Source of the DNA: an uncultured Chloroflexus sp.
GTDB lineage: Bacteria > Chloroflexota > Chloroflexia > Chloroflexales > Chloroflexaceae
DNA length: 58,070 nucleotides
NCBI RefSeq assembly: GCF_937129525.1
Contig: NZ_CAKZNK010000068.1
Location: 1 to 58,070, forward strand
Reading direction: 5' to 3'
The notes below the pieces were generated by a model that was not told the DNA's origin, ran no database searches, and was given only the letters and a program-made list of their open reading frames with translations. The first letter of the stretch is position 1. Each line of letters opens with the position of its first letter. This document shows, piece after piece, positions 1 through 58,070 of this stretch. A program made the translations under genes and the position numbers.

Positions 1-1
1 T

Positions 2-688
2 CGTCCAATCCACGTCATTCCACTCGGCGTGGATCTGACCGTCTTTACGCCTGGATCACCGCGCACTGAACTGATCGATCGCACTATCTTTCTCTCGGTC
101 TTCGAATGGAGTCGGCGTAAAGGTTGGGATGTGCTGCTGACGGCATATCGGGCAGCGTTTCAACCGCGTGATCCGGTTGTGCTGGTGTTGAAGATCGACC
201 ATCGCGCTGATGGGAACCCGTTGCGTGAACTGGCGGCCATCCTGGACGAACATGCGCCGCCGGTGGCTGTGCTCTACAATCAGACGTTGACCGCTGCCCG
301 GATGGCTGAACTCTACCGTAGTGTTGATTGCTTCGTCTTGCCGAGCCGCGGTGAAGGTTGGGGAATGCCGGCATTGGAGGCAATGGCCTGTGGAACGCCG
401 GTGATTGCTACTGACTGGAGTGGCTTGACAGAGTTTTTGGATGAAACGTGTGGCTATCCGTTGCCGATCCGCGGTTTGACACCGACTGGCATGGCGAGTG
501 GTCCCTACGCCGGGGCGCAATGGGCCGAACCCGATAGTGATGCGCTGGTCGAGCTATTGCGGCGAGTGCATCAGCGGCGTGAGGAAGCGCGGGCGCTTGG
601 CGCGCAGGCTGCCCGCCGCGCGCAAAACTGGACCTGGACGCGCAGCGCGCAGACAATCTGCGATCGATTACGAGCGATTGGTGTCTGA
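2..688 (+). CDS. Glycosyltransferase family 1 (GT4-like), C-terminal part
   Basis: The frame is open from the left edge of the window, so the N-terminus lies outside it. The visible part begins with HVIPLGVDLTVFTPG, the hinge motif that opens the second Rossmann domain of GT-B glycosyltransferases. It continues through a donor-binding region with RGEGWGMPALEAMACGTPVI, where the ExMACG-type loop contacts the nucleotide-sugar phosphates. In this family the enzyme transfers a sugar from an activated nucleotide donor to a lipid, glycan or protein acceptor at the cytoplasmic side. The acceptor cannot be read from the sequence. The next gene converges on it about 50 bp downstream. An internal ATG near position 29 is not the true start, because homology extends upstream of it. 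Confidence 0.88.
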   Translation, partial: RPIHVIPLGVDLTVFTPGSPRTELIDRTIFLSVFEWSRRKGWDVLLTAYRAAFQPRDPVVLVLKIDHRADGNPLRELAAILDEHAPPVAVLYNQTLTAARMAELYRSVDCFVLPSRGEGWGMPALEAMACGTPVIATDWSGLTEFLDETCGYPLPIRGLTPTGMASGPYAGAQWAEPDSDALVELLRRVHQRREEARALGAQAARRAQNWTWTRSAQTICDRLRAIGV

Positions 689-735
689 GATGACGTGTTC
701 AACGCGCGTAATCGATCGCGCGACTCGGTTTACGT

Positions 736-1878
736 TCATTTCGTGGCTGCATCAAGCGCTTCGCCTACCCGTAATACCTCCTCAAGCGTGTTATAGAAGT
801 GGGGGGCAATTCGCACTCCTGATCCTCGTGGGGTAACGATCAAGCCAGCTTCGGTAAGCCGGTGAGCAACGGCGGTTGGGTTATCAACCAGCGCTACCAC
901 AATACCGCTGCGGTGTTGTGGCGCAGTGTCGGCGGCCAGTTGGTAACCTCGCTCGCGTAAATCGTCGATCAACGCCGCAACCAGCGTATTGATCTGGCGC
1001 TCGATCTGTTCGATCCCTACTTCCTGCAACATTGTCACCGCTGCCAGCAGGGCCAGATTGTTGGCAACATTCGGCGTGCCGAGGGTAAAGCGTTCAGCCG
1101 TTTCCGGCAGGGTCAGGTTGTAGTCGAGATAGTTTTGACCGCTCACGCTACTGGCTGCGCCAACGTAGGCTCCCGGCTCTAATTCGCGGATCAGCTCACG
1201 GCGCACGTAGAGAAAACCGCTTCCTGGGGTTGAAAGCAACCACTTCTGTGAACCACAGGCCAGCATATCGATATGGCAGGCCTGGACATCGAGCGGAAAT
1301 GCGCCTAGTGTCTGGATTGCATCAACCACAAAGTAGATGCTACGCTCGCGGCAGATCTGTCCGACCGCAGCCAGATCATTACGGAAACCGGTGGCAAACA
1401 TCGCCGAACTGAGCGCAATCACCCGTGTGCGGTGGTCAATCCGCCGTATCAGCAGCTCAAGATCGAGACCTCCCTTATGTTGCGGTACCACTTTTGTCAA
1501 GACGCCACGGTAGGCCAGTTGCTGCCACGGATAGACATTGGCCGGATAGTCACCATCAAGGATCAGCACATTGTCGCCGGGGCGCAGCGGCAGGCTGACG
1601 GCGGCGGTGTTGATTCCGGCAGCAGTATTAGGCATCAGCACAATCTCATCGGCTGACCTGGCATTAATCAGTTGCGCCAGCCGTTGTTTAAGTTCGTTAA
1701 ATTGCGCTATCACGCGCGGAAAAACGGCCAGAAACGGCTCGCGACCGGCCTGTTCCAGATAGGTTTGCACGGCGGCCTGCACCCGGCGACTGAGCGGCGA
1801 GACGGCGGCGTGGCTAAGAAAGGCATACCGTTCGGTGATCGGAAATTCGCTACGATAACTGGCAAAATCGGCTGTCAT
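736..1878 (-). CDS. Class V aminotransferase (cysteine desulfurase / isopenicillin-N-epimerase-like)
   Basis: This is a 380-residue PLP-fold enzyme. The pattern VDAIQTLGAFPLDV, followed about 15 residues later by CGSQKWLLSTPG, gives the PLP-contacting Asp and the Schiff-base Lys (in SQKW) of the class V aminotransferase fold. Substrate choice within the family (cysteine desulfurase, selenocysteine lyase, isopenicillin epimerase-like, kynureninase-like) cannot be settled here. No Cys-bearing desulfurase loop is evident near the C-terminus, and no iron-sulfur scaffold gene is adjacent, so a role in Fe-S assembly is not favoured. Its ATG overlaps the stop of the upstream hydrolase gene by 4 bp (1875-1878), indicating a translationally coupled two-gene operon. 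Confidence 0.85.
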   Translation of the reverse strand: MTADFASYRSEFPITERYAFLSHAAVSPLSRRVQAAVQTYLEQAGREPFLAVFPRVIAQFNELKQRLAQLINARSADEIVLMPNTAAGINTAAVSLPLRPGDNVLILDGDYPANVYPWQQLAYRGVLTKVVPQHKGGLDLELLIRRIDHRTRVIALSSAMFATGFRNDLAAVGQICRERSIYFVVDAIQTLGAFPLDVQACHIDMLACGSQKWLLSTPGSGFLYVRRELIRELEPGAYVGAASSVSGQNYLDYNLTLPETAERFTLGTPNVANNLALLAAVTMLQEVGIEQIERQINTLVAALIDDLRERGYQLAADTAPQHRSGIVVALVDNPTAVAHRLTEAGLIVTPRGSGVRIAPHFYNTLEEVLRVGEALDAATK

Positions 1879-2714
1879 ACAGGTGATCCTTCAAGAAACT
1901 CGGTCAGGATGGCGTGATACTCTTGCGGACGTTCGAGCATCGGCAGGTGACCGCACTGCTCGATCCAGACCAGCCGGCAGCGGGGAATGCGGCTGGCGGC
2001 AACTGGCGCTCCCGGTGGTGGCATAATTTGGTCGTGCCGGCAGGCGACAATCAGGCTAGGCGCGCGAACGGCAGCCAGCGCAGCGCTAATGGTCGGACTC
2101 CCCGCGCCGCGGGCTGTTTCCAATGCTGTGCGCTGCTCCATCGCCAGAAAATCGGCGAACGTCTCGCGCAGAATGCTATGATCGGTGGGCAGACGATAAA
2201 AGAAACGATTGCCGACCAGTCGCATAATCGGTTCCACCTCGAGCATCCATGGCCGGCGCAGCGCCAGCCAGAGCGCCATCAGATGGTGAATGGAGGCCAC
2301 AACCCGTCGTTCGCGCTCATCGCGGAAGGTGCTGAAACTGGTCAGGACAAGCCGTCTGACGCGATCTGGATAGCGAGCGGCGACGTGGACAGCAACTGCC
2401 GCGCACAATGAATGGCCATTGAGAGCAAATTGCTCAAGACCGAGCGCGTCCGCAAAGGCAATCACCCAATCGGCCAGCCGTTCGAGTGATAAGCGACCGG
2501 ATAGTGGCGGCGATGAGCCGAATCCAGGGAGATCAGGGGCAATCACCAGATGGCGGTCGGCCAGGTCACGCAGGGTGTAATGCCAGAGTCGTGACGAACC
2601 ACCCCAGCCATGCAGTAACAGCAATGGTGTCCCTTGACCGGCGCGGCGAAAGGTTGCGCGCAAACCGGCCACAGCAGTTTCAGAGGCAGATGCAGCGAGT
2701 ATCGCCATAGGCAT
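1875..2714 (-). CDS. Alpha/beta hydrolase with an unusual nucleophile elbow (GHSLC)
   Basis: This 279-residue alpha/beta hydrolase has the oxyanion-hole motif LLLLHGWGGSSRLW near the N-terminus. The nucleophile elbow is NGHSLCAA, and a C-terminal CGHLPMLERP supplies the catalytic His. The acid residue probably lies in the preceding strand (ACRHDQIMPP). The elbow ends in Cys where the classical GxSxG has Gly, although the Ser is present. Substrate is unknown; the family covers esterases, lactonases and C-C hydrolases. It is the first gene of a pair with the class V aminotransferase and is preceded by the long intergenic region shared with nrdJ on the other strand. Confidence 0.85.
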   Translation of the reverse strand: MPMAILAASASETAVAGLRATFRRAGQGTPLLLLHGWGGSSRLWHYTLRDLADRHLVIAPDLPGFGSSPPLSGRLSLERLADWVIAFADALGLEQFALNGHSLCAAVAVHVAARYPDRVRRLVLTSFSTFRDERERRVVASIHHLMALWLALRRPWMLEVEPIMRLVGNRFFYRLPTDHSILRETFADFLAMEQRTALETARGAGSPTISAALAAVRAPSLIVACRHDQIMPPPGAPVAASRIPRCRLVWIEQCGHLPMLERPQEYHAILTEFLEGSPV

Positions 2715-2953
2715 CCCTTTAAAACGGAAGGTCTCATTGCTATCATACCAGATTCACTTATCGGCGGTGTCATTGTCCAGAGCACTGATGAATAGGGTAG
2801 CTGATGCTCAGATCGTTCCTCCGGCTGATCAGTCATCAATCTGGCGCGCGTTCGTTCAGGTCAATGCGGTCGATGATAGGATTGGGGTGGGGCGGAGCCT
2901 GGCTCTGGTTTGTTATCGTCAACTTGTAAAGAGTTTTGCCATCTTTTTGGAGC

Positions 2954-2983
2954 TTGACACAAGACCAATCGCTATGTTACACT
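2954..2983 (+). promoter_or_regulatory. Promoter for nrdJ
   Basis: A perfect -35 TTGACA (2954-2959) is separated by 18 bp from TACACT (2978-2983), which is preceded by TGT to give an extended -10. Transcription would begin near 2990, leaving a leader of about 180 nt before the nrdJ ATG. Confidence 0.65.
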
Positions 2984-3000
2984 ATCGGCGCGTGCGGGAA

Positions 3001-3048
3001 TGCCAAAATATGCGAACTAAAACCGATATAAACCACTAGATGTAGTAT
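3001..3048 (+). promoter_or_regulatory. Candidate pair of NrdR boxes upstream of nrdJ
   Basis: The 16-mer at 3033-3048 (CCACTAGATGTAGTAT) agrees with the published NrdR consensus ACACWATATATWGTGT at about 12 of 16 positions. A weaker match (central AAAATAT) begins at 3001, 32 bp upstream. NrdR boxes usually occur as pairs with this three-helical-turn spacing. The same region also reads as an inverted repeat CACTAGA (3034-3040) / TCTAGTG (3054-3060). The boxes would lie just downstream of the predicted start site, fitting repression of nrdJ when dATP is high. Confidence 0.45.
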
Positions 3049-3171
3049 TCACTTCTAGTGCTGGTCTCTCTGTCATTGACGACAGTTTTAAAAATCATTT
3101 ACAATTGAAGGTTCGTTGGTTTGGTTTTCCCGGCGTATCAACGGTTTATCTAACGGAGGAGTATTCTTCAA

Positions 3172-5610
3172 ATGATGAAACACGAGCTTGCTCCCGCCAG
3201 TTTGACCGACATCGCCCGCACCGTGTTGAAGAAGCGCTACCTGCTCAAGAATGAGCGCGGCGATGTGATCGAGACGCCGGAAGCAATGTTTTGGCGGGTT
3301 GCCGAAACGATTGCCGCCGTTGATGCCCGCTACGGCGCCTCTGCCGGGCAGGTCGAAGAGCGGGCCGAGCGATTTTACCATCTGATGACTCAGGGCTATT
3401 TCGAGCCGAATAGCCCGACTTTGATGAATGCCGGGCGGCCTCTTGGTCAGTTGAGCGCATGTTTTGTGCTGCCAATCGAAGATAATCTCCATAGTATCTA
3501 CGAAACGCTCAAACATCAAGCGCTGATCCATCAGAGCGGCGGCGGTACCGGCTTCAGCTTCTCGCGGCTGCGTCCGCGCAACGATGTGGTGCGGAGCACG
3601 ATGGGTGTGGCGAGCGGGCCGGTCAGTTTCATGGATGTGTACAACCACTCGACCGAGGCTATCAAGCAGGGTGGCACTCGCCGCGGCGCGAATATGGGTA
3701 TCTTGCGCTGCGATCATCCCGATATTCTCGAGTTTATTACGTGCAAACTCGATACGACCAAAATCACCAACTTCAATATTTCTGTTGCGATTACCGATGC
3801 CTTCATGCGTGCCGTTGAGCGCGATGAGCTGTACGACCTGATCAATCCGCGCACAGGTGAAGTGCAGATTGCATCACGAGACGGGTTGAAGCATCCGCTG
3901 ACCGGTGAGGTGCTCGTGCCCGCCGGTCAACCGATGCGCTTGCGGGCGCGGATGGTATTCGATCTGATCGTGCAGTGCGCCCACGCGACCGGCGAACCGG
4001 GCCTCTTCTTCATCGATCGCGCCAATGAGTATAATCCGGTGCCCCATTTGGGTCAGTATGAGGCAACCAATCCCTGCGGCGAGCAGCCGCTGCTTCCCTA
4101 CGATGTCTGCAATCTGGGTTCGATCAATCTGGGCAAGTTTGTGACACCAGAGCAAACCATCGATTGGGATCATTTGCGCGACGTGGTGCATGAAAGCACT
4201 CGCTTCCTTGATAATGTGATCGATGCCAACCACTATCCGCTCGAGCAGATTACTCATCTGAGCCAGCGCATCCGCCGAATCGGGTTGGGTGTGATGGGAT
4301 GGGCCGATATGCTGGTGCGGCTTGGTATTCCGTACAACTCGCCCGAGGCAATTGAACTGGCGCGCAAGGTGATGCGGTTTATCGACGAAGAGAGCAAAGT
4401 TGCCTCTGAGCAGTTGGCGCGCGAACGCGGCCCCTTCCCTGAGTGGGAGCACAGCATTTGGGGGCCAGATGCAACCTGCGCCCGCCGTCCTGACGGCTCG
4501 CGTATTCGTCCACAACGCTTGCTGCGCAATTGTAACGTGACAACGGTCGCTCCTACCGGTACTATCAGCATTATTGCCGGTTGTTCATCGGGTATCGAGC
4601 CGCTGTTTGCAATTGCCTTCTGGCGCTACCAGGCTGATAGCCGGATGCTTGACATCAATCAAGATTTTGTCGCGCAGGCCAAACGCGAAGGATGGTATAG
4701 CGTTGAACTGATGGAGCGCATCGCCGATACTGGCCACATCCATCACCCGGAAGTGCCGGCTGAAGCGCAACGGGTTTGGGTGACAGCGCATGACATTGCG
4801 CCTGAGTGGCACGTGCGCATGCAGGCAGCGTTCCAGGAATATACCGATAGCGCCATCTCGAAGACGATCAATTTCCCCCACGAAGCTACGCCCGATCAGG
4901 TGCGCGAGGCCTACGAACTGGCCTTCCGGCTTGGTTGCAAGGGTATTACCGTCTATCGCGATGGATCACGCGCCAATCAGGTGCTCTCGACGGGCTCAAC
5001 CGCGAAAGCGGGGAACGTTCCGGCAGCAACTCCCGAACCGGTTGAGTTGAAGCCACGACCGGTGCCTTCTGAGGCGTTACCCAGTCATTCTTTCCCGGTG
5101 ATTACGCCGCTCGGTAAACTCCGCCTGTTTGTGACCGAGCTGGATGGCAAACCATTTGAGGTATTTGCTATTATCGGTCGCGCCGGGAGTGATGTTACTG
5201 CCTTTACCGAGGCAATCGGGCGCCTGATCTCGCTGGCGCTCCGGTGTGGTGTGCCGGTGAAGCTGATCGCCGAGCAACTGCGGGGAATTGGTGGTTCACG
5301 TTCTGCCGGGTTTGGCCCTGATCGCGTGCGGTCGGTGCCTGATGCAATCGGCAAGGTGTTGCTGGATTACTACGTCAAAAATGGCAATGGCGATAACCAC
5401 GTAAATGGTAATGGTGTGAGCAACGGTGAATATGTCGTGGCCGAGCCGCTCCAGGTAACGGCGCAGACTGCTTCGGCGAGTGAGCAACCGACCCATGCCC
5501 ACCACGGTTTCATCGAGTCGGGTGAGATTTGTCCGGAGTGCCAGAATGCTACTATGATCAACGAAGAGGGTTGTCGCAAGTGCCACGCCTGTGGCTTTAG
5601 TGAGTGCTGA
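3172..5610 (+). CDS. nrdJ: Adenosylcobalamin-dependent class II ribonucleotide reductase
   Basis: This enzyme reduces ribonucleotides to deoxyribonucleotides using a thiyl radical generated from coenzyme B12, without needing oxygen or an NrdB radical subunit. The 812-residue protein has the N-terminal SPTLMNAG region, the first redox Cys in LSACF (C97), and the catalytic NPCGE loop (N300, C302, E304) that carries the thiyl radical. A TSCPD domain follows (about residues 645-735). The C-terminal tail has a CPEC...CRKCHACGFSEC cysteine cluster, expected to bind zinc and shuttle reductant to the active site. No N-terminal ATP-cone is evident, so overall-activity control by dATP may rest on transcription. 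The ribosome site GGAGGA (3155-3160) lies 11 bp before the ATG; a second ATG follows at 3175. Confidence 0.96.
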   Translation: MMKHELAPASLTDIARTVLKKRYLLKNERGDVIETPEAMFWRVAETIAAVDARYGASAGQVEERAERFYHLMTQGYFEPNSPTLMNAGRPLGQLSACFVLPIEDNLHSIYETLKHQALIHQSGGGTGFSFSRLRPRNDVVRSTMGVASGPVSFMDVYNHSTEAIKQGGTRRGANMGILRCDHPDILEFITCKLDTTKITNFNISVAITDAFMRAVERDELYDLINPRTGEVQIASRDGLKHPLTGEVLVPAGQPMRLRARMVFDLIVQCAHATGEPGLFFIDRANEYNPVPHLGQYEATNPCGEQPLLPYDVCNLGSINLGKFVTPEQTIDWDHLRDVVHESTRFLDNVIDANHYPLEQITHLSQRIRRIGLGVMGWADMLVRLGIPYNSPEAIELARKVMRFIDEESKVASEQLARERGPFPEWEHSIWGPDATCARRPDGSRIRPQRLLRNCNVTTVAPTGTISIIAGCSSGIEPLFAIAFWRYQADSRMLDINQDFVAQAKREGWYSVELMERIADTGHIHHPEVPAEAQRVWVTAHDIAPEWHVRMQAAFQEYTDSAISKTINFPHEATPDQVREAYELAFRLGCKGITVYRDGSRANQVLSTGSTAKAGNVPAATPEPVELKPRPVPSEALPSHSFPVITPLGKLRLFVTELDGKPFEVFAIIGRAGSDVTAFTEAIGRLISLALRCGVPVKLIAEQLRGIGGSRSAGFGPDRVRSVPDAIGKVLLDYYVKNGNGDNHVNGNGVSNGEYVVAEPLQVTAQTASASEQPTHAHHGFIESGEICPECQNATMINEEGCRKCHACGFSEC

Positions 5611-5644
5611 TTGTTCTCGTTGACGACACCGTATATCAGTCTCC

Positions 5645-5681
5645 GCGCGCGCTATCTGGTTGGCAGTCAGATGGCGCGCGC
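5645..5681 (+). terminator. Hairpin terminator after nrdJ
   Basis: A 14-bp stem with one G-U pair (5645-5658 with 5668-5681) and a 9-nt loop lies 35 bp after the nrdJ stop. It is GC-rich but lacks a clear T-run, so it may act as a Rho-assisted or RNA-stabilising structure. Confidence 0.5.
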
Positions 5682-5736
5682 AGTTGCGTTGTATGAGTTC
5701 CTGTTCAGAGGTGTTTCATAACACAAGGATGTCTCC

Positions 5737-7288
5737 ATGCAATCTGATTATTTTGGTAAAATTGTCAAAAAACAATCATTTATTGTGAATATTTTCGTGT
5801 TTACTTTAATGATATTATCAATTATTGCGGTAAGTGTTTACTTTTACGTGGCTGTTTTGCGAATTAATCGTCCTTTTGCGCTCGAGTGGTTAGAAGGGCA
5901 TTCATTTGTTCAGGTGTTGCGTATCTTAAACGGGCAATTTCTTTATGCTCCTCCTACCTATGAATTTATTTCTACGATCTATATGCCGCTCTATTTTTAC
6001 ACAGCGGCTATTGTGGCGCACCTGATCGGGAATATTCTGGTTGCAATGCGATTGGTCTCATTGCTGGCCTCCATCGGTATCTTCGTGATGATCTACCGGT
6101 TAGCTCGCTTGCGATCACTTAGTCCAGCCTTAAGCCTGATTGCTGCCGGATTGTTTGCCGCTACCTATGAAGTGTCAGGGTATTGGTTTGATATTGGCCG
6201 CATTGATACGCTCGCGGTTTTTTTTCTGTTAGCCGCATACGTAACGGTCATTATGAAGCCTGTGAAAGAGGAGCTGGTGGGCGCAGGCGGCGGTATACTC
6301 TTCTTCTTATATAACCAAGCAAAACGGATTAATTGCTGTGCCATTTGCTGTGCTGTATCTCTGCTTCCAACGGCGCTGGAAACAGGCGTTTTGGCTGGGT
6401 GGCGCATTTGGGATCTGTGCCGGGATATTTGTCATAACGATGAACCATCTTTCAGAGGGATGGTTTTGGATATGCACAGTGTTGATTCCCGCAGCCCATC
6501 CGGTTTCGATTGAAACCATCCGTGATCAGTTTTGGCAACAATACATCTTTCCGCGCTTTTGGTGGATATTCGTCATCATGGCATTGACCTGGGTGAAGTT
6601 GCTCGTTCAGCGCGATCGAGCCTTACTGTTCGACTACGCTACATTTTTCTTCTGCTTCTTTGGGCCACTCGTTGGGATTGGGTGGGCCGGATTCGCAAAA
6701 CAGTTGGCCTACCTTAATCATTTGCTGCCAGTCTGTGCAGCATTGGTGTTGGTCGGCGTAGAGTCTTACCACCATCTGATCCGACCGATGGAGATCCGGA
6801 CTCTTACATGGTTAAGTAAAGGCATTGTTCTCGTTGCATCGCTTGGGTTGGTGATGCAGTTTGTGGCCTTGCGTTACGATGTTCAGGCTCAGATCCCATC
6901 CCAATCTTCACGAGAAGCCGGAGATCGAATCATCGAAATCCTTCGTTCAGCCGAAGATCCTGTCTTTATTCCAACCTCACCCTATCTACAGGTATTGGTT
7001 GACAAGCCAACTCATTTTCATGCTTCGACGTTAGGTGACCTGAATCTGGCTATGCGATACAGTCCATCTTTGCAGCAACTGCTCGAACCATATGTTCAGC
7101 AGATTCATGCCTATATTGCCAGTGGCGCGATCAAAACAGCCATGTTGCCAAATGCGCGGTGGTACCACGGCGTTTTTAATGCTGACCATGGTTACTCGTG
7201 TGAAAGTTTAATCGCCAATCATCCACCGTTAAGCACGATAACCGGCGTCGTCAGTTATCTTGAGCAGGTCTGTTATCGGCGTGAATAG
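5737..7288 (+). pseudogene. Membrane glycosyltransferase (GT-C, ArnT/PMT-like), frameshifted
   Basis: Two overlapping frames together encode one polytopic protein of about 517 residues. The first frame (from 5737) starts with a transmembrane helix, then ALEWLEG and several more helices, and reads sensibly up to GGILFFLY. The continuation is in the next frame as ITKQNGLIAVPFAVLYL and runs to the stop at 7286-7288. This resembles GT39/GT83-type lipid-linked sugar transferases that glycosylate lipids or proteins at the outer membrane face. The frame changes at a (TA)3 run (6308-6313); adding one TA would restore a continuous reading. The 5' half is markedly AT-rich compared with its neighbours, suggesting transfer. 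It may be a real null allele, a slippage-switched gene or a sequencing error. Confidence 0.75.
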
Positions 7289-7317
7289 CGGGCTGTCACG
7301 GGGTAAACCGGGGGTGG

Positions 7318-7346
7318 TTGACCGCAATGCCTCTGCTCGCTACAAT
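7318..7346 (+). promoter_or_regulatory. Promoter for trpD
   Basis: TTGACC (7318-7323) is followed after 17 bp by TACAAT (7341-7346). This sits directly downstream of the glycosyltransferase stop and 40 bp before the trpD ATG. Confidence 0.65.
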
Positions 7347-7385
7347 ACTACCGCAGTGCGAGCAAGCAACGTTAAGGAGAGCGTC

Positions 7386-8408
7386 ATGAACATCCGCGAG
7401 GCGATTGCCGCTGTGGTTGCCCGCCGTGATTTGACCCAGGCCGAGGCGGCCAGCGTGATGGAAGAGATTATGAGCGGTACGGCAACACCGGCTCAGATTG
7501 GTGCGTTTTTGACCGCGTTGCATATTAAGGGTGAAACTGACGCTGAAATCGCCGGTATGGCAGCGGTAATGCGCGAGAAGGCGACGCATGTTTACTTTGA
7601 CGGGCCGGTCATTGATACCTGCGGCACCGGTGGCGATGGCGCTCATACGTTCAATATCAGCACAGTTGCCGCATTTGTGGCGGCTGGCGCGGGGTTAACG
7701 GTGGCCAAACACGGTAATCGCGCAATGTCGAGCGTGTGCGGCAGCGCCGATGTGCTCGAGGGGTTAGGAGTGCAGATTGAACTGGATGCCGAGGGTGTCA
7801 CCCGTTGTCTGCGCGAGGCAGGGATTGGCTTCATGTTTGCGCCCAAATTCCATCCGGCGATGCGCTTTGCCGGGCCTGTTCGGCGTGAGATCGGGATTCG
7901 CACCGTGTTTAACATTCTCGGTCCTCTGACCAATCCGGCCCGTGCCCGTTATCAGGTGTTGGGTGTTGCCAGCGCTGCCCTGGCCGAGAAGCTGGCTAAT
8001 GCCCTGAACCGGCTTGAGACGGCGCATGCGCTGGTTGTCCATGGCGATGGCGGTGTTGATGAGCTGACTCTGTCCGGCCCCAATCTGATATTCGAGGTGC
8101 GTGCCGGTCAGCCAATTCGCCAGACGATGGTTGCGCCAGAAGATGTTGGCCTGGCGCGCGCGCCGCGTGAGGCGCTGCGCGGTGGGGATGTGGCGTACAA
8201 CGTGGCGATTGCGCGTGCCATTCTGTCGGGAGAAGAGCGAGGGCCGCGTCGCGATGTCGCGCTCTTTAACGCCGCGGCTGCTCTGGTAGCTGGCGATCTG
8301 GCCCCTGATCTCCCAACTGGGGTCAAGATGGCTCAGGCCAGTATCGATAGTGGCCGGGCCTTGGAACGGCTCAACCGCATGATCGCAGTGAGTCGCGCTG
8401 AGAAATAA
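7386..8408 (+). CDS. trpD: Anthranilate phosphoribosyltransferase
   Basis: This enzyme joins anthranilate to phosphoribosyl pyrophosphate, the second step of tryptophan synthesis from chorismate. The 340-residue protein carries the PRPP-binding GTGGD motif (residues 80-84), KHGNRAMSS shortly after, and the expected helical N-terminal domain (MNIREAIAAVV). The reading frame is open further upstream, but the ATG at 7386 has a strong ribosome site AAGGAG (7374-7379) with ideal spacing and matches the usual family N-terminus. The gene stands alone behind its own promoter; no other trp gene is adjacent, and trpA is 46 kb away in this window. Confidence 0.96.
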   Translation: MNIREAIAAVVARRDLTQAEAASVMEEIMSGTATPAQIGAFLTALHIKGETDAEIAGMAAVMREKATHVYFDGPVIDTCGTGGDGAHTFNISTVAAFVAAGAGLTVAKHGNRAMSSVCGSADVLEGLGVQIELDAEGVTRCLREAGIGFMFAPKFHPAMRFAGPVRREIGIRTVFNILGPLTNPARARYQVLGVASAALAEKLANALNRLETAHALVVHGDGGVDELTLSGPNLIFEVRAGQPIRQTMVAPEDVGLARAPREALRGGDVAYNVAIARAILSGEERGPRRDVALFNAAAALVAGDLAPDLPTGVKMAQASIDSGRALERLNRMIAVSRAEK

Positions 8409-8512
8409 GCATCGGTTGGAGCAGGGAACGGGTTGTTGCGCGCGCAGCAGGCGCTCGTTTGCATGCCGCCTTCAATTATCACATCTTTTCGACCACAAGA
8501 GTCTGGAACAAG

Positions 8513-10210
8513 ATGGCGCAAGACATTCGTCTCACTCGTCTGCGACGGCACCGGTTTGCCCTCTGGCGGTTAATTGTTGCCAATATTATCGATGACCTGC
8601 GCATCGTGCGTGAGGCCTGGTTTCCCATCACTGCGCTCACGCTGGTGCTGGCGAGTTGCACCCTCTATTTGCGCTGGTTTTATCTCCCCGAACGCTGTGA
8701 TTGTCAGCCCGATACTGCGTTCGCTCTCTTCGAGACGCTCAAGTTACTGATCTTTCAGACTGATCTCGATCTGCCTGACGAAGTTATCGGACGCGCCCTA
8801 TTCTTTCTTACCCCCTTGTTCGGTCTCTTTTTCCTGTTGCAAAGCGCGGTTGATATTGGTCGATTACTGGTGGATAAGCGCGCCCGGCCAGATCGCTGGC
8901 AAGAGTCGCTGGCGGCTACCTATCGCGGCCATATGATTGTGTGTGGTTTGGGGCGGGTTGGCTATCGGGTTGTATTGCAACTGCTCGATTGTCGCCGTGA
9001 AGTGGTGGCAATCGAGTTCAATCCAAACTGTGAATTTGTGCCGATTCTGACCGGTCTGGGCGTGCCGGTAGTGCATGGCGATGCTCGTGATCCGGCAGTG
9101 CTGGCCCGGGCCGGCTTGCGGCGAGCGCAGGGTTTGATTGCGACCATCGACGATGATCTCAAGAATCTCGAGATTGCGCTGGCAGCGCGCCGTTTGCGCC
9201 CTGAATTGCCCACGGTGCAAAGAATCTTTAGTCGCGCGCTCGATGCTCGCATCGAGCGCACGTTTGGCCGCAATTCAGCCTTTAGTCCGGCGGCGCTGGC
9301 CGCGCCGACCTTTGCCGCTGCCCTGCTGAGTTCGCAGGTGCGCTATGTGCTTGATCTCCCGCGTGGTTTGTTGGGGGTTGCGTACATTACAGTCAGCGAT
9401 GATAGCCCGTTGATCGGACCGGTGGCTGAACTCGAAACCCGGTTTGGGGTGCGCCGCCTGCCAGGAGCTAATGCGCATTTGCCCGTTCTGCCGAGTGAAG
9501 AGATTGCGCTTGTGGGGCCATTATCGGCGCTCGAAGCGGCGCAGTGGGTTAATCGTCCACCGCCTGCGCGGCACAACGGCAGTTTGATCGTATGTGGCTT
9601 GGGGAAAGTTGGAACACAGGTTGTGCGCCTGCTCAATCGACGCGAACCACGTCCGCATCTGACGGTCATCTGTACTGTCGAGACGCCACAGCGCTACGTT
9701 GAGACGCTGACCAGCCAGGGAGTGCGTGTCTTGCGCGGCGATGCTCGCGATCCGGAGCTGTTGCGTGAAGCCGGGATCGAGCAGGCGGCAGCGCTGGCCG
9801 CACTCTACAGCGATGATCTGCTCAATTTGCAGATCGGGCTGGCGGTGCGGAGCCTCTACCCTGATGTGCATCTGGTATTGCGCGTCTTTAGCGATGTTCT
9901 GGCCGACCGACTGGCCGATCTGTTCGGGATTCACACTGCCTTTAGCACATCGGCGCTGGCGGCGCCGAGTCTGGTGGCTGCGGCGCTGCTGCCCGATGTC
10001 GAAGCTGCCTTTGATATTGGCGATCAGTTGCTGGTGGTGCGACGCCAGATCGTGACCGATCAGCGTAGCGGCAAGACGGTAGCCGAGTTGCGGGCAACCA
10101 ATCAGTTACCACTCAGTGTTCGTCGCGGTGACGATTTTCAGTGGTTACCGCCCGATAACCTGGTTATCGAAGCAGGCGACGAGATAGAGATATTAACCTA
10201 CCTGACCTGA
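8513..10210 (+). CDS. Two-transmembrane protein with tandem RCK (TrkA-N/TrkA-C) domains
   Basis: The 565-residue protein has two N-terminal hydrophobic helices and then two complete RCK units. The first Rossmann motif VCGLGRVGYRVV lies near residue 142 and the second VCGLGKVGTQVV near residue 359, each followed by an acidic strand end, a GDARDP signature and a TrkA-C-like domain. RCK domains bind NAD(H), ATP or other ligands and gate potassium channels. The segment between the helices reads LIFQTDLDLPDE where channels have TVGYGD, so no potassium selectivity filter is visible. It could be a degenerate channel, a regulator of another transporter or an ion-sensing protein. The ATG at 8513 is preferred over a TTG at 8459. 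Its 3' end overlaps the converging amidohydrolase gene by 13 bp. Confidence 0.8.
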   Translation: MAQDIRLTRLRRHRFALWRLIVANIIDDLRIVREAWFPITALTLVLASCTLYLRWFYLPERCDCQPDTAFALFETLKLLIFQTDLDLPDEVIGRALFFLTPLFGLFFLLQSAVDIGRLLVDKRARPDRWQESLAATYRGHMIVCGLGRVGYRVVLQLLDCRREVVAIEFNPNCEFVPILTGLGVPVVHGDARDPAVLARAGLRRAQGLIATIDDDLKNLEIALAARRLRPELPTVQRIFSRALDARIERTFGRNSAFSPAALAAPTFAAALLSSQVRYVLDLPRGLLGVAYITVSDDSPLIGPVAELETRFGVRRLPGANAHLPVLPSEEIALVGPLSALEAAQWVNRPPPARHNGSLIVCGLGKVGTQVVRLLNRREPRPHLTVICTVETPQRYVETLTSQGVRVLRGDARDPELLREAGIEQAAALAALYSDDLLNLQIGLAVRSLYPDVHLVLRVFSDVLADRLADLFGIHTAFSTSALAAPSLVAAALLPDVEAAFDIGDQLLVVRRQIVTDQRSGKTVAELRATNQLPLSVRRGDDFQWLPPDNLVIEAGDEIEILTYLT

Positions 10211-11820
10211 TCATGTCTGAACACGATCTTCCCGCCGACCATTGTGAGCGTAACCTGAGCGGTTGCGATCTGATCGAGGGGGCCGGTAGTGATGTCGCGG
10301 TCGAGCAGGATGAGATCGGCCAGATAGCCGGGCGCTAACCGTCCAAGCTCATGGTCGCGGAAACCGGCGTAGGCTGCCCAGGTCGTATAACCGGCCAGCG
10401 CCTCGGCAATAGAAAGGCGTTGATCGGGAAAGTCACTCTCTGGCGGGCTGAAGTCGAGCTTGCCCCGCGTGCAGGCCACCTGCATCCCACGCAGTGGCGA
10501 TGGATCGGCGACCGGCCAATCGCTACCAAGCGCCATTGTTGCCCCTGCCCGCAGCAGATCGCGCCAGGGAAACCCGAAGCGATGGCGTTGCATTCCCACC
10601 AATCGCCACCATGGATTCTGGCGATCCATGCCGAAATCGACGTGTAATGGTTGCACGGAAGCGATCACGCCGAGTTGGGCAAAGCGTGGTTGATCAGCCG
10701 GATCGACGATCTCGGCATGTTCGATACGGTGGCGGGAGTCGCGTTGACCGTTCGCGCGTCGGGCAGCGGCAAAAGCGTCAAGAGTCTGTCGCGCGCCGCC
10801 ATCGCCGATTGCATGCACGCAGACCTGCAAGCCGGCAGCGTCAGCGCGGGTAATCAGGTCAACGAACTCGACGGGATCGTAATTGGCGACACCGCGCTCG
10901 CCACTGCCATCGGCGTATGGCTCGATCATCAACGCGGTTTTGGCCTCAACCACGCCATCAACAAAGAGCTTGACCGCATCGGTCTGTATAAACGGATGGT
11001 TGTTTTGGCGCGCATCTGCGGCCCAGGCTGTGATCTGATGCGGATCGGTGCCGGGTGACAGTGAGAGTGGCAGCCGGATACGCACAGTCAATTCGCCTGC
11101 TGCTGCCAGTTCGCGGTAGCGCGCGCGTTGCGCTTCATCGCCGTCCATGTTGTGGATACTGGTTATCCCCAGAGCGTTGAGCTGGCGCATTGCGCGTTGT
11201 AGAAGATCGCGCAACTCGCGCTCGCCAGGGGGCGGGATCAAACGCCGCACCAGATCCATTGCGGGCGCTTCGCGCAGCTCGCCGCTGGCCCGTCCATCGG
11301 CTCCTATGACAACTGTGCTGAAAGGATTCCCGGTGTCGGCGCCGTCAAGGATGCCGGCGAGCTGAAGCGCTCGCGTATTTGCCCAGGCGGTATGGCCGTC
11401 GAACGCAGTCAACAACACTGGCCGGTCAGGGACGACGGCATCGAGTAGCCGCCGATCGGGAACCTCACCATCGGCAAACAGTCGGTAGCGCCAGCCGCGA
11501 CCGATCAACCATGCCGACAGGGGATGCGCCGCAGCGTAGGCTGCCAGACGAGCCTGCAAATCGGTCACGCTTTGAGCTGTTTCCAGGCGCAACATCCCAA
11601 GCGCGCGCGCGCCATTCTGGATGTGAAGATGACAGTCGGCCAGGCCAGGCAAAGCCAGCCTTCCGCCACCATCAATAATCTCGGTAGTCGAGTGTTGCCA
11701 CTGCGGCGCATCATCATCGGGACCGATCCAGATAATGCGATTGTGGCGGATCGCAATCGCCTGCAGACCAGGAATACCCGGCAGGCGAATCTGGCGCAAC
11801 AGCACATGAGCGAAGGTCAT
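10198..11820 (-). CDS. Metal-dependent amidohydrolase (YtcJ-like, amidohydrolase family 3)
   Basis: This is a 540-residue amidohydrolase-superfamily protein. The metal-binding pair is DCHLH (H64, H66). Later come VCVHAIGDGGARQ and HRIEHAEIV with the downstream His ligands, and LGSDWPV with the conserved Asp. A C-terminal beta segment (GYLADLILLDRDI) completes the composite beta-sandwich typical of this group. Members hydrolyse N-acyl, amide or related bonds, and the physiological substrate is usually unknown. The gene lies 17 bp downstream of the AEC transporter in the same direction, suggesting co-transcription and possibly a shared substrate. No secretion signal is evident, so it is expected in the cytoplasm. 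Confidence 0.88.
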   Translation of the reverse strand: MTFAHVLLRQIRLPGIPGLQAIAIRHNRIIWIGPDDDAPQWQHSTTEIIDGGGRLALPGLADCHLHIQNGARALGMLRLETAQSVTDLQARLAAYAAAHPLSAWLIGRGWRYRLFADGEVPDRRLLDAVVPDRPVLLTAFDGHTAWANTRALQLAGILDGADTGNPFSTVVIGADGRASGELREAPAMDLVRRLIPPPGERELRDLLQRAMRQLNALGITSIHNMDGDEAQRARYRELAAAGELTVRIRLPLSLSPGTDPHQITAWAADARQNNHPFIQTDAVKLFVDGVVEAKTALMIEPYADGSGERGVANYDPVEFVDLITRADAAGLQVCVHAIGDGGARQTLDAFAAARRANGQRDSRHRIEHAEIVDPADQPRFAQLGVIASVQPLHVDFGMDRQNPWWRLVGMQRHRFGFPWRDLLRAGATMALGSDWPVADPSPLRGMQVACTRGKLDFSPPESDFPDQRLSIAEALAGYTTWAAYAGFRDHELGRLAPGYLADLILLDRDITTGPLDQIATAQVTLTMVGGKIVFRHDQVR

Positions 11821-11837
11821 TGGCGGCTCCGTTGTGG

Positions 11838-12770
11838 TTAGCGGACGAGACTCAGCAATATACTCAATGTTACCAGACTGGCAAATGACGATACGACCAC
11901 CGTACTGACCACCAGTTGAGGGCGAGTATCGAATTCAATGGCCAGGATGGTGGTATTGACCGCGGTCGGCATACCGGCCATCATTACGCCCACCCCGAGC
12001 GCGATACCGTCCATACCGAGCAGACGCGCCAGCCCGAATGCAAGCAGCGGCGAGATGATCAGGCGAATCGCAGTGGCGAAAGCTACCATTGTCGGTTGAA
12101 CAATCGGCGCGCCAGCGCCCAATTGCACGCCAAGGATGAGTAACATGATTGGTAGTGCTGCCTCACTGAGCAAGGCGACACCTTCAAACAGGCTATGAGC
12201 GATGCCGCTCGCCGTAGCCGGATTGAAACCCAGCCAGCGCAGGGCCAATGCCCCGGCGACAGCGTACAGTTGGGGCATATGAATGAGCCGGTCAACGACT
12301 TGCCGCCATACATGTCGCTCGCCGCTGGCAGCGCCGGCAGCAGCGACAGCAACGCCTAACGTTTGAGCCATGATCGATTGCATGATAAAGTAGAAAACGC
12401 CGAGCGTGAAGCCGGCTTCGCCGAACGCAAAGCGCGATGCCGGAAGACCATAGTTGCCTGAATTCATAAACATACTGGTCAGCAAGAGCGCTGTCACCTC
12501 TTTGCCGCGCAACCGTAATACCAGGGCGCTGATCCAGACTGTCAGTGCCATCAACACCAGCACACCGACTGCAAAGAAGAGCATCCGTCCGGCATCAGGC
12601 CCGCGCAGATCGGCTCGCACCAGGGCGACGAAGATCAATGCTGGACTCAGCCCATAGATCATCAGCCGGTTGAGGGTGACCAGATCGAGTGGTAGGGTGC
12701 GGCGGAGCGCAAATCCTGCCGTTGCGACCACGGCAATCGGCAAGAGAACGTCGATCAGGATCGTGATCAT
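11838..12770 (-). CDS. AEC (auxin efflux carrier) family permease
   Basis: This 310-residue integral membrane protein has about ten hydrophobic segments arranged as two five-helix halves. It has the family-typical features LNRLMIYGLSPALIF in the first half and MMAGMPTAVNTTILA in the second, where a Pro-containing broken helix forms the transport site. AEC permeases move organic acids or other anions across the cytoplasmic membrane, usually outward. The specificity cannot be predicted. The likely ribosome site is GAGGAAAG just before the ATG. It heads a two-gene operon with the amidohydrolase and diverges from the DUF11 protein gene. Confidence 0.88.
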   Translation of the reverse strand: MITILIDVLLPIAVVATAGFALRRTLPLDLVTLNRLMIYGLSPALIFVALVRADLRGPDAGRMLFFAVGVLVLMALTVWISALVLRLRGKEVTALLLTSMFMNSGNYGLPASRFAFGEAGFTLGVFYFIMQSIMAQTLGVAVAAAGAASGERHVWRQVVDRLIHMPQLYAVAGALALRWLGFNPATASGIAHSLFEGVALLSEAALPIMLLILGVQLGAGAPIVQPTMVAFATAIRLIISPLLAFGLARLLGMDGIALGVGVMMAGMPTAVNTTILAIEFDTRPQLVVSTVVVSSFASLVTLSILLSLVR

Positions 12771-12858
12771 TCTTTCCTCAAGTTGAACAGATTTTCAGAT
12801 ACAGGATCGGGCCGCAGAAATATTCTGATATGGAAACGTTGCACTTATTCACTGACAG

Positions 12859-12888
12859 TGATACGTGGTAAACAAATAGTGCGTATCA
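12859..12888. promoter_or_regulatory. Inverted repeat in the AEC / DUF11 divergent region
   Basis: TGATAC (12859-12864) and GTATCA (12883-12888) form a 6-bp dyad with an 18-bp spacer in the 253-bp divergent region. Two direct GGTACG copies (12920 and 12936) lie nearby. They may be regulator sites, but the arms are short. Confidence 0.25.
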
Positions 12889-13023
12889 GGTAGATTTCTG
12901 GCTTGATCAACGACAAAATGGTACGATACAGAAGTGGTACGTTTTCGGTAACTGGCTAGCGATATAGTATGCTCTGATGACACCCTGTATGCGTTATAGT
13001 AAACATCGTTCACAGGAGAAGGT

Positions 13024-16000
13024 ATGTCGCGCAATAGCTCGTTTGCGAATACGCTACTTACACTCATCCTCATCCTGAACTTTTTACCGCTGTCTCTACT
13101 TCCTGCTAACGCCGCTGATTATACACCTGATCCTGATCTTGCTTCTGCCAGCGACGCACTGGTCGAAGCAATGGGAGACGAGATACCACCAGGCGAAGAA
13201 CCACCACCGATCACGCTTGAGCAAAGCGGTGTCAGTATTTCAATCCTGGCATCGCCGGCGCGCATTCGTGGTGGGGAGGATCTGATATATACCGTCTCGT
13301 ATGCAAATAACAGCGGGAGTGCGTTAAGCAATGTGCGCATCAAAGTGACGTGGACGTTCTGGTTTGGCTCTCGTCCATCAACGCTCAATGCCGATAAATA
13401 TCAGCAATATTGCGCTGCTACCGGCGCAAATGCCTGCGCTCCCATTAATGTAACCGGTCCAGCCGTGACACGCAGTGGTTCACCTGAATATAACTCGACA
13501 ACCAATGTTGGCAGCTACACCTACACGATTGGCGATCTGGCAAATGGCGTAAGTGGGAGTTTCCAGATCGCTTTGCGTGTTCCGGAAAATGTCTATCCGC
13601 TAATTGGCAAAGAACCGCGTCGTCCTTCAGCGTCGGCTGAACTCTTTGTCGGTAGTGAAAGCACAGCTCGCGTGGTTGCCAATTCATCGGCGCTGGTTGA
13701 AGGTCCGCTCTTCCGACTGGAAAAGGAGCGTACCGTCAGCGGGCTAAATCCGCGCATCTTTCCCACCCAGACGGGTGAGTTTCGGTTGCGTCTGAGCAAT
13801 GTTGATCGCGAAGACTCTATTACGGCAACGAATGTCAAGTTGACCGATGTAGTTCCTTTAGGCGCCGAGTTTGTCAGCAGTGTGCGAGGGCCTGATCGGA
13901 CGCCTTTCTTGCCGGCGCAAACGGTGGTTAACGGGCGGGTAGTGTTAACCTGGACGATCGATCAACTTGCTCGTGGTCAGACGATCGACATTTTCGTTAC
14001 CTTTCGCAAGCTCGATATCGAGCCATGTGACCGGATGGAAAACAAAAAAGCCGATTACTACGTGACCAGTGACGAGATCCCCTTCCAACCGGGTAGCGCT
14101 ACCAATCGTTACCAGATCCCGCCGCAAACCAGTAGCGTTTCATACAGTGTGCGTCCGCCTGTCGAAGTGGTCTTCGGTTCAACCCAGCCTGTCGTGTTCG
14201 GTGAACGCGGTAGCTTTACCTTCAAGGTGCGGAACTACTGGCCACAGGCCCTCAATGGATTGCGCGTAAATATTGTCTTGCAGCCTAACGTGCGCTATGT
14301 GCCGGGAAGCGCTAGCGCCGTTGGTACCTTTACTGCACAGGGGCCAACCGAAACAACTGGTGGAACGTTAAGCTGGCAATTCAACATGCCGGCAGGCACT
14401 ATAAGCACACCCGTTGAGCAGAGTTTCGCTTTCGAAGTAACCGGGCGTTATACCACTGAAGGCAATGAGACAACGGTGGGTAGTGTCGTGGTGCCTGCCG
14501 GGGTGCCACAGTTCTGCAATGTTGCCGATATTGGTGGCTTTAATGTAGTGCCACGCCTTGCAGTCGCCAAATATTCCGAGGCTGAACGAAGCGGCACGAA
14601 TTATATCGCCCGGAATAATCAACCATTCCAGTATGTCATCTCGCTGATCAACAACAGTTCGCAATCGATCAACGATATCAAGGTCTACGATTTGCTCCCT
14701 GCCGGCAATCAGGCTGATTTTTCTTATGTCGCAAACAGCGCAACGATTGATAGCGGTAATCCCGATGAGGCTACGCCTTTTGAGCCGATGATTAGTAGCA
14801 CACCAAGCGGCTCGCTTGAGCGCACGACCCTGATCTGGGAAGGTATCGACCTGGCGCCGGGCGAATCCCGTTATATCCGGTATAACGTGATTACGCGCGG
14901 CCAGTTGCTTAATCGCGCTTACTGCAATGATCTCGATCAGCAGCGCATGGTCAATGCTCTGATAAATCCTGATCCCTCCTTGAACGGTGAAGAGATTGAA
15001 TTTGTCAGCGCGCGCGCCTGTGTTCGCATTTCGCCAAACATTCAGATCAGCAAAGTCTTTAGCGATGCTGGTGGCGCTAATCTGGGAACGACGCGCATTA
15101 TCACCGGTCCGGTGCCGCCAGGTGGCCAGACGCTTTACTTCACGTTGACTATTACCAACGCTGAAACGGCTAACACTTATACCGCCGGTCTGGTTGATTT
15201 TGCTCCGCAAGAACTGGCATTTCAGGCGGTCGAATTCAGTAATCTACCCATTGACAAACGTCAACCTGAGATTAGCGGCACTAATCCCTGGACATGGCCA
15301 ACCCTGGCGATCCCCCCTGGCCAGACCTACACCGTGCGGATTCGCACACTCTTCAACCCGCCGTGTATCACCGATGAGTATACAAACCGGATCGGCTATA
15401 CCTTCATCGATCCGACCACCGGTCAGAGTTCGCGTGTATCGCCACGTCCGCCGATTGAAGCCGTTATTGACTATCGTTGCGGAACCAATCGGCTTGACTA
15501 CGACATTCAGGTGGATCGCGCAAACTTGAGCTTACGTGATCGAGGCCTCTTTACACTTAGGGTGCGAAATCTGAATGCAAACGCTCCCCTGAGCAATGTC
15601 ATCGCCTATGCCTTTTTGCCGCCGCGTTATCTCTACAGTCAGACGGTCAGTAACCACGGATTTGATGGCCAGCGTTCCTTGCCTGATGGCTATACTGAAT
15701 TGCGCTGGAGGATTCCCTCCATTCCAGCAGGGGGTCAGGTTGATGTGCTGTTCCGCGCTTTTTCTGCTGATGTAATCGGCTCAAGTCGGGTATATGCCCG
15801 CGCAACGGCTGACAACTTGCTCTCGGCAACGTGTGCGGCTCTAAATCGTTGCGCATTGTACTCTGTTGACGAACAGAGTCATCAAATGGCTTTCGTTGTG
15901 GTTACTACCCGTCCACTCCACACCTACACACCGCGAATCGAGGGTATCAACGAGTGCGCGGTAGCGGGTGATGAGCGGCTGTATACTCTGACGTTACTTA

Positions 16001-16770
16001 ATACGAACCTGATCCCCTACACCAATACGACCGTTACACTCACGCTGCCAATTGGATTAAGCTATGTTCGATCTGATAATGGCTTTCCAGCGCCGCAAAG
16101 TATCAATTACCTCACTACCGGCACTCAGGCAGGTTCAACCCAGGTCGTCTGGCGGAATCTAACCGTGCCGGCCAAGCCTTCCTCGGCTGATGTCAGTCAG
16201 TTGACGCTGCAAATCTTGTTGCGCGTCGGACAGGTTTGGAGCGATCAGGGAACCAGTGTTGAAGTGACCAGCCCTGACGGGATCATTCCACGCACTGATG
16301 GCGAGGTAGATCCAACGGTACGCATCTGTGTGACCGGGCCGGCAGTCGCCAAAACGGCAAGTATAACGACGTTGCCGCCCTTCATGCCGGGTGATCCAAA
16401 CCCGACATTCCTCTACCAGATCGAAGCAGTCAATCCGACGAATAGTTCTTATACTATTACCCTGCGTGATGTGCTTCCGGCTGGTCTGACCTACAATGCG
16501 ATGTTGCGCGGTTCAGCGCCGCAGATCAGTACCAGTAGTGGGCGGACTGTATTGACGTGGAATAATCTTACGGTGCCTGCCCAGAGTGGTAGCACGCCCG
16601 GACGGGTGAGCTTGCTCTTCCGGGTCACCGCTAATCCGGCACAGATAAACGGCGATCTGACCAATACGGTAAACATTGTGAATAGTTCAGTTGAGATAAC
16701 CGATCAATTGCTGGATGCGCCTGTTTCATTTAGCAGGCCGCAGCTCTGGATACCGATCGTTGTCCGTTAA
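13024..16770 (+). CDS. Large secreted DUF11-repeat surface protein
   Basis: The 1248-residue protein starts with a signal peptide (hydrophobic stretch TLLTLILILNFLPLSLLP, cleavage expected after ANA). The rest is a string of about eight Ig-like DUF11 (conserved repeat) domains. Their openings include GGEDLIYTVSYANNSG, GERGSFTFKVRNYWPQA and PNPTFLYQIEAVNPTNSS, each followed by a D(V/L)LPAG-type strand. Such proteins sit on the cell surface or are released, with adhesive or structural roles. There is no LPXTG or transmembrane anchor; the protein ends abruptly in LWIPIVVR, matching the end of another secreted protein in this window (36669-38372). The ribosome site AGGAG (13014-13018) sets the start. 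It appears monocistronic. Confidence 0.88.
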   Translation: MSRNSSFANTLLTLILILNFLPLSLLPANAADYTPDPDLASASDALVEAMGDEIPPGEEPPPITLEQSGVSISILASPARIRGGEDLIYTVSYANNSGSALSNVRIKVTWTFWFGSRPSTLNADKYQQYCAATGANACAPINVTGPAVTRSGSPEYNSTTNVGSYTYTIGDLANGVSGSFQIALRVPENVYPLIGKEPRRPSASAELFVGSESTARVVANSSALVEGPLFRLEKERTVSGLNPRIFPTQTGEFRLRLSNVDREDSITATNVKLTDVVPLGAEFVSSVRGPDRTPFLPAQTVVNGRVVLTWTIDQLARGQTIDIFVTFRKLDIEPCDRMENKKADYYVTSDEIPFQPGSATNRYQIPPQTSSVSYSVRPPVEVVFGSTQPVVFGERGSFTFKVRNYWPQALNGLRVNIVLQPNVRYVPGSASAVGTFTAQGPTETTGGTLSWQFNMPAGTISTPVEQSFAFEVTGRYTTEGNETTVGSVVVPAGVPQFCNVADIGGFNVVPRLAVAKYSEAERSGTNYIARNNQPFQYVISLINNSSQSINDIKVYDLLPAGNQADFSYVANSATIDSGNPDEATPFEPMISSTPSGSLERTTLIWEGIDLAPGESRYIRYNVITRGQLLNRAYCNDLDQQRMVNALINPDPSLNGEEIEFVSARACVRISPNIQISKVFSDAGGANLGTTRIITGPVPPGGQTLYFTLTITNAETANTYTAGLVDFAPQELAFQAVEFSNLPIDKRQPEISGTNPWTWPTLAIPPGQTYTVRIRTLFNPPCITDEYTNRIGYTFIDPTTGQSSRVSPRPPIEAVIDYRCGTNRLDYDIQVDRANLSLRDRGLFTLRVRNLNANAPLSNVIAYAFLPPRYLYSQTVSNHGFDGQRSLPDGYTELRWRIPSIPAGGQVDVLFRAFSADVIGSSRVYARATADNLLSATCAALNRCALYSVDEQSHQMAFVVVTTRPLHTYTPRIEGINECAVAGDERLYTLTLLNTNLIPYTNTTVTLTLPIGLSYVRSDNGFPAPQSINYLTTGTQAGSTQVVWRNLTVPAKPSSADVSQLTLQILLRVGQVWSDQGTSVEVTSPDGIIPRTDGEVDPTVRICVTGPAVAKTASITTLPPFMPGDPNPTFLYQIEAVNPTNSSYTITLRDVLPAGLTYNAMLRGSAPQISTSSGRTVLTWNNLTVPAQSGSTPGRVSLLFRVTANPAQINGDLTNTVNIVNSSVEITDQLLDAPVSFSRPQLWIPIVVR

Positions 16771-16777
16771 TGAGCGC

Positions 16778-16805
16778 GCGGGGCGCGTTGTCTGGCGTGC
16801 CCCGC
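16778..16805 (+). terminator. Stem-loop after the DUF11 gene
   Basis: A 10-bp GC-rich stem (16778-16787 with 16796-16805, one G-U pair) and an 8-nt loop begin 8 bases after the stop. There is no T-run. Confidence 0.45.
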
Positions 16806-16824
16806 ATAGTAAGCCGGAGTCGTA

Positions 16825-17037
16825 ATGAACTGCTGGCATTGCAACCGACCAGCCCATGGCGCGTGTATTTTCTGCGGGCGCGCAGTCTGTCGCGATCACG
16901 CGCAAGAGATGCCTCATATTGTCGCGCTGTATGCCGATCGCAAAGGCAATCATAAAGCTATTATCACCGCTCATGCCCTGTTTTGCGGTTTGTGTGAGCC
17001 GCGTGAGGATCCAGTCGAATTACCTGAATTGCGGTGA
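16825..17037 (+). CDS. Small zinc-binding protein (DUF2180-like)
   Basis: This 70-residue protein begins MNCWHCNRPAHGACIFCG and has a regular CxxC...CxxC...C/H pattern through RAVCRDHA, plus a later CGLC pair. The spacing resembles DUF2180 and B-box-like zinc modules found as stand-alone small proteins in archaea and Chloroflexota. No enzymatic motif is present. A role in protein or nucleic-acid binding is possible but not shown. It lies about 200 bp before another small zinc-ribbon protein gene on the same strand. The family assignment is tentative. Confidence 0.65.
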   Translation: MNCWHCNRPAHGACIFCGRAVCRDHAQEMPHIVALYADRKGNHKAIITAHALFCGLCEPREDPVELPELR

Positions 17038-17171
17038 TAATCGATACCGACAATATCGTCTGATCTGGTTACGGCGATGTGACTCTTCTTGGCGGCCATA
17101 CACCAGTTCCATAGTTGCGTAAATGTTAGCGTAAAGATAAGCAAACCGTTATGCAAGACGCCTGACCGCCG

Positions 17172-17180
17172 TGGTATAAT
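17172..17180 (+). promoter_or_regulatory. Extended -10 promoter for the FmdB-like gene
   Basis: TGGTATAAT (TG at 17172-17173, TATAAT at 17175-17180) is a perfect extended -10 element. No good -35 hexamer is seen. It lies 54 bp before the ATG of the zinc-ribbon gene. Confidence 0.55.
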
Positions 17181-17233
17181 GCGGTTGGGCCTCGTCCGCC
17201 CTCCTCTTTCCCCTGATTTCATGAGGTGAACGT

Positions 17234-17470
17234 ATGCCGATGTACGAGTATAGCTGTTTGGACTGCGCGCGTCAGTTCGAGCGGCTGTTGCCCATGAATG
17301 CAACCGACCAGACTGTCACCTGCCCATTCTGTCAGAGTGCGCAAACCCGGCGTCGCCTGTCGCTCTTTGCTGCACATAGTCGAGGAGAGGCTGTTGCAAT
17401 GGCGTCGGCGCCGGCGACAACCAGCGGTGGGTGTGGTTGCAGTGGCTGTAGTTGTGGATCACGGAGTTAG
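17234..17470 (+). CDS. FmdB-family zinc ribbon protein
   Basis: This 78-residue protein opens with MPMYEYSCLDCARQFE and has a second CPFC pair, the diagnostic zinc-ribbon arrangement of the FmdB family. The C-terminus is a Gly/Cys-rich tail (SGGCGCSGCSCGS) that is common in these proteins. FmdB was first described as a putative regulator of formamidase genes. A formamidase-like gene does occur in this window, but 38 kb away (55321-56259), so no link is implied. GAGGTGA just upstream is the ribosome site. The next gene starts 3 bp after the stop, so the two are almost certainly co-transcribed. Confidence 0.9.
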   Translation: MPMYEYSCLDCARQFERLLPMNATDQTVTCPFCQSAQTRRRLSLFAAHSRGEAVAMASAPATTSGGCGCSGCSCGSRS

Positions 17471-17473
17471 CAT

Positions 17474-18448
17474 ATGCGTGTGATGATCCTGACTGCCGGC
17501 CTGGGTACCCGCCTGCGCCCCCACACCTTTGTTCGCCCGAAACCGCTGGTTAGCGTGGCCGGCAAAACGGTGCTTGCGCACATTATTGATTACCTGGCCC
17601 CGCTACAGATTGACGAACTGATCTGCGTAGTCGGCTACCTCGGCAACCAGATCGAAGAGTTTATGCGGGCCAATTATTCGTACCCGATGCGCTTTCTCGA
17701 ACAGAAGGTGATGCGGGGGCAGGCCGATGCGATTGCGCTGGCTCGTGATCTGACCGGCCCCTTACTGGTGGTGTTTGGCGATGGCTTGCTCGAGTTTGAT
17801 ATTGAGCATCTGAACAAGCATCCTGAATACGGCATCATTTATTGTAAGGAGGTTGATGATCCGCGTCGATTTGGGGTAGTGGTAGTTGAGAATGGGCGGA
17901 TCGCGCGATTGGTTGAAAAACCGAGCGAGCCGATCTCAAATCTCGCTGTAGCCGGTTTCTACTACGTGCCTGAAGCCAGTCGGTTACTGTCAGCGATTGA
18001 TTACATCATGGAGCATAACATCCAGACGAAGGGTGAATTCTATCTGGCCGATGCGCTCCAGGTGATGATCGATCGCGGTGAAGAGCTGCGCGCCGAAACG
18101 GTGCGCGTCTGGCGCGATTGCGGCACTATTGAATCGTTGCTAGATACCAATCGCTATCTGCTCGAAAATGGTCATAATCGCGCGGCTGAGTATCCAAATG
18201 CAGTGATCATTCCACCCGTCAATATTGCGCCTACCGCAGTGATTGAGCAGGCAGTGGTTGGTCCCTACGTCTCAATCGCTGATGGCGCGGTGGTGCGACA
18301 GGCTATTGTGCGCGACTCGATCATCAATGCCGGCGCACAGATTCAGTCGGTCATTTTGAACCGGAGTTTAATCGGTGATCGCGCCTATGTGAGCGGAGTA
18401 AGCCAGGAATTGAACGTTGGCGATCTATCTGATATTCGTTTTGGGTGA
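17474..18448 (+). CDS. Sugar-1-phosphate nucleotidyltransferase (RmlA/GlmU-N-like)
   Basis: The protein transfers a nucleotidyl group from an NTP to a sugar 1-phosphate, making NDP-sugars for glycan synthesis. The 324-residue sequence starts with the signature LTAGLGTRLRPHTFVRPKP, which binds the NTP. It includes VVFGDGLLEFD (metal-binding Asp region), LVEKPSEP and the helix before a C-terminal left-handed beta-helix-like tail with hexapeptide character (TAVIEQAVVGPYVSI, GAVVRQAIVRDSII). The tail suggests a trimeric or regulatory arrangement, as in UTP- or dTTP-dependent glucose-1-phosphate enzymes. The exact sugar and nucleotide are unresolved. It follows the FmdB-like gene by 3 bp. Confidence 0.9.
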   Translation: MRVMILTAGLGTRLRPHTFVRPKPLVSVAGKTVLAHIIDYLAPLQIDELICVVGYLGNQIEEFMRANYSYPMRFLEQKVMRGQADAIALARDLTGPLLVVFGDGLLEFDIEHLNKHPEYGIIYCKEVDDPRRFGVVVVENGRIARLVEKPSEPISNLAVAGFYYVPEASRLLSAIDYIMEHNIQTKGEFYLADALQVMIDRGEELRAETVRVWRDCGTIESLLDTNRYLLENGHNRAAEYPNAVIIPPVNIAPTAVIEQAVVGPYVSIADGAVVRQAIVRDSIINAGAQIQSVILNRSLIGDRAYVSGVSQELNVGDLSDIRFG

Positions 18449-18454
18449 ACCACT

Positions 18455-19504
18455 ATGATTGCTTACAACTTCCATGCCGCAAGCAATGGCGCTCGCGGCG
18501 AGGCCAATGGGGGCCGCTGGGAGTTGGCAGGTCCCGCGAGCGGGCATCCGCCAGCCTGGTCTACGATGGAACGGTCGGCAACGCTGAGCGCCGAGCAAGA
18601 GATCGCGCGTCGGCTGCGTACATATGCTGATGCGTCTTCAGCTCGTTTGCTGACAGCAGTGTACGTGTCGCTTAAGACGTATCCCTGTGTGGTGCTTAGT
18701 GGTAGCGCGGGTGTTGGGAAGGCTGCCCTGGCCCAACATCTGGCAATGGCACTTGTCGGTAATGCCCCTGGTCAGTTTGTTCGCATTGGCCCGTCGCATT
18801 GGACGTTGCGGAGTGGTCAACGCGATTACTATCGCACCCTCCATACCCGTTTCGGTGATCAGCAGTTGAGCGAGGTGTTACACGAGGCTCAATCGGCTCA
18901 AGGCGCCGGGAAGCTCTACGTAGTGCTGTTTGACGGGCTGGCTCCCGATGAACTCTTCCACTATCTGCACGATCAGCTTCACTTGCTCCCGGTCAATCAG
19001 GATCGTCCGCTGACGCCACCCAATGTGCTCTTTATCGTTACGTTCCATCAGTCTGCCAATCTGTCAGAGCGTGATGTTCAGGTTCTGTCCGGCGCGCCTC
19101 AGATTAATGTCACTTCATATCGATACCGGTCGCCGCGATTCCCGCTGCCGCCAGTCGGCTTACAGCGAGCAATGATTCGTGACGCAGTGCATGATGTGGT
19201 AGTGGCGCGTGATCGACTGCGCGTCGTGTTCGGTTCGCCGCAACTACCCCAGCTCAGTCCATCGCCACAGATCGTTAGTTTCCTGCGCTGGTATGGTTTG
19301 ACACCTGCGGTCACACTTGACAGCGATATGTGGCTGTTTTTAGCCAATAGCTTCGACCGTTTCGGCAATGGGCTGTTTGTTGATGATCCGGCTCGCAACC
19401 TTCAACTTGCCTTTGACCTGCGGATTGTGCAACGAGTCATGACGCAACTGAATCCAACCCAAACCGCTTTGCGACCAGAACTATCCCGCGCGGTGGGGTG
19501 TTGA
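18455..19504 (+). CDS. AAA+ ATPase (McrB/MoxR-like), function unknown
   Basis: The 349-residue protein has a Walker A motif GSAGVGKAALA (about residues 83-93), a probable Walker B in YVVLFDGL, and a sensor-1-like strand NVLFIVTFHQSANL. These are placed as in AAA+ ATPases of the McrB/MoxR branch. The N-terminal 60 residues look disordered. No nuclease, DNA-binding or membrane domain is visible. It begins 6 bp after the nucleotidyltransferase stop, so it may belong to that operon, although no functional link is obvious. There is no McrC-like partner, so a restriction role is not supported. It is followed by a strong hairpin and a converging gene. Confidence 0.6.
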   Translation: MIAYNFHAASNGARGEANGGRWELAGPASGHPPAWSTMERSATLSAEQEIARRLRTYADASSARLLTAVYVSLKTYPCVVLSGSAGVGKAALAQHLAMALVGNAPGQFVRIGPSHWTLRSGQRDYYRTLHTRFGDQQLSEVLHEAQSAQGAGKLYVVLFDGLAPDELFHYLHDQLHLLPVNQDRPLTPPNVLFIVTFHQSANLSERDVQVLSGAPQINVTSYRYRSPRFPLPPVGLQRAMIRDAVHDVVVARDRLRVVFGSPQLPQLSPSPQIVSFLRWYGLTPAVTLDSDMWLFLANSFDRFGNGLFVDDPARNLQLAFDLRIVQRVMTQLNPTQTALRPELSRAVGC

Positions 19505-19596
19505 CCTTTCCGCAGAGCGGGTGGAATTGGTTGGATAATGCTGGTAATTTGCTGATAATCGGCTGTTGATCGTTCTCCTCTACGCTCTTCGACGCA

Positions 19597-19638
19597 CTTC
19601 AGCGCCTCGTTTGCCTGTTAGAGGGCGAGGCGCTGAAG
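19597..19638. terminator. Hairpin between converging genes
   Basis: A perfect 13-bp stem (19597-19609 with 19626-19638) encloses a 16-nt loop in the convergent space between the AAA+ ATPase and old yellow enzyme genes. It could serve both strands. No T-run follows on either side. Confidence 0.5.
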
Positions 19639-19768
19639 GTGTCTGGTCGGCGCTGCGCTGGTATTCGCTCGTTTGGCGTCGTTTGCAGCAGTTGTGAAGC
19701 GAACAGATCCGCTCACACTCTGATGATCCCATGACTCGAACGCGACTCAATGGGTAGCGCGCTCTGTC

Positions 19769-20887
<1,119 letters not shown>

Positions 20888-20929
20888 CTACCTTTGCTGG
20901 GAACCGGTAAGCGGATAGTCTAAAGCTGC

Positions 20930-22174
20930 TCAGGCCGATCGGCGCCAGAGAAAGATGATCGTGTTGGCCAGTACGGCAGCGGTATAACAGAGCGCCGCAA
21001 TGAGGAAGACAGGAGTGAACCCGTCTACGCGCTGGATTTCAGCGCTAATCGTTGGCCCGGTGATATAGCCGACTGACGCTGCGGCCCGGATCAATCCGAT
21101 AACGGTCGCGTGCTGATCTGGCGCTGTTTTGCTCAGGGCCTGCGCTTCAAATAGCGGTGATGCCATGTTCATCAACGCGCTGCGCACAATCGCAATTGCT
21201 GCGGCAAGCGGTAGCGAGGGGGCAAAGGCCAGGGCAATCAGACAGGGTATTGCCATCGCTTGCGTTAGCACGACCCCTTGCATACGGCCAATCAGGCGTG
21301 CTAGCCGCGGCCCGGCCAGCGTTGCCAGTCCAGTACTCAGGTTGATAATGGCGAAGATCAGCCCGATGGTCAGATCAGGCGCGTCAAACTGGCGGCGAAA
21401 AAAGAGTCCCAGGTAGGGAATGAAGAGCGCTGCGCCGAGTGAGAGCAGGAACGGCGCAATCGCATATGGCAATCCGCCGACTACTGCCTGCCAGAGATCG
21501 CGCAATTGAGCGCCTGGCGAGTGATCACGGGCAACGGGTGTTGTGAGCGACGGTCGCAGGCCGATCAGTGGCAAGCCGGCGAGTGTAACCATAAGCATGC
21601 TCAATCCGGCATTCCAGCGGTACGGCACCACGGGATCATCTGTTGCCAGTAGAAGCTGCCAGCCACTGCTGAGAGTACCGGCAAACAGATTGCCTAATCC
21701 GCTGATGATCAGGTTTATGGCCGCGCTGCGGGCAAACAGCCGGTCAGGGCCATGCGCGCCGCTGAGCTGCATCATCAATGACGGGCCGGCCAGATTAATC
21801 AACACGCTGGCCGGCCCGCTAACTGCAATCCCGCTCACAAGCAACCAGGCTTCAGCAGCGGTGAGGGCAGATGCTGATGGCGCGCCGACAAGCGTCAACA
21901 ATGCAGCGGCGTGTAGCAAACATCCGATGAGCAGAGCAGAGCGCGCTCCCAACCGACCCACAGCGTACCATGCGAGTGGCCCGCTGATCCCACCGGCCAG
22001 CACCGGTGCGCTGTTGAGAAGGCCGATGAGGGTAAGCTCACCGATCAGAGGGAGTGAGAGACGGTAGTTGTCGTAGCCAAGCCCGGCATAGGCAATAGTG
22101 GCAAACAGCCAGCCGATAGTTAGCCCGCCGGTAAGGAGACCGAACATCGTCAGATAGCGCTGCTCTGCTGTCAT
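20930..22174 (-). CDS. Major facilitator superfamily transporter
   Basis: This 414-residue protein has about twelve hydrophobic helices in two halves, the typical MFS fold. The loop between helices 2 and 3 (AVGRLGARSALLIG) resembles the conserved MFS GxLaDrxGrr segment, and RLARLIGRMQG occupies the equivalent place in the second half. Substrate is not predictable. It lies 40 bp downstream of the GH1 beta-glucosidase gene on the same strand, which suggests uptake or efflux connected with beta-glucosides. That is context only, since no sugar-porter signature is clear. Confidence 0.85.
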   Translation of the reverse strand: MTAEQRYLTMFGLLTGGLTIGWLFATIAYAGLGYDNYRLSLPLIGELTLIGLLNSAPVLAGGISGPLAWYAVGRLGARSALLIGCLLHAAALLTLVGAPSASALTAAEAWLLVSGIAVSGPASVLINLAGPSLMMQLSGAHGPDRLFARSAAINLIISGLGNLFAGTLSSGWQLLLATDDPVVPYRWNAGLSMLMVTLAGLPLIGLRPSLTTPVARDHSPGAQLRDLWQAVVGGLPYAIAPFLLSLGAALFIPYLGLFFRRQFDAPDLTIGLIFAIINLSTGLATLAGPRLARLIGRMQGVVLTQAMAIPCLIALAFAPSLPLAAAIAIVRSALMNMASPLFEAQALSKTAPDQHATVIGLIRAAASVGYITGPTISAEIQRVDGFTPVFLIAALCYTAAVLANTIIFLWRRSA

Positions 22175-22214
22175 ACGATGCTCGAAGCGAAGGACGGCAA
22201 AGCTTTAGGTTGGC

Positions 22215-23630
<1,416 letters not shown>

Positions 23631-23730
23631 CTACGATGCTAAGGGCCAAATCCTGGCATTGCTGTTTCGTCACAATCGGGCAGAACCAGCACCGGAGCGG
23701 CAATCCATTCGTGTCATGTTCTGACGCAAG

Positions 23731-25572
23731 TTACCAGCGCTCATTGCGCGGCCATAGCGCCCACAGGATTGCCGCGGCTGCGGCCCACCATGCCCGCTGT
23801 GCTTCTCGTTCGAGGCCGCGAGTGCGCAGTTGCACGCCACCGAGGAAGAGACCGGTCGCCAGCATCCCGCCCATCAGTCGGTCGGTTGCTCGCTCGACCC
23901 GTTTCATACTGCGTTCAAGCCGACTCAGGTCCGAGCGAGTTTGTAACTCGCCGCGGTTGGCAGCCCGGTAATAGGCATCCATCTGGCGAGGCAGGCCGAT
24001 CAGAATCCGGCCCAATTCGCTCAATTCCTGTTGTAACTTCTCGATCCAGTTGCCGTTGCGCTGTTCCTGGGCCAGCATCGCGCGCGCAAACGGACGCAAC
24101 TCCTGGAACAGATTAATATCGGGATAGATCTCGGTTGCCAGTCCTGCGACCATACTCAGCGCTCGCCCCAGATAGAGCAGGTCTTGAGGAATCTGGAATG
24201 GCAGATCGTAGATCAGATCTTTTGTCTCGGCCATGATTGCTTCGACATCGAGATTGGTTAGCTCGCGTACTGTGCGATTGAACGAGTAACGCAACATTGT
24301 CTCGATGGCCGCCTTAATCTGACGCCGGTCGGCGCCAGGCAGGATGACGTTAAGCTGTTCGAGACAGTTGAGAAGCCGGTCAGCGTCGTTGGTGGCCAGC
24401 CCCAGCACCCCTTGCCGCATAATCTCCATTGTCTGTGGTGGCAAGCGCCCAATCATGCCGAAATCGACAAAGATAAGGGTAAAGGGAGTGCCGGTTTGCA
24501 CTTCTTCAGGGGCATGATCGATCGGTAGCTGCGCTTCAAGTGTGTCAACGGCAATGTGCCCATTTGCGCTCATCGGGATCGGTGGCGTAGGGGGTGACGA
24601 TGGCGCCAGACCGGTTTCGACCCTGACAAACAGATTGCCGGGATGGGGATCGGCGTGAAAGAAGCCATCAATAAAGAACTGTTTGAGGTAACAGTTATTG
24701 AGGCGAGCGGCCAGTTCGAGACGGCTGACCCCCAGTTGATCGAGCGTATGCAGATCGGTGATCTTAATCCCGCTGATACGTTCCATCACCAGCACGCGGC
24801 GGGTTGTCAACTCGAAGATCGGTTCAGGAATGTAGATACCGGGATGGTTGGCGAAGTTCTGGCGGAAAATAGCCGCCGAACGCGCCTCCTGGATGTAATC
24901 CAGCTCTTGAACCAGCACCCGGGCAAACTCGGCCAGCAATGCTTCAAGGTCAGCGCGTCGCCGAATCGGCGGATAGTTCTTGATCAGGCGCACGACCCAC
25001 GTCACCGCGCTCAGATCGACTTCGATAATCTTGTCAATCCATGGCCGTTGCACCTTCACAGCGACTTCGCGGCCATCGTGAAGCACCGCGTAATGCACCT
25101 GTCCAAGCGAGGCGGCGGCAACGCACTCCGAATCAAAGCTGCGGAAGATTTCGCTGGGTGGCGCGCCGAGTTCCTCCAGAATGACTTCAAGCACGTGACT
25201 GGCGGGCGCCGGTGGCACCTCGTCTTGCAGTCCGGTCAGTTCACGTCGCACTACGTCGGGGATGATGTCGGCCCGTGACGAAAGGAACTGTCCGAGTTTG
25301 ATCTGCATCCCACCCAGCTCTACCGCCATCATGCGAAAGCGGCGGGCAATTGACACCCAGCGCCGCAGCATGGTGCGCTGCACATACCAGCGAAAGATGG
25401 CAAAGCGGGCGAGAAAGATGTCCCAGATGTAGATATGGATGACAACGCCGAGAAAAAACGACGAAACCCGTAAAAATCGCTCGCGCGGTCGAAAACGGGG
25501 TGGTACGGTTGGACGAGGGACTGCGCCAGAGTTGGCGGTTTCGGTTGTCTGAAGAGAGATTGGTTCACGCAT
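23731..25572 (-). CDS. UbiB/ABC1 (AarF) family atypical kinase
   Basis: This 613-residue membrane-associated kinase-like protein carries the family marker KLGQFLSSRADI (KxGQ), an Ala-rich loop AAASLGQV in place of the Gly-rich loop, and the ATP-binding Lys in VAVKVQRP. HADPHPGN is the catalytic loop and VDFGMIGRL the metal-binding DFG. Two hydrophobic segments lie at the extreme C-terminus and one near the N-terminus. UbiB/Coq8 proteins support isoprenoid-quinone synthesis through ATPase activity. In phototrophs relatives are also linked to plastoquinone, menaquinone or tocopherol metabolism. It has its own promoter at 25599-25607 and a ribosome site AGGAA before the ATG. Confidence 0.93.
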   Translation of the reverse strand: MREPISLQTTETANSGAVPRPTVPPRFRPRERFLRVSSFFLGVVIHIYIWDIFLARFAIFRWYVQRTMLRRWVSIARRFRMMAVELGGMQIKLGQFLSSRADIIPDVVRRELTGLQDEVPPAPASHVLEVILEELGAPPSEIFRSFDSECVAAASLGQVHYAVLHDGREVAVKVQRPWIDKIIEVDLSAVTWVVRLIKNYPPIRRRADLEALLAEFARVLVQELDYIQEARSAAIFRQNFANHPGIYIPEPIFELTTRRVLVMERISGIKITDLHTLDQLGVSRLELAARLNNCYLKQFFIDGFFHADPHPGNLFVRVETGLAPSSPPTPPIPMSANGHIAVDTLEAQLPIDHAPEEVQTGTPFTLIFVDFGMIGRLPPQTMEIMRQGVLGLATNDADRLLNCLEQLNVILPGADRRQIKAAIETMLRYSFNRTVRELTNLDVEAIMAETKDLIYDLPFQIPQDLLYLGRALSMVAGLATEIYPDINLFQELRPFARAMLAQEQRNGNWIEKLQQELSELGRILIGLPRQMDAYYRAANRGELQTRSDLSRLERSMKRVERATDRLMGGMLATGLFLGGVQLRTRGLEREAQRAWWAAAAAILWALWPRNERW

Positions 25573-25598
25573 AAGTTCCTGCCAGTATTGCTATTTCG

Positions 25599-25607
25599 AT
25601 TATACCA
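25599..25607 (-). promoter_or_regulatory. Extended -10 promoter for the UbiB-like gene
   Basis: On the minus strand the sequence reads TGGTATAAT, with TATAAT at 25604-25599. This places the start of transcription near 25592, about 20 nt before the ATG at 25572. No clear -35 is present. Confidence 0.55.
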
Positions 25608-25718
25608 GAGGCGAAACTCAATCTCACGACCGATCCGCACTGAATTGCTCTCCGACTACCATACAATGGGTGCGAAACGCGCGTGGAAGTGGGTTTAGCT
25701 AACTATGATACCGGCATT

Positions 25719-26045
25719 ATGACCATTGACAGTTTGCGTCTGCTGACCGATAGTGCCGCAATTCTGTGGCAACGGCTCAGCCAGTTTGGCTCACCCGACC
25801 TGCTTGGCCGGCGGGTCGCATTTGAAGAGTGGCTGGCTGCCACTCAACCTCGTCTCTCATCTGCCGACGAACAGGCAATCCGACGCGATTATCGTCGCCT
25901 CTCTATCTTGCTCGCCGAACTTGAACGCCTCACCTGCTCGCGCGAACAGGCACTGGCATTAATCATGCATGCCATTGACCGATCCGCTGCTGGAAAGAGC
26001 GAACCGGTAATATCTCAGCCACAACCTCGCTCTGAAACATTGTAA
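25719..26045 (+). CDS. Small helical protein of unknown function
   Basis: I do not recognise this 108-residue protein. It is predicted mostly alpha-helical, with alternating charged and hydrophobic stretches (LLGRRVAFEEWLAATQ, DEQAIRRDYRRLSILLAELERL), and has no signal peptide or transmembrane helix. The frame is open from a GTG at 25683, but the ATG at 25719 gives a conventional start (MTIDSLRLLTD). No good ribosome site is visible for either. It diverges from the UbiB-like gene across about 146 bp and is followed by a bidirectional hairpin. Coding is likely because codon use resembles the neighbours. Confidence 0.6.
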   Translation: MTIDSLRLLTDSAAILWQRLSQFGSPDLLGRRVAFEEWLAATQPRLSSADEQAIRRDYRRLSILLAELERLTCSREQALALIMHAIDRSAAGKSEPVISQPQPRSETL

Positions 26046-26069
26046 ATGCGGTGTAACGGGGCTTGTCCA

Positions 26070-26106
26070 GACGAGCGGGGAAGCGAGCATTCGCTCCCCG
26101 CTCGTC
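26070..26106. terminator. Bidirectional hairpin terminator
   Basis: Arms at 26070-26086 and 26091-26106 pair as an 11-bp plus 5-bp stem with a single bulged A and a 4-nt GCAT loop. It sits between a plus-strand gene ending at 26045 and a minus-strand gene ending at 26119. A short T-rich stretch (TCTTGTTG) follows on the plus strand. Confidence 0.65.
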
Positions 26107-26118
26107 TCTTGTTGCCGA

Positions 26119-26886
26119 TCACGGCACAGCCGGCAGGGTTGCCCGGATCGGGCCGAAGGTAGGGGTTGGCGTCGGTGGCGGCGAGGTTTCGCACATGTAC
26201 GTTGCCACATCTGTTGCAGTTTCGCGCTCGCGCACAATAATCTCATGCATACCAGGACGCTCATCGCCAATGCGCAAGACAATCCGAAACGCGCCGCTGC
26301 GGTCACTTGCGCCACCGCCAACCGGACGGTCATCGAAGAGAGCGAGCAGAGCGGTCTGTGGTCGAGTCGTGCCGGTCAGCTCCAGCGTATCACCGGGAGC
26401 GCAGCGCTGTACTGTTGAGATAGTTGGCGATGGCATCAAGAATGCTGTTGGCAGTGCTGTTGGCGAAGGTGTGCTGGTTGGAGTCAACGTTCTCTGGATA
26501 GTGGCAACAACAGTTGGTGAGTTGGTCGGGATCGGGTTTGAAGTTGGCGTTGATGTCGGCGTATTAGTGGCGGCAGTGCTGGTTGTGGTAGGCGTTGATG
26601 AAGCGGTTGGCGATGGTTGTCCGCCTGCCTGTGCAGTCTGAGTAAGCGCCGGCGCTGCCGCCGCCGTGCGAGTCGCGATAACGGCAGTTTTGGTAATATT
26701 ACACACACTGTCAGGATATGGGCCACAGTTGACCGGGATTTCGATACAGCCTGGATAGGCAGGTCGCTCATCGCAACTCGGTTGCGCCCACGAGAAATCG
26801 GGGGATGGCGTTATTGCCAGCCAGCCTGCGACGATCAAGCCGATAACAATAATGCTCAACGGCCAGAAGCGATGTGATGCTGCCAT
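26119..26886 (-). CDS. Membrane-anchored Thr/Pro-rich protein with a C-terminal Ig-like domain
   Basis: The 255-residue protein has an N-terminal transmembrane or uncleaved signal segment (PLSIIVIGLIVAGWLAI). A small Cys-containing region follows (SCDERPAYPGC, NCGPYPDSVC; four Cys, probably disulfide-bonded outside). Then comes a long low-complexity Thr/Pro/Ser linker (about residues 80-155), typical of an extracellular stalk. The last 90 residues include CAPGDTLELTG and SDRSGAFRIVLRIGDERPG, resembling a beta-sandwich. The gene follows a DsbA-like lipoprotein by 18 bp. Because that partner is a thiol oxidase/isomerase type, its cysteines could be a client. I do not recognise a named family. 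Confidence 0.7.
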   Translation of the reverse strand: MAASHRFWPLSIIVIGLIVAGWLAITPSPDFSWAQPSCDERPAYPGCIEIPVNCGPYPDSVCNITKTAVIATRTAAAAPALTQTAQAGGQPSPTASSTPTTTSTAATNTPTSTPTSNPIPTNSPTVVATIQRTLTPTSTPSPTALPTAFLMPSPTISTVQRCAPGDTLELTGTTRPQTALLALFDDRPVGGGASDRSGAFRIVLRIGDERPGMHEIIVRERETATDVATYMCETSPPPTPTPTFGPIRATLPAVP

Positions 26887-26904
26887 GGAACACTTTTTGG
26901 CGCT

Positions 26905-27609
26905 CTAGCGTTGCGCCGCGCGCTCGATCTGCTGTGTATATACCTCAAGGCGCTGCGCGCCAATAATTGTTTCATTGCCGATGCGTAATACCGGTCGGGC
27001 ATAGATCCCTTCCGCCATCGCTGCGGCGTAATCGGCCTCAACCTGAGCTTGATATGTATGCGAGTCAAGACAGGTAGTAAAGTCATCGACCGGGATCCCT
27101 AAACCAGCCGCAAGATCGATGACCGTCTCGCGGGTGTTAAAATATAGCTGATTATAACGCGCATAAAGCTCTCGACGCAACTCCCAGAATTTGCCGTGAT
27201 CGGCTGCGCATTCGCTGGCTTCAGATAGTATCTGCGAGCGTTCGCCCAGTTGTAACAGGTGACGGTAGACCAGTCGGGCCTGGCCGGTGGCAACGAATTC
27301 CTCGATCAGACGCGGTTCAATATCAAGCGTGTAAATCGCGCACGAAGTGCAGAGAAAATCTGAGTAGACGGTGATCGTTACCGGAGCATCAGCCTTGCCA
27401 AGGTAATGATACCCTTCGGATGTGCGCCCGCGCGGTACTTCAGGAAAGTAGTCAGTAGTTGTTGGAGCACTCTGCGCTGTGGTTGGCGTGGACGTTGGCG
27501 TCTGGCTGGATGGTTGAGTAGGGGTAGCTGGTGGTGTTGAAGCTACCGGCGCAGCGCAGGCGGCAAGGAATATGATTGAAAGCCAGATCAGGTGTCGTGT
27601 CATCTTCAT
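26905..27609 (-). CDS. DsbA/thioredoxin-4-like lipoprotein
   Basis: The 234-residue protein begins with a lipoprotein signal peptide ending LAAC (lipobox) and a Thr/Pro-rich tether (about residues 22-52). A thioredoxin-fold domain of the DsbA/BDB type follows. The redox motif is CTSC in VYSDFLCTSCAIYT, and the cis-Pro region lies near ARPVLRIGNETIIG. The expected role is disulfide formation or isomerisation in exported proteins at the outer face of the cytoplasmic membrane. The downstream gene, 18 bp away, encodes an anchored Cys-containing protein, suggesting a dedicated enzyme-client pair. Confidence 0.9.
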   Translation of the reverse strand: MKMTRHLIWLSIIFLAACAAPVASTPPATPTQPSSQTPTSTPTTAQSAPTTTDYFPEVPRGRTSEGYHYLGKADAPVTITVYSDFLCTSCAIYTLDIEPRLIEEFVATGQARLVYRHLLQLGERSQILSEASECAADHGKFWELRRELYARYNQLYFNTRETVIDLAAGLGIPVDDFTTCLDSHTYQAQVEADYAAAMAEGIYARPVLRIGNETIIGAQRLEVYTQQIERAAQR

Positions 27610-27858
27610 ATCTATTGTGTCATTGGATGATTGAGTTACTCGCTCTGTTTTTGGATAAAAACTGGCGCCGAAAGCTGTTATCTGCCTCGGACAGGGCGCG
27701 ACGTTGCCATGCCCTCTGTCACTCTACCACACGTCACTACGGCGCGGCAAGCGTATGTCTGCGCAACTGTTGGTGATCGTCTGCTTGAGCAATGCCTGAC
27801 TGCAAGATCGCGTATCATACGTTTCAGGTTACAGGTTTGCTGCGCTGGAGGAACCGTC

Positions 27859-28476
27859 GTGATTTTTGATCGTCTGCTCGCATATACTATCGCCGTTGCC
27901 ATCCTTACGATCATCCCCGGCGCTGATACGATGCTCGTGCTGCGCAATGCCCTGGCGCGTGGTCGTCTTGCCGGCGTGGCAACCGCCTTCGGGATCGGTA
28001 GCGGTTTGTTTGTACAGGCAACATTTTCTGGCCTGGGCCTGGCTGCCGTTGTTGTTAAGTCGGCAGAACTCTATCATGCGATCAAGTTAGCTGGCGCGTT
28101 TTACCTGGCCGGATTGGGAATGTGGACGATCGTGACAACGTGGCAGCAGCGGCGCACAATCGAATGGCATGCGCCTGCCGGTCAAGAGCGCCACGCCTTC
28201 GTTGAGGGCCTTTTGAGCAACATCCTCAATCCAAAAGTTGCCGTATTCTATCTGGCGTTTCTGCCGCAGTTCATCGATCCGCGCGATCCGGTCTTGCTGA
28301 CGGCACTGGCGCTGACGACCATCCATTTCGCTCTGAGTGTGATCTGGTTTTCCTTCTTAACCATAGTGGTGGCGTCAGTGAGCAACTGGTTGCGTCGGCA
28401 ATCGGTGCGGCGTTGGTTGAATTATGCGACTGGCGCGGTGCTGGCAGCCCTGGGGGTACGCATGGCAGTGTCATAG
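27859..28476 (+). CDS. LysE-family exporter (RhtB-type)
   Basis: LysE/RhtB proteins export amino acids or their derivatives by proton-coupled transport. The 205-residue product has about six hydrophobic helices and the family signature IPGADTMLVLRNALARGRLAG near the N-terminus, preceded by LLAYTIAVAILTI. The frame is open from 27631. The GTG at 27859 is chosen because GGAGGAA (27847-27853) lies 5 bp upstream and the resulting length fits the family. It converges on the SpoU-type methyltransferase with a 37-bp gap. The exact substrate is unknown. Confidence 0.9.
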   Translation: MIFDRLLAYTIAVAILTIIPGADTMLVLRNALARGRLAGVATAFGIGSGLFVQATFSGLGLAAVVVKSAELYHAIKLAGAFYLAGLGMWTIVTTWQQRRTIEWHAPAGQERHAFVEGLLSNILNPKVAVFYLAFLPQFIDPRDPVLLTALALTTIHFALSVIWFSFLTIVVASVSNWLRRQSVRRWLNYATGAVLAALGVRMAVS

Positions 28477-28513
28477 CCCTGGGCTGATGAAAGACAACGC
28501 CGATTATCAGAGC

Positions 28514-29305
28514 TTAGAAATCATCGTGGCGGGTAACTTCATACATCAGCACCCCCGCTGCCACTGCCAGATTGAGAGAGTCACTTCGTCCGCGCATCGG
28601 AATCCGTACCACGCAATCGCAGTTGGCAAGCTGATCGGCGCTGAGTCCCTCGCGTTCGCTCCCCAGTGCCAGCACCAGTGGTCGTGGGTAGGTGGCAGTG
28701 CGATAATCGAGTGCGCCGCGATCAGAACTTCCTACCAGCCCAATTCCATGCGCGCGACACCACGCTACCAGATGTCCCCAATCGGCGCGCGCAAGACGCT
28801 GGCTGAAGAGCGCTCCCATACTGGCCCGCACCGCTGCCGGATCGAACGGATCAGTTGTTGCGCCCACAAGAATGACCCCACTGAAGCCCGCGCTGTCTGC
28901 AGTGCGTAAAATGGTGCCCAGATTACCCGGATCGGCCACCTCCACCAGCGCGATCCAGCCCACCTGCGCCATCGGGAAGCTTTCTAACGCGGTATACTCA
29001 ATCCGACCAACCGCTGCAATACCTTGAGGATGCTCTTTTTCGGCCAGGCTGGCAAAAACCGCCGCGCTGACTGTGAGTACCCGTCCACCCGTCGCAGCAT
29101 AGTTCGCGACCAGTTCATGGGCAAATGCGCTGGTTAGCAGTTCCGGGGCCACGATAAGCATATCGAGAGGCGCGTTACACTGAATCGCTTCCGCAACCAG
29201 CCGGATACCTTCGATCAGATAACGACCCTGCTCGTCGCGCGCTTTGCGCTGACGCAGGGCGCGCAGCATTTTGATGGTGGGATTGGCGAGACTGGTGATC
29301 AGCAT
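28514..29305 (-). CDS. TrmH/SpoU-family RNA 2'-O-methyltransferase (RlmB-like)
   Basis: The protein is expected to methylate a ribose 2'-OH in rRNA or tRNA using S-adenosylmethionine. The 263-residue sequence has the N-terminal substrate-binding domain opening (RQRKARDEQGRYLIEGIRLV). It then has the SPOUT knot motifs: DPGNLGTILRTADSAG (motif 1), LALGSEREGLS (motif 2) and VRIPMRGRSDSLNLAVAAG (motif 3), which together form the trefoil knot that binds SAM. Target position is not predictable. Its start overlaps the end of the GlcE-GlcD fusion gene by 7 bp, so the two are translated from the same message. Confidence 0.93.
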   Translation of the reverse strand: MLITSLANPTIKMLRALRQRKARDEQGRYLIEGIRLVAEAIQCNAPLDMLIVAPELLTSAFAHELVANYAATGGRVLTVSAAVFASLAEKEHPQGIAAVGRIEYTALESFPMAQVGWIALVEVADPGNLGTILRTADSAGFSGVILVGATTDPFDPAAVRASMGALFSQRLARADWGHLVAWCRAHGIGLVGSSDRGALDYRTATYPRPLVLALGSEREGLSADQLANCDCVVRIPMRGRSDSLNLAVAAGVLMYEVTRHDDF

Positions 29306-31578
29306 GGCGGTAGTACCTTGCCGGGATTCAGTCGGTCTTCAGGATCGAAGCGCGCCTTGATCGAACGTTGAATGGCGATTTGGGCCGTGCCTAACGCCTG
29401 CTTCATGAAAGGCCGCTTGAGCGTGCCGATACCATGTTCACCTGATAATGTGCCACCCACTTCCAGCGCGACAGCGAAGATCGCTTCGGCGCATGGCCAT
29501 AGCCGCGACAGATCGGCAGGATCGCGCGCGTCGAACAGAATGTTAGGGTGCAGATTTCCATCGCCAGCGTGACCAAAGACGACAATCGGCAAGCCATGCG
29601 CCGCGCTCACCTGCTTGATTCGGCTGACACATTCGGCAATGCGGGTCACGGGAACGCTAATGTCTTCACCGAGCCGGTTGGGGCGAATGCGCGCCAGCGC
29701 CGGCGCGATCACGCGCCGCGCCTGCCAGAGACTGGCTTCATCGCTGGCAGAGCGCGCTACCGCTACTCGTTGCGCTCCTCCTGCTCGCGCCAGTTCGGCC
29801 AACGCCGCAGCCTCGTGTTCAACTGTCTCTGGTTCGCCGTCAGCCAGCATCAACAACATCGCGCCTGCGTCACGTGGTAGCCCAATACGCAGATACGCTT
29901 CCACTGCCGCAATGGTGGTATCGTCCATCAATTCCAGACTGGCCGGAATGATTCCCGACGCCATAATCTGTTCGACCGTGGCACAGGCGGCGTACAGATC
30001 AGGGAAGATTGCCATAGTAGTGCGTCGCGCGCGCGGCAATGGGATCAGGCGCAACGTCGCTTCGGTTATGACGGCCAGTGTCCCTTCCGAACCAACCAGT
30101 AATTGGGCCAGACCATCGCTCTCGCCCTGCCCGGTCAACCCATCACCATAGCGGACAATACTGCCATCGGCCAGGACAGCCGTCAGACCGAGCACATAGT
30201 CGGCAGTAACCCCGTATTTCAGACAGCGCGGACCTCCTGCGTTACAGGCGATGTTGCCACCGATGGTTGAAGCAGTCTGGCTACTGGGATCGGGTGGGTA
30301 GAAGAGACCAGCTCGCTCGGCGGCGCGTTGCAGATCGGCAGTCACGACACCGGCACCAACGTGAGCAACCTGTTGTGTCTGATCGATCTGGATCTGCTCT
30401 AACCGATTGAGACCGATGACAAGACTGCCTGCCGTTGGCACGGCGCCGCCAGCCAGTCCACTGCCTGCGCCACGGGTTACAACCGGCAAATGATGCGCGG
30501 CGGCAATGCGCATTAAGGCTGCTACTTCAGCAGTGCTTGCTGGCAAGGCGACGGCCAATGGCGATCCTTCGGGTTGGGCGATCGAAGCATCTTGACCGTA
30601 AACGGCGAGCTGGTCAGGGTGGTGGAGAAGGTAGCGAACGCCGACCACCGTCTGCAAGGCGCTGATGAGGTTCGCTTCCTTGACCAGAGCGGTCGGCTTG
30701 AGAGCAGGGAACGCCGGTTGTGGCGGTGGGCCAAATTCAAAGCAAACTTGCCCGCCGAGCGCCGCTGCCTGCGCTTTCAGGCTGGCATAGCTGCGACGGT
30801 CGGGCAGAGGGCTAATGTGGAGGCTGCCCAACCCGGCATCACCCCAGATAACCACGTTGGTCAGATTCCGACAGGCAGCGATAAAGTCTGGCAAGGCGCG
30901 ATGTGGTAAGGTCACGTCGAGGCGTTGATCGGAGGGAAGGGCAGCATGTTGTTGAGCCAGTGTTTCCCAATGTTGCCAGGGATTGGGGGGATCGGCGATG
31001 ACGGTGAGGTGAAAACGCGCCGCAGCCGCTTCAACCTCCGACGCCTGACGATTGATCACTACCGGCAAGCCCGCCAGCTCAACTAACAGCATCCCAGCAG
31101 CATCGAACGCCAATCCGCGTAGCGCAAGACCGTTAGCAACCAGCTCTGCGGCCAGCGCCAGCAAGTCTTCGAGCGATCCTTGCGCCAATCGCAGCGTTGT
31201 TGCTGTCGGCAAAGGACGGAGATTGAAGGTCAGTTCACGCACCGTCCCCAACTGCACTCCTTGTCCGGCCAGCGCCCGATTGAGATTGTAGCCGGTCGAG
31301 CGTTTAAGTGTCGGGCCGCCGATAGTAATGGTATTGCCATTGTAGTCAATGGTTGCGGCGCGCACATAACGCCCGATTGGGCCACTCTGCAAACGGTAAC
31401 GACCACCGCTATTGCAGGCGACCAGCTCTGCCAGAGTAACACCGGCGCGCAATGGCACGATCGGCAGGCAGAGGCCGTATGGCGCCAGCGCTTGATTGAG
31501 AGCGGTGGCAGTGGCAGTGGCGGGCGTAGTGGCCAGCAAGGCGCCGGGATGGATGGAGAAGGATGATGTGAGTGTCAT
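29299..31578 (-). CDS. GlcE-GlcD fusion, FAD-linked glycolate/D-lactate-type oxidase
   Basis: The 759-residue protein joins two FAD-oxidase halves. The N-terminal ~300 residues resemble GlcE: GGPTLKRSTGYNLNRALAGQ corresponds to the GG-x-KN-x-AGYD region, followed by LGTVRELTFNLRPLP. The C-terminal ~460 residues are GlcD-like: VVTRGAGSGLAGGAVP and TASTIGGNIACNAGG bind FAD, and GHAGDGNLHPNI and SGEHGIGTLKR belong to the substrate and metal site. Such enzymes oxidise glycolate or D-lactate and pass electrons to the Fe-S subunit GlcF, which is not adjacent. In Chloroflexus glyoxylate metabolism ties to the 3-hydroxypropionate bi-cycle, but a role there is inference. It is co-translated with the downstream methyltransferase gene. 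Confidence 0.85.
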   Translation of the reverse strand: MTLTSSFSIHPGALLATTPATATATALNQALAPYGLCLPIVPLRAGVTLAELVACNSGGRYRLQSGPIGRYVRAATIDYNGNTITIGGPTLKRSTGYNLNRALAGQGVQLGTVRELTFNLRPLPTATTLRLAQGSLEDLLALAAELVANGLALRGLAFDAAGMLLVELAGLPVVINRQASEVEAAAARFHLTVIADPPNPWQHWETLAQQHAALPSDQRLDVTLPHRALPDFIAACRNLTNVVIWGDAGLGSLHISPLPDRRSYASLKAQAAALGGQVCFEFGPPPQPAFPALKPTALVKEANLISALQTVVGVRYLLHHPDQLAVYGQDASIAQPEGSPLAVALPASTAEVAALMRIAAAHHLPVVTRGAGSGLAGGAVPTAGSLVIGLNRLEQIQIDQTQQVAHVGAGVVTADLQRAAERAGLFYPPDPSSQTASTIGGNIACNAGGPRCLKYGVTADYVLGLTAVLADGSIVRYGDGLTGQGESDGLAQLLVGSEGTLAVITEATLRLIPLPRARRTTMAIFPDLYAACATVEQIMASGIIPASLELMDDTTIAAVEAYLRIGLPRDAGAMLLMLADGEPETVEHEAAALAELARAGGAQRVAVARSASDEASLWQARRVIAPALARIRPNRLGEDISVPVTRIAECVSRIKQVSAAHGLPIVVFGHAGDGNLHPNILFDARDPADLSRLWPCAEAIFAVALEVGGTLSGEHGIGTLKRPFMKQALGTAQIAIQRSIKARFDPEDRLNPGKVLPPC

Positions 31579-31613
31579 CGTGTTGTGCGTGGTGTGGCCT
31601 GAAGGCGATTTCT

Positions 31614-31976
31614 TTACGAGTTCGTCAATTGATAGTCTACCACCAGTGCGACAGCGGCGGCAATCTCATCCATCTTCGTTGCCGGCGCCCGTCCAATCCG
31701 CTTTCGTAACCGGTTTAGCTCGATACTGCGGATCTGAAGCAGATCGGCGGCATGTGGATCTCCCAATTGTGTTGGCCATTTCTTCTCCAGCCGCTGAATC
31801 CAGATCAGGTTGGCGAAGCGATCTTCCCAGGGACGCAGCGGCACGATTAATCGGATTGGCAGATTGGCGAGCGCATCGGTGCTGATGATCAACACTGGTG
31901 ATAAACAGCCTCCGCCAAGATCGGCCTGCCAGATTTCACCACGGCGTGGGAGGTCAGTCGTGCTCACTCGTTTCAA
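31614..31976 (-). CDS. MazF/PemK-family toxin-like endoribonuclease
   Basis: The 120-residue protein has the MazF-fold opening RRGEIWQADLGGG followed by PVLIISTDALANLP and IVPLRPW, matching the beta-strand order of PemK/MazF/Kid toxins that cleave mRNA. The C-terminal helix begins at SIELNRLRKRIG. Its start lies inside the last 23 bp of the upstream XRE-ImmA gene, so translation is coupled. No small MazE, Phd or AbrB antitoxin gene is present; the only upstream partner is the 439-residue HTH-metallopeptidase. Toxic activity is inferred from family membership. Confidence 0.85.
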   Translation of the reverse strand: MKRVSTTDLPRRGEIWQADLGGGCLSPVLIISTDALANLPIRLIVPLRPWEDRFANLIWIQRLEKKWPTQLGDPHAADLLQIRSIELNRLRKRIGRAPATKMDEIAAAVALVVDYQLTNS

Positions 31977-33273
31977 CCTCGTTAGCTAGATCGGCGGTGT
32001 TCGCGTAGAGATCACTGGCGGCGGCAGCCTGTTTAGCCAGCACAGCGTGGCGCGCTGATAGTGGTTGGCGGATCAGATACCGGCAGTCGCCCGCCAGCGT
32101 ATCGGTAGCGGTCACATCAGGGAACTGAACCGCTTGCGCCAGCGTATCGGTAGCGGTCACATCAGGGAACTGAACCGCTTGCGCCAGCGTATCGGTAGCG
32201 GTCACATCAGGGAACTGAACTGCTTGCGCCAGCGTATCGGTAGCAGTCACATCGGGGAGCTGAACTTCATTATCCAGCAGGCGACGCGCTTCAGTGGGAT
32301 CGATCATCTCCTCGGCCAGCGCGCGTAGTGTAGCGCGCTGCAACCAGAGGGGTTCTTCTAGCGGTAACGGTTCCGGCTCGGCGTTGCGCCAGCCTCGTTT
32401 GCTAATGTCGATCATCCAGGATTTGTACAGATGCTGATTGATAATCCCCAGTGTCCGCATGCGATAAAGCAGGGCCTGGATGCTCATACCAAAATGGCGC
32501 TTGAGCAAAAACAATTCAGCGAGATGCAAATGGTGGCGGCGTTCACCAATGTGCGCGCGCAGATCACTGGCTGGCGCCAGCAGAGCTGCTGCGAAGCCGA
32601 AAGCTACCTGTTCTGGATCGAGGTCATCATCTGGCTGCAACACCAGATGAGCCAGCTCATGCGCCAGATTCATGCGCCAGCGCGCGCCATCGTTGCTGCG
32701 CCGACCAACCACCGCAGCCGCCACTGCCGTGTTGTGTTCATCGCGGGCGATGGCGGCGACGCCGTCGAAGCCATCGACTGCATCGAGCGCGATGACGTGC
32801 AGGCCACGATCTTCGAGGATGTCGGTGAGATTAGCGATAGGATCACTGCCCAGATCCCATTGCGCGCGCAGATCGACAGCAGCAGCTTCAGCGTCGGCCA
32901 GGCTGGTAATCGGGTAAGCAAACAATGGCACGTCGAGGCGAGTCGGTTCACCGATCAGTTCTTGCAGACTCATTCGCCTGCGCAACGCTTCCTGGGCCAG
33001 CGCCGCAACCTGTTCCTGATGGCGCTTGCTCAGTGAAGCCCGTTTGCGGTATGCAATGAGTTCAATCTGAATGGGATGATCGGTAAGCAGGTCGGAGGGG
33101 CGGATGCCTAATGCTTGGGCCAGCCGTTGCAACACGAGGGGGGATGGCTGCGCCTGACCTTGTTCATACTTCGAGATCGCCTGGCGGGTAACGATCCGGC
33201 CTGTTGCCTGCGCCAGTTCGTCAAGTGACATACCGCGCGCCAGGCGTAGCTGGCGTAATCGCCGGTTGATCAT
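31954..33273 (-). CDS. XRE-family HTH / ImmA-IrrE metallopeptidase with repeat tail
   Basis: The 439-residue protein starts with an XRE helix-turn-helix (LRLARGMSLDELAQATG, RQAISKYEQGQ; about residues 6-62). A COG2856 ImmA/IrrE-type zinc peptidase follows, with the HELAH motif (H205, E206, H209) and the probable third ligand E221 in EQVAFGFAAALL. Relatives cleave repressors under stress or act as antitoxins. Here it precedes and overlaps a MazF-like gene by 23 bp, as an antitoxin-first operon would. Residues about 337-394 hold four near-identical 15-residue repeats (QFPDVTATDTLAQAV). The gene is driven by a near-consensus promoter inside an inverted repeat at 33294-33330, fitting autoregulation by the HTH. 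Confidence 0.85.
   Translation of the reverse strand: MINRRLRQLRLARGMSLDELAQATGRIVTRQAISKYEQGQAQPSPLVLQRLAQALGIRPSDLLTDHPIQIELIAYRKRASLSKRHQEQVAALAQEALRRRMSLQELIGEPTRLDVPLFAYPITSLADAEAAAVDLRAQWDLGSDPIANLTDILEDRGLHVIALDAVDGFDGVAAIARDEHNTAVAAAVVGRRSNDGARWRMNLAHELAHLVLQPDDDLDPEQVAFGFAAALLAPASDLRAHIGERRHHLHLAELFLLKRHFGMSIQALLYRMRTLGIINQHLYKSWMIDISKRGWRNAEPEPLPLEEPLWLQRATLRALAEEMIDPTEARRLLDNEVQLPDVTATDTLAQAVQFPDVTATDTLAQAVQFPDVTATDTLAQAVQFPDVTATDTLAGDCRYLIRQPLSARHAVLAKQAAAASDLYANTADLANEVETSEHD
32092..32265 (-). repeat. Four tandem 45-bp in-frame repeats in the XRE-ImmA gene
   Basis: Units start at 32092, 32137, 32182 and 32227. The first two are identical over 45 bp, the third differs by one base and the fourth is more diverged and truncated at 39 bp. 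Each full unit encodes 15 residues in phase. The near-identity of neighbouring units implies recent expansion and likely copy-number variation between strains. Confidence 0.93.
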
Positions 33274-33293
33274 AGCTACTTTCCTTTCTGTTA

Positions 33294-33330
33294 GTTGACA
33301 ATTATCGCTGTTTTCAAGCGAATTGTCAAC
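33294..33330 (-). promoter_or_regulatory. Promoter within a palindromic operator for the toxin-antitoxin-like operon
   Basis: GTTGACAATT (33294-33303) and AATTGTCAAC (33321-33330) form a perfect 10-bp inverted repeat with a 17-bp spacer. On the minus strand it contains TTGACA (33329-33324), a 17-bp spacer and GATAAT (33306-33301). The arms therefore cover the -35 and the -10, so a repressor dimer would block transcription directly. The ATG is about 27 bp downstream of the -10. Confidence 0.75.
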
Positions 33331-33516
33331 CAGCGGTGGCTACAGGTGACAGTTGCGATGTCTACCTTTCAATCTGGCTCTAAACCGATGTGACATGATT
33401 GATTGGCAGGAATTGCTTGCAGGTTACCGGAAGCTACCGTCTGGTCTGTAGCAGAGAGGGTAAGGCTATGAGTTGTCAGGGTAACGGGACGCGAGATTGT
33501 TCCCAGCTCAGAAATG

Positions 33517-33551
33517 GCCGGTAGCGACCGCTGACACATGTCGCTACCGGC
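33517..33551 (-). terminator. Stem-loop after the SPFH operon
   Basis: A perfect 11-bp stem (33517-33527 with 33541-33551) and a 13-nt loop lie 15 bp past the stop of the minus-strand SPFH gene. A weak T-containing stretch follows on that strand. Confidence 0.55.
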
Positions 33552-33566
33552 AACACGAGGCGCGGA

Positions 33567-34799
33567 TTACGCCTGACTATTAGTCGAACCGGCCAGTTTG
33601 GGTAACAACTGTGCGGTAATGAGGGTGGTCAAAGCCGAGATGTCGCCACCATCGCTCTGCACTACAATCGGACGTGGCGCTCGTTTCATAAGCGTCTCGG
33701 CCACTTGCAGGCGACGACGCGCCAGCTCGTATTGCAAAACGGCCCGATTATCCTGGTAAGCGCGTCCCAGGTATTCCAACCCGCGCGCCTCATTCTCGGC
33801 CTGACGCAATGTTGCCCGTCCGCGGGCTTCAATTTCCCAGCGCACCCGTTGCGCTTCGGTCTCTTTCTCCTGCAACATGCGGGCAACATCTTCTCGCGCC
33901 TTGTTGAGCGCAGCACGTACCTCGATCAGTTTAGCGTCACGCACTTTTTTGGCCCGCTCAATTTCCAGAAGCAGGTTGTCAATCCGCTGTTTCTTGATCA
34001 GCTCCCACTCACGTTCGTAAGCTTGCAGCTCTTTCGCTACCCGCTCGCGCGTTGCCAGGTGTTGCTGATACTGATCGGGCAACTGTACATCGGGAATGTT
34101 GGCGCCGGTGATGCGCGCGCCGTAACGGGCCAGTTGCCGGTTGAGCAACGCTTGCATGTCGCCGACATCACTTCCGCGCAGATCGTAGGCTCGCTCGGTC
34201 TCTACCCGGCGCGCCCGTTGACGGATGGCGTCCTGGACGGCACTGCTCAGCACCAGATCGAAGTTGCTGGCGCCAAGTCGGCGCACAAATGCGATTGGAT
34301 CTTCGATCCTGAATTTGAGAAAGAACTCAATCGATTTCAACGGCACGTTTTCGCGGGTCGGCGCAGCCACTACCGGAGCGGTGTACGGGATCTCGGTGCT
34401 GGTATCGACAACCGCTTCGACCTTTTCCCATGGCCACCAGAGATAATGTCGGCCTGGGGTCAGTGTGCCAACAATCTTTCCCCAACGGGAAAGAATCCCG
34501 GTTGTGCCTTGTTCGATTTCGACGATGGCGTTCAGAATGAATAATGTAGCGGCAGCGAACAAGAACAGAAGCGCAAGGATCGCTGCCAGCCAGCCGAAGA
34601 AGCCGCCGCTAAATCCGGCCACCCCAAACAGATAGAGGCTGATCGCCAGGGGCAACAACCAGCGCGCCTGTCGGCGGTCTTTGGGAATGACAACCGGTAC
34701 CAGTTGTCCCTCTTCGCCGGAACGGAGCAGTTGGCGAATGCGGTTCCAGGTAGCGACAGCTTCGCGAATGCGGGAAAATTCACGGCGCGCGTCGGTCAT
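33567..34799 (-). CDS. SPFH/Band-7 membrane protein, second of a pair
   Basis: The 410-residue protein has two N-terminal transmembrane helices (LLPLAISLYLFGVAGF and AAILALLFLFAAATLFIL) and then an SPFH domain (IEQGTTGILSRWGKIVGTLTPG onward). A charged coiled-coil follows (about residues 240-350), rich in Glu, Lys and Arg. SPFH proteins form large ring or cage assemblies in membranes and organise proteases or lipid domains. Its ATG overlaps the stop of the paralogous upstream gene by 4 bp (34796-34799), suggesting equal production and a heteromeric complex such as HflK-HflC. No protease gene is adjacent. Confidence 0.88.
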   Translation of the reverse strand: MTDARREFSRIREAVATWNRIRQLLRSGEEGQLVPVVIPKDRRQARWLLPLAISLYLFGVAGFSGGFFGWLAAILALLFLFAAATLFILNAIVEIEQGTTGILSRWGKIVGTLTPGRHYLWWPWEKVEAVVDTSTEIPYTAPVVAAPTRENVPLKSIEFFLKFRIEDPIAFVRRLGASNFDLVLSSAVQDAIRQRARRVETERAYDLRGSDVGDMQALLNRQLARYGARITGANIPDVQLPDQYQQHLATRERVAKELQAYEREWELIKKQRIDNLLLEIERAKKVRDAKLIEVRAALNKAREDVARMLQEKETEAQRVRWEIEARGRATLRQAENEARGLEYLGRAYQDNRAVLQYELARRRLQVAETLMKRAPRPIVVQSDGGDISALTTLITAQLLPKLAGSTNSQA

Positions 34800-36316
34800 G
34801 CCTGATCTCCTTTCTCAACTGGTTGGTCTGCCTCTTGTTCGGTAGCCACCACCTTGCGGATCTGCTCGGCGCGAGCTTGAATCCGCTGACGAATCTCGCT
34901 CATACGATTGCGAATTGCGGCTACATCATCGGGCGAGTAGAGCTGGGTGTCGGTAATGCCGAGCATTCGTTGCGCCAGCGCCAGATAGTCGATAGCTGTC
35001 TCATCGCTACCACCAATCTGCGCGATCTGCGGCAAATGGTCGGCTACAGCTTCAAGCCGGTCAAGGATGTCTTGTTGATAGCGATACTGCAAGATTTCAG
35101 GATACATCGCTGCGCCAACGGCGCGAATGTCGAGCGCTTGCGCTTCGAGCAAGGCGGCGTTCGCTCGGGCGGCACTCTCGGCCTCGCTGAGCAACTGGCT
35201 GGCATAGGCACTCGCCCGATAGGTCTCTTTTTCGCTGGCCGTGTCGATCTGGGCCTGATATGTCGCAATCTCAGCGCGGATAGCCGACAACTGTTCATTG
35301 AGGCTGGTCAGCTCGCGGTTGAGATCGCCCTCATCCTGCTCTTTGCGCAGCGCCAGTTCATACTCGTAGGTGTAGGCTTCTTTCGCCACCCGGATCATCT
35401 CTGGCTTGGCGAGGTCGATCCGATATTCCTGACTCGATGGCTCAGCGTGGGTGATGTTGGCATTGACGAAGCGCACTGCCGGCGCAAACTGCTGGTTGAG
35501 CGTGTCGAGCAGAGTTTGGGTGCTCTCGCCAACCAGATCGTAGATCGCTTCGGCCCGCTGCTCATAGATGAGTGCGCGCGTCACTTCGCTCACTGCGTTC
35601 TGCAACTTCTCTTGAAATCCTTTGGCGCCGCCGAGGGTGAAGATGAAGGCCGCCGGATCTTCAATCTTAAATTGCAAAAACAGATCCACTGAAGCGTTAA
35701 CCCGTGATGCGGTGGGGGCCTCTCGAATCGGCGCGTTGTAAGGGTATTCACGGGTAACGTTGACAATGTAGCTGACCCGCTTCCACGGATCCAGCAGCAC
35801 TTTGCGTCCCGCTGGCGCGATCTCTTCCAGCTTGCCGAAGCGGGTGATCAAGGCCTGACAGCCGTCAGGAACCATAATGATCGTGTTGCGCCAGAGGTTG
35901 TATACCACATAGCCAGACACCAGTAACCAGTAATGCGGGCCGAACAGCGCGAGCGAGAGGTTGGTGAAACCAAATGATACGAAGTCGATCGTTGCGCTGA
36001 TAAGCCAGCCGAACAGACCGATCACAGCCAGTACGATTGCCACCACGATCCAGACTACCGAACGCGGATCGCGCGGAATGACCACCGGCGAGATGATATT
36101 TGCGACCTGCCCGCTTTTGTCTTTCTGCTGCAAATTGCGGTTGAGCAGTTCAGCCGCTTCATCGAGCAGGACACTCATCTGCTCGATCCGGGTTGCTCCG
36201 GCTTCGTTGCCCGATCGTTGCGAGATGAAATCACTGGCTTTGATCTGGAATTGTTCGATGTCGCCACTTTCCAGCAATTTTTGTGCGGTAGCCAGACTGC
36301 GCTGGAGGCGATTCAT
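34796..36316 (-). CDS. SPFH/Band-7 membrane protein, first of a pair
   Basis: The 506-residue protein has an N-terminal soluble helical segment, two transmembrane helices (VVWIVVAIVLAVIGLFGWLI and LALFGPHYWLLVSGYVVY) and an SPFH domain opening MVPDGCQALITRFGKLEEI. A long coiled coil with LNEQLSAIRAEIATYQAQI and a C-terminal Gln/Arg-rich helix follow. The frame is open further upstream, but ATG 36316 is preceded by AAGGAG at the right spacing. Shared order of features with the downstream 410-residue protein, including VVIPRDPR and VVIPKDRR just before the first helix, indicates an ancient duplication. Confidence 0.87.
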   Translation of the reverse strand: MNRLQRSLATAQKLLESGDIEQFQIKASDFISQRSGNEAGATRIEQMSVLLDEAAELLNRNLQQKDKSGQVANIISPVVIPRDPRSVVWIVVAIVLAVIGLFGWLISATIDFVSFGFTNLSLALFGPHYWLLVSGYVVYNLWRNTIIMVPDGCQALITRFGKLEEIAPAGRKVLLDPWKRVSYIVNVTREYPYNAPIREAPTASRVNASVDLFLQFKIEDPAAFIFTLGGAKGFQEKLQNAVSEVTRALIYEQRAEAIYDLVGESTQTLLDTLNQQFAPAVRFVNANITHAEPSSQEYRIDLAKPEMIRVAKEAYTYEYELALRKEQDEGDLNRELTSLNEQLSAIRAEIATYQAQIDTASEKETYRASAYASQLLSEAESAARANAALLEAQALDIRAVGAAMYPEILQYRYQQDILDRLEAVADHLPQIAQIGGSDETAIDYLALAQRMLGITDTQLYSPDDVAAIRNRMSEIRQRIQARAEQIRKVVATEQEADQPVEKGDQA

Positions 36317-36668
36317 AATCACTCCTTTCTGGACAACGGCTTTCCTTATGTGTATGTGTGCTACGCGAAGGTTAGTAGAGCAGATGAGGGTCAATCTGTA
36401 ACAGTTGCGACTGTGTCAGACATCGCCGGTGAAATAGTGTTGCTGTCTGTGTTACGCATTGAGGCCGGGTAAAGTTGCCGAATGAGACAAGAAAAGTGAC
36501 GATATTAGACAGGCTTGTGTTTATGTCTGTCGTGTCATCAAATTGTATAAGCATATTGTAATGAAATCGATGCCCGTTTGCGTCGTGAACCCTCGGTACA
36601 ATGGATATTGAGACCTGGTATTGGTAGTCAGGCATGTTCACTCAAGGATCGTGAAAGGGTCAGCAGGC
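36317..36668. other. 352-bp AT-rich divergent region
   Basis: This separates the SPFH operon (minus) from the secreted beta-propeller gene (plus). It is AT-rich around 36480-36560 and contains a short dyad GACAG (36508-36512) / CTGTC (36527-36531). A possible plus-strand -10 TACAAT lies at 36597-36602 without a good -35. I see no gene here; the 89-residue minus-strand frame across it lacks a ribosome site and family features. Confidence 0.5.
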
Positions 36669-38372
36669 ATGGCACTCCGGTCTTTGTTGCGGCGAGTCTA
36701 CCGCAACCGTTGGTATGCGCTGATTGTCATATGGATGTGTGGATTGCTCTTTCCATTCGCCATCTCGCCATTGCCAGGGCAAGCCAGCGCGCAGAACTTG
36801 ATCCAGGATGGTAGTTTTGAACAACAGGGAGACTCGTGGGAGGCGTGCGGGAATGTGCAGCTTGTCGATGGTCAGGCTGCCGGTTTCGAATTTGTCAATT
36901 CTGGTCGGTACGCTGTCGTGATGGGGGTTGAGGCTGATGGCAGTGATTGTCCACAATTGCCGGATTTAAGCACTCCCCGGCAGATACTCAGCCAGCCGCT
37001 GACGATCCCGGTCAGCGCGCCCGCAGTAACCGTTTCGTTCTGGTTTCGCGCCGCGACAGGAATGACGATTGATGTCTTTCTCGCCCGCGGTTTTTATCAG
37101 TTTGATCCGAATTTAGGTGGAGTCAAGCTCGGAACCTTTGCGACCGATCAGCCGCCGGGATGGCAATTGTACCGCACTGTATTGCAAGGCGAGCAGCTTG
37201 CGCGCGTTCGCGGGCAACCGGTGCGATTCTCAATCGTGATTCAGGGCAACGCTAGCGTAGAGTCGGGCGCAGTCTTGCTGATCGACGATGTGAGTGTGAT
37301 TGCCGCCGATGGGCGGACAACGGCGGCGCCGTTGCCGCCGCGACTGCGCGGCGATGGGAGTCGCCCGCTGGCCGTCACGCGAGTCAGTGGTCAGAATCGC
37401 TGGCTGTATCGGATGGATACCGATGGCGGAAATGTCCAACTGATCTATCAGGGATTGGTCGGTAATGTGCGCGCGCCGGCCTGGTCACCCGATGGCCAGC
37501 GGCTGGTTGTCGTTGATCATAACACATGGCCGTGGCCGGTGCCTGATCCCGACCCACAGAATAATCTGATCGCTTCGGCAGTGACGGTTCTCAATGCTGA
37601 CGGTTCAGGCGCCAGACAGGTCTACCAAACCCAGAGTCAGAAAGGATCGCGCTGCCCGTTTGTGCCCTCTGCCGGCGAGCCGGTTGAGCGGCCTTCATTC
37701 CTGGTGCGCCTTTCCGGTGTGCAATGGATGCCGGACAACACGCGCATCGCAATTGCCCAAACCGGGTTTGGCGCCTTCTGCAATGGCAATCTTGCCCAGG
37801 GCGGGCGCGGCGATCTGCTCATTCTGGCGCCTCCCTCACCACAGACACAAACCCTTGCCCCGCACGCGACACGGCCAGCCGTTCACGCGAATGGCCGGAT
37901 CTTGTTTGACGGTTTTGATCTGTCATCGTCACGCAGCAATCGCGCCGGAGGAGTATGGGAGATCGACACCAGGACGCAACCGCCGGGCGAGACTCGATTG
38001 ATTGCCTCTGAAGCCGACCGGGCACCGGTATGGGCACCTGATGGTCGTCGATTTGCGGTGATTCGTCTCACGACCAGCCCTTCTGCCGATGTGAGTGAAC
38101 GCTGGTTTGCGATCATGCTGTACGATCGCCAGAATCTTGCCAATCCGCGCATGCTGTTGTTTGCCGATCATGGCCGCAGCATCAGCAGTCTAAGCTGGTC
38201 ACCGGATGGCGCATACCTCTTGTACACGCTTGAGCGGTTCGATGGTCGAACCGACATCTGGTGGCTCGATGTAGCGACCGGCGCCACCGGACCGATCACG
38301 ACTGATGGCAATGCGCTTGAAGCAGTATGGCGGCCAGGCAACCGTTTATTTGTGCCGCTAGTTGTGCGCTGA
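36669..38372 (+). CDS. Secreted PD40 beta-propeller protein with an N-terminal beta-sandwich domain
   Basis: The 567-residue protein has a signal peptide (YALIVIWMCGLLFPFAI, cleavage expected near QASA). A first domain, NLIQDGSFEQQGDSWEACG onward (about residues 35-210), resembles DUF642 or carbohydrate-binding jelly-roll modules. TolB-like PD40 blades follow, with the recurring WSPDG motif (PAWSPDGQRL, PVWAPDGRRF, LSWSPDGAYLL). It is expected at the cell surface or in the medium. The last residues are LFVPLVVR, immediately after the final blade and before the stop, the same type of ending as in the DUF11 protein at 13024-16770. ATG 36669 is chosen because it gives a standard signal peptide. 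Confidence 0.83.
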   Translation: MALRSLLRRVYRNRWYALIVIWMCGLLFPFAISPLPGQASAQNLIQDGSFEQQGDSWEACGNVQLVDGQAAGFEFVNSGRYAVVMGVEADGSDCPQLPDLSTPRQILSQPLTIPVSAPAVTVSFWFRAATGMTIDVFLARGFYQFDPNLGGVKLGTFATDQPPGWQLYRTVLQGEQLARVRGQPVRFSIVIQGNASVESGAVLLIDDVSVIAADGRTTAAPLPPRLRGDGSRPLAVTRVSGQNRWLYRMDTDGGNVQLIYQGLVGNVRAPAWSPDGQRLVVVDHNTWPWPVPDPDPQNNLIASAVTVLNADGSGARQVYQTQSQKGSRCPFVPSAGEPVERPSFLVRLSGVQWMPDNTRIAIAQTGFGAFCNGNLAQGGRGDLLILAPPSPQTQTLAPHATRPAVHANGRILFDGFDLSSSRSNRAGGVWEIDTRTQPPGETRLIASEADRAPVWAPDGRRFAVIRLTTSPSADVSERWFAIMLYDRQNLANPRMLLFADHGRSISSLSWSPDGAYLLYTLERFDGRTDIWWLDVATGATGPITTDGNALEAVWRPGNRLFVPLVVR

Positions 38373-38501
38373 GCTTTAGCGACGAATGGGTGGTTTCTTG
38401 GACATGACTTCCGCGCGCGGGACAGGGACAGATCTGACCATTTGTGAGGCGTTGGGTTACGTCTTGCGCGCGCATCCCCACGTGGATCAGGCGTCAATTT
38501 A

Positions 38502-40190
38502 TCAACGCTCGTGGTGAAGCAGCTCTTCCACCAGCCGCCAGCGCAACAACTTACCGATAAAGCTGCGTGGCAACGCCTCACGGAATTCAATCTTCTCTGG
38601 CATAACCGGCAGATTGAGCCGTTCCCGTAGAAAGGCAAAAACTTCGGATTCACTAACTCGCTCGCCGGGACGGGTCACGACAAAGGCGCGGATTTCGGTG
38701 CGGCCATCGGGAAGTGGCACTCCGACCACGGCGGCATCGATAACGGTTGGGTGTTCGTAAAGCGCCTCTTCAAGGTCGCGAGGGTAAATATTGTAGTCGC
38801 CGGCAATAATCATCTCTTTCTTGCGCTCGATAATCTGGAAATAGCCGTCAGGTAGCATACGGGCCACATCGCCGGTACGCAGCCATCCCTCAGCCGTGAG
38901 CGCTTCGGCGGTCGCCTGCGGATTGCGCCAGTAGCCGTCCATCAGTTGTGGGCCGCGCACCAGCAATTCGCCAATCGCTCCCGGTGGCAGATCGGCGCCG
39001 CTCTGCAAATCAACGATCCGCGCTTCGGTATCGGGGAGTGGCAGTCCAATCGTGCCTGCCCGTCGCGCGCCGCGCAAGGGGTTGGCGTGCGTCACCGGCC
39101 CGGCTTCGGTCAGGCCATAGCCTTCAACCAGGCGGCTGCGGGTGATCCGTTCAAAGCCTTCCTGCACTTCTACCGGCAGCGGAGCCGCCCCGCTCAGGCA
39201 GCTCTTCAGCGACGACAGACCGTATTTACGCACATCGCGCACTTCATTCAACGCGGCGTACATCGGAGGCACACCAGGGAAAAACGTTGGCCTCTCGCGG
39301 CGAATGGTGTGCAAGACATTGCGAGTCTCGAACGTTGGCAACAAGATCATAGTGGCGCCGAGCGCGATGCCGACATTCATGCAGGCAGTCATCCCATAGG
39401 CGTGTGAAAAGGGAATGACGCACAATACTCGCTCATTGCCCTCGTCAGCTTCGGCGTACCATGCTCGCGTCTGACAGGTATTGGCGTAGAGGCTGGCATG
39501 GCGGTGTAAAACGCCTTTTGCCGCGCCGGTGGTGCCGCTCGTGTAGAGGATCACAGCCGGATCGTCGGCCCGCAGCCTGGGCAAGTCGCCGTGGTCGCCG
39601 GCAGCCAGCACATGTTGAAACCAGTGCGCCTGCGCTGCCTGCTCGGTGGGGACACGATGGCCTTCGCGTTCCTGGCGCAGCAACGTAAACAGGATGCGCT
39701 GACTCGACGGCAGGTACTCTTTCAGGTTTGTATAAATGAGACGGGGAAAAGGCAGCTCAGCCCGTACCTGCTCAACCAGTTGGTGAAACATACTGAGCGC
39801 AATGACCGTTGTGGCTTCAGAGTCACGCACTTCGTGGGCAAAGCCAGCGGCGTCAAAGATCGGGTTGGCCAGCACGACAATGCCACCGGCAAGCAAAACC
39901 CCATAATAGGCGATTACTGCCTGCGGAATATTGGGTAACAGGATCACCACTCGCTCACCGGGTTGCAACCCGATTGCCAGCAGACCGCGAGCGAAGCGAT
40001 TGGTTTCTTCCCACAGTTGGGCATAACTGAGCGCGCGACCGTAAAACGCGATGGCGGGAGTGGTAGCGAACCGTTCGGCGGCCTGGCGCAGCAGCTCAGG
40101 CAGCGGCGCTGGCGTAAGGTTGAGCGTCAGCGGCACGCCCGGATCGTAGTGGCGCAGCCATGGACGAGCGGCAAACAGATCTGACATCAT
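38502..40190 (-). CDS. Long-chain fatty-acid-CoA ligase (AMP-forming, FadD-like)
   Basis: The enzyme activates a carboxylic acid to an acyl-adenylate and then to an acyl-CoA. The 562-residue sequence has the adenylate-forming P-loop ILYTSGTTGAAKGVLHRH, the GYGLTEAGPVTHANP acyl-binding region, LRTGDVARMLPDGYF, and the hinge segment IIERKKEMII that lets the C-terminal domain rotate. Length and motifs fit long- or medium-chain acyl-CoA synthetases. Acid specificity is unknown. The start has AAGGAA 6 bp upstream; a second ATG follows directly. It lies downstream of two hydrolase genes on the same strand, with a 150-bp gap, so separate expression is possible. Confidence 0.93.
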   Translation of the reverse strand: MMSDLFAARPWLRHYDPGVPLTLNLTPAPLPELLRQAAERFATTPAIAFYGRALSYAQLWEETNRFARGLLAIGLQPGERVVILLPNIPQAVIAYYGVLLAGGIVVLANPIFDAAGFAHEVRDSEATTVIALSMFHQLVEQVRAELPFPRLIYTNLKEYLPSSQRILFTLLRQEREGHRVPTEQAAQAHWFQHVLAAGDHGDLPRLRADDPAVILYTSGTTGAAKGVLHRHASLYANTCQTRAWYAEADEGNERVLCVIPFSHAYGMTACMNVGIALGATMILLPTFETRNVLHTIRRERPTFFPGVPPMYAALNEVRDVRKYGLSSLKSCLSGAAPLPVEVQEGFERITRSRLVEGYGLTEAGPVTHANPLRGARRAGTIGLPLPDTEARIVDLQSGADLPPGAIGELLVRGPQLMDGYWRNPQATAEALTAEGWLRTGDVARMLPDGYFQIIERKKEMIIAGDYNIYPRDLEEALYEHPTVIDAAVVGVPLPDGRTEIRAFVVTRPGERVSESEVFAFLRERLNLPVMPEKIEFREALPRSFIGKLLRWRLVEELLHHER

Positions 40191-40340
40191 GCATTCGTTC
40201 CTTCAGTACAGACGTTAGGCCAGCGCAACAACAGTGGAATGACAGTTCTGTGGCATTGCGTCTCAATCGGATTATGGGAGGATGGAACTGGCAGTGTCAA
40301 TAGCTTTGAGTTCCTCCCGGCGCTCATCGAGCTTCCCCAA

Positions 40341-41129
40341 TTATCGCTGATCCCGCCAAACCCGCGGCCCTTCCAGAAAACGATCAATCAGGCGATTAAC
40401 AGCATCAGGCCGTTCAAGGTGCGGCAAATGGCGCGTGTAACGGACAATTTCCAGGCGCGCATTGGGCATCAACTGCTGACTCTCGCGGGCCTGCGCCACC
40501 GGCGCGATAAAATCCCATTGACCGGCGATAATCAGGGTCGGCGTTGACACTTGTGGCAAGACGGCGCGGCCATTCCAGCGGAAGAGTGTCCCGGCCAGCA
40601 CGCGCTGGATCACCTTGACCGGCGCATACGTCTTCGGCATCAAGATCGGGCGCAAACGTTCCAGCATCGCCAGTGAAACTGGCAGTTTGACGATCCGCTC
40701 GTGGAGCGGGTGAAGGTGCATTTCCGGCCCGGTAGCAATCAGGATGAGGCGACTGACGCGCTGCGGCTGACTGGCAGCGAAGGTAATCGCAATCGGCCCG
40801 CCGAACGAATGCGCCATCAGAATAAACGGTTCTTCAACCTGCAAGCGGGTCAGCAATTGGGTCAGATCCCAGAGAAACTCTTCCAGCGAATAGGCTGCAT
40901 TGACCACTTCCGATTGACCATGCCCGCGCAGATCGGGCGCAATAACCCGATAACGACCGGCCAGATGCGCGATCTGAGGAGTCCACTGTTCGAGATTGCC
41001 GGCGCAACCGTGAATACAAACGATTGTTCCCTGCCGTTCGCCATCAAGTGGCCCGACATCAACCACACTCAATCGCACCGGCGATGTGCCGGTGAGCTGA
41101 ATCTCTTTACGGTACGCTGCGAGGTTCAT
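40341..41129 (-). CDS. Alpha/beta hydrolase
   Basis: This 262-residue hydrolase has CIHGCAGNLEQW as the oxyanion region, LMAHSFGGPIAI as the nucleophile elbow (A-H-S-F-G), and TRHLPHLERPDAVNRL with the catalytic His. The acid is probably Asp in IAGQWDFIAPV. The fold covers esterases, epoxide hydrolases, haloperoxidases and C-C hydrolases; nothing selects among them. It is paired with another hydrolase of the same fold 72 bp upstream, and an acyl-CoA ligase lies downstream, all on the minus strand. A common lipid or ester pathway is possible but unproven. Confidence 0.85.
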   Translation of the reverse strand: MNLAAYRKEIQLTGTSPVRLSVVDVGPLDGERQGTIVCIHGCAGNLEQWTPQIAHLAGRYRVIAPDLRGHGQSEVVNAAYSLEEFLWDLTQLLTRLQVEEPFILMAHSFGGPIAITFAASQPQRVSRLILIATGPEMHLHPLHERIVKLPVSLAMLERLRPILMPKTYAPVKVIQRVLAGTLFRWNGRAVLPQVSTPTLIIAGQWDFIAPVAQARESQQLMPNARLEIVRYTRHLPHLERPDAVNRLIDRFLEGPRVWRDQR

Positions 41130-41201
41130 AGTTTTATCTCAAAGGCATGCAAAAACGGGTAGTGGTCGTTACCTGATCGGTTTCGGCTTGCGGATGCGAC
41201 A

Positions 41202-42095
41202 TCATCGGCCCGTTTTCTCCTTGCCTGTGGCTGGAATGCCGGTATCAACCAGAAACCTCCGTAATTCGCGCGTGAACGCGCGGGGCCGTTCATCCATCGG
41301 ATTATGCAGACTGGCCGGGATCATCACAAAGCGAGCGCCGGGAATAGTCGCGGCCAATCGGCGCGCATGCGACGGTGGGGCCAGACTATCAAACTGACCG
41401 CTCATCACCAGGGTTGGAATCGTGAGCTGGCGCAAGCGATCATCAGCGCGAGTTGCAAAGAGTGAGCGTAAAATGCGGTACAATCCTTCAGGATCGAAGG
41501 TGGCGAGGTACGAGGCGCGTCGCAGCCACGGACGTAGCCAGCCGCCGCCGTGTTCGTGCGGAATCCGCTGACCGATTGGGCGAAAAGCGCGCCCAACCGC
41601 CTGGGATAGCCGAAAGGTGGCCCAGCCGACGCCGGGCAGCAAATAGGTGCGAGTGTAGGCCGGCATCCGATAAGCGTCAACGGCGGCATCGATCAGTGCC
41701 AGCCGATGCACCAGGGCAGGATGGCGCAGCGCCAGTTCTACGGCCACGCTTCCCCCCATCGAATGGCCAACCAGGATAATCGTATCAAGGCCGAGATCGC
41801 GGCAAAACTCGGCTACCAGTTCGGCAATCGCCTCGATCCGATCGGCTTGCCCGATCCGGCTTTCACCGTGACCGGGCATATCGAGAGCAAAACAGCGATG
41901 ATCACGGCCAAGGTCGCGCAAGGCGCTCCACCACAATTCTTTGAACGCGCCCCAGCCGTGCAAAAAGACAATGGCCGGTCCGTAGTTACCCGCGCGCAGG
42001 TAACTGATGCCCAACCGGTCATGGTAGTGGCGAGTGATGGGAACAGTTGGCGTCGATGGTGGTGACATAGCAGGTTGTCGGTTTCGTTTGATCAT
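41202..42095 (-). CDS. Alpha/beta hydrolase
   Basis: The 297-residue protein contains VFLHGWGAFKELW, the elbow VGHSMGGSVAVELA (classical GxSxG) and a C-terminal SLHNPMDERPRAF, where the His fits the catalytic position. A lid-like helical insertion rich in Arg lies between residues about 150 and 210. The frame allows a second start about 10 codons in. Divergent from mnmA across 171 bp. Substrate unknown. Confidence 0.85.
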   Translation of the reverse strand: MIKRNRQPAMSPPSTPTVPITRHYHDRLGISYLRAGNYGPAIVFLHGWGAFKELWWSALRDLGRDHRCFALDMPGHGESRIGQADRIEAIAELVAEFCRDLGLDTIILVGHSMGGSVAVELALRHPALVHRLALIDAAVDAYRMPAYTRTYLLPGVGWATFRLSQAVGRAFRPIGQRIPHEHGGGWLRPWLRRASYLATFDPEGLYRILRSLFATRADDRLRQLTIPTLVMSGQFDSLAPPSHARRLAATIPGARFVMIPASLHNPMDERPRAFTRELRRFLVDTGIPATGKEKTGR

Positions 42096-42232
42096 CTCTA
42101 AGACACTGCGGATACTGAAATGGTTGCTCAGATAGCCGGTCGATTGATGCAGTGGTTGCGCACAAAGAAACCGACTGCGTTATCGGCGGCGGCCTGAAAG
42201 AACTTTTGGTTTACAAGCATTATACCTGTGGG

Positions 42233-42260
42233 CTAACAAGACATTGACAGCGAGTATAAT
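42233..42260 (+). promoter_or_regulatory. Promoter for mnmA, likely giving a leaderless transcript
   Basis: TATAAT (42255-42260) lies 7 bp before the mnmA ATG at 42267, so initiation 6-7 bases after the -10 would fall on the start codon. A partial -35 CTAACA (42233-42238) is 16 bp upstream. No ribosome binding site is present. Confidence 0.5.
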
Positions 42261-42266
42261 AGCAAT

Positions 42267-43346
42267 ATGGCAAACATTTTGGTCGCAATGAGTGGCGGTG
42301 TCGATAGTTCACTGGCTGCTGCTCTCTTGCTCGAAGCCGGCCATCAGGTGACCGGCGTCACAATGCATCTGTGGGACGATGACGATCACGGTTTGCGCGA
42401 GAGTCTCTGCTGCGCTGCGGAGGCGGCTGCCAGCGCGCGGCGGGTTTGCGCGTTGCTCGGCATTCCGTTTTATGTGTTCAATTACCAGCGCGAATTTCGT
42501 CGTCACGTTATCGACTATTTTATTCGCGCTTACACCCACGGCCTGACCCCCAACCCCTGCGTTGAGTGTAACCGCATGATCAAGTTCCGTGCTTTGCTTG
42601 ATCGGGCGCGCGCACTCGGCTTTGACGCCGTAGCAACCGGGCATTATGCGCGGATCGCGCGTAGTGGCGATGGTCGCTACCAGCTCTGGCGCGCAGTAGA
42701 TCAGGAAAAAGATCAGTCGTACATGTTGCACATGCTAGGACAGGACGATCTGGCCCGACTCGTATTCCCGATTGGCGAGTACACCAAGTCGCAAGTACGG
42801 GAGATGGCTGCGGCGCGGGGCTTGCCAAGCGCCGACCGCGAAGAGAGTCAGGACATCTGTTTTGTGCCCGATGGCGACTATCGCAATCTGCTGCGGTTGG
42901 AAGCGCCGGAAAGCCTCGTCCCCGGCCCAATTGTCGATCTGGAAGGGCGTGAGATCGGTCGGCATCGGGGCTTACCGCTCTACACGGTGGGGCAGCGTCG
43001 CGGATTGGGGTTGGGTGGTGGTGAACCGCGCTACGTGATTGCTATTGATCCGGCGCGTAATGCGTTGATCGTTGGCCCGGCAGCGGCGCTAAATCGCGAA
43101 CGGTTTACTGTCACCGACGCGCGCTGGGTCGATGACACGCCGCCAGCCGAGAGCTTTACCTGTGACGTACAGGTACGCGCCCACGCCGATCCACTGCCGG
43201 CGCGGGTATCAGCTCAATCCGATGGGCGCTGGCTGGTCGAACTGGCGCGTCCGCAGCGCGCTGTCAGTCCCGGTCAGGCTGCCGTCTTCTACGACGGGGC
43301 GCGGGTGATCGGCGGCGGCTGGATTGCTCGCCCGGAGGTTGGATGA
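42267..43346 (+). CDS. mnmA: tRNA 2-thiouridine(34) synthase
   Basis: MnmA adenylates U34 of tRNA-Lys, tRNA-Glu and tRNA-Gln and then transfers sulfur from a persulfide relay, improving decoding. The 359-residue protein has the PP-loop ATP motif MSGGVDSSLAA near the N-terminus. The first catalytic Cys is in TPNPCVECNR (about residue 97) and the persulfide-receiving Cys in ESQDICFVPDG (about residue 198), with GQRRGLGLGG further on. The gene overlaps the next by 4 bp. It has a strong -10 element but no ribosome site, so it may be translated from a leaderless mRNA. Confidence 0.96.
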   Translation: MANILVAMSGGVDSSLAAALLLEAGHQVTGVTMHLWDDDDHGLRESLCCAAEAAASARRVCALLGIPFYVFNYQREFRRHVIDYFIRAYTHGLTPNPCVECNRMIKFRALLDRARALGFDAVATGHYARIARSGDGRYQLWRAVDQEKDQSYMLHMLGQDDLARLVFPIGEYTKSQVREMAAARGLPSADREESQDICFVPDGDYRNLLRLEAPESLVPGPIVDLEGREIGRHRGLPLYTVGQRRGLGLGGGEPRYVIAIDPARNALIVGPAAALNRERFTVTDARWVDDTPPAESFTCDVQVRAHADPLPARVSAQSDGRWLVELARPQRAVSPGQAAVFYDGARVIGGGWIARPEVG

Positions 43347-43600
43347 GCGCGCTCTCACCGGCTGCATTGCTCTTGCTACTGCTAACCACGACCCATGCGG
43401 CGCTGGCCCATTTTCTGTTGGGTCGGTCGTGGCGGCAAATCCCCCTCTTCTGGGTAACTGCTGCCGCCGGCTGTCTCATTGCCACGCTACTGGGCTGGCG
43501 CTTTCCGCTCGATCTGCCCACGCCGGCGGGAGTTCCGATGCTTGAAGCATCATTGCTGGCCTGGATCTTGCTGATAGTTGTTTCACGCTTGCGGCTATGA
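43343..43600 (+). CDS. Small membrane protein, unknown function
   Basis: The 85-residue protein consists of about three hydrophobic segments (LLLLLLTTTHAALAHFLLG, FWVTAAAGCLIATLLGW, LLAWILLIVVS). No family is recognised. It starts 4 bp inside the end of mnmA (ATGA overlap), so it is co-translated with it. The stop overlaps the extended -10 promoter of the next gene. Confidence 0.65.
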   Translation: MSALSPAALLLLLLTTTHAALAHFLLGRSWRQIPLFWVTAAAGCLIATLLGWRFPLDLPTPAGVPMLEASLLAWILLIVVSRLRL

Positions 43601-43606
43601 TATAAT
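43578..43606 (+). promoter_or_regulatory. Promoter for the 43667 gene
   Basis: TTGTTT (43578-43583), a 17-bp spacer and TATAAT (43601-43606) with TGA directly upstream form an extended -10 promoter. The TGA doubles as the stop of the preceding gene. Confidence 0.55.
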
Positions 43607-43666
43607 CGGGCGCATTAGAGCGCCCTCGCAGTCGCACTTGCTGCGGCCTGGTACGGAGGTAGCCCC

Positions 43667-44119
43667 GTGTTACGTTGGATTGGCATCGGTATTGGCCTGC
43701 TAACTGCAGTTCTGTTCGGGTTTATCATTGCAGCGATCTTCCTGGGCGACGGTTTTCGCGCGGCATGGCGTGATGTATTCATCGTGATTCTGGCGGCATT
43801 GCAGCTCATCGGGGCAGTGTTGTCGATCGCCATTTTAATCGCAATCTTGTACGCCATAGAGCAAATCAACCGGTTGGCGCGCAACAATGTGTTGCCCAAG
43901 CTCGACGAAGCGCTGGCGAAAGCGAACGAAGCGCTTGATACTACCCGCGCCATTGCTAACAATGTGCGTGATTCGGCGCAAACGGCAACCACAGCCACTA
44001 CCTACGTTGCCGAGCGCGTCGTGTCGCCGATCATCCGCGTTTCCAGTCTGGTCACCGGTGTGCGAGCTGCCGCAGTGACGCTGGCCCGGCGGGGCAAATC
44101 TGACGAACCCACGACATAA
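43667..44119 (+). CDS. DUF948-like membrane protein
   Basis: The 150-residue protein has two transmembrane helices (IGIGIGLLTAVLFGFIIAA, VILAALQLIGAVLSIAILI). A cytoplasmic amphipathic coiled-coil region follows (NVLPKLDEALAKANEALDTT), and the C-terminus is basic. The layout resembles DUF948 stress or cell-envelope proteins, though similarity is by pattern only. The GTG start is supported by GGAGGT (43655-43660) 6 bp upstream. It sits between mnmA's operon partner and the DUF1385 gene, each apparently with its own promoter. Confidence 0.65.
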   Translation: MLRWIGIGIGLLTAVLFGFIIAAIFLGDGFRAAWRDVFIVILAALQLIGAVLSIAILIAILYAIEQINRLARNNVLPKLDEALAKANEALDTTRAIANNVRDSAQTATTATTYVAERVVSPIIRVSSLVTGVRAAAVTLARRGKSDEPTT

Positions 44120-44153
44120 CCTCGTTTTCGATACGTTACCGTGCCTGTCGATA

Positions 44154-44162
44154 TGGTAAGAT
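44154..44162 (+). promoter_or_regulatory. Extended -10 promoter for the DUF1385 gene
   Basis: TGGTAAGAT (TAAGAT at 44157-44162) resembles an extended -10 element, 55 bp before the ATG. No clear -35. Confidence 0.35.
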
Positions 44163-44217
44163 AGATAAGAGCGAAAGGCCGGTCAATCGGCAATAAGAAG
44201 CCAGTGATCGAGTTGGT

Positions 44218-45153
44218 ATGAGCGAACAGCGGTTTAAATACGGCGGACAGGCTGTGTTGGAAGGGGTCATGATGCGCGGGCGCCGGCAAGCGACCGTCGT
44301 TGTGCGACGGGCTGATGGCAGTTTTGCCCGGCTCGATTTGCCCGTCCCCGCCCGCGGCGCTCGCTGGCAACAATTGCCGTTGTTACGCGGATTTGCAGCG
44401 CTGATTGAGGCATTTACGATTGGGCGCAAAGCGCTTGACTTTTCGGCCTCTGTGGTCGCTGCCGAAGAAGATGAACATATCCATCCGCTGGTTCAACATC
44501 TGATTTTTGCCGTTACCCTTGCCATTGCCATCGGCATCTTTGTCGTGTTGCCATCCCTGGTCGCCAATTTCATCGGCCAGATGGGCGCGCCGGTGCTGCT
44601 TCGTGAAGTTATCGAAGCGCTGATCAATGTATCACTGGCGGTTGCCTATATCGCGGCAATTGGTCGTATTCCCGATATTGGTCGCGTCTTTGGTTATCAT
44701 GGCGCTGAACATAAAGTTATTAATGCTTACGAAGCTGGATTGCCGCTCACTGTAGAGTCAGTGCGGCAGTGCAGCCGGATCCATCCGCGTTGCGGCACCA
44801 GCTTTTTGCTGGCGGTAGCTCTGATCGGTTTTCTGATCTTTCTGTCGGTCGCCGGCTTGCCGGTCTGGCAGCGGATTATTGCCCGGATTGTGTTGATCCC
44901 GCTGGTTGCGGCGGTGGCGTTTGAAGCGCAGCAGCTTGCAGCCAACTATTACCATCTGCCGTGGGTGCGCTGGTTGCTAGGCCCAACGCTGGCTGCGCAA
45001 TACTTAACGACCCGCGAGCCAGATGATGATATGATTGCAACGGCAATTGCTGCCTTTGAGCCGGTGCTGGCCGCCGATCAACTGGCGGAAATGCAACCGG
45101 CTCCACTAACAGACGTAGTGCCCGGTATCGTCGATACTCGACCGACGTTATGA
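44218..45153 (+). CDS. DUF1385 membrane protein
   Basis: The 311-residue protein begins with the family signature YGGQAVLEGVMMRG. Four or five transmembrane helices follow (LIFAVTLAIAIGIFVVLP, VSLAVAYIAAI, FLLAVALIGFLIFLSVAGLP), with the conserved GYHGAEHKVINAYE and CSRIHPRCGTSF segments. The His/Cys-containing segments suggest a metal- or redox-active site at the membrane, but no function is established. In other bacteria the family is often found near prfA and ribosomal genes. Here it precedes DUF4388 and GTPase genes. Confidence 0.92.
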   Translation: MSEQRFKYGGQAVLEGVMMRGRRQATVVVRRADGSFARLDLPVPARGARWQQLPLLRGFAALIEAFTIGRKALDFSASVVAAEEDEHIHPLVQHLIFAVTLAIAIGIFVVLPSLVANFIGQMGAPVLLREVIEALINVSLAVAYIAAIGRIPDIGRVFGYHGAEHKVINAYEAGLPLTVESVRQCSRIHPRCGTSFLLAVALIGFLIFLSVAGLPVWQRIIARIVLIPLVAAVAFEAQQLAANYYHLPWVRWLLGPTLAAQYLTTREPDDDMIATAIAAFEPVLAADQLAEMQPAPLTDVVPGIVDTRPTL

Positions 45154-45196
45154 GAGAGATGATAATTGCGCAACACCCGCGATAGCGGAGGAATGT

Positions 45197-46009
45197 ATGG
45201 CGTTGGTGGGAAACATCCGCGACTTTAGCCTGTCAGATTTTCTCTCGCTTGTTGATCGCGGGTACAAAACAGGCGCACTGCATTTGTCGCACAACGACCA
45301 GACCGCTCGGCTCTATTTCGAAAAAGGGAAGCTGCTGCTGGCTGCCCGGCGGCCAGAAGATGAAAAGCCGGAGCTGTTGGTGCGCCTGGGCGTGCTAAAT
45401 GCCGATCAGGTGGCGCAGGCCTGCAAAGCGTTGACGGCGCGTGGCAATGGGGTTACGCTGAGTCAGGTGGTGCTCGATGCCGGTATGGTTTCACTCGAAC
45501 GGTTGCAAGGCGCGCTGATGAGCCATACTGAGCAATCGGTCTATGGCCTGTTTGCCTGGCCGGAAGGTGATTTTCTCTTCGAGCATAATCAGCGACCGGC
45601 GCCTGATGCGCCGCTGGCGCCAGTGCCGATCTCGATTGATCATCTGATCATGGAAGGGGTGCGTCGGATCGATGAGTGGGAGCGGATTCGCGACCGCATT
45701 CCTTCAACCGATCTGGTTCCCCGCTTTATGGCGCCGCCAGGCGAGAAACTCAAGGGTATGCGCCTCGCGCCAGAAGAGTGGAAGGTCTTTGCGCGGATTA
45801 ATGGCCGCGATACGTTAGCCGAAATTGCCCAGAAAACCGGGCTGAGTGATTTTGATGTGTGCCGCGCGGTCTATGGCTTTTTGACCGCCGGTATGTTAGA
45901 GTTGGTGAAACGGCAGCGCGCACTGAACGCCGGAATGCCACCGGTTGAACAGCCGCGCGTGAAGAAGAGCCTCGTCAACCGGATCATCAATCGGATCCGC
46001 AGCATGTAG
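45197..46009 (+). CDS. DUF4388-domain protein
   Basis: The 270-residue protein opens with MALVGNIRDFSLSDFLSL and contains TGALHLSHNDQTARLYFEKGKLLLAAR. This is the PATAN/DUF4388 pattern found in gliding, signalling and GTPase-regulator proteins. The C-terminal part (EEWKVFARINGRDTLAEIAQKTGLSDFDVCRAVYGFLTAG lies here, cited by position only around 45775-45895) looks like a winged-helix-type module. The gene has GGAGGA 4 bp before its ATG and is followed 31 bp later by a COG2229 GTPase gene, which it may regulate. Confidence 0.85.
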   Translation: MALVGNIRDFSLSDFLSLVDRGYKTGALHLSHNDQTARLYFEKGKLLLAARRPEDEKPELLVRLGVLNADQVAQACKALTARGNGVTLSQVVLDAGMVSLERLQGALMSHTEQSVYGLFAWPEGDFLFEHNQRPAPDAPLAPVPISIDHLIMEGVRRIDEWERIRDRIPSTDLVPRFMAPPGEKLKGMRLAPEEWKVFARINGRDTLAEIAQKTGLSDFDVCRAVYGFLTAGMLELVKRQRALNAGMPPVEQPRVKKSLVNRIINRIRSM

Positions 46010-46040
46010 CTGGGGCCGGAGCATCGGAGCGGAGGGCTGT

Positions 46041-46571
46041 GTGCAGACGGTAAAGATGGTGATCAGCGGCGCCGTGAACGCCGGCAAAACCGAGTTTATC
46101 AAGACGATCTCTGAGATCGAGGTCGTCTCGACGGAACGCCGGGCGACCGACGATACTCGGCTGATCAAGAAGGAAACGACTGTCGCGATGGATTTTGGGC
46201 GCATCGCGATCTCTGATGATCTCGTGCTCCATCTCTTTGGAACGCCGGGACAAAAGCGATTCGATTTCATGTGGGAGATCCTCGCCGAGGGTATGCTCGG
46301 TCTGGTGATCCTTGTCGATAGCACCCGCCCCGAAACGTTCCGTGAGACGAACCGGATCATTGATTTCTTTGTCTCGTATCGCGATACGCCGTATGTGATT
46401 GCGGCCAATAAGCAGGATCGTCCCAATGCATGGTCGCCGGAAGAATTGCGGCTTGCTCTGCGCCAGCCGCCGCATATCAAGGTGTTGCCCTGCACGGCGA
46501 CCGACCGCGAGAGTGTGAAAAATGTGTTGCTGGAGTTGCTTTACGTGATCCAGGAGCGGAGCGAAGATTGA
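46041..46571 (+). CDS. COG2229-family small GTPase (MglA-like superfamily)
   Basis: The 176-residue protein has a P-loop GAVNAGKT (about residues 10-17), the switch segment TTVAMDFGRI and the G3 motif LFGTPGQKRFDFMW. G4 is ANKQD and a G5-like TAT. COG2229 GTPases act in prokaryotic signalling, classically with roadblock/LC7 and DUF742 proteins in actinobacterial conservons and in gliding systems. Here the immediate partner is DUF4388 and no roadblock gene is adjacent. It starts with GTG; GGAGG (46031-46035) supports this. Membrane location via the partner is possible. Confidence 0.9.
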   Translation: MQTVKMVISGAVNAGKTEFIKTISEIEVVSTERRATDDTRLIKKETTVAMDFGRIAISDDLVLHLFGTPGQKRFDFMWEILAEGMLGLVILVDSTRPETFRETNRIIDFFVSYRDTPYVIAANKQDRPNAWSPEELRLALRQPPHIKVLPCTATDRESVKNVLLELLYVIQERSED

Positions 46572-46654
46572 CTCCTGCATAACCGAATACGTCACACACT
46601 CCAGGTAAATGGTTGCAAATACAATTTTCTGGTCAGGGTCATATCATTATCGGA

Positions 46655-46705
46655 TTATGGCTTTGCGATGCGGTTTATTTGATTTTTCGCATCGCAAAGC
46701 CATAA
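46655..46705. repeat. 18-bp perfect inverted repeat
   Basis: Arms at 46655-46672 and 46688-46705 are perfectly complementary over 18 bp around a 15-nt AT-rich loop. It lies between the GTPase and HU genes and may end transcription of the GTPase operon, but no T-run follows. A small mobile-element relic is an alternative. Confidence 0.85.
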
Positions 46706-46750
46706 AATATTGTTGGAAAGCCAAAAAAGCCGTTTAACGCATCAGTAAGG

Positions 46751-46779
46751 GATACAGATCTTGACAGATGCGGTATACT
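46751..46779 (+). promoter_or_regulatory. Probable promoter for the HU gene
   Basis: TATACT (46774-46779) is a good -10, 51 bp before the ATG. The consensus -35-like TTGACA (46761-46766) is only 7 bp away, too close for normal use; GATACA (46751-46756) lies at the correct 17-bp spacing. Confidence 0.4.
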
Positions 46780-46829
46780 GCTTGCTGAAGAGCCAATCAG
46801 GGTTGAATGCATAGAGGAGGACTGCGCCA

Positions 46830-47105
46830 ATGCAGAAGACGGATTTCATCAAAGCGGTGGCCGAACGCGCAAAGGTTTCGCAGAAGGAGACGAAGCAGAT
46901 TATTGACGCGGCGCTAGAAGTTATTACCGAAGCGCTGGCCCGCGGTGAGAAGGTGACGCTGACCGGTTTTGGCACGTTTGAAGTTCGCTCACGACAGGCT
47001 CGCGAGGGTGTCAATCCACAAACCCGCGAGAAGATCCACATCCCCGCCACCAAGACTCCTGGCTTTAGCGCCAGCAGCACGCTGAAAGAGGCGGTGAAGG
47101 GATAG
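46830..47105 (+). CDS. HU-family DNA-binding protein
   Basis: This 91-residue nucleoid protein bends DNA as a dimer. It has the N-terminal helices MQKTDFIKAVAERAKVS, the LTGFGTFEVR strand and the DNA-binding arm around GVNPQTREKI, where the Pro of NPQT intercalates between base pairs. IPATKTPGFSAS completes the family signature. The ribosome site lies in AGAGGAGGA just upstream. It converges on the M1 peptidase gene with a shared terminator. Confidence 0.96.
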   Translation: MQKTDFIKAVAERAKVSQKETKQIIDAALEVITEALARGEKVTLTGFGTFEVRSRQAREGVNPQTREKIHIPATKTPGFSASSTLKEAVKG

Positions 47106-47129
47106 ATTATTGCCTTATTGAGCGGAAAA

Positions 47130-47148
47130 GGCGCGGCGAAACCGCGCC
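47130..47148. terminator. Terminator between HU and the M1 peptidase
   Basis: GGCGCGG (47130-47136), a CGAAA loop and CCGCGCC (47142-47148) form a 7-bp GC stem followed by CTTTCT. It lies in the 55-bp convergent gap and is nearly symmetric, so it may act on both strands. Confidence 0.7.
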
Positions 47149-47160
47149 CTTTCTGCTCGC

Positions 47161-48669
47161 TCACGGTATCGCTACCGCAGTTGCTGATACGACCCAATCC
47201 TGAAAGAGATCGCTTAAATCACACGCGCAGGCCTGCTCGGCGGCGCGCAGCAGATCAGGGCCGGCAATTTCGCGGTAACGCGCCGACTCAACGTACCCCA
47301 CCAGGAAACGCTGAAACGCTTCTTCACCAATGCGCTGGCGGAGGGCGTGGAAGAAGAGCGCTCCTTTGGCATACACCACCGGTACATAGCGGCCATTGCT
47401 CAATCCTGATGGTGGCGTGGCCAGTGGCGCATCACCGCCGCGCTCTCGCAGCCGCCGGTACGTGGCCCGAAAGGCGTTGAGTTCAGCTTCCGCCTGCGCT
47501 GACTCTCCTGTCAACTCGTAGTAGAGGATTTGACTGTAGCTGGCCAGCCCTTCATCAAGCCAGGCTTCTCCCTGCGCATCGTTGCCTACCAGTCCGTACC
47601 ACCATTGATGGCTAATTTCGTGAGCAATCGTTGTTTCCAATAGCCGGTCGTCGCGCCGGTAGAGATTCTGCTCTATCAGCACTACTCCGGGATACTCCAT
47701 GCCGTAAAATTGCGTCAGTGCGGCCTGGATGACCTCGAACTCGGCGTAGGGGTAGGCGCCAAAATGTTGGTTGAAGACGCCCAAGGCCGTGGTGGCAATG
47801 GCCAGACTGCGCTCACCGGCAGCGGTGTCTCCCGCTTGAACGTAGCTGATCACGTGGGTGCCGTCAATGCTGGCGCTGACCTGTTGTAGCCCTTGCAACG
47901 CCGCGAGGTAGAATTCGCGCTGCGGCCCGCTCACGAAGCGCACTTGTCGGCGACCATCGGCGAGGCCGCGATCCTCAATTGCGCTGCCGCTGCTCACAAG
48001 ATCCCAACCGAAAGGGATGTTCACAGTAACGTCGTAAAGGGCAATGGCGCTGACGGTAAAATCGCCGCGCGCCACAATGGGGCGTGTATCCCAACCGATA
48101 CCGGGAATGTAGCGGGCCAGCAATGGGTAAAACGAGGCCAGCGACCAGACTCCGGCTTCCATATTGTAGGCGCCAAAGGTGCGGCGGCTGGCGTTGCGCG
48201 GCGCGTGCGCGGTAAAGGTCATGGTGACCGTTGCTCTATCGCCGGGGGCAATGAGGCGGGGTGTGACCAGCCCGATCAGCGTGTCGCCGTGTAAAGTGCG
48301 TGATGGCACCGGAATGCCATCAATGTGAGCCGAAGTGACATCAAGCCGACCCCCGAAATCGGGATGGTTCGGGTAGAGATGGAACCAGATCGTATCGAAG
48401 TTGATTTCAGTCTGGTTGGTAAGGACAACGGTGATCTGGCCGTCGAGCCGTAGCCTATCAGGGTCAAGTTGTATATCGATCGTGTAGCGATCCCAATCTG
48501 CTTGCGTTAGATCGGCAACGTATTCTGGCCGCATTGCGGCGGCTTGAGCTGCGATAAAGGGATCAATCGTGGTTGCCGCCGCTGGTGGCTCGTCACGGAA
48601 GACCGACGGTGGTGCCGGTGTGGCAATACAGTTCCAGGCGATAACAAATAACAGCAGTAGTCGTATCAT
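47161..48669 (-). CDS. Secreted M1-family metallopeptidase
   Basis: The 502-residue zinc aminopeptidase-like protein has an N-terminal signal peptide (LLLLFVIAWNCIATPAPP). It contains the M1 catalytic signature HEISHQWWYGLVGNDAQGEA, i.e. HExxH with the third ligand Glu 18 residues later (in WLDEGLA). An N-terminal beta-sandwich region precedes it. It lacks the long C-terminal helical domain of aminopeptidase N, so it belongs to a short M1 branch common in Chloroflexota. A clear GxMEN exopeptidase motif is replaced by YGMEYPG, consistent with relaxed specificity. Probably periplasmic or surface-exposed. Confidence 0.9.
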   Translation of the reverse strand: MIRLLLLFVIAWNCIATPAPPSVFRDEPPAAATTIDPFIAAQAAAMRPEYVADLTQADWDRYTIDIQLDPDRLRLDGQITVVLTNQTEINFDTIWFHLYPNHPDFGGRLDVTSAHIDGIPVPSRTLHGDTLIGLVTPRLIAPGDRATVTMTFTAHAPRNASRRTFGAYNMEAGVWSLASFYPLLARYIPGIGWDTRPIVARGDFTVSAIALYDVTVNIPFGWDLVSSGSAIEDRGLADGRRQVRFVSGPQREFYLAALQGLQQVSASIDGTHVISYVQAGDTAAGERSLAIATTALGVFNQHFGAYPYAEFEVIQAALTQFYGMEYPGVVLIEQNLYRRDDRLLETTIAHEISHQWWYGLVGNDAQGEAWLDEGLASYSQILYYELTGESAQAEAELNAFRATYRRLRERGGDAPLATPPSGLSNGRYVPVVYAKGALFFHALRQRIGEEAFQRFLVGYVESARYREIAGPDLLRAAEQACACDLSDLFQDWVVSATAVAIP

Positions 48670-49044
48670 AGTGTCATCATATCACAACCAGATGATCGGT
48701 AGAAATGTGGTGGGGCGATAGTGGCGTCCTGTCGGGAGATACCGCGCCGGACGCCGATCCGGGGACATGCGAAGGTCTTTCGTAACTGTGGCGCATATAC
48801 CGTCGTCAGGTGAGGTCTGGCTGGCGCGCCGGTTGGGCGTAAACATGTATGCAATCCGTGCATGGAAGTAGTGCTAGCAAGGTGCGGCGATCGAGCAGGC
48901 TGATGATCCATGCAATGCAATCTGTGCATAGAAGTAGTGGTAATACCCGCCAGAGCCGTGGTAGCATAACCATAGTGATTGTGCGTTCGATAGCGCCACC
49001 TTGCCGGTCATACACTCTCACTAGCGAGCGTGGAGGTCAGAGCT
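48670..49044. other. 375-bp divergent intergenic region with repeats
   Basis: Between the M1 peptidase and the unknown protein gene. It contains two 25-bp direct repeats (48849-48873 and 48915-48939) and the ribosome site GGAGGT (49032-49037) of the following gene. Short minus-strand frames here show repeat-derived CTDC-like peptides and are not convincing genes. Confidence 0.6.
48849..48939 (+). repeat. Two 25-bp direct repeats, each with an internal dyad
   Basis: Copies at 48849-48873 and 48915-48939 match at 23 of 25 positions and are 66 bp apart (start to start). Each begins with an ATGCA-5-TGCAT dyad and ends with GAAGTAGTG. The dyad core suggests a dimeric regulator binding twice upstream of the gene at 49045. 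Confidence 0.8.
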
Positions 49045-50001
49045 ATGCTTCGGCGTCTCTTTGGATGGGGGAAGCCCCCTCAGGCCGGTGATCAACCGGC
49101 AATTCTGCGCAGCGACCGGCCCGGTGTGCCGATCACGCTCAAGGTGGCGCTGATTAGCCACGATCCACTTATTCCAGAACGCGGCAATCTACCGCTCAGC
49201 CGGGTGATGGGCTGGCATGATGCCGAGAAACTGGCAACGCAATATATCGCCGATCTGCGCGCCTGTTCAGGCGGGATTGCTGATTATCGGGTGGTATTGC
49301 GACAGCATTACACCGATTTTCCGGTCAAGATTGACGGATTCCGCTACGATAGCGCCGGTTATCTGGCCGCCTGGGAACGCCGGATCCCATTCCATCAACC
49401 GGATGAAGTTGATTACGAACGCCTGCTCGACCAGATCGGTCTGGCCGATGCAATTGAACGTGGCGAGATTGATGAAATCTGGCTATTTGGCTTTCCGTAT
49501 GCCGGTTACTACGAGAGTCGTATGGTCGGCATTGATGCCTTCTGGTGCAACGCGCCGCCGTTACTGCTACCTGCCGCCCGGCGGCGATACATCGTGATGG
49601 GATTTAACGTTGAGCGTGATGTGGGCTGTATGCTGGAAAATTTTGGTCATCGAGTCGAGTCGATCATGACCTACGTCTATCGTCATCACCCGCCGGAGCG
49701 CAATCTCTGGGAACGCTTCACCCGTCTCGATGAGTGTGGCAATGTCCACTTTGCCCCCTCGAGCGCGCGTGACTACGATTGGGGGAATCCGCGTCTGGTT
49801 CGAGCGCGAGCGGATGCATGGTACAACTTTCCCGATCTCAGTTTGTCGGCCCGCCCGATGCGCTGTAGTGAATGGGGCGGTGGCGATATGCGCCTACACC
49901 ATCTCTGGTGGCTCGATCATCTGCCCCGTGTAGCCGGTGAAACCGATGGCATTGCCAGCAACTGGTGGCTGTATATCTTGCAACCGTGGATAGTGCCATG
50001 A
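49045..50001 (+). CDS. Conserved protein of unknown function
   Basis: The 318-residue soluble protein is not assigned to a family I know. Visible features are YDSAGYLAAWERRIPFHQPD, EIDEIWLFGFPYAGYYESR and MGFNVERDVGCMLENFGHR, which read like a conserved alpha/beta core with many aromatic and acidic residues. DIVEWLFG-type strands suggest a possible enzyme. No signal peptide or membrane helix. GGAGGT 7 bp before the ATG defines the start. It overlaps the histidine kinase start by 4 bp (ATGA), so it is part of that operon and may be the sensed or modulated component. Confidence 0.75.
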   Translation: MLRRLFGWGKPPQAGDQPAILRSDRPGVPITLKVALISHDPLIPERGNLPLSRVMGWHDAEKLATQYIADLRACSGGIADYRVVLRQHYTDFPVKIDGFRYDSAGYLAAWERRIPFHQPDEVDYERLLDQIGLADAIERGEIDEIWLFGFPYAGYYESRMVGIDAFWCNAPPLLLPAARRRYIVMGFNVERDVGCMLENFGHRVESIMTYVYRHHPPERNLWERFTRLDECGNVHFAPSSARDYDWGNPRLVRARADAWYNFPDLSLSARPMRCSEWGGGDMRLHHLWWLDHLPRVAGETDGIASNWWLYILQPWIVP

Positions 50002-51266
50002 ATGCTCTGGCGCAATGGAAACGCTTCTGGCAGCGATTGACTTATTCGGTCGATACCGGCCAGCGAACGCTCATGCTGGCCGCGTATGCGATTATCAGCG
50101 TGGCACTGGTCGAGTTTATCCTCTTCCACCGTCACTTCCCTCCAGCGCAGTTCTATCTGGTTGTGCTCAGCCTGAGCCTGTTGCTGGCGCTGAATGCCGT
50201 TTGGGATAGTTTACAGAACCGTTGGGGCAAACCGGTTGCCGGTTTCATCTACTTCGGTCTGGGCGCAGCGTTGTTTCTCAGCGCCAATTATTTTGGTCTT
50301 GATGAAGGCTGGACATTCCTGCCCTTTTTGCTCTTCGTGCTTGCCTCGCAGGCGGTGATTGAACTAGGGGTTTGGCGCGGTCTCGGTATCAGTCTCTGCC
50401 TGACGCTAGCCTGGAGTGGTGTGCTCTGGTTACGGGGCGCAGCGCTGGCCCAGGTTGCCGCGCAAACCACATCGATTGCACTCGGCCTGATCTTTACCCT
50501 GGTCTTTTCCATCGCGCTGGTGCGGATGGCGGAGCAGAAAGCCCGCGCCGAGCAGTTAGCCGCCGAGTTGCGCGATGCAAACGCAGCCCTGGCCGCGGCC
50601 CGCGAGCGCGAATTGGCGCTCGCGGCCATCGAGGAACGCATGCGTCTGGCCCGTGAAATTCACGATGGGTTGGGTCATCATCTCACCGCGTTGAACGTGC
50701 AGTTGCAGGCGGCGGCGCGCCTGCTCGATCGCGACCGGGATCGCGCGGCTCAGGCGCTGGCTCTGTGTCGTGAAGAGGCGCAGGCAGCGCTGGCCGAGGT
50801 GCGGCAGAGCGTTGCCGTGATGCGCGCCAACCCGCTGGCCAACCAGCCACTCGCCGATGTGATTGCCAGTCTGGTACGCGATTTCGGTCGTGTCTCGTCG
50901 TTACACGTCAGTTTTGAGCTTGAGGGCAAGATCGGCGCGGTGGCGCCTGCTGTAGCCATGACCCTCTTCCGGGCCGCGCAGGAGGGACTGACCAATGCTC
51001 AAAAGCACGCCCAGGCCACAACCGTCACAGTGAGGCTCAAGGGCGACATCGACTGGGTGCAAATCGAAGTGATCAACAACGGTCCACCGGCTTTGCCGCC
51101 GGCTGATACCGGTTTCGGCCTGGCCGGCCTGCGCGAACGAGCAACACAGTTAGGCGGAACGATCCAGGCTGAGCCGCGCGCTGAAGGCGGGTTTCGGCTG
51201 GTCGTCAGACTGCCGCAAACAGGAACAGAGGGGAAAAACCGTGATCCGCATTTTGCTGGTGGATGA
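49998..51266 (+). CDS. NarL-type sensor histidine kinase
   Basis: The 422-residue membrane kinase has about six hydrophobic helices in its first 190 residues (LAAYAIISVALVEFILF, VVLSLSLLLALNAVW, FIYFGLGAALFLSANYF and others). A coiled linker follows, then the HisKA_3 dimerisation/phosphorylation motif REIHDGLGHHLTALN, and the ATPase domain with EGLTNAQKHAQA (N-box) and GFGLAGLRERATQLGG (G-box). No PAS, GAF or extracellular sensor domain is evident; sensing may occur in the membrane segments. The ATG (overlapping the previous stop) is preferred to upstream in-frame alternatives. It overlaps the response regulator start by 26 bp. Confidence 0.93.
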   Translation: MNALAQWKRFWQRLTYSVDTGQRTLMLAAYAIISVALVEFILFHRHFPPAQFYLVVLSLSLLLALNAVWDSLQNRWGKPVAGFIYFGLGAALFLSANYFGLDEGWTFLPFLLFVLASQAVIELGVWRGLGISLCLTLAWSGVLWLRGAALAQVAAQTTSIALGLIFTLVFSIALVRMAEQKARAEQLAAELRDANAALAAARERELALAAIEERMRLAREIHDGLGHHLTALNVQLQAAARLLDRDRDRAAQALALCREEAQAALAEVRQSVAVMRANPLANQPLADVIASLVRDFGRVSSLHVSFELEGKIGAVAPAVAMTLFRAAQEGLTNAQKHAQATTVTVRLKGDIDWVQIEVINNGPPALPPADTGFGLAGLRERATQLGGTIQAEPRAEGGFRLVVRLPQTGTEGKNRDPHFAGG

Positions 51267-51891
51267 CCAGACGTTGGTGCGACAGGGAATCCAGACGTTG
51301 CTCGATCTTGAACCGGATTTAACGGTGGTTGGAGCGGCGGCCAACGGACAGCAGGCATTGGAACTCATTGAGCAGACTCAACCTGACGTGGTTTTAATGG
51401 ATGTGCGGATGCCGGTCATGGATGGCGTGGCCGCAACCCGCGAGATCAGTCGGCGCTGGCCGCAGATCGGCGTCATCATCCTCACCACCTTCGATGATGA
51501 TGAGTACGTGATTGACGGGTTGAAAGCCGGCGCGCGCGGCTATATGTTGAAAGATGCAGACAGTAGCGAGATTGTGGCCGCAGTGCATGCGGTGGCGCGC
51601 GGTGAGGCGCTGATCCAACCCAGCATTACGCGCAAAGTGCTGGCCGAATTTGCCCGCCTGGCCGACGCGCAGCGGTCAACGCCGACGCCGCTGGTTGAGC
51701 CACTCACCGACCGTGAAATGGAAGTGTTGCGCGGCATTGCGGCTGGTCAATCAAACCGCGAGATTGCCGATCAGCTCTGTATCAGCGAGGGCACGGTGAA
51801 AAACCACGTCTCAAATCTGCTGGCGAAACTCGCGGTTCGCGATCGCACACAGGCCATCATTCGCGCCCGCGACTTGGGCCTGATCACATGA
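51241..51891 (+). CDS. NarL/FixJ-family response regulator
   Basis: The 216-residue protein has a receiver domain with ILLVDDQTLVRQGI, the phosphorylation Asp in VVLMDVRMPVMDG (about residue 54), the Thr in ILTTFDDDEYV and the Lys in GYMLKDAD. It ends in a LuxR-type HTH (LTDREMEVLRGIAAGQSNREIA, CISEGTVKNHVSNLLAKL). It is phosphorylated by the coupled kinase upstream. The GTG start lies within the kinase gene; the 26-bp overlap enforces matched production. A palindrome and repeat 50-70 bp after its stop (51938-51962) is a possible binding site. Confidence 0.94.
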   Translation: MIRILLVDDQTLVRQGIQTLLDLEPDLTVVGAAANGQQALELIEQTQPDVVLMDVRMPVMDGVAATREISRRWPQIGVIILTTFDDDEYVIDGLKAGARGYMLKDADSSEIVAAVHAVARGEALIQPSITRKVLAEFARLADAQRSTPTPLVEPLTDREMEVLRGIAAGQSNREIADQLCISEGTVKNHVSNLLAKLAVRDRTQAIIRARDLGLIT

Positions 51892-51937
51892 TCCCATCTG
51901 CGGCGGTAGCACTCTGGCGCAGGCTGTTGCATTGATA

Positions 51938-51962
51938 GCCGGGTCAGCCGGGTCATATGACC
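51938..51962. promoter_or_regulatory. Tandem GCCGGGTCA repeat and GGTCATATGACC palindrome
   Basis: GCCGGGTCA occurs twice head-to-tail (51938-51946 and 51947-51955), the second copy leading into the perfect 12-bp palindrome GGTCATATGACC (51951-51962). It lies upstream of the LiaF-like gene and directly downstream of the response regulator. A dimeric LuxR-type regulator site is a plausible reading. Confidence 0.45.
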
Positions 51963-52085
51963 GGGGTGTCAAACGTCATTCTTACCACTATGACCACAAT
52001 CTATCTTTCGACACTGGCAGGTCGTTCGCCACTTCGCTATCCTTGAAGCAGGTAAAGCGCTTTGAGTGACACGAAAGCGAGGCGA

Positions 52086-52598
52086 ATGATGACTGACGAA
52101 ACAACCATGACCGAACAGCGCAATCGGTCAATTGTCGGCATGGCGCTGATTGCCCTGGGGATCACCCTCCTGCTTGGCTATGTGATCGACACCGGTTTAG
52201 TAGTGCTACCCCTGATGGCAATGATCTTTGCGATAGTCGGGATCCGCGCTCGGTGTTCAGCCTGGTTCATTCCCGCTGGCATCCTTGGAGGCATTGGATT
52301 AGGTGCGGCGCTGATCGAAACGCTGCCGCTGGCCGAAGATCTGGAAGGCGGCGTCTTCCTGCTCTCGTTTGCGGCTGGATGGGCGACTATTCCACTGCTC
52401 AGCGCGCTGTTTGCACACGAACGGGTCTGGTGGCCATTCATTCCCGGTGGGGTGATGGCGTTGATCGGCTCGCTCATCCTGATCGGTGAGGGTGGTATCA
52501 CCTTGCTCGAGCTGATCTTCGATCAGGCCGGCTGGATCTGGCCAATTGTCCTGATCGGTATCGGAGTGGCGCTGCTACTACGGCGAAACACCGACTGA
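52086..52598 (+). CDS. LiaF/DUF5668-like membrane protein
   Basis: The 170-residue protein has about six transmembrane helices including IVGMALIALGITLLLGYVI and a C-terminal IWPIVLIGIGVALLLRR, the pattern of LiaF/DUF5668 membrane modules. The large soluble domain of classical LiaF is missing. In LiaFSR systems LiaF restrains a NarL-type kinase. Here it lies 194 bp downstream of a NarL-type kinase-regulator pair, so a similar three-part envelope-stress circuit is possible. ATG 52086 (or 52089) is supported only by a weak GAGG upstream. Confidence 0.65.
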   Translation: MMTDETTMTEQRNRSIVGMALIALGITLLLGYVIDTGLVVLPLMAMIFAIVGIRARCSAWFIPAGILGGIGLGAALIETLPLAEDLEGGVFLLSFAAGWATIPLLSALFAHERVWWPFIPGGVMALIGSLILIGEGGITLLELIFDQAGWIWPIVLIGIGVALLLRRNTD

Positions 52599-52659
52599 TA
52601 ACGGGTAACGATCCCAATCAGGTCAGGCGGTAGCCACAGGGGCTGCCGCCTGATCAACG

Positions 52660-54078
52660 TTAGAAAATAATCTGATCGGCATTCACCTGTTCGAGACTGC
52701 TCCACGGCGAACGCACCTGCTCGGCGCGCAATTGGCCTCGCAGGCTAAGCGCCAGCAGGAGCACGCCGGCAATCGCAATCAAGACCAGCGCGCTGAGATA
52801 GACAGCGATATAGCCGCTGGCAACCACGCCACTCATGCGCCCAATCACGTCGCGAGCCAGACCGGCGGCGATTGTCCCCACACCCTGGGCCAGGGCCTGG
52901 GTAATGCCCCAGAGCGCAAGGAACAAGCCGGCGTGGGCGCGATCACACAACCCCATCACCAGCGCCAGACCGCCTACAATCAACATGCCGCGACCCATAC
53001 CGATCAGGGCAATCCCACCGAGGAATTGCCCGACATGATCAGGCGAATTCGACAGGCTGATAGTCGCAAAACCGGCGATACCCAGTAATGATGCGCCGCC
53101 AATCATCCGCAAAGCCGGGTGACCGCGCCAGAGCAACCAGCCGGTCAGCACGATTGCGGTGAGCATGCCCCCACCCCACACTGCGGTCAGGCGGGTCGTT
53201 TCCGCCACACTCATCCCCAACACCTGCCCGCCGTATGGTTCGAGCAATACATCGTGTACGGCAAAGCCGGTCGTTGCCAGCGCCAGGACGATGAACAGAT
53301 TGCGGAGTGGACGCTGCGCTGCCAGCATACGCAGCGACTCACCGAGATTCTCGCGTATCCGCACCGGAGTTGCATCGACCAGTTCGCCATTGGGCTTCAA
53401 GCGTTCTTGATCGAGCATCGACAAGAAGGTCAGGAAGACAAATGCCAGCGCCGATCCTTGCATCACCTGGATGAGACGGGTATGGCTGTAGTCGAGCAAC
53501 AGCTCGCCGATAAGCAATGAACCGACAATCGTGCCCAGCACCAGGGCCACCCAAAGCAGGCTGAGCACCCGTCCTCGTTCGGCGGGAGGGGTTACGTCGC
53601 TGACGATGGCGAGATAGATTGTTTCGGCAATGTTAACGCCCAAACCGTAGGCGAAAAAGATCGCGAAACAGACAATGACGGCCAGTGGGAAGGGCAAATA
53701 CCCTTCGCCACTCAGCAAGATGAGTGAAAACGGCGCTGTGGCCAGCCCTCCGTAGGTCAGCATCGCGCCCAACACCAGGTAGGGGGTACGCCAGCGCCCG
53801 GCAGCGCGATGGACATCTGATTTGAAACCGACAATAGCGCGTGCCGGCGAAATGAAATAGTGAATTGCCAGCAAGGAACCAACCAGAAATGCCGCGATAC
53901 CCAACTCGTTGATCAGAACCCGGTTGAGGGTGCCGGTTAACGGCGCCAGCGACAGACCCATCCCGAATTGAAATAGACTGAGACGAACAACGCGCAGCCA
54001 CATGCGCAGGCGTGGACGGGCTTCCAGCCAGTGTTGCGCCTGACGAAACGGCCGCAGCAACGTGTCTGCCATTGCCAT
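52660..54078 (-). CDS. BCD-family major facilitator (PucC/LhaA-like)
   Basis: This family is associated with bacteriochlorophyll delivery and assembly of light-harvesting complexes in phototrophs. The 472-residue protein has twelve hydrophobic helices. It has the family features LNRVLINELGIAAFLVGSL near the first helix, SPARAIVGFKSDVHRAAG at the first cytoplasmic loop and RTPYLVLGAMLTYGG. It is expected in the cytoplasmic membrane, where it may supply bacteriochlorophyll to antenna proteins. No antenna gene is adjacent. It faces trpA across a 161-bp divergent region with its own promoter. Confidence 0.9.
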   Translation of the reverse strand: MAMADTLLRPFRQAQHWLEARPRLRMWLRVVRLSLFQFGMGLSLAPLTGTLNRVLINELGIAAFLVGSLLAIHYFISPARAIVGFKSDVHRAAGRWRTPYLVLGAMLTYGGLATAPFSLILLSGEGYLPFPLAVIVCFAIFFAYGLGVNIAETIYLAIVSDVTPPAERGRVLSLLWVALVLGTIVGSLLIGELLLDYSHTRLIQVMQGSALAFVFLTFLSMLDQERLKPNGELVDATPVRIRENLGESLRMLAAQRPLRNLFIVLALATTGFAVHDVLLEPYGGQVLGMSVAETTRLTAVWGGGMLTAIVLTGWLLWRGHPALRMIGGASLLGIAGFATISLSNSPDHVGQFLGGIALIGMGRGMLIVGGLALVMGLCDRAHAGLFLALWGITQALAQGVGTIAAGLARDVIGRMSGVVASGYIAVYLSALVLIAIAGVLLLALSLRGQLRAEQVRSPWSSLEQVNADQIIF

Positions 54079-54117
54079 CTTTCGGCTCCTTGCGCTAGAG
54101 CGTCATTGTTGTGTCGT

Positions 54118-54139
54118 ATTATAGCATGCCGTGACATGC
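54118..54139 (-). promoter_or_regulatory. Promoter and dyad for the PucC-like gene
   Basis: On the minus strand TATAAT (54123-54118) is preceded by TGC, an extended -10. Immediately upstream GCATG (54124-54128) and CATGC (54135-54139) form a 5-bp dyad with a 6-bp spacer lying between the -10 and the expected -35. A regulator bound there would act directly on the promoter, a fit for oxygen- or light-controlled expression. Confidence 0.5.
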
Positions 54140-54192
54140 AATATAAACGGTTCTTTCCATACTCACGATGCGCTGTAGCCGATGATACTCTG

Positions 54193-54201
54193 TGGTATGA
54201 T
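54193..54201 (+). promoter_or_regulatory. Extended -10 promoter for trpA
   Basis: TGGTATGAT (TATGAT at 54196-54201) lies 38 bp before the trpA ATG. No clear -35 is visible and the ribosome site is weak (GAGAG). Confidence 0.45.
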
Positions 54202-54239
54202 GATAATCACAGCAAAAGAATGCGAGAGATAAACAAATT

Positions 54240-55040
54240 ATGAGCCGAATTGCCGAAACCTTTGCCAGACTCCGCTCGGAAGGGCGCATTGCCCTGATGC
54301 CCTATCTGACAGTTGGTTTTCCCGAGCGAGAGAGCACGCTCGAGCTGGTGCCAGCGCTAGAGGCAGCCGGCGCCAGCCTGTTTGAGTTGGGTGTGCCCTT
54401 TTCCGATCCGCTGGCCGATGGCGCTACCATCCAGCGCGCCACTCAGCGCGCCCTCGAGAATGGGATCACGATCACCGACTGCATCGACACGGTAGCCAGG
54501 TTGCGCGCGCGCAAGGTGATGGCGCCGTTACTCTTGATGGGCTACTACAATCCGTTGTTACGTCATGGCCTTGAGCGGGCATGCGCCGACCTTGCAGCCG
54601 CCGGCGGCGATGGCTGGATCATCCCGGATTTGCCGCTCGAAGAGGCTGCCGATTTGCAGCAGATTGCCGCCGCTCATAGTCTCGATCTCATTATGTTTGT
54701 TGCGCCCACAACGCCGCCAACCCGCATCGCGCAGATTGTGGCTCAGGCCAGTGGGTTTCTGTATATCGTCTCGCTAACCGGCGTGACCGGCGCGCGACAG
54801 GCATTGGCGAGCAATCTGTCCGATCTCATCGCCAGTGTGCGGCAGCAGACCGATTTGCCGCTTGTGGTCGGTTTCGGAATCAGTCAGCCATCCCATGTGG
54901 CGGAAGTTGCTCGACTGGCTGATGGCGCGATTGTCGGAAGCGCCCTTATCGATCGCATCGAGCGTTTGTCGCCGGGCGAACGAGTGTCCGGAGCGGCAGC
55001 CTACATTCGCGAATTGCTGAGTGCAGTGAGCCGAACGTAA
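54240..55040 (+). CDS. trpA: Tryptophan synthase alpha subunit
   Basis: TrpA cleaves indole-3-glycerol phosphate to indole, which is channelled to TrpB for tryptophan formation. The 266-residue TIM barrel has the catalytic Glu in [19 protein letters not shown] and the Asp in [17 protein letters not shown], and the phosphate-binding GVTGARQ and VVGFGISQP segments. TrpB is not in the window, so channelling relies on a distant gene. It starts its own transcription unit and is followed by a stand-alone RAM-domain gene after 18 bp. Confidence 0.95.
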
Positions 55041-55058
55041 GCTAGAGAGGAGATGGCA

Positions 55059-55292
55059 ATGGAAGCGCGAGCGTATGTGTTGATCGAGGCCGAATCGGGC
55101 AAAATCGGCGAGGTATTGGCGGCGTTGCGCGCAATTGATGGCTTGATAGCGGTAGATGCCGTCACCGGGCCCTACGATATTGTGGCAACAGTCCAGACGC
55201 CTGATCCGCGCCAGATCGGTCGGCTGGTGATGAGTGAAATTCATGCAATTAGTGGCATTAAGCGCACGATCACGTGTATGGTGATTGGGTAA
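55059..55292 (+). CDS. Stand-alone Lrp/AsnC ligand-binding (RAM) domain protein
   Basis: The 77-residue protein matches the regulation-of-amino-acid-metabolism (RAM) domain: ARAYVLIEAESGKIGEV, a central GPYDIVATVQTPD and a C-terminal SGIKRTITCMVIG. There is no HTH. Such domains form multimeric rings that bind amino acids. An ATG at 55053 exists, but AGAGGAG (55046-55052) fits the ATG at 55059 better. Lying 18 bp after trpA, it may sense tryptophan or another amino acid. Confidence 0.85.
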   Translation: MEARAYVLIEAESGKIGEVLAALRAIDGLIAVDAVTGPYDIVATVQTPDPRQIGRLVMSEIHAISGIKRTITCMVIG

Positions 55293-55320
55293 GTAGGGCG
55301 CAGCGAGAAAGGGCAGTACA

Positions 55321-56259
55321 ATGGCTGAACACGTCCTGGAAAAGGGTAAAGTCCATCACAAGTGGGATAACAGTTTGCCTCCCGCGATTGAAATCGCTTC
55401 AGGCGATGTGGTTCATTGCGAGACTGCTGAAGTGACTAACAATCAGGTGACGCCCGGCTGTGATGCCAGCGTCTTGCTGAATCTCGATTTTTCCCAGCTT
55501 TACCCGCTGGCCGGCCCGATTTTTGTCAAAGATGCCATGCCCGGCGATGTGCTCGAGGTCGAGATTTTGCGCTTACAGCCACTCGATTGGGGTTGGACGG
55601 GGATTATTCCCGGTTTGGGTTTGCTTGCGCAAGATTTTACCGCTCCCTATATTCGCCACTTCGATCTCAGCAACGGACAGACGGCGCCACTCCGCGATGA
55701 TATTCATATTCCGATCCAGCCATTTTGCGGTACGATGGGTGTTGCTCTCGACGAGCCGGGCGCGTTCGATGTTCTCCCCACCGGTAAAGGCGGTGGCAAT
55801 ATCGATACCCGGCATCTCAATGTAGGGGCAAAACTCTACCTGCCGGTGTTCGTGCCCGGCGCCCTCTTCTCAGCAGGTGATTGTCACGCGGCGCAAGGCG
55901 ATGGCGAGGTGTGCGTTACCGGGATCGAATGTCCGATGCAGTTTTCGTTACGTTTTAACGTAATCAAAGGTCGGTCATTGAAGCCATGGCGGTACCACTT
56001 TTACACGCCTCCTGGCCCAATTCAGCCTGCCTATGACGCGCGTGGCTATTATGTGACTACGGCTATTGGTCCCGATCTGATGGAAAACGCGCGGAATGCC
56101 GTTCGTGATATGATTGAATGGTTGGGTGAGCATTACCAGCTCAGCCGCGAAGATGCCTATGTATTGTGCAGTCTGGCCGGTGATTTGCGTATCAGTCAGA
56201 TTGTCGATGCTCCTAACTGGTGTGTGTCGTTTTACATGGCGTTGAGCGTATTTCGTTAA
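55321..56259 (+). CDS. Acetamidase/formamidase family protein
   Basis: The 312-residue protein belongs to the FmdA/AmdA family that hydrolyses formamide, acetamide or related amides to the acid and ammonia. Visible features are SGDVVHCETAEVTNNQ, AMPGDVLEVEIL, PFCGTMGVALDEPG, VFVPGALFSAGDCHAAQGDGE and EDAYVLCSLAGDLRISQIV. They include the conserved His, Asp and Glu metal/active-site region (GDCHAAQGDGE). It gives a possible nitrogen-scavenging route. It is followed directly by a small membrane protein gene with no gap. Confidence 0.92.
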   Translation: MAEHVLEKGKVHHKWDNSLPPAIEIASGDVVHCETAEVTNNQVTPGCDASVLLNLDFSQLYPLAGPIFVKDAMPGDVLEVEILRLQPLDWGWTGIIPGLGLLAQDFTAPYIRHFDLSNGQTAPLRDDIHIPIQPFCGTMGVALDEPGAFDVLPTGKGGGNIDTRHLNVGAKLYLPVFVPGALFSAGDCHAAQGDGEVCVTGIECPMQFSLRFNVIKGRSLKPWRYHFYTPPGPIQPAYDARGYYVTTAIGPDLMENARNAVRDMIEWLGEHYQLSREDAYVLCSLAGDLRISQIVDAPNWCVSFYMALSVFR

Positions 56260-56520
56260 ATGATGACGAAAGATCCTTCACTTGCTCGTCGGTTGCGTTG
56301 GGCGGTGCGCGGCGCGCTGTTTCTGGCCTTGCTGTCGGTAGTGTTGGGTGGTGTGTTTACCGCTGTCATCGGGCTGTTCACCGGTCAGTTAGCGCCTGAT
56401 GCCGGTTGGAACCAGTGGCTGCGCGTGTTGTTACCGTCAATGCTGGTCTGGGGGCTGGGCGCGTTGCCGTTTGGCGCGGCGCTAGGTTTTTTCGCCTCAC
56501 TCATCTGGCGCGAAGTTTGA
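56260..56520 (+). CDS. Small membrane protein, unknown function
   Basis: The 86-residue protein has two hydrophobic segments (ALFLALLSVVLGGVFTAVIG, LLPSMLVWGLGALPFGAAL) and a basic N-terminus, indicating two transmembrane helices. No family recognised. It begins immediately after the acetamidase stop, so it is probably co-expressed. Its stop codon overlaps the -35 element of the tRNA promoter. Confidence 0.65.
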   Translation: MMTKDPSLARRLRWAVRGALFLALLSVVLGGVFTAVIGLFTGQLAPDAGWNQWLRVLLPSMLVWGLGALPFGAALGFFASLIWREV

Positions 56521-56545
56521 CTCTTCGCCGTAGCCGCGCTATAAT
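56517..56545 (+). promoter_or_regulatory. Promoter for tRNA-Pro
   Basis: TTGACT (56517-56522), a 17-bp spacer and TATAAT (56540-56545) give a near-consensus promoter about 10 bp before the tRNA. The -35 overlaps the last codons of the preceding gene. Confidence 0.75.
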
Positions 56546-56555
56546 CAGGGGCGTT

Positions 56556-56632
56556 CGGGGCGTAGCGCAGACCGGTAGCGCACCTGAATGGGGTTCAGGA
56601 GGTCGCTGGTTCAAATCCAGTCGCCCCGACCA
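56556..56632 (+). tRNA. tRNA-Pro (anticodon GGG)
   Basis: A complete 77-nt cloverleaf reads CGGGGCG / CGCCCCG for the acceptor stem, a 4-bp GCGC D stem, anticodon stem CCTGA / TCAGG with loop ATGGGGT (anticodon GGG, G37), and a 5-bp T stem with the TTCAAAT loop. CCA is encoded (56630-56632). It decodes CCC and CCU proline codons. An independent promoter and terminator flank it. Confidence 0.96.
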
Positions 56633-56640
56633 GGTTGCAT

Positions 56641-56675
56641 GCTGGCGAGAGTACTCTCGCCAGCTTCTCTTTTTT
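56641..56675 (+). terminator. Intrinsic terminator after tRNA-Pro
   Basis: The 24-nt self-complementary sequence 56641-56664 folds as a 10-bp stem with a GTAC loop and is followed by a TTCTC-plus-T tract to 56675. This is the clearest intrinsic terminator in the window. Confidence 0.9.
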
Positions 56676-56752
56676 GTCGTTCCATCAGGTGAGCAGTAAA
56701 TGATTTTTTCGCCGGTAATACTGGTAAAATGCCAATAATGAAGGTGCACATC

Positions 56753-56782
56753 TTGACACCCTCCATGGTTCGGCGCTATACT
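56753..56782 (+). promoter_or_regulatory. Promoter for the TPR protein gene
   Basis: TTGACA (56753-56758), an 18-bp spacer and TATACT (56777-56782) form a strong promoter. Transcription would begin near 56789, leaving about 100 nt of leader before the ATG at 56888. Confidence 0.7.
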
Positions 56783-56887
56783 GCAAGCATGTGGCGAATA
56801 CCATTCGCGCTGCTACCGCGTTCCCTCGACGCATAAGTTTATCTTTTTCACGCGGCGCCGGTCATAATCTACACGGGAGGATTTGGG

Positions 56888-58070
56888 ATGGCGACTATCA
56901 GCCTGCAAGACGCCTATACGCAAGCCAGAACATTCCTCGAGGCGAACCAGATCGAGCAGGCAATTGGCCTGACTCAACACATCCTCACCTATCATCCCGA
57001 CAATCTCGAGGCGCAGCGGATTCTTGGCGAGGCGTACCTCGCTCAGCGCGATTTGCCGGCGGCAGTGGCAGCGTTTGAGCGGGTGCTGCAGGCTGATCCC
57101 GAGAATATTCCGGCCCACGTGGGGTTGGGTATGGCCTACGAGTGGCAGGGTCGGCTCGACAAAGCCATTGCCGAATTTGAACAGGCACTTGAGATTCGCC
57201 CCGACATGCCGGAATTGCGCGCGCAACTGGTTCGTCTTTACACCGAGGCATGGGGGAGTGAGCATGCGGCGCTGCGTTTGAGTCGTTCTGGCCTGGCGCG
57301 CCTCTACGCCCGTGGTCAGATGTTGCCGCAGGCAATTCACGAGTTTCGCAATGTGGTTGCGGAACATCCCAGGCGACTTGATGCCTGGGTTGGCTTGATC
57401 GAAGCCCTCTGGCGCAATGATCAGCTCGATGAAGCGGTAGAAGTGAGTCGGCAGGCACTTAAGCAATATCCGCTCCTGCTCAAAGCGCATTTGATCCTCG
57501 GCGCTATCTTGCTGGCTGATGGTGATCAAGAGGGAATAGAGCACTGGCGCATTGCGCAGCGCCTTGATCCTTATCAGGTCGTGGCGCGCCTGCTCTTTGA
57601 GCCGCTACCGGCTGGTGTTCCGACGCCTGATGTGTCGTTGCCGGTATGGGACGAGGCTGAGTGGCGGCAGCGGCGCACAGTCGCAGCAACCCCCGCAGCC
57701 ACAATAACTGAAGATGATTTCTTTGCCGAAGCAGGCTGGCTGACCCCGGCAGCGCAGCCAGCAGCAGTAGCTGCTGGTGTCTCTGATGATGATTTGCTGG
57801 CCATGCTGCTCTTCTCGCCGCCGGCAGTAGCTGTCGAATCACCACCTCCATCTGGCGCGAGGACCCTCGGTGAGTCTGGCACAAATGGGGCCAAGACGGC
57901 AGTAATTGAACCGTCTGCTAGATTGTCAACTGAAGCAGGTCCGGAGCTATTCTTTTCAGAAGAGATCGCGCAGCTCGAGGGGAAGTCAGCGACGCCGACA
58001 ACGAGCGGTGAGCCAGAGCTGACGCCATTCTCGCTGGCCGATTTGGGGCTGTCGCCGGAAGAGATCGCGC
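56888..58070 (+). CDS. TPR-repeat protein (C-terminus outside the window)
   Basis: The frame is open from ATG 56888 (ribosome site GGGAGG at 56875-56880) to the right edge, at least 394 residues. The N-terminal part contains four to five tetratricopeptide repeats, e.g. AAVAAFERVLQADPENIPAH and DKAIAEFEQALEIRPDM, with the typical A-F-x-x-A-L-x-x-x-P spacing. After about residue 230 the sequence becomes Ala/Pro-rich and low complexity (positions 57680-57890), with DDFFAEAGW-like acidic/aromatic patches, and then ends LTPFSLADLGLSPEEIA. TPR proteins scaffold multiprotein assemblies. The partner is unknown. Confidence 0.85.
   Translation, partial: MATISLQDAYTQARTFLEANQIEQAIGLTQHILTYHPDNLEAQRILGEAYLAQRDLPAAVAAFERVLQADPENIPAHVGLGMAYEWQGRLDKAIAEFEQALEIRPDMPELRAQLVRLYTEAWGSEHAALRLSRSGLARLYARGQMLPQAIHEFRNVVAEHPRRLDAWVGLIEALWRNDQLDEAVEVSRQALKQYPLLLKAHLILGAILLADGDQEGIEHWRIAQRLDPYQVVARLLFEPLPAGVPTPDVSLPVWDEAEWRQRRTVAATPAATITEDDFFAEAGWLTPAAQPAAVAAGVSDDDLLAMLLFSPPAVAVESPPPSGARTLGESGTNGAKTAVIEPSARLSTEAGPELFFSEEIAQLEGKSATPTTSGEPELTPFSLADLGLSPEEIA

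Follow-up and report, generated by a model that had tools for sequence, protein, structure and literature searches.

Both LPXTG and PEP-CTERM signals contain a conserved proline residue. The LPXTG/sortase and PEP-CTERM/exosortase systems resemble the protein endings described here in having a short conserved proline-containing motif near the C-terminus of exported proteins. In the PEP-CTERM case, the portion of PMC1569441 consulted gives the layout as the motif, a transmembrane helix, and a basic cluster. The MYXO-CTERM/myxosortase system is described, in the portion of PMC11980579 consulted, as a phylum-wide C-terminal tag carried by dozens of proteins per genome. It is similar to the present case as a phylum-wide tag on many proteins, but it requires an invariant cysteine and a transmembrane helix, whereas none of the 15 tails found in the genome of origin has a cysteine among its last eight residues or is followed by a helix. 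Short terminal peptides read by a receptor are represented by the peroxisomal signals PTS1 and PTS2, C-terminal in one form and N-terminal in the other; being eukaryotic, intracellular and unrelated in sequence, they offer an analogy only. Close as well are two NCBIfam models, NF050076 (sort_motif_YLP) and NF053834 (ultrashort_CTERM), both named "YLP-box putative sorting motif-containing protein".

The window, by which we mean the whole analysed stretch of 58,070 nucleotides, encodes two large proteins of interest. The DUF11 protein (13024-16770) has the C-terminus SRPQLWIPIVVR and the PD40 protein (36669-38372) the C-terminus PGNRLFVPLVVR, each followed by the stop codon. The features are as follows.

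13024..13113, + strand: signal peptide of the DUF11 protein (from the sequence, with cleavage placed by eye after ...LLPANA; scored SP).
16678..16743, + strand: linker from the last DUF11-type domain to the tail, limits approximate (from the end of the TIGR04226 match; differs among orthologues).
16744..16767, + strand: C-terminal tail LWIPIVVR, YLP-box-like, Chloroflexus dialect (sequence, pattern search, orthologues).
36669..36791, + strand: signal peptide of the PD40 protein (from the sequence, with cleavage placed by eye after ...GQASA; scored SP).
38328..38336, + strand: Trp-Arg-Pro, the likely natural end of the PD40 propeller (invariant in alignment A1; distant tail-less homologues).
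38337..38345, + strand: linker Gly-Asn-Arg (alignment A1; length and sequence vary in orthologues).
38346..38369, + strand: C-terminal tail LFVPLVVR, YLP-box-like (sequence, patterns, orthologue alignment; the orthologue in genome G107 scores with NF050076).

The preliminary description had reported a common ending of the two proteins, LWIPIVVR and LFVPLVVR directly before the stop, encoded by different codons (16744-16767 and 38346-38369) and placed after unrelated final domains, and all of this was confirmed. Signal peptides open both proteins, as judged from the sequence and a crude predictor, and there is no transmembrane segment downstream of the motif, with which both proteins end. The label "uncharged-basic" does not describe the ending as a whole, which is aromatic and hydrophobic with a proline and has a single arginine as its last residue.

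Two similar endings could arise by chance, or each could be the final beta-strand of its own, unrelated domain, and the PD40 tail taken alone could be mistaken for such a strand, as PD40 repeats hold similar W-x-P-D-G-x-R-hydrophobic strands. All ten PD40 orthologues, which were collected by likeness over the whole protein, have a linker of differing length and sequence ahead of the tail, and the proline and arginine of the tail are invariant. Over the 11 aligned PD40 proteins, too, the tail proline never changes and F or Y fills the aromatic position, against a drifting linker. Among 15 distant homologues, two (L292 and L294) stop exactly at W-x-P, one (L299) stops five residues past W-x-P and one (L301) five residues past the Trp, and the others end differently. 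The variable linker makes it hardly plausible that the tail is the last strand, and the refutation foreseen for such a case was not borne out for the PD40 protein. The last-domain boundary of the DUF11 protein is less sure; its TIGR04226 match, below the cut-off of that model, stops at residue 1218. The tail is retained in DUF11 orthologues of Chloroflexus-like genomes (LWVPYITR, LWVPLVAR, LWVPLVVR), more distant ones end with IIYVPILQY, IFMPLIRR, IYLPMALK or IYLPLIVRR, and two (L263, L264) have an altered tail. In L260 and L269 (G107), the orthologue of the DUF11 protein is broken into two overlapping frames.

The genome of origin is Chloroflexus-like and 4.48 Mb in size. When the ending was written as a loose DNA pattern, 33 matches were found in this genome, compared with 24 for the same pattern read backwards as a control. 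A locus was available for 30 of the 33: fourteen matches end long frames, one (C72) ends an 80-residue frame with YLPLVTR, and in the remaining 15 the stop is missing or the frame has 73 residues or fewer. A tighter pattern added a further tail on contig C94, so that 15 frames, each of at least 87 residues, end with [FYW]-[VILM]-P-[LIMVF]-[VI]-x-R-stop. In the seven genomes of the genus the tighter pattern gave 74 matches against 2 backwards. The same type of tail is carried by trypsin, subtilase, CAP, kelch, M23, GSDH, laminin-G, DUF11 and beta-helix folds. The shared ending is real and far from chance; these counts and the many folds, together with the PD40 linker and the homologues that stop at W-x-P, leave the chance or last-strand explanation with next to no probability.

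The tail is associated with export. Of the 14 tail genes of the genome of origin taken as complete by the gene caller, 13 (12 of them clean) received a signal-peptide score, compared with 13 of 105 neighbors (Fisher p = 1.7e-9), the latter being the other genes of the same stretches and not a random genome sample, and the scores coming from our own crude predictor, which gives evident false positives among cytosolic proteins. The enrichment among signal-peptide proteins that the preliminary description had proposed to look for is thus present. The one gene lacking the score (L065) is truncated by a contig end. The case that is not clean is L064 (1442-5881), a large beta-helix/DUF11 tail gene in which an in-frame stop cuts the signal peptide encoded upstream from the remainder; its score must stem from within the remaining frame. 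The exported protein at L077 (1374-1637), of 87 residues, has a complete tail and a weak NCBIfam likeness, far below the cut-off, to the CPR-type pilus protein PamT.

An unselected sample from G107 (20 evenly spaced stretches of 20 kb, 256 genes) held only three genes with the ending, a small number: 2 of 27 genes scored as having a signal peptide, 1 of 150 scored as neither exported nor membrane, and none of 65 transmembrane-type and 14 lipoprotein-type genes. The single non-exported case comes from a CAP-domain gene broken into two frames (L082:9512-11239): the ending is on the 3' half, and the adjoining 5' half opens with a signal peptide. In the same genome, a duplicated pair at L081:5001-11900 has two tail proteins in alternation with two smaller exported proteins that end with GMLFDD[VF]IIAP. 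One tail protein of G165 received a lipoprotein-type call from the crude predictor.

In respect to novelty, the suggestion that a sorting or processing signal of this kind would be undescribed does not stand, as NF050076 and NF053834 already name a YLP-box putative sorting motif. Their curated cut-offs are 15 and 10 bits, respectively. Of 58 canonical tails, taken from loci retrieved with a YLP pattern, NF050076 matches 55 and NF053834 matches 51, and the tails of other lineages match in 16 of 38 cases for either model. None of the 15 tails of the genome of origin in alignment A3, both window tails included, matches either model at E up to 10, a result in which HMMER filters may hide weak matches. 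Among 60 other C-termini there is at most one possible match to the YLP models (25 of 84 families listed). Over 121 genomes NF050076 matches 66 at E up to 1, with 39 above the cut-off; it also has false positives, since 4 of 14 control genomes match, one above the cut-off. The genome of origin has four NF050076 matches, of which the two listed are C72 (16.4 bits) and C10:4816-4842, the latter shortly before the end of a kelch-like protein. In G107, the orthologue of the window PD40 protein, with the tail VYLPMVIR, reaches 17.1 bits with the same model, above its cut-off.

The window tails thus share with the YLP-box models the place, the residue order, the kind of proteins and the lineages, and they are short C-terminal motifs on exported proteins as the models describe, but they match neither model and have W-I-P or F-V-P where the models have Y-L-P. 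They are a dialect of a named motif with no explained mechanism. The name and description of the models carry nothing on mechanism, N-terminal copies or dialects, and a literature search, with most subscription journals outside its scope, showed no bacterial account of the motif among the titles and abstracts listed.

The recurrence of such endings in Chloroflexota is real by pattern counts across genomes. At least one tighter-pattern match is found in 73 of 301 Chloroflexota genomes, many of them singletons at control level; all 19 genomes of family f1 together have 194 matches (6 backwards), and strict-pattern matches number 8 to 13 per Chloroflexus-like genome. Candidatus Viridilinea mediisalina is among the tail-rich genomes, with 26 matches. 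A prokaryote-wide pattern scan returned at least 120 stretches, with 81 matches among the 80 loci listed; among these listed loci, by our own count, frames of at least 60 residues are ended by the match in 51 of 55 Chloroflexota-labelled cases, compared with 5 of 26 elsewhere. The 41 genomes behind them, all picked for already having at least one match, comprise 18 labelled Chloroflexota with 202 matches (control 8) and 23 others with 40 (control 14). In one record labelled Pseudomonadota (L128), a 582-residue frame with a signal peptide ends with KVYLPMVTR, the sole match of that genome, which we attribute to transfer or contamination. Many of the tail counts use patterns that themselves require the proline and the basic residue, and in alignments A3 to A5 these residues are invariant or frequent by search design, which proves nothing alone.

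The consensus can be written as hydrophobic-[Y/F/W]-[L/V/I/M]-P-hydrophobic-[V/I]-x-[R/K], sometimes with an added N, followed by the carboxy end. The last positions differ by lineage, and these dialects (R, K and [KR]N endings) are new here. The seven genomes of the genus have 74 R-stop, 2 K-stop and 1 [..]N-stop endings, while the six Herpetosiphon-like genomes (f2 g6) have 15 R-stop (control 3), 27 K-stop (control 0) and 30 [..]N-stop (control 2); the K-type figures are bare pattern counts. Eight of the 30 N-ending Herpetosiphon-like matches, of the form FVPFVD[QRK]N, were discounted as tails, being a repeated look-alike without proper frames: of three such loci, L319 has it in a 25-residue frame, and L330 and L331 have no motif-bearing frame of 20 or more residues. 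Over all genomes, 14 of 20 N-type loci fetched carry the tail on a frame of 197 residues or more. Arginine could be favored through codon use in GC-rich genomes, so the dialects may be partly compositional.

The motif also occurs away from the C-terminus. NF050076 matches, which are selected with no reference to a stop codon, were read in context in 46 cases (41 of the first 48 listed and 5 further ones in the same stretches; the seven left out were already included, had short or very long frames, or, in one case, were overlooked). Among these 46 listed matches, 34 lie 0-3 residues from the C-terminus and two lie 5 and 8 residues away. In two (L349, with a poorly defined start, and L370) the copy follows an N-terminal export signal and precedes a P/T-rich stretch, and in two others (L352 and L375) it lies in an inter-domain stretch of an exported protein, namely between cadherin-like and CARDB-like domains in L352. 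The remaining six are in proteins of cytosolic look, four of which (L348, L353, L364, L366) are from one family with an internal YLPLV.R that is probably a false positive of the model.

A glucosaminidase-like protein (Pfam E 0.0084, below the cut-off), the gene of which adjoins a tail-bearing CAP gene, has a further copy, an L-P core of this kind, immediately after its Tat-type signal. In 15 aligned orthologues having this copy, which count as one origin, the L-P core is invariant; the Tat signal model matches six of them and NF050076 four (E up to 10), and the copy in G107 scores 15.9 bits with NF050076, above its cut-off. A Pro-rich linker follows the copy in most orthologues outside the genus, and 5 of 20 relatives of the protein (L253 to L257) have no copy. 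Also new here are the copies that follow N-terminal export signals or sit in linkers between domains; the linker copies may be relics of gene fusion. A translational arrest peptide was set aside because the N-terminal and linker copies exist.

A strict C-terminal sorting signal, with a protease or transpeptidase that recognizes the tail, cuts or conjugates it, and so fixes the protein to the surface, would agree with the mostly exact C-terminal position (34 of the 46 listed matches), with the proline conserved as in LPXTG and PEP-CTERM signals, with the basic residue at the end and with the NCBI name. The copies behind export signals and in linkers speak against it, as C-terminal processing could not be their common function. 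Moreover, the window proteins end with the motif itself: the LPXTG sequence and the helix and basic cluster of the LPXTG and PEP-CTERM signals are missing, and their enzymes do not track the tail. A sortase (PF04203) is matched in 210 of 301 genomes at E up to 0.001, but neither of the tail-bearing genomes G165 (7 matches) and G255 (4 matches) belongs to this set, and in four f5 genomes three sortases each go with zero tail matches. An exosortase (PF09721) is found in 25 of 301 genomes, all outside the order (0 of its 30 genomes), and two of these, G011 and G181, also contain tail matches. The co-occurring transpeptidase that had been anticipated was therefore not found in the sortase and exosortase families over 301 genomes. 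Clustering of 330 genes (tail genes and neighbors, 54 and 14 loci) gave no convincing partner; the neighbor groups found in three loci are, by eye, response regulators and HlyD-like proteins. We regard a strict sorting signal as rather doubtful.

The hydrophobic run and basic end would also suit a non-specific anchor in a membrane interface or one coating an apolar outer layer, with the terminal Arg/Lys as a cap; such an anchor could function at either end of a protein. The residue order seen in the PD40 tails (Pro and the F/Y position in 11 of 11) and in the L-P core of the 15 Tat-type copies would not be preserved in a plain hydrophobic patch, and such an anchor is improbable.

The envelope itself has been described in part. 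According to the portion of PMC13319060 consulted, Litorilinea aerophila has a multilayered envelope of unknown make-up, in which the identity of the layers is unclear, and diderm-like envelopes are cited for Viridilinea mediisalina and Chloroflexus aggregans. Ca. Viridilinea mediisalina is among the species for which such an envelope is reported in the absence of diderm signature genes, and BAM and LPS genes are noted to be missing. An envelope without known outer-membrane machinery, as given in that portion, and the enrichment of the ending in exported proteins would be consistent with a chaperone or secretion-pathway signal for transit through the layers, the protein being free afterwards. 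On the other hand, P/T-rich linkers before some tails (L098, L111) resemble wall-spanning tethers, and no machinery for such transit was identified; the chances of a transit signal appear slim.

Unrelated exported carriers, linkers, dialects and freedom of position argue for reading the tail as a short linear peptide for docking, which would serve as an address label on exported proteins, and we give this reading roughly an even chance. Candidate copies of such a motif are seen in the sequences at N-termini and in linkers; they suit docking better than they suit a C-terminal sorting signal that is cut off, and dialects by lineage are what a co-evolving receptor would give. A flexible linker would join the peptide to exported proteins, in most cases at the C-terminus and sometimes behind an N-terminal export signal or between domains. 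Export by Sec or Tat would come first; the peptide, as an extended strand around the Y-L-P core, would then bind to a putative receptor common to these bacteria, and this binding would keep enzymes and adhesin-like proteins of many unrelated kinds in the envelope. The likely site, as our best guess, would be the multilayered outer envelope of filamentous Chloroflexota, with which the tail-rich genome of Ca. Viridilinea mediisalina would agree. To the contrary, the preference for the exact C-terminus and the terminal basic residue suggest that the carboxy end is read, and the N-terminal and linker copies, which offer no carboxy end to read, count against docking; a receptor for the tail was also not found. 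A more far-reaching form of the docking reading takes the YLP-box as a position-independent extracellular address peptide, with a logic like that of peroxisomal targeting; a lineage-specific receptor in the atypical Chloroflexota outer layer would read it and so retain dozens of unrelated proteins per genome non-covalently in a layer without known outer-membrane machinery. It is put forward tentatively, as a possibility we would not expect to hold in full.

The Chloroflexus dialect escapes the present models (0 of 15 tails), so the tagged proteins are probably under-counted in annotation. The copies behind N-terminal export signals and in linkers move the question from a cutting enzyme to a binding partner, and a tag of about eight residues offers a direct handle on how the Chloroflexota envelope holds proteins.
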